DNA from: Odontesthes bonariensis
Taxonomy: Eukaryota > Chordata > Actinopteri > Atheriniformes > Atherinopsidae
Assembly: GCF_027942865.1 (NCBI RefSeq)
Contig: NC_134510.1
Coordinates: 30,956,163-31,020,162, forward strand
DNA length: 64,000 nt
Direction of reading: 5' to 3'
The position numbers were made by a program, and so were the translations under genes. The number at the start of each line of letters is the position of its first letter. Position 1 is the stretch's first letter. This document shows, one piece after another, positions 1 through 64,000 of the stretch. Below the pieces are notes generated by a model. It did not search any database. It worked only from the letters and a program-made list of their open reading frames with translations, and was not told the origin of the DNA.

Positions 1-1
1 G

Positions 2-154
2 ACTGGTGGTAAGATGAAGTATGAATTTACTGAAAAAACTAAAGGTGCTGCAGAGGCAGGACCACAAACGGAAAGAGAGATCACTTGGATACTGCTGGTC
101 GTCAACCTGGTTTGTTCAGAGCTGGCTAACAGAGCTAGTGCCATCCAAATGTAA
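2..154 (+). other. Possible C-terminal coding segment of a gene cut by the window edge
   Basis: One frame is open from the first bases to a TAA at 152-154, giving 50 codons that include a hydrophobic run (ITWILLVVNLV) near the end. I do not recognise the protein. It could be the last exon of a gene that begins outside the window or simply chance: 50 open codons at an edge is weak evidence. No AATAAA follows closely. Confidence 0.12.
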
Positions 155-1555
155 GGTCTACCATCTTAAAGTAGAATTGAAGCACATACTTGAAAAAATG
201 AGGAACCCACTAGAAAGCCGAGAAGCGTAAAAATGTGGTTACCAGAAACAGCAACAAGCAGCAGTAACACCTCTTTCTTTCTCAATATGACCTCAGACAA
301 GTGAATACGCTGTAATTCAGCAAAACACTTTGGAAATGAAATTTCTAAATAAAAACATCTAAAATGGGCTACTATTACAGTCACAAATGTAATATAACTG
401 TATAACCATTATATAGAAAACATAAAATGTATTTGATAAATATGGATTGTAAAATGAAGAGCATGTAGCATTTAATTAGTCATTTAAATGTTCTTTCTGT
501 TATGTTTCAAGAATATTAAACTCATGAATAGCTTTTACATACAACCTTAGATATCCTTCTTAGAGTTTTTCATTTTCATTGCCACTGATATTACAGTCAG
601 TCAGAATCTGTTAAAGAAAACCAAACAAACTTTCTACAAAGTATATTTGCTGACAAAGAATGTTGCACTGAACTTGGACAATATTTGGCTTTTGGTGATT
701 GAACTTGATCAAGAAACAGTCCAGCATGTCTTTTAATGGTAAATTCACATATTCAGTTAGGGTAATAAACAGATATATCCAAAATATATTAATATGCATG
801 GAGTCATAGTTTTTGGGCTGACGTGGTTTACAATTCACTGAGAGATATATTGAAGTGCTTCAGCTCACAGCAGAAATGTGGTGAGAAAACAATGGGACAT
901 GTTCATATAAACACTAAATCAAAATAAGTCACTTTATTTTACACAGGTAGGCTATAATCTTCCCAATATGATAATGCAGTAACTCAGACTTGGTATACAG
1001 GGTCCTGAATGTGATGTTTTACATCACCGAAGGTATACTCTATGCTTCTACAATATGTGGATTTCAAAAAACTAAAACTAAACTAAACTAATATTCATAA
1101 TGTAACTGGAACTACTCTTGTTAATATCAACATTATTTTCATTTTTGTAAGAAATTACACATTCATTGGACTTTGCACGTGTATTATATAAATCCCCAAT
1201 CAGAACCAGAATCTCATCTCATTTTAGACAGATATGCTGGAATATACCAGAATATGATCATAGCTCGAATTCAATATCCACTGTTGCTTCAATTTAACAG
1301 CTGTCCCTGCGTATTTCCCTGTGGATTGCGCACTTCTCTGCTTCAAGTAGGGAAACAACACGATGCAACGCAGCTGAAGATACAAAGGCGAACCACTAAC
1401 CTCGATAAGTGATTGGAAAATATTAAATATCTGAGCAAGTTGTCTAAAAAAGGATGAGAAAATGAGCTAGCTGGTGATTGAAATGACAAATAGTTGGAAA
1501 TAATCGGAGAATACTCTGAATTGGAACGCTGGTTGCGTGCGTATGTCATGGCGCG
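155..1555. other. AT-rich intergenic DNA, no gene recognised
   Basis: Stop codons are frequent in all frames, and no splice-bounded exon or known repeat was recognised. The short ORFs here are under 80 codons, with no family resemblance and no codon bias. Confidence 0.5.
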
Positions 1556-1860
1556 GATGGTCCATCCGGTTTATCGTTCTCAGCACAAAAATTCGACTGA
1601 CCGACTTTTCACGGTGCGCGCCTGGCCTGATACGTCATTTTGACGTCACGGGCCGTGAACGACACGTCATTCTTTAATGTGCGCACTCAGAATGATGACG
1701 CAGTAGTCCTTTGAGCTACGTCACAGTCAAGGGGAACGCATCTGTTCGGCAGATAGTTCATTATAGTCCAAGGCTGCTCGAAGTTTACTGTAACAAGCAA
1801 CCCTTTTGGTTTCCAACACTTAGGAACAACAGAAAGTCACTTCTTTGTAGCACAACTATG
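1556..1860 (+). promoter_or_regulatory. CpG-rich promoter-like patch with clustered CRE/ATF sites
   Basis: The base composition changes abruptly from AT-rich to CpG-dense. Within about 95 bp there are five CRE-like sites: TACGTCAT at 1631, a full palindromic TGACGTCA at 1641-1648, ACGTCAT at 1664, ATGACGCA near 1695 and TACGTCA at 1718. Such clustering is typical of CREB/ATF-driven TATA-less promoters. No TATA box was seen. Direction is inferred only from the ORF that starts downstream at 1942. It could instead be a promoter carried by a mobile element. Confidence 0.4.
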
Positions 1861-1941
1861 ATTCTCCCAGGATTTATCTAATCGCGTCAACACTCCACCG
1901 ACTGCGAGGAGTTGATTCCGTCCATCACAGAGCCACCGTTA

Positions 1942-2670
1942 ATGAAAACCTTTCCGACAAACAGTCGTGCAAATGTTTCAGCTGCTTTTGCCAGGACCAG
2001 AGAGAAACTGGCAACTGCCGCAGACTTTGCCCGACCAAGACTTTCAACCTTATTCGACCAGGCCCAAATCTTTCTTGGTCGGACTGGATCTGGAACTTTC
2101 ATGGCCATAGTCAAACACTGGATTATAACATACATGACCATTGCTGGATACAGAATTTCTGCGACTTTAAAAAGAGGAGGAGCTGCTTTTTCGGCAATCC
2201 GAGCGAGAATTTCAGCTACGGTGGCCGACACGTGCAAACGCGCTGCAAACGGCGAAACAAATCCAACAGTAAAACGCTGCAAGAGAAAAATGCGGCAATC
2301 ACAAAAACGACCGGAGCACACGCGCTGCAAACCCCAAAACACATGCAAGAGAGAAACGCTGCAAACTTCAAAACACATGCAAGAGAGAAACGCTGCAAAC
2401 TTCAAAACACATGCAAGAGAGAAACGCTGCAAACCCCAAAACACATGCAAGAGAGAAACGCTGCAAACCCCAAAACACATGCAAGAGAGAAACGCTGCAA
2501 ACCCCAAAACACATGCAAGAGAGAAACGCTGCAAACTTCAAAACACATGCAAGAGAGAAACGCTGCAAACTTCAAAACACATGCAAAAGAGAAACGCTGC
2601 AAACTTCAAAACACATGCAAGAGAGAAACGCTGCACACTTCAAAACACATGCAAGAAAAAAATGCGCTAG
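1942..2670 (+). CDS. Unrecognised ORF that reads into the foldback element
   Basis: From the ATG at 1942 an open frame runs 242 codons to TAG at 2668-2670. Only the first 92 or so codons, up to about 2218, are non-repetitive. They are rich in Ala, Arg and Thr, with a moderately hydrophobic stretch around FMAIVKHWIITYMTIAGY. The remainder is translation of the 34-bp tandem repeat, which lacks stops because of its composition and is unlikely to be a native protein. The motif ARPRLSTLF loosely recalls the PRL-A/S-T segment near the start of mitochondrial ATP synthase subunit g, but the rest does not match and I do not assign it. The position just after the CRE-rich patch suggests a first coding exon, or a remnant of one, interrupted by the element. 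Confidence 0.22.
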   Translation: MKTFPTNSRANVSAAFARTREKLATAADFARPRLSTLFDQAQIFLGRTGSGTFMAIVKHWIITYMTIAGYRISATLKRGGAAFSAIRARISATVADTCKRAANGETNPTVKRCKRKMRQSQKRPEHTRCKPQNTCKRETLQTSKHMQERNAANFKTHAREKRCKPQNTCKRETLQTPKHMQERNAANPKTHAREKRCKLQNTCKRETLQTSKHMQKRNAANFKTHAREKRCTLQNTCKKKMR

Positions 2671-3149
2671 GGGGTCTCGACCAGTGGGATAGGGGATCGA
2701 CTATGGGAGATCTACCATATTAATGAAAGAGAAGAAAGTCAAAAGGTACGTTGTCATTTATGTCTTTTTTAAACACTTGGCTGTAATCTTTTACTTTATT
2801 ATAGAAGAGCAGCGGAGTTATGTCGCTATAATAAGGTAAAAGATTACAGCCAAGTGTTTAAAAAAGACATGAGGACAACGTACCTTTTTACTTTCTTCTC
2901 TTTCATTAATATGGTAGGTCGAGACACCCTAGTGGCCTGGCGAACTTCCGTTGTGTTTTGAAGTTTGCAGCGCATTTTTTTCTTGCATGTGTTTTGAAGT
3001 TTGCAGCGTTTCTCTCTTGCATGTGTTTTGGGGTTTGCAGTGCGTGTGCTCCGGTCGTTTTTGTGATTGCCGCATTTTTCTCTTGCAGCGTTTTACTGTT
3101 GGATTTGTTTCGCCGTTTGCAGCGCGTTTGCACGTGTCGGCCACTGTAG
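2216..3149. mobile_element. Foldback (long inverted-repeat) element, full copy
   Basis: The two halves are near-perfect reverse complements. The outer ends are CTACGGTGGCCGACACGTGC on the left and its near complement ending at 3149. Inside come matching blocks, then a unique stem (for example GTGTTTAAAAAAGACAT against its complement near 2770 and 2850), closing on a loop of about 20 nt at 2803-2826. The whole element could fold into one hairpin. Arms differ mainly in the number of 34-bp units: ten on the left, about two on the right. No transposase ORF is present, so it would be non-autonomous (foldback or MITE type). I could not define a target-site duplication. Confidence 0.75.
2323..2662 (+). 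repeat. 34-bp tandem repeat (minisatellite), 10 units
   Basis: The motif ACACATGCAA recurs exactly every 34 bp at 2339, 2373, 2407, 2441, 2475, 2509, 2543, 2577, 2611 and 2645. Each unit holds a CGCTGCAAAC core, then CTTC or CCCC, then AAAACACATGCAAGAGAGAAA. The CTTC/CCCC variants come in blocks, as expected from local unit duplication. There are no spacers, so it is not a CRISPR. Because 34 is not a multiple of 3, three units read through all three frames, which produces spurious ORFs on both strands. Confidence 0.9.
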
Positions 3150-4649
3150 ATCCAGCTAAATAAAGTCTTTTTTGCTTTGGAAGTTTCTAACTTTCTAAAA
3201 TATTTGTAAGTATCTGAGCGGGAGCCTTGAAGAAAGCTGGCCATCTTCTCTGACTGCAAAGAAAAAGAGCTTTATTGCTTCCTTTATTATCTTCTTCAGC
3301 AGGAAACGCTGGACCATCCTTTGTGAAAGGAAAGGAGATCGTTCAGTCCCAAGATGGACTCAAATCAAGTGTATGTTTTAACTGTCACTGTGAAGTGCTG
3401 AACATTAGACATAGCAATTAAGGCTCAACAAATATCAAATAAAAGATTGATACAAATTAAGACAAATAAATAAAACTGAATCATAATAATAACCAAAGAA
3501 CAGGAAGAGCTGGTTCCACCATTTCAGGTCTACAACAGCAAAGGCCCAGTCCGTCTGTGCCCACCTTGGGACAATGAATAGTATATCTTAGGGGTCTTAA
3601 TGGCAGGTAAGGCTGTAACAAGTCAGAAATGTAAGAAGAAACAAGCTCATTCTGTGTCTTACGAGCCAGAAATGAAACCTAAACATTCATCCTACAATTT
3701 ATGAGGAGCCATTGGAGGGAGGCAAGTACCAGGCAGACGTGGTTACTCTTCCTTGTTCGTGTTAAAACATTATTCATTAACCTCCTCCTATTGCTTTGTC
3801 ATTAATTTTGCCAGTCCTGTCTGTCTTGGACTATTCTGATGTTTGGATTTCATTTTGATTTTCTCTACCTAAATGCTACAGCTGCTTTGTGTTGGTTTGC
3901 CTCTTTGCCAACCTTTCTTTAAACCCATAAAAAAATTTTAAGCCACTTTTCTTTATTCTACTTGCCTTTGTTTCGTGTCAAATCTTGACTTCTTTATCCC
4001 GCACAAAATCAAACCTGAAATATTGCGCGAGCCTAAGACTGAACTGAGAAATCAGTCGATGTAACACATTGGTTTTCAGGCAAAAACACCATATTAAACT
4101 GGTTACTTTGGAGTTATTTTGTCCGAGTCCCAAGCACTTGCACAGAAGAGTTTAAAAGTCCATTTTCGTATCACAATACAACATGGAAATGCCTCCATGT
4201 TTGTATTGTAAAACACTCCGTATGGTTACATGCACAGCTGAGTCAAGCTGAGGGTTAGAGTTTGACCTACAAACGTCCTTGTCCAAGTATATGTGCATAA
4301 AGTTCTTGACTGAAGCATGTCCGACATGTGATACTGTGGACTGAAACTGATAAAATGTTAAAGACATTGTGCCACCTCTAATATTCTCTGTGGGAGCTAC
4401 TCCTACATCTAACCACAGCCAAAATCACTGCACTGATGTTGTCTTTGAGTTAGTTGAATGGTGATTTTGTCAGATCATGCTGCAATTGTAAACTCAGGAT
4501 TTTAGTGGAGCAGAGCAACTGTTTGAAAAATGCCCTGAAACATTTGACACAGTCTTAAAAGGCTGCTTTCAGTCGTACTTTATGACATGTTTAGCTGTCT
4601 GACAAAGAAAGCAGAAAAGGTGTGAATGAGAGCAGTTTTATTGAGACTT
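3150..4649. other. Intergenic DNA between two foldback copies
   Basis: No gene was seen. The segment 3208-3239 is about 88% identical (28 of 32 positions) to 6580-6611, so a diverged dispersed repeat flanks the first foldback element. AATAAA-like and T-rich stretches near 3160 and 3440 look incidental. Confidence 0.4.
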
Positions 4650-5142
4650 AAAATTCAACAATAAAATGCTGCAAGAGAAAAATGCGGCAAATAACAAAAA
4701 CGACTGGAGCACATGCGCTGTAAACCCCAAAACACATGCAAGACAGAAACGCTGCAAACATCAAAACACATGCAAGAAAAAAAACGCTGCAAACATCAAA
4801 ACACATGCAAGACAGAAACGCTGCATACATCAAAACACATGCAAGACAGAAACGCTGCAAACTTCAAAACACATGCAAGACAGAAACGCTGCAAACTTCA
4901 AAACACATGCAAGACAGAAATGCTGCAAACATCAAAACACAACGGAAGTTCGCCAGGCCAGTAGGCGGTCTCAACCTGTGGGATAGGGGATCGACTATGG
5001 GAGATGGATCTACCATATTAATGAAAGAGAAGAAAGTCAAAAAGGTAGTTGTCATTTATGTCTTTTTTAAACACTTGGCCGTAATCTTTTACTTCATTAT
5101 ACAAGAGCAGCGGAGTTATATCGCTATTATAAGGTAAAAGAT
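4650..5142 (+). mobile_element. Second foldback-family copy, one arm plus loop only
   Basis: From about 4651 the sequence follows the left arm of the 2216-3149 element: a CTGCAAGAGAAAAATGCGGC block, a 34-bp repeat array, the AACGGAAGTTCGCCAGGCC block, GGGATAGGGGATCGACTATG, the AAAGAGAAGAAAGTCAAAA stem and the AGAGCAGCGGAGTTAT loop. It stops around 5142, just as the second arm would begin. The outermost 40 or so bases of the left end are also missing. It therefore cannot form the long hairpin. Confidence 0.75.
4716..4937 (+). repeat. 34-bp tandem repeat, about 6.5 units, variant of the first array
   Basis: ACACATGCAA occurs at 4732, 4766, 4801, 4835, 4869 and 4903; one interval is 35 bp because of an extra A. 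Units carry GACAG and CATC where the first array mostly has GAGAG and CTTC or CCCC. This indicates that the two arrays expanded separately from a common unit. Confidence 0.85.
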
Positions 5143-5493
5143 ATATGTCACATTGGGAGTTAAGAACCTGGATAATTTCTCCATCAAGGAAAATTATGGG
5201 GGACGTAAGGATGTGTGACACCTGTGTCACGGTGGGTGACACAGGTGCGGCTTATCTGCAGATTTTCACATCTTCATTGTAAACAAATTAATAACATAGC
5301 TAATTACACTGGTCGGACTGTTCAGCTGTTTCAGACTGATACCTCCGGTTCAGGCTGGTCCTCATCCTCAACACGCACGTTTCTCTTTCAATCGCGGAAA
5401 ATATTTTTCAATACTCATCTGGAATGAAGCAGCAAACATTCAGTGTAAGAGTTTAAAAAACCTACTTTATTGGATTCACAGCTGCTAGTGTTT

Positions 5494-5514
5494 GGGGGGG
5501 GGGGGGGGGGGGGG
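5494..5514 (+). repeat. Uninterrupted run of 21 G
   Basis: Twenty-one consecutive G residues occur between GTGTTT and CACTTG. A run this long can form G-quadruplexes, and its length is error-prone in sequencing. It lies in gene-free DNA. Confidence 0.95.
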
Positions 5515-6038
5515 CACTTGAGGTTTAGTGCCCAGGGGCACCACATTGACTTAATATGGCCCTGCTGTAAAACAGGAGAAAAATGATCAGACAGAGATGT
5601 GGCGTGCATAATTTTGAGCATTATACCATCATTTCTTCATCACTTAATACGAATACCCCGATTCCTTGTCTCTACTGCACTTTGCACATTGTGATAGTTT
5701 CCAACATCAATATTGCATACAGGCTGAAGCATCAACACAAGCGAGATCAGAGCCTCTTACTGCCATCTGGTGGACAAGAAAATACACTGCATCTCGTCTT
5801 AAGAAACTAATTGTCAATAGGAAATCATATTATTAACAACTTTTCCCACAAAGAGAGTCATACAGATCTTCCGTAAACCCTTCCATTAAAAAAAAAAAAA
5901 GTTAACTTTAATATAATTACTCATTGGTGGGCATCACATGTACAAGAAGGTCCAAAAATATGGAACTTATGTTACAACCTTATATTTGCTGGCATGTGTC
6001 ACTTTCTGGGGAACAGAAAGAATATGCGTGCATCCACG

Positions 6039-6553
6039 ATAAATGAACACAAACAGGGCGTCTGGTTGACTCGTCCTTTTCACTTAGAGAGCAAGTTTGC
6101 ATCTTTTCCAGATTAGATTTTGCCATCGAGGGATTCCATCTCTATTTTGTTGCTCACAAGATTTCTGGACACATTTCCCATTATGCATGTATTGTCCTCC
6201 AAAACGGAGCCAACAGATGGACTCCTGTACAATTATCCTCTCTTCATGCTCTCACAAATCACAGTGGTGTAATTTACATCATTATTCTTCTTCTTTGCTG
6301 AGCTTTTGCTTCTAGCCTGTTGAGATCTTTGATGATCAGCTGGATAAAAAAAACCTTCAACATACTGCTGTTGGCATAAATGTCATTTTATGCAGTGACA
6401 AATTCCTGAAGTGAAGAGAAAATAAGACATTTTGCTAGTTATATTATCCTCTTTTAATACCTCAGTTTGAAAACTTTACCTCGTTTATCGTTGATGCACA
6501 ATAAATGAACACAAACAGGGCGTCTGGTTGACTCGTCCTTTTCACTTAGAGAG
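6039..6553 (+). repeat. Exact 53-bp direct repeat separated by 409 bp
   Basis: The 53 bases from ATAAATGAACACAAACAGGG to CTTAGAGAG occur identically at 6039-6091 and 6501-6553. The intervening 409 bp has no recognised coding content. Possible causes are a recent short duplication, recombination or an assembly stutter. The copies are too short and lack TG...CA ends, so LTRs are unlikely. Confidence 0.85.
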
Positions 6554-7110
6554 GTTCCTAGTTGAATTATAAAGCACGGAAGTATCTGAGCAGCAGCCTT
6601 GATGAGAGCTGTTTGAATTCTTTAAAAGTGAAAAAGATGAGATTCCTTTATTAGCAGTTTTATCAAAGGAAATACCAGACTCTGAGAGTACATAGTTCCA
6701 TCCCACAACTTTTTGTGCTACTTTCATTGCAACACAATTATTTTTTATCCATTCATATTTACTGTGATTCACGTGGAAAGAGGGTGAGTGTGAACATCTG
6801 ACAGCAACGTCTTTGCCTTTTGATAAAAATGTTCTATCATTGTTTAATTACAAACCTTGGTTATATGATATATGATGATACATTTTATGTGTGTAACAGT
6901 GTGATAAGACTGCTTTAGACAAAGTATCTGAAAGACTTTTTCTAGGATATTTATTGAACATCCACAGTTTCAGACAGGAAATATAAAAAGTCATGAAAAC
7001 TATCATATCTACGGTACTTAACAGCATGATCATACTATTAATACTGTTAACGTTATTGTTATATGAATAATTCAAGTCAGTATGAAAGCATCAGAATTTC
7101 TCTTATAACT

Positions 7111-7240
7111 TCAGTCATCAGCTTTCTCTGATTTCCCTCCTTTCTCCTCTTCTGCCACCTGGAGGCCCTTCAGCACTGACTGCAGAACAACCTCATTCAT
7201 TTCTGTCTGCTTGGATCTCCACCACCCAGTCCAGGGAGAT
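7111..7240 (-). CDS. Candidate terminal exon of an unrecognised minus-strand gene
   Basis: On the minus strand a strong acceptor (TTTTTGTTTATTTCAG) ends at 7241. It is followed by an open frame (one base, then 42 codons) with a highly charged end, EEEKGGKSEKADD, and a stop at 7113-7111. AATAAA on the same strand lies at 6955-6950, about 155 nt downstream. A minus-strand donor (GTAAGA, 9055-9050) closes a short open segment reading GVALDSLGSEFNEAAG in the compatible phase, so the two could be consecutive exons. I do not recognise the protein and found no convincing upstream acceptor for the second segment. It may be chance. Confidence 0.22.
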
Positions 7241-8265
7241 CTGAAATAAACAAAAATCATATGCATCAATGAGCCTGAGTTATGGTTAAGGTTTACTGTC
7301 TTCCTCAGCCTCCTTCTCCCCACATTACTGAATGCCATTCATCAGTTCTGATTAATTATCAACCCCTACTCGATGTCAGTGTTTCAAATTTCAAATTTTA
7401 ATTTCTAAGCAGAGCACGTGTTAGAATTCTGTGTCAGTTACTTCGGAGAGATTTTTTTGCTGAGGCATTTGACATGGTTTTCTGCTGTCGAGGCCCCAGA
7501 GAAGTGAATTAATGCCACTAAATTAATGGGAAATCACTAGTGCAAGTATAAGTTGTTATTTTTATAGGCAAATTTGTGAATGCCTGATTAATTACCTCAA
7601 CCACATTTATTTGTCAAAGTATAGGCTTTATAAGCTTTATTAAAACTCTGCTATTTATCAACCGTAGAGGATATCTTTCTCACATCGTAGTTGTAATAAA
7701 AAATCTGTGCAGACTTTTGGTTTGAATCCTCTGCAGCATACATTAGACAGAAAGCATGGTGCACCTCTGGAGAGGCTGCCTTTCTATCAAAGAGCCAACA
7801 CAAACGAGTATGGAAGGAATAACATGCAAGCTCCTCACAGCAAGGCATCAGCCGGCGAGCTTGAATCCAAGTTTGTTTTTGCTCCTCAGTAATTAAATTT
7901 GAACAGTTTAAGAAAAATATAAAAATAAAAATGCTACTACTGGAGAGATTTGCAGCATCGAAAGATTGGCTTGAGTCTGCTGAGTCCTTTATTTCCAGGG
8001 ATGGAGTAGCCATCAAGCTGAACTCTCGCAATGTGTGCGGAGAAAACTGCATCACACGGTGCATCTCTGCACAGTCCATCACAACACTTGGCTTAATTTC
8101 AAACAGGTTGAGTTTGTTCATTTCAGTGCTGCAGTATGGTAGCTTCCTTCATGTGGAAATAAATCAGACAGTGCAGAAGACTTAAGGCTATTTAACTGAA
8201 AGTATCAGAAGTCCAGAGCTTGGATTGTGAACTCTTAGGGGACTGCACAGTACAGGACAACTGTC

Positions 8266-8330
8266 CATCCGTGCATCCATTTTCTATATCCGCTTAAAGC
8301 AATTCAGAGTTGCGGCGGCAAGGCAACTAT
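8266..8330 (-). mobile_element. SINE/LINE 3' tail fragment
   Basis: Read on the minus strand, this segment is the ATTAAGCGG...ATAGAAAATGGATG type of tail seen in the full SINE at 41.1-41.4 kb and in very many teleost repeats. Only the tail is present. Confidence 0.6.
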
Positions 8331-10101
8331 TTGTTCTTAAACAGTCGAGTGAAAGAAATAAAACGTCTCTACTGTCTTCTTTTTGAATATTTGGAAGATG
8401 AGATATCAGCAGGTGTAGCACCCTAGCTCTTACTATATGTTTTATTGAACATTATCTTCCTCTGTAGAAGGTTTCTATTAGCTTGTCAGTTTGTTAGCCT
8501 CTGCTCTATGCTAAAGAGAAGAGCTCAGATCTTTGTGTACATCTTTCTGCACTACACTTCAGTGCATGGTGCTTGACTGCTGTAAACAGTCAAGAGTGGG
8601 TTCCACTCTAGAAAGCTTAAATCACCAACATCTTGAGTCCCTGCTGAAAATAATCTGGCCATAGAGGTTATGTAGCAATGAAGGGGCATGGAGGACTGAA
8701 ACAGAAATGTTTCCATTACTTGATATTTATACAAATACATTTTCAGCAACTAAATTCTATCTTTATAGAACTACCTTCACCTGCTCCTCCTCAAAGTTCA
8801 GTATCTCTGCCAGAAACACTTGGGAGCTTCAGCAGGTCCATGTGATGAGAATAACTGATGAATCAGGAAAAAGATTTCCTTTACTCAAAGCTTCTATCAG
8901 GTCTGACTGGAACCTTTGATCCTACATCAGTTTTTGGTCTGGATTGTTCTCAAGAAAAGGGAAATCTAAAGTAATCTAAACCAAGACAAAAAGCAAAGAG
9001 TTTGGAGTGGTAAAAAGACCTGGCAGAGCTTCTTACAGGTACCAGAAACTCTTACCCGGCAGCTTCATTAAACTCACTTCCAAGTGAGTCCAAGGCCACT
9101 CCAGTTAGATTGAGCTCTCTGAAGCGCACGTCAATGATTCGGGTGAAATCATGTATAATTCATGTTGATGGATCATATTTTGCAACAAAAGTAGCATCAC
9201 CCCTGTCTTGAGCTACAGGCAAAAGTGGCAATTTAAAACTAAATTTAAAAGGCTCCATAGCTCATGTTCATTTGATCCAGCAGAAACATGCTATCTCCTT
9301 CCAGGAATTAATTGTTTGTAAGAATGCACAATGTATGGATTTAAAATTATTTTTAATGTAATAACAGTACGTGATATGTCAAAAACATGCAACATGTTGG
9401 AAGTCTAGTGTATAAATATTGAAGGGGCATTAACAGCCAAGTGTATTGTTGGCTCATCAGTTTTGAATGAAATAATTCTAAAACTCTCATTCTTCAGTTA
9501 AAGCTTGAAACCTTTTCCCCTTTGTGCTCATTCCATTACGTAAAGGAAGGGGGTGACCTACTTACATCAATGGATATTTGATATTGCACACCCTAACAAT
9601 ACTTCAGGGTCAGGCAGAAAAGTTAATCATTAATCTGTTTTATTACAGCTTTCTCTGTTATATTTCTAAATCACTTTTATGAAAGCATCAGAGGTTTGGT
9701 TCGGTGATGTGTGGAGTGTAGACAGAGGGACACAGAAATGAGCACATTTGGGGCTTTTGGGGAAATGGCTGGCAGCATGAGAGTGACTCACTCATTGTCA
9801 TGTGTTGTCTTGCTGATGTCTTTCTTTCCTTAGCAAACAATTTCTAGTGTTACCACTTGAATCATCTCTTGGAACTTTCATGACAATTAAACAGCTTTCA
9901 GTTAAAAATATAATTCTGAAAGAAAATCATTCAATGTAAGCGTAAATAAGCTTGGTTAAATAAATGAATATAGGAAAAAACAGATATAGCGAGGATGTTG
10001 TAAGTCTGATGGATTCCACTGACATAATGATACAATCCAACTTCCCCTTTGTTTCTGCCTTCACCCTTCCCTGTCTGTGCTGTCAGAGCAGGGTTGCAGC
10101 C
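8331..10101. other. Upstream intergenic region of the Siglec-like gene
   Basis: AT-rich sequence with no recognised gene apart from the weak minus-strand segment near 9056-9119. No clear TATA/CpG promoter for the Siglec-like gene could be picked out; its transcription start is not determined. Confidence 0.35.
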
Positions 10102-13100
10102 ATGCATGCGGACACTGTCTTTTTTGTGTGTCCCCTGATTTTTGGTGAGTAATTAAATGTTGATAATTCTTATGCCTTGTTTTTTTATATTCATTTCAAT
10201 TCCATTTATTATTTGCTCATCTTGCTGTCCCTGATACCTGAAAGGCATCACCAAAATCAATGCTGAAAGAGATGGAAGTATAGGATATTTATTGTTGTGT
10301 TTGAATGTTTTCTGCAAAATCCACTCTATTGGAAAAGTTTACAGATTTGCAGATTGGAAAATGTTTTGTCAAAAGTTATACATTCCTTTACTTTCTGACG
10401 CTGAGGTCACTGTGGAAATAATTGTGCAAAAAAAACCAAAACTTTTTTACATTTAACTGCATGGAGAGTTACAAACGAATAGTAAACTACTTCTGGGGCT
10501 AAAAGTGCAGTTACTCTCTTCCCTTTTCTAAATATGTGCCTATTGCGAAATCTTTCTGTCATATTAAGCACTTGCAGACAATGTAGTTCATAACAGCAGA
10601 GCAAATATTTTTTCTATTCAAATTTAGCATTTACAATGACTTCTCTACAAATAATCTAAAAGTAAGTTTATTTATATGCTCTTGACCAAAGACAGGGTCT
10701 CTGATTGTTCATGTTCTTGACAAACTGTATTAAGCTTCTCAGCTGTCGTACTGAAACAGAAAGGCAATGCAGGAATGCTGCATAACTGTATGGCGATACA
10801 GTCAAGTAGGCTCTCTTCCAATCCTTAAATGTACATGATGTTAGATCCTGATAGATTTTCTAAATCTTTTAATTGTTTTTCTCTTGTTGTTCTCCATCTC
10901 AACAGCGGTCTTATGGAGGGGGGTCCAGGCTGCCTCACCTACACCCTCAGTCCCTGATCGTGTCCAGGCTGTAGTGGGCTCCTGCGTGGTGATCCCCTGC
11001 TCTTTCACACCTGCAGCTCCTCACCCTGTCAGAGGGCGGAAGGAGAGGGTGGATGTGCGGATGAGGTTCAGCGGTGCTTTTTTTCCCCTCAAGAGCACTG
11101 CTTTTAACAGCCAGAACAAAGATCAAGTAAGCAGGGATTTCCAAGGGCGGACGTCCCTTTTTGGCCGTATCGCAGATGGAGACTGCTCAGTGAAGATTGA
11201 AAGCGTCAGACGGGATGATCCGCAGGTGTTTGAGATGACTCTGAAGAAAGGTGATGACTCACGCTGGGGGAAGCTAAGGAGCTTTAATCTAGAAATTATT
11301 GGTGAGTGAAGAACACAGTGTTCTGTCGGTTTTCCTGCTTTTTTAAAAAAACTCTGTTTTTTTTTCTCTTAGGTCTTTATCGTGCCTGACATAACAGAAA
11401 AAAAATTGCAAAATACAAAACCTTTTTTATAATCTGCAATCTACCTTGTATTTTTTCCAAAATGATGGTGATGACCAAAATTATGTGAGGATTGTTCATT
11501 GAATAGTCATAAACAGATCAAATAATGAAGTAAAGCTAGAATGAACTGGAATAAACTTCCTAATATAATACAAAGATGGGTTTGACAGGTTTGTTCAATC
11601 ATTTTTTTCAGAGAGATTCTGTCTTGCACTTTTGTTGAATTGCAGTGTCTTTAATTATGTACAGAAAGGCAATAACACCCAGAACTGATGAAAACTTTCA
11701 TGCCGGCAGACACCCCTGAGCCTCCCGTCATCAGCGGCATGTTGTCAGCGACAGAGGGACAGCTGGTCACCCTGAACTGCTCTGTCAGCTATCACTGCCC
11801 CTCCAGACCTCCTGCCCTGCAGTGGAGGTGGGAGCGAGGAGCCCGGCTAAATAGTACTGAGCCTGGGGCAGTGCAGACAATCTCTCCAGATCCAAACAGG
11901 CTGATGTTACTGGCCTCTCTGTCCTTCACTGTGTCCCACCAGGTGAAGCCCCGGCTCAGGTGTGAGGTCAGCTACCCAGGAGCCAAAATGCTAGCCACTG
12001 TCAAGGATCTGCATGTGACATGTAAGCAGAGTTCTGACACATAGCTCTGTGCATCTTGGCTCAGTTTACACTAAATCTCTTCTTTCTTTTTTATGTTTTA
12101 GTTCCACCAAAAGATGTGAAGGTTCAGGTCCAGACCTTAACAGTGCAGGAGGGGGGTAGTGCCTTGCTGGTGTGCTCATGCAAAGCTGACCCTCCAGCTA
12201 CAGAGTACCGCTGGTCCTACACTCAACACGGTCAAACTGTGCACCTCCACCAGCGTTTACACGCAGTGCGGATCATGAACGTCACCAGAGCTATGAGGGT
12301 CCGCTGCTCAGCTCAGAACTTGATTGGTCGAGGAGAGTCCAAGCCCACATCACTAAACATACAGTGTAATTCTACCTCTTCCTGACCCTCCACTATTGCA
12401 ACACTAACAGCAGTGCTTTACTGCTCTCTCTGGTTTCAAATTTGTTTCACTTCTGACTAGTTTAGTTTCGTCAGCAGTCATGCCACAGTGTACTAACCAC
12501 AGCACCATTATCTGCTCCACCCTGGAGATTCATGGCAGTTGTTCCCAGACCAGATTGAGTTGGGCACACAGCTTTGCATATAGGAGTAAAAAGTCATTCT
12601 AGCACCACACATGTAAATGAGTTAGTATTCAAGGTTTTGTCATCAGATTTGCTTTGCAGAGCCAGACTGCTTTTTGCCTGTCTCAAGTATTTAAGCTAAT
12701 TTTCCTTCACTTTAGGAAATAGAGTGGTTTATTTCCCAAAATAGTAAACATACACATTCATATTTGTCATCAGACATCATCATATCATTCCTTGTGTATT
12801 AACTGAAAGCACATTTCTAAGCTTTGGTGTAAGACACTTTTTAACCTTACATCTTTTATTTAGTGACGTTACGGCTCCATTCACAGTATACTGTTTATAC
12901 AGGCTAAAAGCAATATGATCAAGCAGAATTCCAATATCTTGTGAAATTAAGAATAAGTGCAATACCACCATCTAAACAAAGTGAAGTAAATATTAATTGT
13001 AATAGGAAAGTGTAAAAGAACATCGTCTCTCTCCTCCAGATAAGCCAGCCATCCTCCGGCTCTCCTCCTCCTGTGTTGCGAAGGAGTCTAAGGTGCTGTG

Positions 13101-14222
13101 TCACTGTTCAGTCGACTCCAACCCCAAACCTGCAGTAACCTGGAGCGTTAATGGGACTGTACCTCCTCACGATTACAATGTGTCTGTAACATCAGAGCCC
13201 GACATGCTAACAGCCTCTCTGAGGGGCTACATGGACAAACCTCTGAGGGTGATCTGCTTCGCTTTCAACGCACTTGGAAACGACTCCCTGGTTTTGCTGC
13301 AGGGAGAAGAAGGTGTGTTCAAAGCACTCTCACTTTTTTTTCCACACCAACTAAAAAACAACAATTCTGCTTCTTATATATTCACTCTGATGTCGTGCTG
13401 GTGCTGAAACATCTGGGCAACAAGCCTGCAGCTTATAAAAGAGAAGAGACGCTGCAAAGAAAACTTGTGATGTTGTTGTTTTTCTTCATGAACACAAGTT
13501 TGGCCACAGAGTCATAGTTTGGTTATTGCTTTGCTTAGCTGTTGAAAAAAAAATTTGGATCCACTGACCCATGCTCCTCTGGTCCTTATTCAGAAACAGC
13601 ACCTTTGTTGTGGCTGGTTTTACCTGCTGCAGCCATCTGCCTGGTCATATCCTTTTTGTCCCTTCTTATCTGCTACTGCCGAAAGAGAGCTGAGAAGTAT
13701 GTGAAGCAAATATTTTTGAATGATCACTCAAAATTGACACACTCTCTTACTGCGAGGCTCACTCAGCTGTTCTGCTCCTCACAGACACGTCCTGAGCCGA
13801 CGTCTGGCCCTGTACCCCGAAGGAATGGGAATTTATCAGGAGAGGATGCCCCTCTACATTAACTGCACAGAAGTGACTCATGTTTATACGAATGGCAGCT
13901 ACCAGCTTGTATACCAGAACTGCACGCCTCTATTTGTCCACACTAAGCAGGTATTTGATTAATTTGCTCTTTCACTGCAGGTTCTGTCTACAGACAATAT
14001 ACGGTGTAGATTTAGAAATATTGAAAGGCCACAGAGTATTAGAAACATCTGTCCTCCTTTTTTCAGATCCGTCCAATGGGCCGAAGAGGTGGGGAGAAAA
14101 GAAGAGGTCGAGAGGTCGGAGGGATGGATAGACGAGTGGATTTAGGTGTCAGAGGCACAAGAGAGGTGCAGGGTGCTGCTGTGGCTGATCCAGAGACAGC
14201 CATCTACCTTGAGATACTCTGA
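10102..14222 (+). CDS. MAG/CD22-like Siglec-family Ig receptor, 8 coding exons, 570 aa
   Basis: Exons: 10102-10144, 10906-11301, 11710-12021, 12102-12365, 13040-13312, 13594-13696, 13785-13950, 14067-14222. All joins have GT/AG sites and consistent phase. Residues 1-23 or so are a signal peptide. A V-set domain occupies 24-146, then three C2-set domains (147-250, 251-338, 339-429), a membrane span at about 433-455, and a tail. The V-set cysteine pattern SCVVIPC plus GDC, and HCPSRPP in domain 2, match the Siglec-specific disulfides. The last Ig domain (VLCHCSVDSNPKPAVTW, RVICFAFNALGNDSL) closely resembles the last Ig domain of myelin-associated glycoprotein. The F-strand arginine that binds sialic acid in Siglecs is missing (VFEMTLKKGDD). 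Tail tyrosines include Y503QLV and Y566LEI, the latter recalling the YAEI near the MAG C-terminus. Expected role: a surface adhesion or inhibitory receptor. Family is secure; orthology (MAG, CD22 or a fish-specific gene) is not. Confidence 0.82.
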
Positions 14223-14228
14223 GCTTTG

Positions 14229-14234
14229 AATAAA
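14229..14234 (+). terminator. Polyadenylation signal AATAAA
   Basis: AATAAA starts only 7 nt after the Siglec-like TGA (14220-14222). If used, the 3' UTR would be only about 25-35 nt. Confidence 0.5.
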
Positions 14235-15845
14235 TTAGACAGCATTAAGTCTCATATGCTGGCTTTTACGTTCATGTTGTTCTCATGCTGTATGTAGTGT
14301 ACATCTCAATTTTCTTCATAATTAGCATGTTTTCTTTAATTTGCATATTGGACCATTTCTGTCAGTGGGTTTTGGCCATGGACCTACATCATTGCTCATC
14401 TCTTTAAAAATTAAAAGCTCCGATGAAAGTAGCATCATCGTTTCATATGCAAAACTCCTGGGAACACATGCACAGACCCTGCAATCTGATGTCATCTAAC
14501 TGATCGGCTGTTCCAGTTGTACTTGTATAAGTAGCCATAATGCAAACTGATCCTCAGGTGGTGGTTGAAATTTGTCATGGGGGGACAAACACTGCAGCTC
14601 ATGCGGTGCTGTAATTTGCAACTTTAATTCTATCAGTAATTGCTTTTTTTTCTGTTACCAGTGTGAAGGCACATATGTGGAACCACAACATCTCATATTT
14701 TATTATTCTTTATACACCTACCTCCCTTTGTAGGAAAGATAATCAGCACCACACTCCGTTTCATCCATCCCAAAACTTTCTGATACACACAATATACCGA
14801 TACGGTAACTTTGCAGAGTTTGACTTGATTGAAATATAATTTGTTTTTCACAATTGTGTTATTGAAAGTTTTCTTTTGTTTTCATAATTTCATGGAGAAT
14901 ATGTTCACATTTTGTCATTTATATGCAGAATATGTTCAGTTTTCTCTGTTTCTGTTCTTTTTGGTGTCAGAATTGTTTCTAATGCTTGTGCATTACCTGG
15001 TTTTACATCTTTGGTTACAACCAGAGTTACTTTAGTTTGAAATGTAAAAGGCCCACTGTTGTTCAGTGAGGAATGCAAGGATATAAGCTGTGCTTTTTGT
15101 GCTTCATTGAAAGACTTATTCCCAACATCAAGGAACATTTGGTGTTTTAAAGTGTATATTTGTCACAAGAAAAGAAACCTCTTTCAAAATAAAGACATAA
15201 AAGTAATTATAAGATAACTGTAGATGTATAACTTTTTTAAGGGAATATAAATACAAGGGGTAAAGAGGGGAAAAATTTTATCTGATTGCTATAACCATGA
15301 AACACCCCCATTTTATGACTGGAATAATAAAATAATAATTAGTAGTATTATTATCATTATCATTGTCATTGTTATCATTATTATGGTTGTTATTATTATC
15401 ATTATTGGTAGTAGTAAAACACAGTGTCTTAAATCTTACATGTAAACATCATAATTAGATGATATTTTGATCAATTTGGAAAAGAACATTAATCTAAACA
15501 CTGGAGAAAGCAATAGTCATATTTTTTGTTAAATTCTAGTGACAGACAGATATTTGGCAGAAAGGGTTATGGATAACTCTTTTTTTAGCAATATATAAAG
15601 CTGAACGTACTGTTAACAGCTAGACTAACTGAATAAATAAATATATATATTTTAAATGTTTGAAGGATATAAACAACATGTTTGGACAATAACCTGGAAA
15701 CAACTAAAAGTACACAGAATGAATAACACAAAAAAGTTTCATGTGTCAAATGTTACTGAAGTTGAGATTTTTGTTGAGAAGATGAAGTTAATGGTTTTTA
15801 TTTTTATTGCGAATGTATACACTTTTATATCATTTTATACTTTTA

Positions 15846-15894
<49 letters not shown>

Positions 15895-16195
15895 TGTAAA
15901 ATTTTAAGCAATACTTGTAAATCATGAAACTGAATTGGTTCTAATATTTTTTTTAAAACTACTGGTACTCTGAAATTATTTGTTTTCATATGCCAATTAG
16001 GTGTTATGTGCACTGATTTGCTTAAATATCAAAGAAACGAAAATCAAATAAAAGAAATAACTTAATCTATATTTTTTTGTCATTTGTCCTCCATGGCGAG
16101 GAAGCTCAAAACCTAAAAAAGTGAATGTCTTTAGCTGTTATCCGGTAGGCATTCCACTAGTAGCAGTCAAATATCTACGGTACGACAATTAAATA
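14235..16195. other. Intergenic region between the Siglec-like gene and xrcc1
   Basis: AT-rich with no gene recognised. It contains a degenerate ATT/ATC tract at about 15336-15412 and a (TA)n tract at 15847-15891. Confidence 0.5.
15847..15891. repeat. (TA)n microsatellite
   Basis: About 22 uninterrupted TA units. The IYIYIY ORF crossing it is an artefact. Confidence 0.95.
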
Positions 16196-16199
16196 ACAG

Positions 16200-16695
16200 A
16201 AGAAGAAAGTAAAGCTCCTATTGGATAACAAACCTGCAAGTAGGAAGTTACGTCATTTCATGACATTCACATCCTTTTGGTGGGAAAATGAGAGCACTCC
16301 ACGCACATTTAACATAAAATTAAAGCCGTCGATATGTATATTTTTGGGGTTATTGTAACGAGAAAGTAACGGGTATGTGCAAAGCATATAAAAATGTGAA
16401 AAGATTCACGCGCGACAGCCCTTTTAGTGTCTAAAAATCATCAGGCTGATCAGTAAAAGTTATTTCTGCCTTTTGTTTGCTAGCATGCTATCACGTTTGT
16501 AGCAACAAAGTAAACCTACTTTATTTTTTAGGCTGACTCCAATGCAACTGAGAAGAAGTTGATAACTGTAGTTTATGTTTAGTTTATGTTATTTAGCGGT
16601 ATACGATACAGTTTCGTGATTACAAACTCGCACTGTGAGTTAATTTAACTGCTAATTAATCAAATTTGAACTCGTCGAGCATCAACAACACCAAC
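16200..16695 (+). promoter_or_regulatory. xrcc1: xrcc1 promoter and 5' UTR region
   Basis: Upstream of the xrcc1 ATG there is an inverted CCAAT box (ATTGG at about 16219) and a CRE-like TTACGTCA at about 16248, about 30 bp apart and 450 bp before the ATG, with no TATA box. This arrangement suits a housekeeping repair gene. The transcription start is not determined. The ATG at 16696 has A at -3. Confidence 0.4.
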
Positions 16696-19600
16696 ATGCC
16701 AGAAATAAAACTCAAGCACGTCGTGTCCTGCAGCTCCGAGGACAATGTAAGTTGTTCTTTTGTTACTTACTGTATATGTGTTCAAGAGGTATTTGGCAGT
16801 CGGTACTCTTATCAATTGCGAGCCTTACCTAAACTCACTCCTTGTGTACAAAACAGACTCACAAAGCAGACAACCTGCTGAGCTCAGACACCTACAGAAA
16901 GTGGAAAGCAGCAAAACCAGGGGAGAAGCAAACATCCGTCATTCTACAGGTTCGTTTGTTTTTGCCCTCTGACTCTTGAAAGTATTAGTCACTAGGTTTT
17001 ATAACGTGTTGTTATGTACTGAAGTTTGCACGTTACTACTTGAACCTGTGAAACTGAACAGATCTAAACTAATAGAACTCAGTGAGCTGCAAAGTCCTGA
17101 TCTTTCTTTTCCCAGTTCTTCTGACAAGTATTTCCATTAAATACAACTGCTAATATCTGTGCTAAGTTATCAAAATGTAGACCTTATGTATTCAGATGTC
17201 TTCCCAATTTCTATTTCCTCTTAAGGCTGTATTTATTTTGTAATTTTGGGTAATCCCTTGTTTGAATTGCCCTAAAGTTAACAGGTTCCCCACATAAAAT
17301 AGACATTTGTCAGTAGTTTTAAAATATATCCCAAAAATCACAGAAAATAACACCTTTTTTGTTTCGAAGACAGCAAACAGTTAGAGGTTAGACAATTTTC
17401 TGAAATGTTTCAACTGTTATAATCCATATTATTTTGAACATGTTCTCTGACTGCCTGTTGTTTCTGGGGTTGTTCCCCAGTTGTAGAGTTGCAAGACTAA
17501 TTTCTTTTGTTTATTGCAAAATCAAATCACCCTTGAAAGAACTAAAACAGGACATCTTTTAATTTATCTGGACTGTTGCTTGTTTTTAAATTAATTTGAA
17601 TTATTTTATTTGTTTCTCTTTATATTCTTTTATATATTTTTAATGCTTCTTACACTCCCTGCTGCAATGCTTTTATTTTATGTAAAGCACTTTGAATTGT
17701 TTTGTACATGAAATGTGCTATACAAATAAATTTGACTTTGTCATTGCAAAATTGTTTAATTCTAATGTGTTTTGAATGATACTTACGAAAGCCTGAATAA
17801 ACTTTTGTTTTGTGTCCACATGTGCATATTTGCTTTGCATAAACATATTTAAAAGAAGGAACCGATCTGCAATTGTGGGTTCTTGCAGAAAGTCCTCTTC
17901 ATATTTAGTTTCCATCCCTTGTCTGACCTGCTTAAAAATTCTTTGTTTAACTTTTTCTCTCAGTTTGAAAAGGAGGATCAGGTGCACAGTATTGATATTG
18001 GAAATGAAGGATCAGCTTTCATTGAAGTGTTGGTGGGGAACTCTTCAGCTGTCAGAGATCAGGACTATGAGGTATACCCACAAACTACTAAAAGGATGTC
18101 ATACCTAACTACTTAAGATTTCAGTTACTTAACGCTATCTACTTTGATTTCAATCCCGGTTTCAGGTTCTTCTCGTCACATCTTCCTTCATGTCCCCAAC
18201 TGAGAGCCGTAATGGCACCAACATGAACCGGGTGCGTTTTTTCGGGCCCAACCAGCTGCAGAAGAGCACAGCTCAGGAGAAATGGGACAGAGTAAAGATT
18301 GTGTGTAGCCAGCCATACAGCAAGGTGGGTGCCAGATCATTTTAAATCAACAGACTTCTCAGTTTTCATAAAAGCAAATGTTTCAAGTGTGTAGCCATTA
18401 AAATTCTTTGTCTGAATCAAATAATACGTGCAGCTTCTGTCTTGGAGTGAAACTATCACTGCACGGCCACTAAACAGAAGTGCAACAAGGCTTGACTTAC
18501 AGTGCATGTGATTGCTCCAATGTTAACAACATTTACAGGAGCAGTTACACTTTTGGGGTTTCAGGCAATGTAACAACCAAATTAAAGACCCTTAAAGGAA
18601 AAATAAGCACACTCATGTGCATCATGTGAATAATGCTGCATGTAAAAATTAAGTATAAATTAGGTCATTTTTCAAGATCTCCTGACTGCTGAGGCTCCGT
18701 TTGTCATGAAAATGTGATATGATTTTGTCTTTGTCCTTTGCAGAACATAACATATGGGATTGCCTTTGTTAAGTTCCATTCACCACCGGACAAAAATGAT
18801 CCTCCAGCATCCTCTCCTGTAAGTAACGCTCTATGGCGTTAATTTTTTAAATAGGAACCATATTCTTACTGCTGACACACACCAGGATTTTGCTTATTTT
18901 GAGAAACAGAAGCATTTTCATTTCATGACATTAAGTTAATACAAGATTACCATCCATAAAATAACCTTTCTCATAACAGCCTGAACAAGATTAATATTAA
19001 CACATTGAATACCGGTGGTTTTTACAGAATTATGTCGTAGAATCCCAGCGTTCTAAACCATTTTTTTGATGTTTTTTGTACAGTCACAGCATATTATGTG
19101 ATAGGGCCACTGAAACATGTTATGGCTTGTTTGAAAGCTGAGACTTTAAACTCTTTGTGGGTCAAAACTGCGTGTCTCTAGGTGCCGCCATTAGCGAGCT
19201 ATCCTTAGCTAAACCAAGGCGGGTATCCACCAAAATCAACAACAAACTGAGATATCGGGGCTTTTGTGAAACGTGCGCTCTTTCAGCCTGTCGCACTTTA
19301 GATACTTACATATCCGGGTCAGAGGATATGCGTCGTGTCGCATGTTGCAAAGCTAACCTGTTCATAAGACCGCCTCCTTAGACTTGTCGCGTGTCTTCTT
19401 CTCCTTCTTGTTGTTTGTTTATGTTACTTTACCGTCACCCTCTGGAAACCGACACGTGCGATTGGACAAAATGCAGAAATGCACAACAATCAATGCAGCG
19501 TTATCAAAATTGTTCTTGAGTTGATGCAAAGCCATTGGCGTAATGATCAAAATGTCCAGATGATGACACCAGTTTTTGACTGCCATCTATGTCAGTTCTG

Positions 19601-22600
19601 TTCATCACATAATTACAAAAATCACACAGAATGTGCATTAGAATGTATAGATTCAGAAAAAAAATGTAAAAACGTATTTTTACCACGTGGGAGCCAACGC
19701 ATGGGCAGTAAAAACGTAGTTTTACGTGACTTGGGAGTCAATGTGTTAAGACTGGACACCCAGCCTGTATCATTATGAATCTTAGTATTATTTAAAGATG
19801 ATGTAGAATTTAATATGCATGTTGTCAGCAGTCATTTATCATGTGCAGTAATAAACCACATGCAGTTATTCTGTGAGTATTTTGTTTTGATCAAAATGTG
19901 TTCTGTTTCCAAGCCACACAAACTTGATCGCGCATTAAATGTAATATTTTCATCAGATTTGTATTTATCTTATGATAGAGCGTAGAACATAAAATTGAGT
20001 CCTTTATATTAAGATGTGCTTAATTATAAAGTAGCCTCATTACATCCTGTTAAATCAGGTAAAGTTAGCCAAAAACTGACCTTACTGACAATAAAAATCC
20101 AAATATTATAAATAATCTTCAGAACAATTTAATTGAATTTGATGAATACTCTGGTAAACTATTGAGGCGTACCAGCAGATAGTCAGATGTGTTGCATATA
20201 ACAAATACACTTATAAAAAATGCTGTCAGACTAAAAAGGTACAAATTGATTGTAAAGTGCTTAAATAAAATGAACATTTATATTTCCCTGGAACACATTC
20301 ATTTCCAGTGCCATGATATTCCAGAACTGTAACCTATTTGGAGTGTCCAGAAGTACAAAGTTTCAGGTGTTCAGAGACATGGCAAAGATGAGGAAGAGTG
20401 AAACAGGACCATCCCTGAATCTGATTCACACAATGAAGCATTTAGTTTGGGACAAAAAAATGTCTCAAATGCTGGTTTGGGCTGCTTTAATTAAGAATAA
20501 GCAGGTTGGAACTTTTGAGTTTGAAGATGGACTGATACTAAACTCCCAAACTAGCTGCAAGTTTCTGAAAATGATTGTGTATTAGTAAGGATGATCATTT
20601 ATCACATCTGTGCAGGTATTCACTGCTTAGCTTGCCTGGAAAGGCGGGAGATGATCCCATAATGACATGTCCCCTTCATGAGATGTGTAGCTTCTTCTCA
20701 AATGTGAGATTTAAAGGGAGGAAAAACAACAAAAGTCTTTGACCAGCATTTGCTGTGGTTGCTTTTTCAGTGATCGTGAAGTTAAGCTTACCTCTTCTTT
20801 GTTAAACATTCACTATTGAGGTTCAGTCATGTTTTTGGATTGACTCTTTTTAATCCAGAGGAATTCTTAAAGCTGTGCAGACTTTTTTATTATTTTTATT
20901 TTTATCTTTGCTCTGATGGGGATCCAGATCTGACTCAGAGTGGGTCTTAGCAAACAGCTCAAAAGAAAACGTTGAACAAAATTTCGACCAAATTAGATGG
21001 CCTTCTTTCAGCGTTAAGTGATTCTAGGGTCGATTGGATGGATCAATTCAACATAACCCCATTAAACCTATATTGATAAATTCAGCAATTATTATATATT
21101 TAGTTCAAATCATGCAACTGAGACCCAGCCCTTTGTAAATAAGTTGCATCAACCATGAAAGATTATGTTGACCTAATCCAAACTTCTTAATGAATTGTTT
21201 AATGCTGAAGTAAAATGATATGATAGAGGAGAAAATTGTATAATGCTTTTTCCTTTGCTCATTTAACAAATTATTATTCAAAGTGGTTCATTTACTCACA
21301 ACCATCAAGAACGGATGACTTAAACGTTAAGCCATTGCATTTATATTCTGCAAGCAAATTTCTTCTTAATCAATAAAACACATTCCTTTTTTTTAAAGAA
21401 AAAATGCGCCACATAAAACATTTGTCACATTGAAAACCTTTTCTGCAGCCGTTCACTCCATGTTGCCTTTTGGCACTGAGTCCTTCCTCCTTCTCTCCTC
21501 CCAGAAAGTGACAAAGCTCGGACAGTTCAAGGTGAAGGATGACTCTCCTTCATCTGGGCCCAGCCTTCAGCCTGGCAGTCTCTTCTTCAGTCGGGACAAT
21601 GCAGCCAAGGCAACTACTTCACTCAAAGGTAAATCCATTTATCTTAAGCTTAATAGCTGTGGGAATCCAGCAGAAACTATGTTCTTTGTCAAAAAAAATC
21701 AGCAGAGGACTTAGCTACTGAACTATGCCAACACATAAATGCAAAGTGAATTCTTAATTATCAAGTTATTTTGAGCAAATAGTTCTCTTATGTTCTCTCA
21801 CACCCCTTGCCCCCTTCTCTCTTTAGTCTCGCCTCAGAGTGACAAGTTGAGCTATGCTGCTGCTGCACTCCAAGCGGGTGGCAGCTCTCACTCATCAGGC
21901 CAAGTTTCCTCCTCTAACTCAGCCTCACCACAGGTACTAAACACCCTATCATTTTCTGCACTGAAGGGCATCCTGCAAAGTTCTGTTCCCTGAGTGATCA
22001 TCTACTTTATTTAGACCAAAAAGGAAAGCTCAGGGGGATGCAAACATAATGAAACCTAGGCAGTATGTAGCTTGTTGTAGTTTGAGATCTGTAGGTACTG
22101 AAAGTTTAAACTAATCTAAGAGAATCTGAATGTGATGTAGAATCAAACAATATCTGATAAATCTAACTGATAGATTAAACTTTTTACCTGATAACTAAAG
22201 TAAATCCAAGGGAATACCATGACAGGTCCGGTAAGGTATAACCCCACTCCTAAAAAACTTGTGATGCTGCATAAAATGAAAACAAAAGCAAAATGCGATG
22301 ATTTGAAAATCTCAAAATCAACACCTTTTTTTAACCGAAAAATATAGAAAACGTATTAAATGTTGAAAGTGAAACATTGTGAACATTTTATTCTCCTGTG
22401 AAGAAAATGCTGCTTGACAAGAAGCCTTAAGAATCATTGTTTGTTTAAACTGAACATCATCCCCACTTTTTTTGGAACTGGTGTTGCAGTAGCTAAAGCA
22501 CGGACAGGAAAGAGCAGCTTGTTGTAAAAATGGTAAAATATGTTTTCAGGTGGTCTAAAACACATTTTCTTGAAGGATTTTCACAAATTTGCACATTTTG

Positions 22601-25323
22601 ACTCTATTTACATGAAACATAAATCAAATGTATTTTATGCAGTTGGTGAAATTCAGTTGATAGAAAGACAAATTAAATAGTTTGAATTAGTAGTTCTCAT
22701 CCTCTTGATAACACCTTGAAACATTCTCATAAAATATTTATATATCACTATTGTTTTGGTGAGAAGAGTCGATGAGAGTGCATCTCTGAGTTCACAATTA
22801 AAGGGGCTGCGTGTACAGGGGAACGCCCGTTTGTGATGTAACAAGATTTATTTTAATTTTGAGCCAAATACGTGTCAATGACAAGGAAAGCAGCCTGAAG
22901 TAATGTTCCAGGGAGGGCACTTATATTTCCAATTTTCTGATGGATTTTTTCTCTCCCTTTATCTCGAGACTGCAGTAATCCATCAGTCTGCAGAGTCATG
23001 GTTTCTGCATTGTGAGAAAAAATATTAAGTCATTTTTTACATTTAATTTTTAAATGACCTCTTACACTATACCAACACTTGATAAATGTGAAATGTTTTT
23101 CTGAGATGACCTTCGTGTGACATTAAAGGAAATAAAAGCCGATGTTGGAGTCTGCTTTCTTCTGCTCTCAAATACGTCTGCCTTTACCTAACAAGCACAT
23201 CCACTTTTATTATCTTTTGTAATGGCGTAAGCATAAAATACCAGTAGTTCTTCCTTTAACTGATGCTTTTCTCCTTTAGCCACCAGCAAAAAGAAAGTTT
23301 GAGTTCAGCAAAGAGCGGCAGTCTGCCCCAGGCCCTCCTCCCTCAAAGAAAATGAGCCCTGCTGGTTCCCCTGAAAGAAAAGCTGCAACCCCCAAACACA
23401 AGCCAAGCCCGGCCAGTACGCCGAGCCCAAGCACCGCTAAAGGTAACACAGTGATTTGCAGTAAGCAGTAGAAGCAGTAATAGTACACATTTATGTTACT
23501 TCCTTAAACTTGAATTCAACAATCATCTCTGCAGCGTCATCAGCGCAGAAGTCTGCTGAGAAGAAGAGGGAGAGTCAGTCTAAACCAGAACCTAAACCCA
23601 AACAGAAGACGAAATCCAAGACGGAGCAGCAAGTCCCATTCAACCGGCTTCTGGAGGGCGTGGTGTTTGTCCTCAGTGGCTTCCAGAATCCCTTCAGAGG
23701 GGAGCTGAGGGAAAAGGCCTTGGACTTGGGAGCCAAGTATCGGCCCGACTGGACACCTGACGCCACGCATCTTATGTAAGCAGTCGACCCAGAGGTAGTC
23801 ACAAGTCAGAAAACAACATGCTCAGCTTAACCTTACTTGAGCATGAATGATTTATAGATGCAATACTTCATCCGCATCTCACTACAGAAAACAAGCTTTG
23901 AATTAGCAACCTACCTACCAAGAGTCGAAGGAGAAAATCGGTACTAATGTCCTTTGTTCGCTTGATAAATGTGAGCCCACCTTCTAAGATGTAAGATATG
24001 TGCTGGCCTCATTAACGTGTTCTTACAAATGAGCTCCAAATATCCGCAATATCAATAACAGAGTTGCAAAATACAGTTAAACTTGAAAAGTATGTAGCAG
24101 CAAATATCATTGCACACAATTGCATTTGGTGAAATCCTTAAAAAAAAAAAAACTTTGTTCGCATACAAGTTCAATTAAAAAGTTTAGGGCTGCAGTGCAT
24201 TTGTTTAAAATATTTAAAGAGACGGATCGCTTTTATGTTCCTTACTTACTCATTACACAGTATGTGAGCATTAAGATTGGGAGTAAATCAAGTTTAAGAT
24301 GATAAATTAAACCTGTCGGTATCGTTCATTATTTCACTTGTAACGTACTTACCAGTTCTTAGTTGTTAAACTAAGCTCTAACATCACTAAAAAGAGACAG
24401 TCATGGAGCGATAAAAGCCCTCCATTAAACACACCTTCAGTGTGTGACATCTCAGCATTTTTTTAATCTAACTATCCTTCCGACATCGACAGACTAGAAT
24501 AGAAAGCTGCTGAGATTTGATTCACTCACAGGAAGTATGGTGGACACTAAGGGTCATATAAAATCAGCTGGTCCGAACAAACATAGTGCTGTAATTTCAC
24601 ATTTTTCTACTGGCCACCTGGCAAACGAAGCCCAAATCTACAAGGTCTTAGTTTTGGATCCTGGCTTCAACTGTGATATTTTGAAAGGGAATTAAAATGT
24701 TAGTTTTCGTCTGATTTAGATTTGAAAACACTTCACATTGGTTTAAAGAATCTGCAGTAAAACTCATCCAGTTCTTAGTTCAGAAACACTCTTTTTACTT
24801 CTCTTTCTTCCATTTAGTTTGTCACAGTTTTCCAGAATACAAGCCCTCAACACATCAACGTAGTACATCATATCAGATTTGTTACTTATTTTCTTACCAC
24901 ATTAGGGTGTTAAGGTTCATTATAATCAGCTCACACATGCATAGGTTCAGAGATAAACATAAAGCCAAAAGCTCAAGAAGAGGTGAAGCAGCATTGTGTT
25001 ATTGGATGATAAGATCACCCACCACACTGATAAAACAGGTTATTGGCTATTTTTTTGCGTAACCTTATACAAGCAAGATAAATGATGATGGCTATAGTAA
25101 GTAGTTGTACTTTAAGACCACTTGGTACTTCCTATAAAGTACAAAGTGTCATATGAATGATCCTTTGATCATTTTTCCAGAGATGTTCGATATTTTTTTT
25201 GTATCTGTTGATTTTGTCATTGAAGCAGATTACAGTATTGTGTAACAACCCCATTAGTATTCTCAGTAATTCAGTTTGATCTCACCCTGCTCTCAGCTGT
25301 CAGAGTTGTAACCATTTTTTTTT

Positions 25324-25355
<32 letters not shown>

Positions 25356-28300
25356 CACATCTGTTCACACCATTGATCTCCAGCTGTGCGTTCGCCAACA
25401 CTCCAAAGTACAGCCAGGTGAAATCAGCAGGTGGCATCATCGTACGGAAGGAATGGGTGATGGACTGCCATAAAAAGAAACAGAAGATCTCATATAAGCA
25501 GTAAGTAAGGCTGAAATGCAGAACAAAGTAGTGAAAAGAGTGAATGTGAAGTGAAGTTAAACTGCACTGATTTTGAATGTCAAACCCGCAGCGAGCTTCA
25601 GCTGGATGGGATTCTGTGCCTTTTTTTTTTTAAGGTTGTCGCCAGGTGTTGAAAGATGGTTTTAGCATGGAGCATGTGTCCTTCATACAGAATGAATCCA
25701 TGTCTGATTAATGTTTTCTTTTTAGCCACGTCAATATCTGTGCAGAGCACAATCTGTGCTGAGCACTCAAAGTGATTGAAGTACCCCAAAATGCTCCCAC
25801 CACAGCGGGGTTGCCCACTTGCAACAGAGCACAATGTAACCTTGAGCAGATGATCCCTGCTGTGATCACAAATTCAGCCCACCGAGCTCCAGCAGCTCTC
25901 TAATTACATGCCTCATTACAGGGGGAGCTCTTGCAACATCAAGGTCTTCCGTCGCCGTTCCTAACAAATCTCTGTGTACTGAATAATGCAAGGCTGGCTG
26001 CTCAACTTAGGCACTGGAAGATCCCAATTAATTGGGGTGGTACTGTATTTTACTGTATAAAACTTAGCTTTATCATTAAGGTGAACCCCCTCCAGCTTAA
26101 CAGCTCATCAATAAATCTTTAAATTTGAACAGGTTTGGTGTGATAACACTTGACAGAGAATAGAAGTATTTCGTGAGAGTTTGACACTTAATGTTACTTT
26201 TAATATAGTTTGTTTGTTGTGTTAAAACACTGATTGCTCAGCACAGTTCCAAAAATGTTCCATAACCTTTGATTTAAACATAACTGGGAAACAACTCTAC
26301 ACCCGATCTGTATTCAGCACTAAGCATGCAAAGAGGAAGCTTCAAAGTCTTTTCCTTTCCCCTTCAATATAGTAATTTTGACAGTCATGACATCAAGTTG
26401 AAAGTTGCCCGCAATTCTGACACAGTCTACATCATTTAAAAAAAAAAAAAAATTCAAACTGCATGTGTCTCTTACGACTGATTTAATTTGATTCCTGTAT
26501 GTGTTGCTGCATAATGCTCAGACAAACAAAGACCTTGAAAAGCCGGAATAAAAAAATAGTGAGTGCATTCTGTTTTTGTGGTTTGGGGTACCAATTCCAC
26601 TTTCTTTATCACTTGTGCACATCTTTGTGCGCTCATGTGATTGACAGTTGGTCTGACAAATTGCAGTGTTTAAACCCAGTGCAAATGGGGGATTTTGACA
26701 ATAAACTTCAGATTTTGATGAGGGTCCTTACTCTTAGTGAACACTGATGTGCTTGACAGAATCTCTGCATACTGACTTTGTTTAATAGATGACCAAAAAG
26801 TGCTGTTTAAGCATTAAGGAGTCGGTTACCAGGCTTTGAAATCCTACTTTGGCCGCAGTTTAGTGTGTCAATTTTGAACGCCAGTCAGACTGTGTTGAAA
26901 CAGGTATTCAAGGTATTTACTTTGGTTAAAAAAAGGATACACCCCTCAGTAGTGGTGCACAACAAATACTGGTCCTGGTCCTGGTTATTGTGATGATTAT
27001 TGTTTTTTTTTGGAAACTGTGGAAAAGATCCGTGTTTTTTCATGGACAAAAAAATATTTGAAAAATTACTAACGGTTTCAAATTTAATTTTCAGTAAGTC
27101 GATTAAGAATTTTAGTTGTACTTGTATGTACCGTTTTATCCAAAACAAAAGTGAAGTGGACATTTTCAAAACAAGTATAAAATGCAAGAACCTTTTCTGC
27201 CACAGTTAAGTAAAAGTAATAAATTCTGGTCCACTACAGCAGCTTGTCTTTTCATCCCCCCACCATATTTAAGTCTTTCCTTGGGTCACAATTTTATGCT
27301 TTGTACTCAGTTTCAACCACGAGCCACAACTCAACTTATATCCGGGATAGTTGGCAATGTTAGTCATCCTTGAAGAGAGGGTTGTAACCTTCAAAACTTC
27401 CACCAACCTCAAACCATATTTATCATCCACTTCCTATTTTTACATGGCCAAAAGTGCTAATACACATTTAAGATAATACTTAAAGCTTTTGTACCTTATG
27501 GCTGTAGCCTTCCACTAATCCCTGTATAAACTCGCATCGGATTTGTGGCTAGTTTTCCCATTTCTGTTATTCTGCTTGTTTGTCAGGATTCATTTCAGTT
27601 TAGAGTGGAAACAACGATCTGAATAATTGTTTCTATTTATATAATGTTGATGAAGTGATAATATTTTGCTTCTGCATTGCTTTTTGGACATTACAAGCTT
27701 TTTACAGATGTCACCACTGGTGCCAGCTTTCAGTTTTTTACTTAGTTACACAATGTATGATTTGAATAATAAAAAAAAGTGAGGGTAGATATACTGTATA
27801 TTGGTAGGACCTCGGTTTGAGTTAGAGCTACTTAGCAGGGAAAAAGCACAAACCTATTATTAATACAAGTTTTTTGGACTGTATATAGGTATTAAGATGT
27901 TGTTATCCATTTCCAACGTCTGTCAGGTAAGACAGATGGATAGACATCACTGTTTGCTGCTGTGGTTAGTAACTATGTGATGGGATTTCTTCAGACAGCC
28001 AGAGTAGGCATATGAACATTGCAAAGAGACTGGTAGAGAGGGAAGAAAGCTTTTTGAATAAATACTACTGAGGGGTGGTGGCACACAACTGAGGTTTTTA
28101 TCTCTGGTCCTTTCTTTAAAATTCTCAAAAAGTGAATTGAAATGAGAAGTTCACTGCAACCTGTGTCGTCATTCTCCTTCATGCTCGTCTTTCTCTGTCT
28201 GTTTCGGTTACCCTCCCACATCCCCCTTCTCTTGTTGTGAGAATAATCCTTTCCCCTGGCCGCCACCACTATTGTTCTGCGTGTGGAGTGTGCAGCTTTG

Positions 28301-31300
28301 ATGATGTATCCTTTATTTAAAAGCTGCATCTGCTATGGGTAATTAAAGAGACCACTTACTTTGATGATGACAAGTGCCCAAACAAATCCACACACTCACT
28401 CTCAAATTGTTGCTCCATCGATCGCACAAACACTTTGTCGCTGAGCATCTGGAGGCAAACGCACAGATTCACTCGCACGTGGACTGTGTAGTGTATTTAT
28501 CAGTGAGACTGTGACGTCATCTAAAAACTCATAAATGCTTTCTACATTGTCAGTCAGTGTAAGATCGGTTCAATCGGTTAAGATCAGGAGCAAGACGGAA
28601 AAGTAAAAGTAAAAACTTCCACTGTAATTGTTTTCTGCGTACACGGTCGGAGGCACTGAAGTGCATCAAGTGAAGAAACCCCCTCATCATCAGTAGTTGT
28701 AAACAGCATTCAACAAATGTGTGAGTGAGGATTGTGATCAGCAGTCAAGAAGATCCTTCATTTTAAAAACGATGATTTTGCTTTCTTCCCACTGTCACCA
28801 AGTGTTTGATAAGATGATTGTAGTAGTTTTTTTTTTTATATGTAAAGGGCCTTCAGATAGCTTCTTTTTTTTAACTTGTACTTGATCTGTGACATCTAAT
28901 ATTTTGTAGTAAGTTGAGTAGTGTGGTGAGGAAATTGGCCTGAGAACAACTTGCAAGCCTTCTATGATATATCCATTTCAATGGTTTTCTGGTCAGCAGA
29001 GCAACTTTCTTATTGACGCACTGCAATTCTGACCTGACGCCACACGTGTGCTTTTACTTCTCAAAATGCTAAGTTTGAGTCTTCAGAACACAAACTAATG
29101 GGTTTTGCTTTGCCAATCTACTTTATAAAGTAGATCACAACTTTAAGCTAACATGTTGACCTTGGTATTAGATTTGGCCTCTCAAACAATTCATGTGTAC
29201 CATCTATTGGAAGAAGAGTAAAGCAGATATCTTGGTCTGTCTTTTTGTGATAACAACACTGTCATAAGCAGCTGTTTTGGCAGTACTCCTCTCCTCCTTA
29301 GCCTCATTTTTCATTTTCCAATTTCCTGGCTTATGCACGGGTCAGTAAAATGGTCTCTTGCATTATGTGCAGAAATGATCTCACCATATCTATTGCATTA
29401 ACTCTGCACTTCACACTTCCAAGAAGATGATGTGCAGCTGACTTTCCAGGGGCTTGGGGATATATGTGGTAAAGGTGGGGAGATATGTTGCTCTTGTTGC
29501 ACACTGCTTGTGTAAGGACCGCAGGGGTGATTATTCTTTTTATTTATTCATTTTTTCATTGGCCATTTCCTGTATCATAACAACAGTTATCTATTCTCTC
29601 TTAAATTTACAGTAACTCTTAGCCTTTTTGTTTCTCACTACACTCTTTTTAACCTTTGTAGGGAACAGGATACGTTTCAGGTGGAGTTTGTGGAAAATTT
29701 ACCTCAGGGTCAAATTAACAAGTGAACAAATAGATGAACTAATTCTTTTCATACTGGCGCAACCTTCTTTGTTGCTTTGGAATTCGTATCTCTTTCATCT
29801 GCAGTTGATTCAAGTGTGTCTCCAGAATGCTATCCTTAACTTGTGTAATTCACAGGCCCTGGAAATGTTTTAAACATCAAGACATCGATTCGCCTCATGA
29901 TAAATATTGGCTTCTCTTTGAGACTTGCTGTTGTTGCAAAGTCGCCTGACAAGGGGCCTCTGCACTTTGAATTAGTTTGTACAAGTAAAGCAGATGTGAA
30001 ACAAGATATATTGTGCAGGCGTTCTTTTCTTCTCTGGCCTTTCATCATCCTGACACATTTGGTTTCTTGTTTCCCTGCAGGTATTTGATGGATGGAGCTG
30101 AGTCGAGCTCGGAGAGCGAAATGGAGGTGGACGATCATAGTGAAGAGGAAATAAACCCAAAGGTTAATTTGTTTTTTGAATAAGCCAGTAGATGAAATCA
30201 AAGGAAGAATCAGTCAGATTAAACAACCCATGTCCATGCTGTTCTTGAAGACTCCACAGAAACAGGAGAGCCGAATCACCCCTAAAAAGACACCAGAAAA
30301 GAGGGATGAGGAAGATGAATATGCCGGCTCCACTGATGTAGATGAGCCAGGTAAGCGTTTAATGATTTTAATAAAAATCTTTTGGTGAAGAGTTTTTAAT
30401 CTGAGCTTTATGTACCTGAAATCTGAGCTAACAAACAGAGTTGTCACTTAATTTCTCTTCACTGTTGTTGGGACACAAAAAAGCCCTATTGTGGTGAAAA
30501 ATGGCTGCAAGTTGACTTACAAATGTCACGAGTGTTTTTCAGTCGATTTGTAACCAGAGCTCACTTGTGACAGAGAGATTGACGGGGTGAAATTACAGGG
30601 GAGGAACTGGGCAGTCACTTTTAACAACATTTAATGACACTTAAATTCTGGATATAGTGAAAGTGTAAATAAACAAATAATGCAAAATAAGGTAATGTGC
30701 AAAAAACCAAAAGATGGTAAAACAGTCCCAAAAGACCTCTCTTGAACGTTGATCTAAATGGATGCATAATTTCTGCATTAAATATTAATTTACACAGAAT
30801 GATATCTATTAGTTTAATAATTTAGTTATCTCACTTGCCATCCTACTAGAACCAGTTTCTTTTTTGTCATATATGTAACATAGTTATGTCACTTTACAGT
30901 ATTACAAATCTGTATAAGAACATAATGTTGTGAAAGAATACAAGATGCAAATACTATATTTCATTTTGTTCAACTAAGCACCAGTTTGTCATTTCTCCCA
31001 CTATAAAATAATGAAAACTTAGACTCAATGGGATTGATATTAATATGATTTTGTGCAGATATTTTTGGTCATCAGAGGAAAGGAGCCAATTCTTTGTTTG
31101 TTATTATCATGAGTTTATTTTATAAGTCTGCATTATTTATATATCTATACCCAAAAGCCACAGTGGACTGTACACACGACATGTGCACTGATTGTAAAAA
31201 AAGATAATAGTTAGTGTATTTAACTGTATTTATCCACAGTAATTGCACAGCCTTTTTTAAGCAGAGGCATTATAGGCGTAGACCTTCAAGGACACTCAGA

Positions 31301-34300
31301 TGGGGTTCATTTCTTATTTGACTTTTTCACTTGTCATGAACTCCTCTTTTTGCCGTCATACTTCAACATGCACTGGCCTTAAATGCTAATTTTGGTGATC
31401 ATCTCGTCACTGAAAATGGAGTCTTCGTTACTACCAGCTCCCACTTAAAAAAAAAAGTCAAGTCAATAGTTGAATAAACTAATTAATTTGTTATAGTTTA
31501 ATGACTATTCGAAAAGTCAGAAATCATTGGCCATCCCTATTTAATCATGGCTATTTGCTTAAGGGTAAAGGGCAGGTTTTTAGAGCCTGTAATGATGCAA
31601 GTTGACAAAGAAAATGCCACGGTTCCAACTCTATAACTACAAACCAAAAGGTGTTCAGCCTTTTTTAAATCAGAAAGGTATGGCTGTTCATTAAAACAGA
31701 AAAAGAATCAACAAAACCTTAATCCTTTTAATCGATAAATAAATTAACAAGGTATCTGTCTATGTGATTTAAAAAAAATCCAAGAACTTCTATTAAGTAG
31801 TTGTGATTCATGGGAAGTGATTCATTCTATTAGCACAAATAACTAGAGACTGAGAGAGGGCAGCACTGGAGCTGAAGAGGGCTGAATGAATTAAGAGGGA
31901 CCAGGGTGAGAATGTGAGCGCTCAGGGATTAGACAAAAGGAATAACCTTTTTGAGGCACTTGGAAATGGATGAGTTGACAACACCGCAGTGACAAGGACA
32001 AGAGCAACATACGTACTGTTGATGCAGTTTGAGGGAGAAGCAAGAACGGAGGCGAGACACAATCACTATGAAGGGACTTGTGCATGATTCTCATTTCTAT
32101 GTTAATGTGAGGCCAGACGTAAAGTGCTGAGGTGCATCAGTAAAGAGAGACTCTGGCCCAACAACAAACCACATACACAGAGAGTGCATTTTAACTAGAG
32201 CATATTCTCTTCCCTCCTCAACAACACAGGATTGTATGGTAATGGTTGTGCTGCCTGCAAGGTTACATCTTTGAACTGCTGCTGTATATTTCATTGAAGT
32301 GTGGCTTCACTTGACATTTTAAATAGGATACATTAAACGGTTCTCCTCAGATGGCCTGCAATTTAAAGCAGACGGTATCCTAGCCACTCAGTTTTAAGAT
32401 CACGACCCCCAACGAACTCGTATGGGAAATTGTAAAAATGTTTAGCTTACTAACAGTATTCTCTGCTCTGACTTTTCCAACATTTGAATAAATCCAGTGC
32501 GTCTGTTTTTAAGTTAATTTAACCACACTGACTAACACTTTTCCTCAGGAGTGGATGATGATGATGAATCTGCAGTGGACACAGAGGACGAGTTGCAGAG
32601 GTAAACAGAAGAAATAACCCAGATAATGGTGTTTGTAATATTTACATGGACAGTTTGTTCCTTGGTGTCCATTCTCAAATCATTTGAGCCAACTTTTGAT
32701 CAGTTGTTTTATAATGTTAGTGGACTATCATGAAGCCAGTTTCCCTTGTAATTCTACAAAGCATTTTGCAGCTCTAATCAGCATCGACTTCCCGGTGCCA
32801 CATTAAAAAATCGCTGATAACCTTTTCCATCCTACTATCCTTGTGCCACAGAGGAGATAAACTGTATCACCAGCTTACTACACAGGCAGCATATTGAATT
32901 AAAAAAGAAGTATATCTGTTCGCTCGAGATGCACGTGAGACATAACGTAAGAAGCATCGCTGGAATGCCTCCTGTGTAAACAGCTTTTGGGCACGAGTCG
33001 TATTCTGTTAGCTTTAAAAGGATACTGTTGCAAGTTATCCACACTTGGTTGCGAGTCATATTGTGTTAAGCCAGAACAGCTCAGTAATCCAACATTATAG
33101 CCCACCATATGCTCCTTTTTTCTCCTTCGTTGCATTTATTTACTTTTACAATAAAGCAGCATTTGATATACTGAATAAGGATAACTTTTTGTCATGCCAT
33201 GAAACCATCACTTTGCCTTTTACTGTCAGTTATACGATCTGTAAGTTGATAAAAGAAAAGGTCCAACTTCTTCTCAGGTTTTCTGCTTTAACAGCATTGA
33301 ACGAGAGTTTTCCTACTCATCTCTGTTGTAAACCGATTTATGAAATGAGATCTATGACTGAAGCTGCAATCAGAACATTTGTCTTGACAGGACCAATTAA
33401 AAGAGACATGCAGGGAGGTTTATTCTTTTTAAATGAGCATTACAGCAGTGCATAAAATGACTTGTTGTTCTGAAAGAGTGGAGAAGGAGAGGAGGCAGAA
33501 GAAAACGGCACTCAAAAAAACCACGGTGAAAGAGGAGGATCCGTACGGGGGATCAACGGATGAAAACACAGATGCTGAAGCTGAAGAGGATCATTCCATC
33601 CCTGAGCTACCAGGTACGTCTGTCTACTCATCAGTTTCTTCTTGTTCACTCAAAGGAACTGATGTTTCTACTTACTGCTGACGCCAAACACATTGAAGTG
33701 TATCCCCCTTTTTGTGCCTTCTCCATTTGTATTGAACAGACTTTCTCCGTTGTTCTTCCAGACTTCCTAAGCAGAAAACACTTTTTCCTTTATGGTAAAT
33801 TCCCCAACAATGAGAGGCGACTGCTGCTACGGTACATTGTTGCATTTAATGGGTGAGACAAACTAACTAAACCTCTTATGGTGATTCACAATGAGAAAAG
33901 ACATAATATGTGCAGTTGTAAGTACAACACTGTTTCTGCTTCAGAGTGATGGAGGACTACATGACTGATAAGGTGCAGTTTGTGGTGACCAGTGAAGGTT
34001 GGCAGGACTCCTTTGAAGATGTGAGTCCTCTTTCTTTCTTCCTCTTGCGTGTAATTTCTTGGCGAGCTATTTGTATGTATTGAAGGCATGCTTTTATCTC
34101 TCACTTACACTGACAATTTTAAGAAGAAAACTGCTTGAAGTTAATTATGTTAAGTGTTGCTCAATTACACAAGATGAACAGGTGAAAAGTATTTTTAAAA
34201 GCCACAGAAGGAAAAAACACCCTCTGAGCATCCCACTACAAGCACAGGGCATAGAGTCTGGTCGGGATTTTTAAGTACTATACACTAGCTGTCATTTTAC

Positions 34301-34482
34301 ACTTGGAAAAAAGCATTTTACTCCCTGCCACGTAATGACTGTTCCTCCTGCTTTCACTCTCTCTTCAATCACAGGCTCTCATGGAGAACAGCAATCTGAA
34401 CTTTGTGAAACCCGCATGGATTTACGCGATCAATGAACGACAAAAGCTGCTGCCCTATCAACCCTACACTGTTGTGCCCTGA
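16696..34482 (+). CDS. xrcc1: XRCC1 DNA-repair scaffold protein, about 17 coding exons, about 649 aa
   Basis: Exons: 16696-16746, 16857-16949, 17964-18071, 18166-18324, 18744-18818, 21505-21628, 21827-21933, 23280-23442, 23535-23775, 25384-25500, 30081-30162, 30185-30350 (start uncertain), 32549-32600, 33477-33613, 33762-33852, 33945-34020, 34375-34482. The protein starts MPEIKLKHVVSCSS, as in human XRCC1 (633 aa). The N-terminal DNA polymerase beta-binding domain is about 1-155. An FF pair (LFFSR) matches the REV1-interacting segment. KRKFEF at 243-248 is NLS-like. BRCT1 (PARP1/poly(ADP-ribose) binding) is about 331-418, an acidic CK2-site linker follows, and BRCT2 (DNA ligase III partner) is about 559-649. 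Role: nuclear scaffold of single-strand-break and base-excision repair. Oddities: Cys12 is kept but Cys20 is Lys; a second YAGSTD motif sits at 486-491; the exon 11/12 joint is abnormal. Identity is near certain. Confidence 0.96.
17640..17740 (+). mobile_element. LINE 3' tail fragment in xrcc1 intron 2
   Basis: GTAAAGCACTTTGAATTG, then AAATGTGCTATACAAATAAA and TTTGACTTTG, is the characteristic 3' end of a common fish non-LTR retrotransposon. It is the same kind of tail that lies inverted at 41784. No coding part was recognised. Confidence 0.6.
18997..19749. mobile_element. piggyBac-like non-autonomous element (MITE) with TTAA flanks, in xrcc1 intron 5
   Basis: The element begins TTAACACATTGA (18997) and ends TCAATGTGTTAA (19749), exact 12-bp inverted termini including the TTAA target typical of piggyBac insertions. 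Length is 753 bp. Inside is a CpG-dense block (about 19180-19460) unlike the surrounding intron. No transposase is encoded; the 74-codon ORF at 19157-19381 has no recognised similarity. Family assignment rests on the TTAA ends only. Confidence 0.65.
20313..20585 (+). pseudogene. Possible Tc1/mariner transposase relic in xrcc1 intron 5
   Basis: The 90-codon reading frame contains VWAALIKNKQVGTFEFEDG, resembling the (M)VWAA...VGTLEFVDG stretch of the DDE catalytic region of Tc1-type transposases. It is preceded by GVSRST, like the helix-turn-helix region. The spacing between them is far too short, so this would be an internally deleted, inactive fragment. Similarity is weak and judged by eye. 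Confidence 0.3.
22238..22488. mobile_element. Non-autonomous DNA transposon (MITE), about 250 bp, in xrcc1 intron 7
   Basis: The left end (AACCCCACTCCTAAAAAACTT) and right end (CCCCACTTTTTTTGGAACTG, then GTGTTG) are imperfect inverted repeats of the CAACCCCAATTCC...GGAATTGGGGTTG family that is abundant in teleosts. AATGCGATGATTTGAAAATC after the left end also fits that family. The interior is deleted and coding capacity is absent. Confidence 0.6.
25325..25359 (+). repeat. (GT)12-(GC)n microsatellite just before xrcc1 exon 10
   Basis: An uninterrupted GT run merges into GCGCGCGC and ends about 25 nt before the AG at 25382-25383 that opens exon 10. It sits where the branch point and polypyrimidine tract should be. 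Confidence 0.9.
25501..30080 (+). other. xrcc1: xrcc1 intron 10 (4.6 kb)
   Basis: The largest xrcc1 intron, between the BRCT1-ending exon and the acidic linker. No coding exon was recognised in it. A perfect CRE palindrome TGACGTCA occurs at 28512-28519 in a slightly CpG-richer stretch. A GCGAGCTTCAGCTGGATGGG patch at 25591 is of unknown origin. Confidence 0.4.
30351..33476 (+). other. xrcc1: xrcc1 introns 12 and 13
   Basis: Apart from the 52-bp exon 13 (32549-32600), no exon or complete repeat was recognised in this 3.1 kb. The acceptor of exon 14 (TGTTGTTCTGAAAG at 33476) is AAG rather than CAG but is preceded by a short T-rich run and preserves phase. Confidence 0.4.
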
Positions 34483-35376
34483 ACAATACACTGTATGTTC
34501 AGACAAAGGAGCGCGCATGCTCACTTCATGCTCCGATGAAGAAGCAGCGGGGAAAAGCCATGGACATGCTTTCTTTTTCAGATTAGTCTTTCACTTTGAA
34601 GAAGCAATAAGTCAAGTGTCGTTCACTTACAGTATTTCTTTTCTTACATGGTGTTAATGAAATGACTTCGGGCCTTTACATGTTTTCGCTACAGGGTAAA
34701 TTGTACCCTTAGAGGTAAATGTTAGAATTAGTTGTAAAGTTATTTTTTAGTTTCCCCTCTTAAGCGTTGTTAGACGCAGCAAGACCAGAAAGTAAAACCA
34801 TCATCATTCATCTGCTGGTCTTTACTTGGACATTATGAAAGAAGCAAACTCTCTGATTGAATTTCTCAGTTAATGTGCTGCAGTCTGCCGCTGCTCACCT
34901 CAGCTACCTCCATCAGCAAGGGCTAATACGAGTAATCACCCTGTCCCGACTGTTGCCGGCGGTGATAAGACTCTGAGTTGTGCGAGCAGACTCATTTTTA
35001 TGAGATCAGTCCGAAGTTAAGTGGAACGTGCCAGTTATTTAAGATTACAGCCAAGTATTTTAGAAAAAAATACAAATTCTCCTGTTTATTTTCTCATCTC
35101 TACGAGTGCTAAAGTGATTGCTCCTTTTGTGTTGGTATTAATTAGTAATTATGAGTTGGTTTTTATTCATATTTCTCGAATGAGTATTACTTGAGACAGA
35201 AGTGAGAACATAAAACAGCCGTCATGATTGAAATGACCAAAATGTCTGCTTAATATATGTGGGAGTTTTGGCATCCTGTCTTCTATGGGTTCTCTCCAAA
35301 CAGCTTCTTTAATTCTCTATCTTAAAATGTGTTTTTCTTGTTACTGTAGTACTTAATTATTTTGGCTAAATAATTA

Positions 35377-35382
35377 AATAAA
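35377..35382 (+). terminator. xrcc1: Likely xrcc1 polyadenylation signal AATAAA
   Basis: AATAAA about 895 nt after the xrcc1 stop (34480-34482). It would give a 3' UTR of about 0.9 kb. No closer canonical signal was seen. Confidence 0.45.
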
Positions 35383-35399
35383 AACAGTATATTATAGAT

Positions 35400-38300
35400 A
35401 CTGCGCTCGTTTCTTATTAATCCAACTTACTTTGCTCTCAGCTGCTCTCATGTCTCTCTGTTCCTTGGTCTGCGTTTGCAGCTTGAGAGGCACTCTCCTC
35501 CTTCTTCATTCCCTCTCTGATCTCTCGTCCTCTCTCCACTCTCTAATTTACTTCTCCTGTTTTGTGCCCGGAGCCACTGGGTCCCCTGCTCTTCAGTCAA
35601 GGGGATTAGAAGGATGGTATGTGGACGGGAGACGGAGAAGCAGGGGTGGTTACAGGGAAGAGTGAATGCAGGAAAATATGAAAAGGTTTGAATTCTCTGC
35701 AACGCAGCATACTTAAAGTAACAAAGTGTCCAGCTTGTCCAGCTGTATTTCATGTCCAAGGCTCTGAAGCCTGTTCGTTGTCATGTGTACACATAAGCTT
35801 TTAAAAAAAAGGAGAGTTGAGGGTAAAATCCATTTATGTCTTGAAGTAGGACAATTTATTGCACTTGATGGCATCAACTACGCGCTAAGTCGTTTTTCAC
35901 TTAAATGTATATCTTGTCATCTTGGGGGTACTCTGAGCTGCTTTCAAATTGTCACATTTGTCATGTTGCCTTGTTTCAAACAGAAGTTCCTACTTGATTC
36001 TTGTCACTCTGATTTTTTTTTACCCCCTACAGATTTATTCTTTGAAGCTCTTTTTTTTTACGTCCCTTGTGAATCTTAGGGAATAATCTACTTGACAAAC
36101 ACCTTTGTGCTGAGATAGAAACAAATTCTCTGACTCTGTTATCTTTATCCCCTTTATCACTGGCACACGGAATCGGGCTTCTTGATCAGAAGCAAGGTTT
36201 TCTTTCTCCAATAATCTCTAAGAATTATTGTTTCATTTTATTTTTACATTTTTAAGAGCGTCAGTGTCGTAAAATTTGGAATTTTTCCTCAACACAACCA
36301 TTTCCCACAGTTGACGCCTGGAGTAGTCAAGTTTACTATCAAGGTGTATTTAAATGGTTTTAAACCTTACTTTTACAGCCACCTAGTTGTTGATCTGTTT
36401 GTACCCGTGACCTGAAAGATTTATTAACTAGAAAATTCAGATCCTTGTATAAATTCAATTCTTTCGCATCGTTCCTTTGGAGACACCGAAACATTATTTA
36501 CAAGTGGTTGATGACATGCTCGGTAGAAATGCGAAACGTGTGCTTCGGTTGAATCACGTAAAAGGAAATTTAAATACTCTTGAGGAAAGGTTTCAAACTA
36601 CTTGACATCAAATATACTTAACATCTCCATGAAAAAGCTTGTTGAGTGCTGTTTGCTCGTGTCTGGAGGCACAAAGCCACACTCTGCTCTGATTGGTCTG
36701 TTCCAGAGGCCTGATCAGGCAACACCCACCGTCCTGCATCAACCTTAGATGATATCTTTATCACACCAAGTGGACAGACTGAGCCACCCTCTGTTTGATG
36801 TCTCGCCCCAACCTCAGATAAGCAGAAGATAATGGCTGCATGGACTTTGTGGCAAGGACAAGTACTAATCGTGCAGCTGTCATTCATGTTTTGTTTGGCC
36901 TTTCAGTCAGTAACGATACATATTTATTTCATAAATGAATATGTTGTGTTCTAATTCTTCATTTTCAGGGTAACTACAAACACCACCTGCTTGTGATTTA
37001 ATGTCTAACTAAAATACAATTTTACCGTCAGTCCCTTCTTGGCTTCGACGTCTCTGCTACTCTGCTATTGACACACCAGATTCATCTGAGAGCATTTGAT
37101 TACTGGGTGTTTGAAGATGGATCTCAGTCAGGAAAATATTTATCAGATGGTGAACACTAGGGAAAGAGAAATTGATCCGAATCTCCGGAAAGCATTTGCC
37201 TTACTGATTGCCAAAAGTTAAAAATATACCTTCGAAACAGTTTGACTAAATAAATCCTATCCTGTTGTCATGACAACTGCGTGTCTGGAGGCGAAGACTA
37301 TGGGATGCACTTGGATGTTCCATAAAAGGATAGACAGCTGAGTTGACAGCGGAGTTATTTTTTTCTAATCATATTTTTCTTCAAAGCAATTTGAAAGTGT
37401 TTGTCAAAGGGGTTTGTGTTTACTGTGCTGACAACATAGTTCCTACGAAAGCACCCCTTATGTGATATTCATAACTTTGTAAGTCAAATTTTTGTATTTG
37501 GTTTCCCATGTCATGAGCATGAATACATTTATGCGTATAGAAGGAAAACAAAGCGAGGGACATTTCAAACTCATATTCTAGATTGAAAATTGAATGTTTT
37601 TTTTGGTTATTTTTCAAAGATGTATAAAGAGCTGATAAGATTTTATGTGGTTCTTTGTTTTAACCGAAACAAAGAAGTCGAGGTTAAATGCTATGAAAAT
37701 AATGATAACGATGATATTATTAAATGTGCAAATTTGCTGGTTCACCTCAAAAATGTTGGGTATGTTGTTTGGATAAAGGAAACATTGTAATGGTGTCGAC
37801 CTGATCTCAAATGGCCCTCCATGACAAAATGCAAAAATGTTTAGGTGCTTATGGGTTCTGCATTAAATCTAAAAGCTCAGAGGCCTATTATGCTATTTGC
37901 ACAGCAGAGGTCTATCAGAATAAGGTCTAGCACAATCAGATTTATTTCACGTTGCTAAAATTAATGTGTTGCACTGCAGCTTTGATATATCATTTAAAAA
38001 CTAATTTGGTTTACCATTTTAAGCCAATAACTCACTGCCTCAGAGAGAACTTAGAGGACTACTGAACCGGTAATAAACAAAGCTGCAGAAACCAGCTGCC
38101 TGTTTAGACTTGAGTGATTTAGTAGAGATTTAAACTGAAGGCTTCCCAATAACTGAAGTGTTGTTTAATGTATCAAATTTCCTCCAAATCAGATAGAAGT
38201 GCGCTGGACTTGGAAATGAAGCTCCTGGCTGAAATGGGTCCCACTCCACTCTGTTAACACTGTAAACATCAGCTGTAGACTCGACCTGCTCATTACTTTT

Positions 38301-38470
38301 ACTTTGCTGTAGGCTATAGGCTGCATCTCTCAGGAAGTTACTGCTCCCAGTTGTTTGCAGTCTGTGCGCGAGTTAAATAAGAAATTCAGGCTTTGGTCTC
38401 CTTATCTCACCTATAAACAGACAGCAAACATGCAAACACAAAATGTGAAATTACTTAAAACATTAACTGA
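35400..38470. other. Intergenic region between xrcc1 and the dopamine-receptor promoter
   Basis: About 3 kb without recognised genes. Scattered ORFs of 60-100 codons have no family similarity or splice context. Confidence 0.5.
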
Positions 38471-38873
38471 ACCACATTTGGCCCCGCCCCCTACTATTTA
38501 CTTCAACCAACTGTGTGTCTCCAACTCCAGCATCTCGTCCTATTTTTTATTTTTTTTTAACAAGAAACATCCACAACCTAAAGTCTCAGCATCGGTACCT
38601 CTTTTCGCTCCTCTCCGTCCCTCTCCTCCGTCTGTCTGCCAGCTGTCTCCATCCTCGGTCACACTCCCGTCGCGCTGACCCACCTGCAGCACAGCTGAGG
38701 CTGAGGAAGGGGGGCATCATCATCAGGCGCGCGATCACTGTTTTTACCGGCTGACCCGGGTAAATGTGGGAGGGTCAGCCGCAACCTCACACGGGATGCT
38801 GCATCATTTCAGCCAGCTTTTCGCTCGGTGTTAGTGAGAGGAGAGCGGATCTGAACGTGAGCTGCCGAAGGCG
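38471..38873 (+). promoter_or_regulatory. drd2l: Putative drd2l promoter and non-coding first exon
   Basis: The sequence switches to GC-rich and CpG-rich, with an Sp1-type GC box (GCCCCGCCCC, 38481-38490), a C/T-rich tract at 38600-38670 and no TATA box. A consensus donor, GGCG|GTAAGT, lies at 38873/38874. The strong acceptor TTTTCAG ending at 48987 opens the exon that carries the receptor ATG. Mammalian DRD2 likewise has a GC-rich, TATA-less promoter, an untranslated first exon and a very long first intron. The link between this exon and the receptor is inferred from order, strand and that parallel. The exon start is unknown. Confidence 0.5.
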
Positions 38874-39054
38874 GTAAGTTACGCTTTGAAGAGCCATTGA
38901 AAGAACGACTTTTACCATATATGTAAGAAAAAAAATGGTAAACTTAATAAATAAGACTGACAGCATGTATTCATTTCGTTAAGGAAGTCGCTGCTCTCTT
39001 TTTTTCTTAATATTTCAGTTAAGTCTATTTATCCATCCTAAGTAATAAATATTC

Positions 39055-39055
39055 C

Positions 39056-39101
<46 letters not shown>

Positions 39102-39144
39102 TGTATGTATGTATGAGGAATGCACATAACAATGTTATATACAT

Positions 39145-39175
<31 letters not shown>

Positions 39176-39212
39176 CCTGTGTGTTGTATGTGTGTATGTA
39201 TGTAAGAGGAAT
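39055..39212. repeat. Compound microsatellite (TA)n(TATG)n(CA)n(TA)n with partial duplication
   Basis: AT, then about nine ATGT units, then CA, then AT, then TGTA units. A short block, AGGAATGCACATAACA, follows both ATGT tracts (near 39115 and 39204), so the tract has been duplicated with about 90-bp spacing. Confidence 0.85.
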
Positions 39213-39337
39213 GCACATAACATTCTTATGCTCTCAGGCCTTGTGATAATGAAACCTGAAATTAAATTATTCTTTTTTTTTTTTCTATTTTGATTTTTTG
39301 ATTTATGTGGCTCTCATGTTGTGGCTCTCACCCTCAG

Positions 39338-39402
39338 GTGGCGAACATGCTCCAAAGTGCTGGCATGTTTACCAAGGTGGTTCTCTTAATAATGTGGTTC
39401 AG
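39338..39402 (+). other. Candidate alternative 5' exon of drd2l
   Basis: A long T-rich tract and CTCACCCTCAG form a good acceptor at 39337, and TTCAG|GTAAAG forms a good donor at 39402/39403, bounding 65 bp. The exon contains an ATG (39347) followed by 18 codons, MLQSAGMFTKVVLLIMWF, in a signal-peptide-like pattern. If joined to the exon at 48988, the frame continues into the upstream ORF there and stops at the same TGA. It would therefore be a 5'-leader ORF, not a receptor extension. No transcript evidence is available. Confidence 0.25.
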
Positions 39403-41118
39403 GTAAAGGACACTGTTTGAATCATAGTGCAATTCCCTGAACAGACTGAAAGGTCTGATTTAAAAGGGTAATTGTTTTTGACTGTGGGACATATGGTTAG
39501 GTTTGTTAATGGCAGGTAAACTTGTTGTATTGACACCCCAAGTGTGCGTACCATCTGTGCCTTGTGGCAAATTATTCTTTTTTTTCTCTCTTAATGGAAT
39601 TCACAGGGAGCTTTGCTGTTTTCAGTGTGTTATCGTTCCACACTTCTTTTTGTCTCCTGCTGCTGAAGTGGGATTTTTGTGTTTGGTCCATTTTTAAATC
39701 TGGGCTCAGCAGGTATGTTACATGGCAGTGACTCCCAAATACAGCAACTGTGTTTCATTTGGAATGAAATATGGAGAATATGCTAAATCACTCCCTGAAT
39801 AATAGATGGTTAAGGCTGGTGTGGAGCATTGCCTCAGGGTTGAGACCCCCTTGTGTGACTCAGTTTTAAAGGGATAGAGATCCCGCTTGCTTGGTGATCA
39901 ATTTATTGGAATTTACAATCAGAAGTGAGATATTTTATTTCTTCAAGCTACTCTCAAAGAAAGTATTCATTTCATGTTGTTGAGCTGATTTTGTCCTCTG
40001 CACACCTGTCTTTGGCAGATTACTTATTGAACCTTTATTGAATGACTTAGAGTGCACTCCCAAGGGGATGTGCAGGGGATGTGCATTGTGTATTCATAGC
40101 AGTGTAAGGAAAATAAGGCAGTTTTACTGATTGACTGCTGTTTTTTGAGCTTCATACATAAAGGAGAAATGAGTTCCTACAAGAAGATATCTGCTGTCTT
40201 TCCTTGCATGATTAATTCCTCATATAAGCAGAAATACCCCCAGCATCTTATGACTCAGTGCCCCGTCTTGTAATTGCACTTGTTTTCAAAAGTCAGGAGC
40301 TACTCATTAAAAACAAAAAAAGTTGCACAAGAAGTCCTGGGAGGAGTTGACGGTCAAAGTGTAGTTTTGACAATCAGTATTTTTGGCCTTGATCTCAGCA
40401 GAGAGCTGATTATGCTGCAGCTGAACATCCACATCGTTCCCGCTGGCTGAGACTTATTCCTGCCTCTCAGTCAAAGAAAAGATTTATTGCAGGGCAGCTC
40501 GTTGCCTTCGCTGAGGGGGAAAATGAAGGAGAGTATTTTTGAAAACTTCTCCTTCTTTTTTTTATCTGTTGTACGTTTTCTTTTGTTCCTGTAGGGTTGG
40601 GGGGCAGACTAGGGTGAGAATGTAATAGACCTGTCAAGTGCATCTAGAGAGGAGCAGAGCAACAGAGGACGAGAAGCGGGATTTCACATGGAGGATAGGG
40701 TGATAAGAGAACAGGCTGGTGGATGCTACTGAAGGCAGAGTTGAATTGAAAAGGGCAGCAGACAGCACTGGGATGAAGAAACGAGGAGTCAGTTCAAAAG
40801 AAATGTAATTACTTAGCCCAGCAAGGAATTAAAGTCTTGACTATTGTGGTGGAAATTAGGCATCTTTAAATTTCAGGGGGAAAAATAGTCTTAAACATGA
40901 TATCAAGATCAAACCAGATATTAGTTTTTGTAGATAGTATGGGTCTAAAAAGCAAATTGTGCAATTTACCGGCTGAATGGTTGAACTTATTTGTATCACT
41001 TTGAAATAAAGAATATTGCATAAAAGCATACAGAAGTCACTCCAGGATCCAGAGCTGCAGTTTCACATCTTAAACTGTGTGTGAGGACAGAATGTACAAT
41101 ATTTAAAAAAAAAAACTG

Positions 41119-41396
41119 TTAAATGGAAAAAGGGCTGCACCGTCGCCATCACCGGCGCCTTGCAGCAAGAGGGTTCCAGGTTCGAATCCTCCCACCGTCC
41201 AAAAAGGTTAGGTTAGGTTAATTGGTGACTCTAAATTGTCCCTAGGAGTGAGTGTGAGTGTGAGTGTGAACATGCACTCCAGGGTGTACCCTGCCTCTCG
41301 CCCAATGACAGCTGGGATAGGCTCCAGCCCCCCCTGTGAACCTAATTTGAATTAAGCGGGTATAGAAAATGGATGGATGGATGTTAAATGGAAAAA
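41119..41396 (+). mobile_element. tRNA-related SINE with perfect 13-bp target-site duplication
   Basis: TTAAATGGAAAAA occurs at 41119-41131 and again at 41384-41396, flanking the insert. The insert begins GGGCTGCACCGTCGCC, has a box-B-like GGTTCGAATCC (41179-41189), then TTAGGTTAATTGGTGACTC, the GTCCAAAAAGG and CCAGGGTGTACCCTGCC blocks, and ends in AGAAAATGGATGGATGGATG. This is a well-known teleost SINE arrangement, here internally shortened. The intact duplication points to a fairly recent insertion in drd2l intron 1. Confidence 0.8.
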
Positions 41397-41783
41397 AAGT
41401 AACCACTTTCAATTCTGTAAACTGCATTGGTAAACAAGAAATGGTCACATAACAAGAGCATTGAGGAATCAGGCATTTGTGTAAGTGCTGCGGAAGAAAA
41501 GAAAAGAAAGCTTTAAGTGAAAAGAAAATCTAGATGTGTAGTGTAGGCACCTCAAGAGATTCAAGTTCTCTGCCAACTTTTCTGAAGGTCCCAAATCTTA
41601 ATGAGCTAATTTGAAATGTAAATATCAGAGGTGTATAAAAACTATCGTATAACTTTAAAAAATGTGCACATCTGTAGTCATCCTCTACTATAATAACAGA
41701 TGCCCATCCAAAGCAGGAGAAGGTTAAAAGAAGATAAGAATGTGTTTTCAGATAACTGTGTCATTACTTTGCGATTGAAGTAG

Positions 41784-42305
41784 GCAAGGCAAGTTTATTT
41801 CTAGAGCACAACTCGTACACAAGGCAATTCCAAGTGCTTTACAACGACATAAAATCACAAGAAGTCAAATAAAATCGTTCCATAAAACATAAAAAATAAT
41901 CATTAATTAATTAATTATAAGCGAAGAGTGCCGATAAAATACATTCAGTGTTCATATGCACAGCAAAATAGAACTGTTTTCAGCCTGGATTTGAATGTGG
42001 GCAGAGATGAGGCCTGTCTCACATCTTCTGGAAGACTGAAACGCAGCCTCACCTTGTTTAGTCCTGACTCTGGGCACCAGCAGGAGACTCCTCCCTGAGG
42101 TTCTCAGGGTCCCAGTTGGTTCATATGGCTCTAACATGTCAGAGATGTACTTTGGCGCTTGACCATGAAGAGACATGTACACAAGTAAGCAATGACCATC
42201 AACAGGAATGGTGGAGGTCAAGCTGAGATCTGAAAAAAAGAGAAATTTCTTAGAGTGAACTGCTTGCCTAACTGAAAGTAGTGTAGTGGTAGGGCACTGT
42301 TTCAC
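41784..42305 (-). mobile_element. 5'-truncated LINE, C-terminal reverse-transcriptase ORF and 3' tail
   Basis: On the minus strand, 42305-41952 encodes 117 codons containing HGQAPKYISDMLEPYEPTG and SLLLVPRVRTKQGEAAFQSS. This is the hallmark C-terminal region of fish non-LTR retrotransposon polyproteins. It is followed by a 3' tail ending in AAATAAACTTGCCTTGCC at 41784. The upstream ORF is lost (5' truncation), and the conserved APRLWNSLP part is altered. It is inactive. It lies antisense inside drd2l intron 1. Confidence 0.75.
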
Positions 42306-42436
42306 TGTGCAGCTACACCTGCATCAGTGTGACCTTCATGGAAGAGTCATCAGAGGAAAACATTTTGTATGTCTTCACCTAAAAATTCTGTTTCAGAGGT
42401 TTGCAGATGAACATAGAAGACACAACAAAGAAGTTA

Positions 42437-42880
42437 TCAGTCAAAGTCAAAGTCTGCTTTATTGTCAGATCTGTATACGTACAGGACATATACAGGCTTG
42501 AAATTACTCAAACTCAATAGTTCAGCGTAGCGGTTGCATTTAACTTAAATTAACACTTAATACAAGGCAGAAATGAACTATGGTAACCGGTAATCAGAGT
42601 GACAGCACAATGTGGATATATGTACATACAAAGTCTCTGATATTGACATCAGAGTAAAGTGGCATATGCAGAAGTAAGTAAAATAAAATAAAATAAATAT
42701 GTTTATGTGCAAATATATACGTGCAGTAAATGTACAGGTCCTTGTTGTATTCTACGACTAAAATTATGGTATGCAGTGGATTTGGAGAAGTGTAAGTGTT
42801 ACAGTAGTGCAAATAATATTCAGTTTTGTACAGAGATGAGTGCAAAAAACAGTTCTTAATGAGTACGGTGTTGAATTTGT
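42437..42880 (-). repeat. Interspersed repeat (retroelement 3' end)
   Basis: TCAAAGTCAAAGTCTGCTTT, then ATTGTCAGATCTGTATACGT and ACAGGACATA (reverse orientation), is a common teleost retroelement end. The downstream boundary is vague. No coding portion was recognised. Confidence 0.45.
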
Positions 42881-45800
42881 CATTGTTTCAGACGAGTGTT
42901 CTAGGATGAGGTTAGAAAGGCAGAGCAGGGAGGGAGTTGATCCTCCTGACTGCCAGGATAGAGAAGGAAATGTAAGTATTATGCATTAATGAGCAAAGGT
43001 ATGTTTGGAGAAAAAGAATGCAGAACTTCATGTAAAGAGCGCTGATATGAAGAGATGATGGCTTTTACAACAAAATAATAATCGTTAAGACATTTCACAA
43101 TCCAGAATGGACTGCATCAAGAGGTACAAGCTGAATGTTTTACTATGTATGGTTTTGAAAAGGGTAATCTTTCACCTGGTTAGCTAGTTGTAGTAATATC
43201 ATTTTTGATCAGGTGCCCAAACTTTTGCATGCCACTGTTTAATTTCATCACAAAATGTTATTTTGTTACAGTTACAGCTGTCAAGGTTGAAGTGTTTGAG
43301 AATAAGTCGTAGAGACAAAAAAAGAGGGAAAATAAAGCTTCAATTTCCAGCAAAGCATATACTGTAAAACCTCATAAAATCTGATGTCAGAAACTCAGAT
43401 GAAAATGACCTCAGAGAATCTGGCTTCTATACTTGTGCATTCATGCTTAAATTGAGTACACAATTATGCAGCTTTGCTTTTGTGACAATGAGTTGGTGTC
43501 AGCAAGATTCATTGCAATCAGTTCTGAAAGGAATTAGACTGGTTAAAAAAAAACAGCCTATTGTGTTATATGGCAGGAAATAGAGCAAGAGCTAAACTTA
43601 GCCGAAACACTGTCACATACCCAGTCAGATGTTTGAATGGCAATAAATATGGAGTGTAGAAATTTAAAGCTGTTTTTTTAAGTTCCTCGTTTAAGTTATG
43701 GAAAGGATTTTATGATCTTAAGATGCAAACTGGTTTGAGTTGCTGATATAATCAAAGATAACTTTCAATATAATTGTATATTATCAACCTAATAATCTGT
43801 TAAGATGCATAAATAGTTTCATTGCTAACATCTTTTATTTTATTATGTTCAATCCTCATGCTTAGACATCAAAATGGGTTAATTCCAGAGTTATGTAAAA
43901 CACTCTATTTACGACGATGTAGGCTACCCATATATTTCCCTAAAATGGAATGTTCTGTCTTTGCTGTCAGAAAATAAATAGAAATTTAGGTCAATCAACT
44001 CTTTAAAAGACAATGAAAGATTTAGCTGCCTAACCTCTTTTTAATCATGTTTTAAATCCTTAAACTGTTTGATTTCTGGCAAGGTTCCATTGTTTATTCG
44101 GATGTAGTGCTGTGGCATATAATATGGAAGTCTGGAGAGACTAAAAAAATGACTTTGTCTGAAAATAGACCTTTGAAAATAGACCATTGAAAATAGCGGA
44201 AAATTGTGTGTAAGTTAATGAACTGAGAGTACCAAAAAAGGCAGAAATGTGCCAGATTTATAAAGCCCTGGGTATGTATGGATCTCTTTCATTGTGAAAC
44301 TATACGGTTATGCACAAACCTAATCTTCAGTTAAGTACAAGTATATTTTAAGAATTGACTATAAGAGAAAAATAGTGGAAATCCCTACCATACTGAGCTC
44401 TGTGATAATGTTTCTTGTTAAATTAGGTCAACCCTTTTTTTGTTTGTTTGTTACCATTATATGTGCGGTGTAAATTGGTCCAAACACATGTGTGAGGAAT
44501 GTGTGAAGCATGTACATTCTCAATTCCTTTCTAATTAGCAGTTTGTGTGATAGAAAACGTATTCACGTGTTTTTCCTTTGACATACATCCTTTGAGCATC
44601 CAGGTCCAGGTGTGTACTTTGGAGTGCAAAGGTGCGCCGTTTCTGAAATGTTCCGCATCAGGTGGGATCAGAAGCGTTTTTTAGAGTGTTGCCATTGGAG
44701 CTCAACGTTAATGTGTCGTGTCAAAGGCGAATTACAGATGTTACGTTTTCATTCTTTTTTGTATTTTATGGCACATTGAAAACCGACTCAAATGTACGTC
44801 CTGACAAAATAATTGAGAAGCATACAAAAAATTAACTTAAAAAGAGATATCCATTTTAAACGGCCTACGTACAAGGACACAGCTCTGCTCATATGTTTTA
44901 TCATCTCTTAATTGCCATGGAAACATGACTTTGGCTTCGAAATTGTAATATATGTAATTTCTTCTGAAGAGACTGAGTAACATAGAAACTGATTTGCCTG
45001 AAAATCCATTCTCAGTTGCACTTTTCATCACAATCTTTCAAGCTCGACAATGGGCCATACATCATTCTACAAAGTGAAGATCAAACAAGTAAAGTGACAA
45101 TAGGTAAATTACATTTTTGTTTGAAACAAAATTCTAAAAGATCACAGTCGTGAAATTAAAAAGCCAGATTTGACAGATGAAAGCAGAGAAGATGCTGACT
45201 GCATGTGAGAGCGACTATAATTCACAGAGAGGAACATGACTTGACTCGTTCTGTTAAATAGATTTGCCATTTTCTCTTTCTAATCCATCCGTTCACTCCT
45301 CACATATTACCTCAGATTTTGGGACTAAGGTCATAGTTTCGACAGTGACACAGTTCCAGTCGCAGCTGCAATGCGGCACATTAAACCTTGATCTCACTGG
45401 CATCTAAATGTGTTGCCTCTCTCGGCAACAAACAAAACAAAACACAGCTGGTGGTCCAACATTGTTCTACTTCCTCAGCCTTTGAGCTTTTTAGTATTTG
45501 TCTAGCATTTGGCTCCACTTGTGATGCAAGAAAAGATACCTCTGTTCACACAACAGTGAGGAGATTGTTTGTTAATCTGTTTTTTTTTTTTGGAAAATGT
45601 TTATGTTGTGTTCATCATTAGTAATGGAACATTAATAGGACATTCAAAGTTATCCTGGTCTTCTAAATTGCAAATAGATGTTTGAGTTTCAGATAGAGCT
45701 GCTCTAGTTTGAGCCAGTATTGTTTGAAGACCACATCCTCTCCTTTGATTATTACTGACTGCCACAGCTTTACGGGAGCATCACACTGCTACCAGCTACC

Positions 45801-46300
45801 AGCTTTTTCCTGATCTGGTTGACTGTCTTTGAGGCATTGCACTCTTTGATGTCTTTGAACTCATTTATGGAGGAAATTGAAGTGAAATTTTCAGGGTTTA
45901 GTTCAAGTATAAAAATGTGGCAGGAGGAAAGTTTTGACGAACAAAGCTTATAGAAGATTGTATTTTTTTGGTGCTGTAGCCACTTGTGCGAGGTCAACTG
46001 CTGGGAGAGCATGTTGATTTGTTAAGCTAAAGTCATATTGGAAAGTGTAGATTATCATTGCAATTCGCTGGTCAGCATCATAAAAAACAGGGTAGATGTG
46101 TTTCAGCTTTGTATGACTGTATGACTATATGAGGCTCTGAATTAGTCCATGACCTCTGGACTCACGGGAGAGTTCATGTAGAGTTTCTGTAGGTTAGTGG
46201 ACTGTTTCAACTTCTTGTTGGTGATAAATATTTCATGCCTCTTTTTGCATACGGATATATGTCATCATCTTTGAATGTATCAGAGTAGATGGATAGATAG
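42881..46300. other. drd2l: drd2l intron 1, middle part
   Basis: AT-rich intron with no exon recognised. GGTGCCCAAACTTTTGCATG near 43211 is a phrase found at the end of common fish DNA-transposon remnants, but no partner terminus was found. Confidence 0.35.
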
Positions 46301-46325
46301 ATGTTTCGGGTTGATTGGCTGTATT

Positions 46326-46411
46326 GTAGCTCAGGAGGTGGAGCAGTTGCCTCTCAATCAGAGGGTTTCTGGTTTAATCACCAACCCTCCCAGTCTGTAT
46401 GTCAAAGTATC
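46326..46411 (+). mobile_element. Degenerate tRNA-derived SINE head
   Basis: GTAGCTCAGGAGGTGGAGCA resembles a tRNA A-box region. TTTCTGGTTTAATCACCAAC is a decayed B box (expected GGTTCGATCCC), followed by CAGTCTGTATGTCAAAGTAT as in a common fish SINE. It is not a functional tRNA. Confidence 0.55.
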
Positions 46412-46620
46412 AAGAAACAGTCTCTCCGGAACCTTTGTAACATGTGACGTGAGAGCCACTGATCTAAAACAAGGCCAGCTGGGGTGGCTTCTTTCTGGTA
46501 CCCAAATTAAACAGAATACTTTCCAAAGCACCAGTATGATCCCCTGCAGCAGACTTGGTTTAAAGATGTGTTGCAGGATGCCAGACAACTAAGTAACCAT
46601 CATTTCAGGACCTATCCCTA

Positions 46621-46621
<1 letters not shown>

Positions 46622-46676
<55 letters not shown>
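46622..46676 (+). repeat. (TTA)n microsatellite
   Basis: About 18 TTA/ATT units, uninterrupted. Confidence 0.95.
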
Positions 46677-46678
<2 letters not shown>

Positions 46679-48987
46679 TAAAGTGAGAAGAAAAGTGGGG
46701 CAAAGTTCTCATGTATCATTCCTCATCATGTTTCAGCTTTGCCTGTGTATTATTGATAATGGATTCTTGAATGAACCTTTTCCTGTTTAATGATCTCTCC
46801 TTCAATCCCCTCAGTTTCTTCTTTGCATTCCTTTACCTAAACCCAGTACATACTTATCTTGTGGGACCTGATTGTGATAAGATTGTCCAGGAAATTTAAC
46901 AGAGATTACCTCAAACAGTTATTATGAGGATTTCAGTTAAAAGTGCATGATGGACTTGGTTAATCACTGATTAAGCATCATGACTGTTTTCCTAAAAGTT
47001 ACAAGGTATAAAATATTCAGAGTCAGAATTACAGCAGTCTGTATGGTGGACCACAAAGCTCTTAATTACTTACCGGCATTACTTAAAAACTGACAGCAAT
47101 GGGTTGACTTTGATCAATTTCTTAAATGCTTTAGTTGATCCTGTCATTCAGCGGTACCATGCAGAGCTAGTGGAGTTGAAATACTGCACAAAAACCTACG
47201 TTTTCTCCACCAAAGTCAGCTTCTGTGTGGGTCGGATAAGCCTAACTTTGCATTAAAGGTTCATTTTAAGAACTTTATGGCTGATAAACTGGGGATGATG
47301 TCCTCCACACTGTTTGAGCAACTGGCTAGCTGACAAATCTTCTGTCCTTTAGAGCCGTTCTCCAGTACACTGAAACGGCTTCAGGTATTTTTGGTATATG
47401 TGGTTCCACAGCAGTTGGAACTTGCACATTTTTTGATTACAGAGCTCACAAATTTAAGGTAAAGTTATGATTAGTCAATTCAAATGTCATGTCTATTAGA
47501 TCCCTGATTAAATGACTGTGTATTGCACAAAGCTGAACACATTCCCACTGTCCACCTGCAGAGAGCTTTAAATTTTCTGACAGGATAACAAAATTGCTTT
47601 TTTCAATAAACCCTTCACATCCTTACACAAACTAAAAGAACCACTTCAGGGGGATTGTTTATTCAGAAATGTTTTTAGAAAATAAGTTTTAGAGTCAAAT
47701 TTGCCCTCTCTGGGGTCCTGATTGTTCACCCCTGGTACTGAATGACCATACTCTACAGGCCCTTTGGGCAATATTGCATTGAAAATACTTTTGAATTGGA
47801 AATCACTACAGCAGCTGAGGTAAACTTCCAAAACCATTGTGTGTGGACATGATTTGTTTACATAAGCACAAAAGTGATAAAAAAAAAACTAAAACATTAT
47901 ATATGTCATTATCATATTATGCCCATTGAACAAGACTAGAATAGGTTTACATTATCAAATGTTGAAAACCAATTATTTTTCTCATACTGTACACTGCTGC
48001 AGCACCTGTTGTCATGTTCTGTCTCTAAAGGCCTCTTTCCAAAAAGCCCCAGTCTCCTCTGATTGGGCAAAATGTTGCTTGTGAAACAGCTCATAATTAA
48101 TTGTTTCAAGTGTGCCAAACTTACCAAGCGTTAAGCAAATGTTTTAATGTCCAACAGAAATGGAATTAAAACAAATTTTTTATTTCAAATCCAGTTGGCT
48201 CTGTTGTTCAAAAAAAATACAAAAACTTTTTCTCATTGTTTGCAAGATAATTCAAAAGCACATTCTGCATGCATTATAGCAGCAGGGCTCTATATTGATA
48301 CAGGGTGGTGTTTGAACGGCCTTCATACCTTTGGCATAGTATGAAATTAGAAATATATCATTGGAGGGCAGAACTGTTGGCGCAGCTGTGGCTTGGTGGT
48401 CTGTGGTTTTTTGCTCAGCTTCCCCAATCCACATTCAAAAGGAGTGAGTAAAATCCAAGCAACTAATAGAAACATAATAGAGGGAATTAATCTCTGCATG
48501 AGACCAACCTTATCAGGACGTGCCTGTTTTAATTAATTTTAGCTTTACCAGCTAAATTGCCTTTTTTTCTGTTCAAAATCTGTGATGAGGTTTTCCCTCC
48601 ATGAAATTGAGTTTCTTTCCTCCAGTTACTTTTCTTGGCACCAGTGGCCAAAAAGAACCCACATCTTATAAATGTTTAATCTCTGTTCAGTCTGTTCAGA
48701 CAAAATTAGGTGACCTAAAATGTGAACCAGTTGCACAAGTGTGGTATTGTTGGTATCCATGTCCTTTGGATGGCTTCCTGTCAAGTTGTCTCTCTGAGAT
48801 TAGAAAAAAGACAGCTCCAACTCTGGTTGGACAATAACCTTTTTTCTTTTATTTCCCTCCGTTATCAGAGGAAGAGGCCAGCCTTTGTTGGATCTATTGA
48901 GAAAGGCTGACTTGTGTGCTCACTGGTTCGTATGGGGCCTCTTGGTAATTATTTTTCTCTTCCTCTCTTTGTGTCATCAATTTTCAG
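46677..48987. other. drd2l: drd2l intron 1, 3' part
   Basis: No exon recognised. It ends in a strong acceptor, a T/C-rich tract followed by ATCAATTTTCAG at 48976-48987. Confidence 0.4.
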
Positions 48988-48994
48988 CCTGACC

Positions 48995-49018
48995 ATGGTC
49001 ACAGGAGCGAGAACATGA
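48995..49018 (+). promoter_or_regulatory. drd2l: Upstream ORF overlapping the drd2l start (ATGA overlap)
   Basis: An ATG in near-optimal context (GACCATGG) at 48995 opens a 7-codon ORF, MVTGART. Its TGA (49016-49018) overlaps the receptor ATG (49015-49017) as ATGA. It lies in the same exon, 7 nt after the splice acceptor, so it should be in every mature transcript using that acceptor. A stop overlapping the next start is a layout compatible with reinitiation and reduced receptor translation. Confidence 0.55.
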
Positions 49019-52000
49019 CTTTCCTAAATGAGTCGGACGAGACCTCCTCTCCCTCCTTCCTTCTCTCCTCCCTTGAGAAAAATGTCTCTGCTTTCATCAC
49101 CCATGCACCCTCATATTCCCTCATATCCATCCCCACCTCCTCCTCCTCCCTTCTGACATCCTCCAACTGCACCAGCGCTGCATCCACCTCCTCTCCTCCG
49201 TACAACTTCTACGCCGTGCTTTTAGTCCTCCTGATTTTCTGCGTTATTTTCGGCAACGTGCTGGTCTGCGTGGCGGTTTCTCGGGAGCGTGCTTTGCAGA
49301 CCACCACCAACTACCTCATAGTCTCCCTGGCTGTCTCCGACCTGCTGCTGGCAACACTGGTCATGCCCTGGGGCGTCTACCTGGAGGTGTGTGTTATGGT
49401 GTTTTGAGGCATCAGCATTGTGATTATTTTCTGTTCATAAGCAGAAAAAGTGGAAAACACTTCTTCAGATGCAAAGACACTAAAAGTGGCTGTTTCTCTA
49501 AAAGTTTAAAAGTTTATGATACTATCCACTGCAGTGGATTCAAAACGAACAAATATCATCAAACAAACCAGATCAAATATTCTTCAGAATTTTTTGTCAG
49601 AAAACAGCAGAAGTTTCATTTTCATAATTCAGAGAGTTTCATAGTTTCAAAGATCAAGGTAGCTTTCCATCAGCTTATTTTGTCTAACTGGAAGTACAAA
49701 ACCAAAAGATATATAGTTCAGATTGTCTTCTGACAAAAGAAACATGCAAATCCTCAGCTTTGGGAAGATGGGACAGATGATTTAGTGCCAATTAAAAGTG
49801 ATTGTTTAATTTATGAACTGCTAAAGCAAAACTAAATGACTTACTCGGTTGAATAAATACACAAAAAAATCAGATCAATAATGAGATGACCTACAATTAT
49901 GGAAAATGTCTCCATGGCACCGAGGAATTAATTTCAGTCTGCAAAACACATTCTGCATTCATGATTTTTTGTGTAAACGCCATTATCTTTTGATAGTTAA
50001 AATCCCTTTTGCGTAATGTCAAAAGAAAATCATGATGGCCTCCTTCTAATAAAAAGCAGAACTGAATACTAAGACTAAGCAAAGGAGGCTTGTATTTGCC
50101 TTAGTTGTATTGATCCGTTTGCACCAGAGTTCGAATATAAATTGGCCAAACTACACAAAAGGAGCAAAAGTTTAAGCCATGAGATGTTAGAAAGGAAGTG
50201 TGTGCGCCATAACTTGAGATTGTGTTTGTTTTGTTGAAGGTGGTTGGAGAGTGGCGCTTCAGTCTGATCCACTGTGACATCCTGCTCACCCTGGACGTCA
50301 TGATGTGCACCGCCAGCATCCTTAATCTCTGTGCTATCAGCATTGACAGGTGGATTTACTCTTTACCCTCACTTTATTGTGATTGCTGGAGTTTTATCTC
50401 TTTTATTGGTGTGTCTCCTTTTATTTATTATACTTCACCCTAAACCTTTAATCCTCTTTATTCCAGTTTTTGCCATTTATCATTATCTCCAGAATAGCCT
50501 TTCAGCAAGTGAAGAAGATGTTTCATAACAATTTCACTGCTTTCAAAGACCAAATAACGAGGATGACAGTAAATCGATATGTGATTCTTAAGTCTCTACC
50601 CTAACCTTAAGCTTGATATGTGTAGGTTGGGATAGATCAGAGGTTTTCAAAGTAAAAGGTGGGCTTTCTCGGGGGAGGTACAAAATGCTTTGGAAGTCAC
50701 TCATTAAAGAGAAGCAAAACATTATTACACTGATTATAACATCAAAAGCAGCTCAGGTAATGTAGCCAACATGTGATTTTTAATAGCTGAGAAGGTGTTC
50801 CTACTTATAAAGAGTCAGAAACTAATAATTGGATATAATGGCTCAATTGATGAGTGTAGGTGCGTTGCTAGGCATAGAGCTCTATTGTGGCACAGGCTCC
50901 CCATCAATCAAACTGTTTTATTGTTTTATTCATAAGCCTTGCTGTTTGTATAAGATATGCAATACAATGTAATCTTACATTACATCTATTTTTCTGTCCA
51001 CATGCTGACCTTGTTCCTCTTACTCCCTTCCTGTCTCCTCTCTATCCTAAAAAAACAAACAAAATTCAAAGTCTAATATAAGGTATGAATTGATCAATAT
51101 TTATTTTTATTACTATTCTAATGAAATATAACCTTGTTGAAAGAAATGCTGTCAGGTAGCATTACTTTGACCACTTTCACCTGAACTTGGTGGTTTAAAA
51201 CTTGTTTGTCCATCTAAAAACAAAAATTCCCCAAGAGTGTTTGTTTTAATACTAAATATATGATAAAGCCCACATCTATAAATATATATATAAAAAAAAT
51301 ACATTTTAAAAACTGATTAGAATAATAAAGTACATTAGTGAAATCAGGACAATTAAAGCAGCAAAGGAAGTTAGACAAGGGAGAGCCGGAGAGACAACAT
51401 TAACCATCCATCACCATTATCTCTGAGCTCAGCTGTTGCTGTTGTCTTCAGTCATTGTGTAATGTTATCATGCTTCAATCTAAAATGCTCTAACACAAAC
51501 TGCATATGAATTTTGTCTCTCTATTACAGTCCTATATGTTCCAATATGCACAGCGTGCACCGACACACTTTGAATTGTATTTTGACAAAAAAAACTCCCT
51601 TGAAATGTACAATGTGTCCAATCAAAAAATCATAAAGTATCGACCATACAAGCGGCAGAAGGGAAACTTTTTTATGTGCAGCGCTTTCAAATATGACCAC
51701 TGTTTCTTTTTCACTTCTGACTTATGTTGACTTAATAACACAACCGTTTTGTCACGTTCTGGTTAGGTTGAGGCAATAACACTTATTAGTTATGGTTTGA
51801 AATGAACACTACTTGGTCTTGGTTATAAAACTACCATGGTTAGGGCTAAAATATATTATTTTACATCATTTTTACAACTCACATGGAATTGCTCTCACAA
51901 CCGCTATAGGCTGCTTATTATTCTAATGTAAATGAAGGTCTTAATGGTCTGCATGAGCAAACGCCCCATGTGGTCACATTTGGGAGGAGAACCATCTGAT

Positions 52001-55000
52001 CTTCACACTGGCCTGCTGCATGCACGCCACCATTATGCATTAACAATGTGCACACTGCAGCTGGTACACTGTGTCACTATATGTGAGGCTGTAGAGACTC
52101 AGCAGCTAAGAGCTTACCTCGGCATGTATGTTAAATGAAACTACATTGTTTGATCTTGTGAATTAGTAAAACATGACTTGTTTAATGTGCCCCAGTAAAA
52201 AGGGTCTATGGGATCAAATGAAAATCATGATAATGAACCTCCAGGCCTCCAGAAAGAAACTAAAGGGCAAAACATTTCCAGCTATTTCTCGTACTCTGAA
52301 AACTCCATGGGCCCAAAAAAAGAAACAAAAGAAAAAAACCTTCCAGTAAAAAAAACTTTTAAGCTGTATCCATGATCCACCTGTCACTGAGCTGAGCTGA
52401 GCTGTTACCAGCAGGAAAAAAGGTCTCTAAGTGTCCTTGCTGTGCTTTATGGTCATTAGTGTTCATTTAATTTTTTTGGAGAACACAGAACAAGGAGACC
52501 ATGTTGGAACATTTTGTCCTCCCCCTCATTGCCCCCTTCATGGGTCCAGGGGGAAGGTCGTCTGCAGCTGTGTCCTAATTCGTCTAAAAAAAGAGACACA
52601 TTGAGGCCACTCTAGCTAGAACTGTGCAATTTGGTGCAATAACCTATGACTGAGTCTTTATCGATTTGTTGAGGCTATATATTGAGCAATTCTAAAAACA
52701 ATACATTTGTCAGGTTGGTAAAAATACAAAGGCCTCATTGTCCATAGAAGATAGAGTGCTGGATGATTTCAGGATCATTTTTATGATAGGTAAAACCCCT
52801 TAAAAACACCCGACCAAGTTAAGAACAGGAAAATGGCATATTGTTATTCAAGTCTACCAATTCAATTAAATTCAATTCATTTTTATTTATATAGCGCCAA
52901 ATACAACAAATTTCATCTCAAGGCCGTTAAATAATAAAGTCCAATTCAAGCCAATTGGAATTCAATTCATTCATATAGAGCCAATTCAAAACCAACCGAT
53001 TGCACCGAAACTTGTCTTCAGTCCAATCTCCCGTCCTGAGCGTGCCTGAGGCATGTACCAGGAGTTCACTTCACAAGGATTCATCACAAGGTTCAAACCT
53101 TTCAATATTCTTTAGAATATAAATACAAGGTGAGAACAATAGAAAAGAAGCCTTGAAACCATCAGCTGTACTTCAGACCAGACAAGTGTAAAACACACAG
53201 AGAAGTATGATGACGTAGGCATGCTTAGCTTCCAATGTCACTGGGTCACCAGTGGTAATAGATCATGGGATGATAGAAAGAAGAGGCCAAGATTCTGCGG
53301 TGTAAAGAGATCTACTGTTTACTCAGATTCAGCTGAATGCAGCAAAGTTCATTGTGGCCCTCAGAGTAAAAATGGTCAATAACGCTCAAACAACAGTTTC
53401 ATGAAGTAGAATATTCTTTAAGGACTCTATTGCCTGACCTGAATCTGATCAAGCTACTATTCACTTACAAACACAACATCAACTACAATTCAACACAAAT
53501 GCATTGAGAATACAAATATAAAGGCAGAAAATTCCATAAAAAAGCAGCTGCAGAAAAATACCTAGTTAAATCACTACAAAAAGGAAATCTATTTTTTGGT
53601 GAAGGGTTGCAGAAGATTCTCAACAAGGTCATTTAAATGTCAATATAGTCAATGTCCTTTAGATGTGGTTAAAAGTAAATAGAATAATTATCAAGATAAA
53701 TCTTTTAAATGGGGAGCAAAGGAAGGTCTGCATTTGTTGTCCTGCACAATATCTCCATCATTCCTGTGTGACTCCCTCACAACTCACACATATACGGTTG
53801 ATACCGAGATGCTTTAGGCTCGACATCTCTCAGTTGTATGCAGCTGATATGACAACTGAAATGACAAAGAGACTTTTGCAGAAGTACGCAACGAAGACAG
53901 ATTCTCCTTTAGTAAAGCTATGGGTTTTTTATGTCCGTGACTTTCTTCCTACCATCAAGATTTCAGCAGCTCACTTGAGACTGCTCACACCTGCATTTAC
54001 AGCAGCGACTGCAAGTGATTTTGACAGTTGTGTGTTTTGTGTCCTTGTGACTGTGAAACAATGAGTGACAGCTTTTATCTGTTTGAGGAGAAACTGGGAA
54101 TTTGTGTCAAACATATTCTAAAATATGTGAGAACATGGCTGTGGGATAAACAACCGAAGATGCATTACATTATGTTTACTCTGTATGGGTATGTGTTTTC
54201 AGATATGTGGATTAAAAGAGTGAGAAGCTTGCTAAGGTTACATCTGTGTTTTATATATCTGTGCTTATGTGTTGTTGCAGATACACAGCGGTGGCCATGC
54301 CTTTGCTCTATAACACCAGATACAGCTCCAGGAGAAGGGTGGCAGTGATGATTTCTGTGGTGTGGTTCCTCTCCTTTGCCATCTCCTGCCCTTTACTGTT
54401 TGGACTGAACAATACTGGTAACAGCACAATTTGATGCTTTCTCTTATGTTACAGCTGACCCATTAGCCAAGGTGTTGTTTGCTCGATCCAGAAGTGTAGA
54501 GTCTATAAAGTAGCACACTGAAATTCAGTCATGCATTCTTGGAAAATAGGTGAAACCTTGAAATTTACACTTGAGGGTTGTCCAATTCCTACAATGTCAC
54601 ACAGAGTTGAAATCATCTCATATCCTTCAAGGAAATTTACTGTTGTGCCACTACTGAGGCATGACTGACTGCCCAACTTTCTTGTGATAAAAATGTCCTG
54701 TCAAAGTCCAACTCCTGAGGACAGTTTGCAGCCGGTGCAGCGATTTAGTTTGCTTTGGCAAGTCAGCAGCAAGTTAAAAGGCTTTGAGTTGAATCTGTGT
54801 TTCTTTAACTGGATTACATTCAGAGTGAATAAAGGATTAAAAAAAACAATCAGTATGTGCTATAATAACATTTGCCTGAACCAGTATGGATTCCAACAAA
54901 CATATATGGAGATTATGGTTATTATAGACAGTGATTGTAGGTGCTATATTAATGACAACGAAACAGATTCCGCTTTAGCAAATCTAATTGTGAAGGTCAG

Positions 55001-58000
55001 AAGATGTGACATAGGAACTAAATTACCATGAATGCATTTCAATCTAAACTTATGCAACATCTAAAAGCTACCTTACTTGTACGTACAGCTGGTAGCACCA
55101 ATCTGACTTGATACATTTATTCCAGTTGCAGGTGTCGGCCGATGTTATGCTCGTGTAAAAGTACTTGCATTCGTAATGATGCTCTGAGACAAACCAGTGC
55201 AACCACACACACCGCTGACAATTTAGCTTTTTGGCTTTTTGGTCACAAAATAATGTAAACATCAGTACAGATCCCCATACTTAGTATTTCACTATCACAC
55301 CCATATCCCCACCTTTTAATAATTATTGTCCCCATAATTCCTTCCTAGCCACACAGTCAAATATATGACATCAGTTTCACCTTCATTAAGGAGTACTTTT
55401 GTAGATCCAACATCTAATGTAGATGCCACTATGAGAAAAATATCTTAAGCCTCAGCATTATGGGCTGTTTGATCCTACATGAGATACATTATCTGTTCTA
55501 CCCTGGTGCATATTCTGGACAAGTGTGTGGATTGGAAATGGAAGATTTGGAATCTTGGGACTTGTTAAGACCGAGTTAGTGAATTGATTTTTTTTTTTTT
55601 TTTCAACCTGACAGTTTCTCTTCCGATCCTCACTTGCCGGTATTTAAGTTTGATAGTGAATGAGTCCACAGACGGACAGATCATCTTACACAGTTTCTTA
55701 TGCGCTTTCTTGAGCCTCTGCAATACTTGTGAGCATCTATCTTACAATTTGATAATTAACCTTTGATGGAATTGTAAACCAATTTCAGCATCTGATGACA
55801 CGCAGAGCCTTAAGTAAGATTTAGAAAATGTGATCTCATCAAAGAAGTAGCACATTATGTCTTTCGAAACAACTGAACGCAGATAATCCTCGATGAGGTT
55901 GTTACTTCACAAAGCAGCAGGAGTGCTGGTAGCTCAGCAGCCAACTTCTGATTTAATTGAGGCGTCTGAGATGTGGAACTGAAGCTTTGAAAGTACTCGC
56001 ACTGAATTCAAAGGGAACTACTTGAGAATAAGGACAAATACAAAAAGTAATGTGACAGCTTACATAATAGCTTCAGTTGTCGCTCCAAACACAGCAGGAC
56101 ACTCAATCATGTAAGTTAGACTGTGAAAAATATCTCCACAGTTATGGGTTGCTCATAGATCGCACCACACAGTTTGTAAGGTTTTTATACATCTTCACAT
56201 TGTCAGACTGTATGCACGGATATCCATCGTGATCTCTTGACAGACTGTAAAATATGTACATTAGCCTTTTTTTCATTAGTTGAAAAAAAGCAAACAATAA
56301 AAAATACCACCACAATCTTGTAGTGGATTGTAAGACATGAATGAGAGATTTTTTTGAGTCTACATGTTTTTCTTTTTTAGGTACAGTAAGTTATTTGTTT
56401 TTTGTTTGTTCTATGGATTTTCTGTTCAGTCAACCCTTTACAACAGTGGGGGTTTAATTTGGCTTAATTGCAGAAGAACTGGAAGCCAATTAAGGCAACC
56501 TGTCTGAGGGAAGAAATAAGGAAAATCTGAAAATACATTTCATGGTGATATAATTATGTAACAGAGGATAAACCTGCAAATGAGGGGTTTCATATAGTCA
56601 GGAACAGTGTTTCTTGGAAGAGAAAAACTCCCTTTGGTGTGGACTTTGGTCCAGATTTGTAACTCTTCTAACCGTTTACATGCTCATAGTTAACTTATTA
56701 TATCTGGACCCAGTTTCTTTTGTTTGCTGCTTCAGTTTTAAAAAAAAAAAAATTAAATAATGTATAAAATAAGTATTGTATAGTATCTTATATCTTAGTG
56801 TCTGACTTCATGTTTTACACCTTGTCATTAGATTGGCAAAAATCTTCTCATCTTTGTCATATCAGTATAATAAATAAGCCTATTCCTCAAAATGTCAAAC
56901 AATAATTTCAATTAACCCAAGAGAAATCTCCTGCAAATTTTGTGGTATTTTCCTCTCTGTTCTTTTCATCAGCAAGTCGGGAAGGAACTACATGCAGCTT
57001 TGCAGACCCAGCCTTTGTTGTGTACTCGTCTGTGGCCTCCTTCTATGTTCCTTTCATCGTAACATTACTGGTGTACGCCCAGATCTGTGTGGTACTGCGC
57101 AAGCGGGGCAGACGAACCGCTCCACCACGCAGACACGGCCTGCTAACACAGAGTGGGACTGAGACTGGAGAGGGTCGACCCCGAAAGGTACAGTTCATAG
57201 TGTGATGGGTACATTTTATTGCTAAAAATTTCTCAGAAACCGTCACGTTCATGAGACCGTACAAACCCAAAAGCTTTTCTCTAAATACATTTAGTCACAA
57301 AATCTTTAAATCAGCTCCTGTAAGCGAAATTTGATCATTCTCTTGAAGCCTCCCCAATTGCTCATTTTTCTTTCGATTGATCTGAAATTGTCACTGAGCA
57401 CCCCCCCAAAAAAAAACAGAAGGATTATTTGAGTCCATTTTGTTACATATGTATAATATCTTATCAATACATTGCTGACTCTAGATATCTCAGATTAATC
57501 TTTTTTTGCACATATTGTGGTAGATCTATAGTAAGGAACCCAACCTAAATTTAAGTGATCTTTATGTTTTGTGCTTGGGCTCCAAATAAATAGATAAAAA
57601 AGAAGGAATAAATCAATTTTAACCATTGTAATTTTATTCTCCATAAATAATAATTATTATTGAACATTGTTATAGTCCTCTCTGGCAATATGTCCTTTTT
57701 ACTGTGAGCTGCTTCCATCCTTTTCAGAATAAGTGTACACAACCGGAAGATGTGAAGTTGTGTACCTTGATCCTGAGGCCAGCCACTGCAGGCCCTCAAC
57801 GCAAGAAAGTGGTGAGTATTATGACCAAAGTAATTGCTCAGTATGCATAAGCTCCCTCTTCACTTTTATATATTTCTTATGCAGCCTCCTGGCTATGCTG
57901 TGATTCCTGGCTTGCATCTTGTTATCATCCTCATTTCTATATTCATGAACACCCCACTGTTCTTCTTTCATCTTGGTGTTTTCTAAGCATCCAAACCTTG

Positions 58001-60753
58001 TGTTTGTCACCAAAAGCTTGCCTCCTTCCTCCCTCTCTGTGTGTCAGACTCTAGTGAAGGAGGCGGTGGTTCACCCCCTCGAAGTGGAGCCAGGTCAGTT
58101 CCTGCCACAGACTGAGCAGAGCCTGGCTCCTCCCCCTGCTCCCCAGACCTCGTCCCGGATCTCCCTGTCCATCTCAGTCGGACCTGCCCCTGTTCTTCCC
58201 TCTACCGTGACACGATCGGCTCTGACACCCCGCCCTCCAACACTAGAGGATGGCATGAGGAGTCGTGAGGGATGGAGGGAGCGCAGCGGAGGCAGAGAGA
58301 AATGGGGCACAACCAAGGAGAGGGTGAGAGGGAGGCTGTCCCAGCAGAAGGAGCGGAAGGCAACGCAGATGCTTGCAATTGTGCTTGGTGAGCAGGGGGA
58401 AGTACAGGCTAATTGATAAGATGTTCACATTTGGATTATGTACACACACGCAGCGTGTAGCCTGTCTCACCCTTTCGAGGTGTATGGACAAAGCTGCCAC
58501 TGTGTACGTATACAAATCAATTAGTGTACACAAATATCAATGCATACTAAAATAAGCTCAAGGCAACAGTTTCACACTTTGAAAACATTTTTATTTGCTT
58601 TCAGCAAATGTGCTGAAGGAAAAGACGTTTGCCAACATCATCATCATCACTCATCCCCCAAAGTTAGTGGATGATTAGTCTTGCTGTTAATCTTGTTTGC
58701 TATTTTGTTTTTAAAATTTCCACAGCCCTGTTCTTGATTCCAGGAGGCTTTTGCTGCCATTGTTGAATATTTACACCCACACAAGCACTTGTAGTGTTAG
58801 ACACCAGCAATTGTTAATTACATTTAGCTAAAACATCATTAGAACAACAATAACTCTTCAGGGGACAAATCGACTTCGACTACTAGTCCATACTGACATG
58901 ACAGCATCACACATTTGCTGCAGATTTATGGCCAGTACTACCATGTTCCACCATGTCCCAAAGGTGAAATATTGGACTGGGATCAGGTGACTAAGTAGGC
59001 ACATGAGTGTGGTAAACTCACTGTCTTGATCAAGAAGCCAGTCAGAGATCATTATCTATGTGACATGTAGCTTTATTCTTCTGAAAGTAGCCTTCATAAG
59101 ATGGACATATAACGGTCATAGAGCTAGGAATGATCAGGAACGATACTCAGGTTGTGCTAATCCACAACGTGTGCAAAGTTTTAAAGTCTGAGGTCCACAT
59201 GAAAGGAAGTTATACAGTCTGAGTTTTTCAGTGTGTTTCAGACAGAAGATGGCAACATGTGCGGGAGTAATGTTCATTATCACACAAATACATAAACAGC
59301 AACAAATAAGTGTTATTGTAACACTGTAACAATGTTATGTTCTTCCCAGAGAGTGCAGTCACCTTCCCTCTGTGCGTGTCATAATCCAAGATAAAGTATT
59401 ATTTGTTGTGGGAGACCCTCTGGCTGTGGACGCTCATGCACGTTGGCCTCTTCACTGCATTGCAGAGCAAGAAAACTTCCAGGTTTTCTTCCACAAAATC
59501 AACTACATGCTTAAACTAAAATTATTTTCACAAAGGGAAGGATAACAAATCAACTTTGCATTAGATTTTTTCCAAGAAATAGAAAAGGGCTCCGGGGTAT
59601 GGTGAAGTATGTGGAAAGGAATTACAATCTATTGTCCTTTCTGATATATATAGGAAAGACAAAAGTGTAAGATATTACAGTAGCAGGCTGTACGGACTCA
59701 CCCTCATATTTATCCACACAAGTCACACTTGGTATGACTGCATGAAAAAATCATTGAGGAAAGCTTTGAACATTGTGGCTGCAAGGAGTTGTGGGACAGA
59801 AAGAATATTTTCAGGAGGATGCTCCAGTGTTTCCAGTGTTTAAGGAGATAATAAACGAAGCATTGGAGCTCTTTTTCTTCATATTTAGACAATTCAAACA
59901 GTTCTTGGGCTGCTTCACAAGCAAAAAAACACTATATGACTGGATCCCAAGTTTGCTTTGGACTGAGATTTTGCAGCTCTAGTGTAGTATCCAGTGATTT
60001 TCCTAAGTAGGACCTTTAAAGCATGTAAACCTGTTAAAATAGATTCCAAAAATAAAGTATTAAATTTGTTAGTGAGCATGATATAGGCTGTTTAAATGAT
60101 GGCGGGTTAGTATTAAGTGCCTCAGTCACAAAGAAAGATTCTCCAATTCATTACAAGACTACTCAAAATTAAAGCAATGGTTTTCAATGATATTCTGTCT
60201 TGTATCAATAATTCTTTGTTTTACCAAATTCTCACACATCTGAATGTTTCTGCAAAAATCTGTATTTATCAGAGTATACAATGTTTTACTGTACAATATA
60301 GTTGAGACAATGCATACTGTGACTTCACAGCATTGGCCCACAGAGTGGCCTTCTGTTGCTATCGCCCATCTACTTCAAGGTTTGACATGCTGTGCGCTCA
60401 AACTTAATCCTCTGTTCAGATTAAGTGGTTATTTGAGTAACTGTAGCCTTTTTTTATCAGCTCAAATCCCTCTGGCTACTCAGAACCCATAAACAAGCCA
60501 TTTTCAGCAGAGAACGACTGCTCATGGCTGTTTTTTTTGTCTCTTCTCTTTCCAAGGTGTATTTATTATCTGCTGGCTGCCTTTCTTCCTGACCCACGTG
60601 CTAAAGGCGCACTGCAGGAGCTGCTGCATCTCGCCTTCACTGTACAGTGCTGTCACCTGGCTGGGATACCTCAATAGTGCCGTCAACCCTGTCATCTACA
60701 CCACTTTCAACATTGAATTTCGCAAAGCTTTCATCAAGATCCTGCACTGCTAG
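49015..60753 (+). CDS. drd2l: D2-class dopamine receptor (drd2-like), 7 coding exons, 484 aa
   Basis: Exons: 49015-49386, 50240-50349, 54281-54417, 56973-57187, 57728-57811, 58048-58387, 60557-60753; all sites are GT/AG and phases agree. Key class-A GPCR residues are present: TM2 Asp109, TM3 Asp143 (amine-binding), DRY at 160-162, Cys136-Cys214 disulfide, TM5 Ser225/226/229 (catechol contacts), CWLPFF in TM6, NPVIY at 463-467 and a terminal ILHC with a likely palmitoylated Cys484. Sequence and all intron positions match mammalian DRD2, and exon 5 ([12 protein letters not shown]) is the D2-long insert. Role: Gi/o-coupled plasma-membrane receptor lowering cAMP. The N-terminus is about 29 residues longer than human D2, very Ser/Thr-rich, with sequons at N5, N23 and N51. 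The third intracellular loop is divergent apart from its end ([18 protein letters not shown]). HCRSCCISP in the last extracellular loop is somewhat D3-like. Paralogue naming (drd2l versus drd2b) is tentative. Confidence 0.93.
50350..54280 (+). other. drd2l: drd2l intron 2
   Basis: 3.9 kb without recognised exons, containing the retroelement tail at 52858-53140. The ORF at 53663-54064 has no similarity or splice framing. Confidence 0.4.
52858..53140 (-). repeat. Interspersed retroelement 3' end (AATTCAATT...TATTTATATAGCGCC type)
   Basis: AATTCATTTTTATTTATATA followed by GCGCCAAATACAACAAATTT and TCTCAAGGCCGTT is a very common teleost repeat end. A diverged second AATTCAATTCATTCATATAG lies about 100 bp later. 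It has no coding part. Confidence 0.55.
54418..56972 (+). other. drd2l: drd2l intron 3
   Basis: 2.6 kb, AT-rich, with T-rich tracts (T16 near 55588). No exon or defined repeat was recognised. Confidence 0.4.
57728..57811 (+). CDS. drd2l: drd2l exon 5, D2-long/D2-short cassette exon
   Basis: 84 bp, 28 codons (residues 279-306), phase 0 on both sides, so it can be skipped without a frameshift. It aligns with the 29-codon exon whose inclusion or skipping makes D2L or D2S in mammals, sharing C-T-x-PED-x-KLCT. Acceptor CCTTTTCAG and donor GTG|GTGAGT are strong, so inclusion is likely the default form. The insert lies in the third intracellular loop that contacts G proteins. Confidence 0.85.
58388..60556 (+). 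other. drd2l: drd2l intron 6
   Basis: 2.2 kb between the exon ending the third intracellular loop and the TM6-TM7 exon. No exon or known repeat was recognised. Confidence 0.4.
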
Positions 60754-60788
60754 GCCAGCGAACCAAGAGTCCAACAGCTGTCAAAAGG

Positions 60789-60893
60789 AATAAATAAGAC
60801 CTGACACTGGGATCTGAGTTGTGAACACGTATAGAAGAGAGTAAAGAACTCTTAGCCAGTTTGATACACAGTAAAAGGGACTGTAGCAATAAA
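60789..60893 (+). terminator. drd2l: Two candidate drd2l polyadenylation signals
   Basis: AATAAA occurs at 60789-60794 and 60888-60893, which is 36 and 135 nt after the TAG at 60751-60753. A further AATAAA-rich patch near 61600 could serve a longer form that would include the (TA)n tract. Confidence 0.4.
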
Positions 60894-61102
60894 CAATCTG
60901 AATAACTTATAGGTAAAATATGTTCAGGCTTTTAGGAGAATTTACAAAAAGAAAAATGAAACTAGCAGGTCAGACAAGACTGAACAAAGACAACGTAGTA
61001 TACGGAAAGAATGACAGCGGGCACAAAAGAAACTACTAAGTGATAACAAAAATGAGAGTATGTGACAAGTTGAAGGCAGCTACAAGAAACACAAACAAGC
61101 TG

Positions 61103-61106
<4 letters not shown>

Positions 61107-61184
<78 letters not shown>
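61107..61184. repeat. (TA)39 microsatellite
   Basis: An uninterrupted 78-bp TA tract about 350 nt after the receptor stop. It is self-complementary and expected to be highly variable in length. The IYIYIY ORFs on both strands are artefacts. Confidence 0.95.
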
Positions 61185-61187
<3 letters not shown>

Positions 61188-62496
61188 GAGAAGACGTGCA
61201 TTGTGTTCTGTAAATATATCTTGCAAAGGGAATGTGTGAGAACAGGGGCTCTGAGACATCGAGGACTCACATATGTGAGATTCACTGAGACGTGACTGTT
61301 TTTCCAGTTGGCTGAAACACTTCACTTGCGACTGTCAGACTTTTGCATCATCTTGTAACAGTGACTTGTTATCTGCTTGCATGTCCATCTATCTTGTCGG
61401 CCAGAAACAAGCCAGTCCAAGAAAATACAGAAAAAAAACACTTTTATCTCAATGTCCAACACCATTTTCCTTTTTTTTTTCCGACAGGCTGCTAAATTTC
61501 TGCCAAGCTAGGATTATTGCTTTGAGCACTGATGTAAAGTTTAGTGTTGTAAATAAGAATTTTGGTGTGTTTAGAGCATGGATTGTACAAAGAATTTAAA
61601 AAATAAATTTCTTCTTTTATTGCTTATTTTGTTACTAAATAGTCCCAAAGGGACATTGTTTAACCCAGGATCCACAGTATCCCTTATGTTTTTTTTCTTA
61701 ATTTATGTACATATAGTAAGGTAGAATATACGAAAGAAACATCTGCCAAATATAATGACAGTTCAGCGAGAGCAGTAACCAAACAGAAGCAAGTTGCAAG
61801 CCTTTTATTTATAGGGTTTCCAATCCCATTTTGCACACTGTGTCAGAGGTATTTAAATAAACTGCTGTGTGCTGCCTATGTAAAATTACACAGGGATTGC
61901 ACACATTTGAGTTGATGATTTTCAGTCAGGGTTCCACAGGCACACAATGGATTGTGGTTGAAACATATTTTATTTAACTTTTTCCATCTTTCAGCATGGT
62001 GCAAAATCTCACCAAGGATGTTTTACTGTTTTATTGATAGTCAGAATCCTAGATCATGTGCATGTTTTAACTATTCTTTCTCCAAAGACTTTGGCAGGTC
62101 CAATATTTAAATGATTCCTTCCCACCAGTGCATCGGAAGTATCTTTTTCTCTATACAACTGATTTCCTTAAACTATTACTTAAATTTTACTGCAATGACT
62201 TTCGATATCACTCAACAATTTCCATTAATATTTTTGATTGATTTTTTTGGGGGGGAAATATGCTGATGTGCGTACCATTATTACAGAGAGTGCACAAGGT
62301 TCTCCGTGGACAACTATCTACTTATTCATTTGTTTTGACTGTGTAAATATGTTGACTGACTTGATTTGCAGGACACGTGTGCAACGGAGTTTTTGATACT
62401 AGGATACTATTTAATTAATATTCAATAGATACCTATTTGGAGCAACAGTGATGGCCAGCAAAAAAAGTTGCTGTTGTATGGCCTTCATCACCAGTT
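61185..62496. other. drd2l downstream flank
   Basis: No gene recognised. Possible distal 3' UTR up to an AATAAA near 61600, then AT-rich intergenic sequence. Confidence 0.4.
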
Positions 62497-62703
62497 TTGG
62501 TGAAAAATACTAAAAGCAAAAATGCTGTTTGGAAGTATTATGAGTACAAAACAGACAATATTGAAAAGGCCAAGGATGCCTGGAAGCTCATATTCAAACA
62601 AAGCAGCAAAGTAGTGGTGATGTGGTTGAATAGTGCAGAAAACATGGCAAAGTATCTCACACCAACAACCCAGTCTTTAGGAGGAATTTCAAGAGATAAG
62701 TAA
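62497..62703 (+). pseudogene. BED-type zinc finger relic (hAT/ZBED-like transposase N-terminus)
   Basis: The reading frame SKNAVWKYYEYKTDN ... AENMAKYL resembles the BED domain opening (VWKYF-x-YKTD) and closing (N-M-x-x-HL) of hAT transposases and ZBED proteins. The expected zinc-binding Cys-x-x-Cys and the His residues are replaced, so the finger would not fold. The ORF stops after 68 codons and no downstream transposase part was recognised. Probably a decayed transposon fragment. Confidence 0.4.
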
Positions 62704-63253
62704 AGCTCCTGTTTCAACTACATTGAAGAATTGAAAAAAAAATAAAAAATTTTCCCTGGCTTTATAAAAAATGGCATCAAGTGTCTCTAGTATTTAGTGT
62801 CTAGTAGTGTATCTGCATTAGGTTTAAAATTCTAGAATTATGACAACCCTAAATAGCAGAATACCTCATTCTGTAGAAGACCATTGCACATATATAAAAC
62901 ACAGAAGACAGTAAGAATAACTGTAGATTATTGATTCACAAAGTTATCCATATGTGCATCCATAAATGGGAAGAAACGGGAACCTTACAGGGCTCAACGG
63001 GACTATGATGTAACATGACTCATATAGGCTGTGCATCTATCTGGCTTTTTGATGGAAATCCATCTAATTATATTCAGTCAATTAGGTTCCTCAAAGCTTA
63101 AATCCTTTTGTCTTTTGTCATGAAGTGCCACATGAAGTTGATGCATTTTGTTTTTCAAGTGAAACACTGGATGTAAAAACAGTTTTAATGTATATAGTAT
63201 GGATTAATCAAATAGAACACAGAGGTGATGTTGGGATTGCAGCTCTATGTTTT
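62704..63253. other. Intergenic DNA between two transposon relics
   Basis: AT-rich, no feature recognised. Confidence 0.4.
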
Positions 63254-63376
63254 TCACAGAGATGTGGCAGCAGGAACATATTTCAGACTAACGCCTCTAC
63301 AGACTGCAGACAGAGCAGCCAAAGTAAAGGAGGAGAAGTTGCAGTGCTTGTTAAAAACAGATGGCACAACCCATGA
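63254..63376 (+). pseudogene. LINE endonuclease-domain fragment
   Basis: The frame ending QSKGGEVAVLVKNRWHNP resembles the KSKGGGVAVLVNNRWCNP motif of the apurinic-like endonuclease domain in fish L2/RTE-type LINE polyproteins. It is preceded by a degraded stretch and ends in an in-frame stop (TGA) right after the motif. It is an inactive relic. Confidence 0.5.
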
Positions 63377-64000
63377 CATGTTACTGAGAAGGAACATTTC
63401 TGCATCCTGGATATTTAAGCGTTGACGTGAGTTTCCATCTTTGTTGTCTGCCAAGAGTTAACCTTTGTTACCTGCTACGCTGCAGGTGATGTCATCAGCT
63501 TAGTTGTTGACAGCTGCAAACAATCCAATGCAATCGTGACAATTTCTGGAGATATCAACCGTGCGTCTCTTTCTGCTACAATTTGTCATTTTACTCATAC
63601 ATTGTTTACTATTTCCTTACTTACACACTTAAATATCAATTTTCAATGAAATAAATATTTAACAGGGATGAATGAAGTATTATTCAACATATCAACTGTT
63701 GGCATAGTTACTATGAAATCAAGAGTGAAAATCAATGTCCCCCTAATGAAAAGTTGAGAAAATTTTATTGATCCTAAAATTTTTAGCCATCGGGTAAAAA
63801 AAAATCTAATTTGTCCAAATTTGACGGTTTTATGTAGATGTTTTCTCTGTAATAGTCTGTGGTTGTTTCACATTCTGCCCATGGTCATTTCCCGATGTTG
63901 TGATTTTGTGCCTACAGCAGTTTTCCCTTTGCCTCTTTATGCTAATGTTTCTCTTTGGTTACCCCACTCCCTCTGTAAAGTTTCTCACAGCCAGGATGTA
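63377..64000. other. Intergenic DNA to window end
   Basis: No gene recognised. TTTTATTGATCCTAAAATTT at about 63764 recalls a common retroelement end (TTTATTGATCCC...), but it is too short to assign. Confidence 0.35.

Follow-up and report, generated by a model that had tools for sequence, protein, structure and literature searches.

Angel and related palindromic miniature elements, found in fish genomes, are short, nearly palindromic, and non-coding. It is in this short, palindromic, non-coding form, as Angel-type elements are generally described, that they resemble the element at positions 2216 to 3149 considered here, and to our knowledge a 34-bp array is not part of them. Tetris, a foldback transposon of Drosophila virilis, has no apparent coding capacity, and in the available part of its description each arm consists of an outer flank, tandem repeats in variable number, and an inner part (PMC4079207). 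The repeats may stem from the arm's own terminal part, and Tetris copies have been proposed as seeds of dispersed satellite arrays in flies (PMC4079207). In subfamily F of Galileo from Drosophila mojavensis, the number of tandem repeats is unequal in the two terminal repeats of one copy, which has been read as independent dynamics of each arm, and the tandem repeats are reported to contain secondary binding sites (PMC3573991, in the part available).

The window, a 64,000-nucleotide stretch of the Odontesthes bonariensis genome, contains an imperfect palindrome of 934 bp at 2216 to 3149 (copy 1). The first-pass annotation had described a near-palindrome of this length around a loop of about 20 nt; its coordinates were correct, and the loop measured 21 nt. 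The left arm (2216 to 2804, forward strand) is 589 nt long, with the terminus CTACGGTGGCCGACACG, and the inverted right arm (2826 to 3149, reverse strand) is 324 nt long; the loop (2805 to 2825, forward strand) lies between their innermost parts. The outermost arm pair (178 nt; 2216 to 2393 and 2972 to 3149) was 97% complementary, the middle pair (47 nt; 2709 to 2755 and 2874 to 2920) 96%, and the innermost pair (45 nt; 2760 to 2804 and 2826 to 2870) 98%. When the element was aligned with its own reverse complement by blastn, the best score was 385 bits, compared to no more than 32.8 bits for 100 first-order-Markov random sequences. The folding energy of the element as single-stranded DNA was −372.7 kcal/mol, compared to a mean of −126.2 kcal/mol (standard deviation, 5.8) for 20 shuffled sequences. 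The palindrome is real and far above chance. Inverted arms account for most of copy 1 and leave almost no middle, which is a structural mark of foldback elements.

Short direct repeats within the arms, a further structural mark of such elements, were also present. With a period of 34, Tandem Repeats Finder called 9.8 units in the left arm (2323 to 2656, forward strand) and 2.5 units in the right arm (2952 to 3040, reverse strand), in agreement with the ten and about two units counted earlier, and the difference in length between the arms is due mostly to this array. A third 34-bp array (4716 to 4941, forward strand; 6.6 units), which has its own unit variant (GACAG) and was absent from the first-pass annotation, belongs to a second copy of the element (copy 2). 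The arms of copy 1 also differ by internal deletions. Missing from the left arm are 38 alignment columns present in both the right arm and copy 2; the right arm in turn lacks 30 nt (34 columns) present in the left arm, a segment that is kept in copy 2 and is 4 nt longer there. These deletions, which had gone unrecorded, are separate.

A near-terminal stretch of 57 nt (2226 to 2282, forward strand), the likely source of the array unit, recurs at 2308 to 2364, an offset of 82 bp, with 45 of 57 positions identical, and 26 of the 34 positions of the 34-mer at 2241 are shared with the array unit. Because the terminal stretch is repeated inward and this 34-mer resembles the unit, the array looks like a duplicated element end. 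Judging from the sequence, the element's own end thus seems to be the source of the array, having been duplicated and later amplified in 34-bp steps. The corresponding similarity is 79% over 57 nt here versus ~80% over 37 bp in Tetris (PMC4079207). Within 2216 to 3149, the motif GCTGCAA is found 11 times in the orientation of the left arm and 4 times in the opposite one.

The element resembles Tetris in its long inverted arms, in its layout of outer part, array, and inner part, and in showing no sign of coding capacity, a likeness of architecture rather than of compared sequences, whereas its arms are much smaller and its unit is 34 bp rather than about 220 bp (PMC4079207, from the part available). 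Like Galileo of D. mojavensis and Drosophila willistoni, it has two terminal repeats without a transposase, internal tandem repeats, and unequal arms, but the repeat is about 210 bp in Galileo, and again the resemblance is not one of compared sequences (PMC3573991, PMC4168063, in the parts available). The one-sided expansion to which the first-pass annotation drew attention is real insofar as the arms are unequal, but it is not special to this element, since it has been published for Galileo subfamily F (PMC3573991).

Copy 2 (4651 to 5142, forward strand) was found when the element was searched against the window by blastn. It lies 1.5 kb from copy 1 in the same orientation, and the best blastn pieces were 4651 to 4941 at 91% identity and 4670 to 5142 at 87% identity. 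Copy 2 is truncated and lacks both ends: the outer ~43 nt of the left arm are absent, and after six full array units, a partial unit, the mid-arm, the inner arm, and the loop, the match extends over no more than the first ~20 nt of the right arm. The loop 20-mer GAGCAGCGGAGTTATGTCGC (2807 to 2826) recurs at 5105 to 5124 with 19 of 20 nucleotides identical. Two copies were detected within the window. The flanking stretches at 1200 to 2220, 3145 to 4660, and 5140 to 6500 had no mutual blastn match at an E value of 1e-3, and a segmental (local) duplication was therefore rejected as the origin of copy 2. Because the arm-loop-arm junction is common to two copies with unlike flanks, the palindrome is a trait of the family.

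The best explanation, to which we assign a probability of roughly 0.85, is that the two copies belong to a family of non-autonomous foldback DNA transposons, with at least two copies here, whose arrays vary between arms and copies. Three supports were observed: the near-identical inverted arms, the loop common to two diverged copies, and the resemblance of the unit to the terminal sequence. Counting against it are the want of a clean target-site duplication, the lack of any transposase-like Pfam match in the 10 stretches scanned, and the low number of copies, with two in the window and neither end present in the second. The first-pass annotation had likewise read the element as a foldback whose arms carry internal tandem repeats, and the same loop junction in the second copy favors this reading.

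Arms and copies were compared after removal of gap columns and of surplus array units. The left and right arms of copy 1 differed at 10 of 286 positions, whereas the two arms differed from copy 2 at 24 of 274 and 30 of 281 positions. Among 243 gap-free columns covering both arms and copy 2, private sites numbered 20 in copy 2, 7 in the right arm, and 1 in the left arm, and one site differed in all three. By these counts, each arm of copy 1 is nearer to its partner arm than to copy 2. Such closeness, along with the lack of a convincing target-site duplication, might suggest that the palindrome at 2216 to 3149 stands alone, as a local inverted duplication or as two elements placed head to head, and that there is no mobile unit. 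We consider this improbable. Copy 2 has the same loop and does not break off until after ~20 nt of right-arm sequence, the flanks of the copies are unlike, and conversion between the arms, or faster or older decay of copy 2, can each explain the closeness of the arms, although CpG decay accounts for only 4 of the 20 private changes of copy 2. Separate elements lying head to head, the outcome that the first-pass annotation had set against its own reading, were not seen, since copy 2 has the loop junction.

The presence of three 34-bp arrays within ~2.6 kb would also be in keeping with a minisatellite that came to lie in inverted orientation by chance, without a transposon. However, this is very unlikely, as the palindrome also takes in sequence outside the arrays, at the outer end and in the inner arm, and arm sequence from ~43 nt inside the end through to the loop is common to copy 2. 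Palindromes are a known class of artifact, but an assembly or library foldback artifact is scarcely credible when the arms differ in substitutions, in separate deletions, and in array length, when the flanks are unlike where the inverted match ends, and when the loop recurs in the diverged copy 2. The arm-loop-arm order in copy 2 is the strongest evidence against both the head-to-head and the artifact readings.

From the outside, the left-arm array of copy 1 consists of one CCCC unit, two TTC units, three CCCC units, and four TTC units, the last of which has an A-rich tail. The right arm has one CCCC unit, one TTC unit with an A-rich tail, and one partial unit, and copy 2 has one CCCC unit, one A-rich unit, four further units, and one partial unit. 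Tails in the left arm were of the GAGAG type in 8 of 10 units, the remaining two being one AAGAG and one A-rich; the two full units of the right arm had one GAGAG-type and one A-rich tail. In copy 2, five of the six full units had GACAG-type tails and the sixth was A-rich. Because a distinct tail variant characterizes the array of each copy, these patterns suggest that the arrays were amplified or homogenized after copies 1 and 2 diverged. The A-rich unit is the tenth and last in the left arm and the second in both the right arm and copy 2. This placement suggests separate expansions, although the A-rich unit may also have originated twice. The placement is not explained by simple stepwise growth at one place, which is a point against the best explanation.

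The earlier proposal was that units were gained by replication slippage or hairpin processing after insertion. The unit variants are compatible with slippage or unequal exchange but are no proof of it, and nothing in the data requires hairpin processing. As to timing, amplification or homogenization can be placed solely after the divergence of the copies and not relative to insertion.

If the copies are foldback transposons, their ends would be recognized by a transposase encoded elsewhere, and the repeated subterminal GCTGCAA motifs might, by analogy with Galileo, serve as extra putative transposase-binding sites. The copies would have moved by cut-and-paste. Array length would vary independently in each arm and copy, whether by replication slippage or by an unequal exchange of 34-bp units, the outcome here being ~10 units in the left arm and 2.5 in the right.

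The element ends are CTACAGTGGCC, with CTACAGTGGCCGACACG as the 17-nt end, and the inverted match of copy 1 stops at CTAC/GTAG. No clean target-site duplication was found at the ends of copy 1 in a scan of lengths 5 to 10 with left anchors at 2214 to 2218 and right anchors at 3148 to 3154, from which decayed duplications could escape. The perfect 7- to 8-bp duplication that is a trait of Galileo and the P superfamily was not found, the best candidate being 6 bp. Tetris has target-site duplications of 8 to 10 bp, and none such was found here (PMC4079207, in the part available). For Galileo, a P-superfamily transposase is known and 7- to 8-bp duplications are described in D. willistoni, neither of which could be demonstrated for this element (PMC4168063, in the part available). 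TA at 2217 to 2218 and at 3147 to 3148 adjoins CRGTGG...CCACTG, an arrangement seen at 0.46% of random position pairs in a post hoc test. TA at both ends is a trait of Tc1/mariner elements, but the inverted match continues through the TA to CTAC/GTAG. The sequence CAGCTA is present at 2213 to 2218 and at 3153 to 3158, where it lies 3 nt beyond the right arm and is thus not flush; 28 of 2,000 random flank pairs scored as well, also in a post hoc test. The TA/TA and CAGCTA candidates imply different element ends.

The window has 17 open reading frames of at least 110 amino acids, and no transposase-like Pfam match was found in the 10 stretches scanned (nine whole frames and part of a tenth). Rfam gave no match in the window at gathering thresholds. 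Exact patterns of the array unit had no match in viral_contigs or genome_contigs, the inner-arm pattern had none in viral_contigs, and the whole element had none in distant-mode blastn against phages and plasmids; these viral, prokaryotic, and plasmid collections carry little weight for an animal element. A description of the family was not found in the literature among the titles and abstract beginnings of the matches listed, and a text search for acgctgcaaac returned, among the matches listed, papers on other subjects alone.

One open frame (1912 to 2670, forward strand; 252 amino acids) crosses from the left flank into the array. The part at 1912 to 2220 had no Pfam match at E values up to 0.5 and no PDB match at E values up to 10, G+C by codon position in 1942 to 2214 was 0.43/0.57/0.36, richest at the second position, and an antisense frame is also open. 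A disrupted gene is not claimed at this chimeric frame, which is probably due to chance.

Elsewhere in the window, an open frame at 49015 to 49407 (forward strand), probably an exon, had dopamine D2/D3 receptors as the best among the best 60 of 365 PDB matches, which by itself points to an animal host, most likely a vertebrate. Immunoglobulin-like frames within 10884 to 12044 (forward strand) comprise a V-set (10884 to 11309) and an Ig_2 or CD80-like C2-set domain (11688 to 12044), with V-set and Ig_2 scores slightly below the Pfam cutoffs. Copy 1 is contained in a CpG-island-like stretch (1201 to 3200), where the observed/expected CpG ratio was 0.66 to 1.11 in five 400-nt bins, compared to 0 to 0.28 in the two bins before (401 to 1200) and 0.27 to 0.28 in the two after (3201 to 4000); TGACGTCA occurs within it at about 1641. 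In the right flank of copy 1, 3259 to 3320 has an inverted match at the far end of the window (59816 to 59879; 64 columns, 83%), possibly another dispersed repeat, and 3208 to 3239 has a direct match of 32 bp (87.5%) beyond copy 2 at 6580 to 6611. A 60-bp direct repeat, 97% identical, is present at 6032 to 6091 and 6494 to 6553, about 460 bp apart.

Taken alone, this is one modest repeat family that changes no general view. Known elements already show both the anatomy and the one-sided expansion, and what is new may at most be the family. A broader proposal is conceivable, if doubtful: a vertebrate foldback family in which minisatellites arise in the arms, repeatedly and independently, from the arms' own transposase-binding ends, and in which single copies seed new dispersed satellite arrays. 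Should further copies bear the foldback reading out, Tetris and Galileo of flies would have a vertebrate counterpart in this family. The family would then illustrate how a transposon's own end turns into a tandem repeat, a process recorded in the unit variants of the two arms and the two copies.
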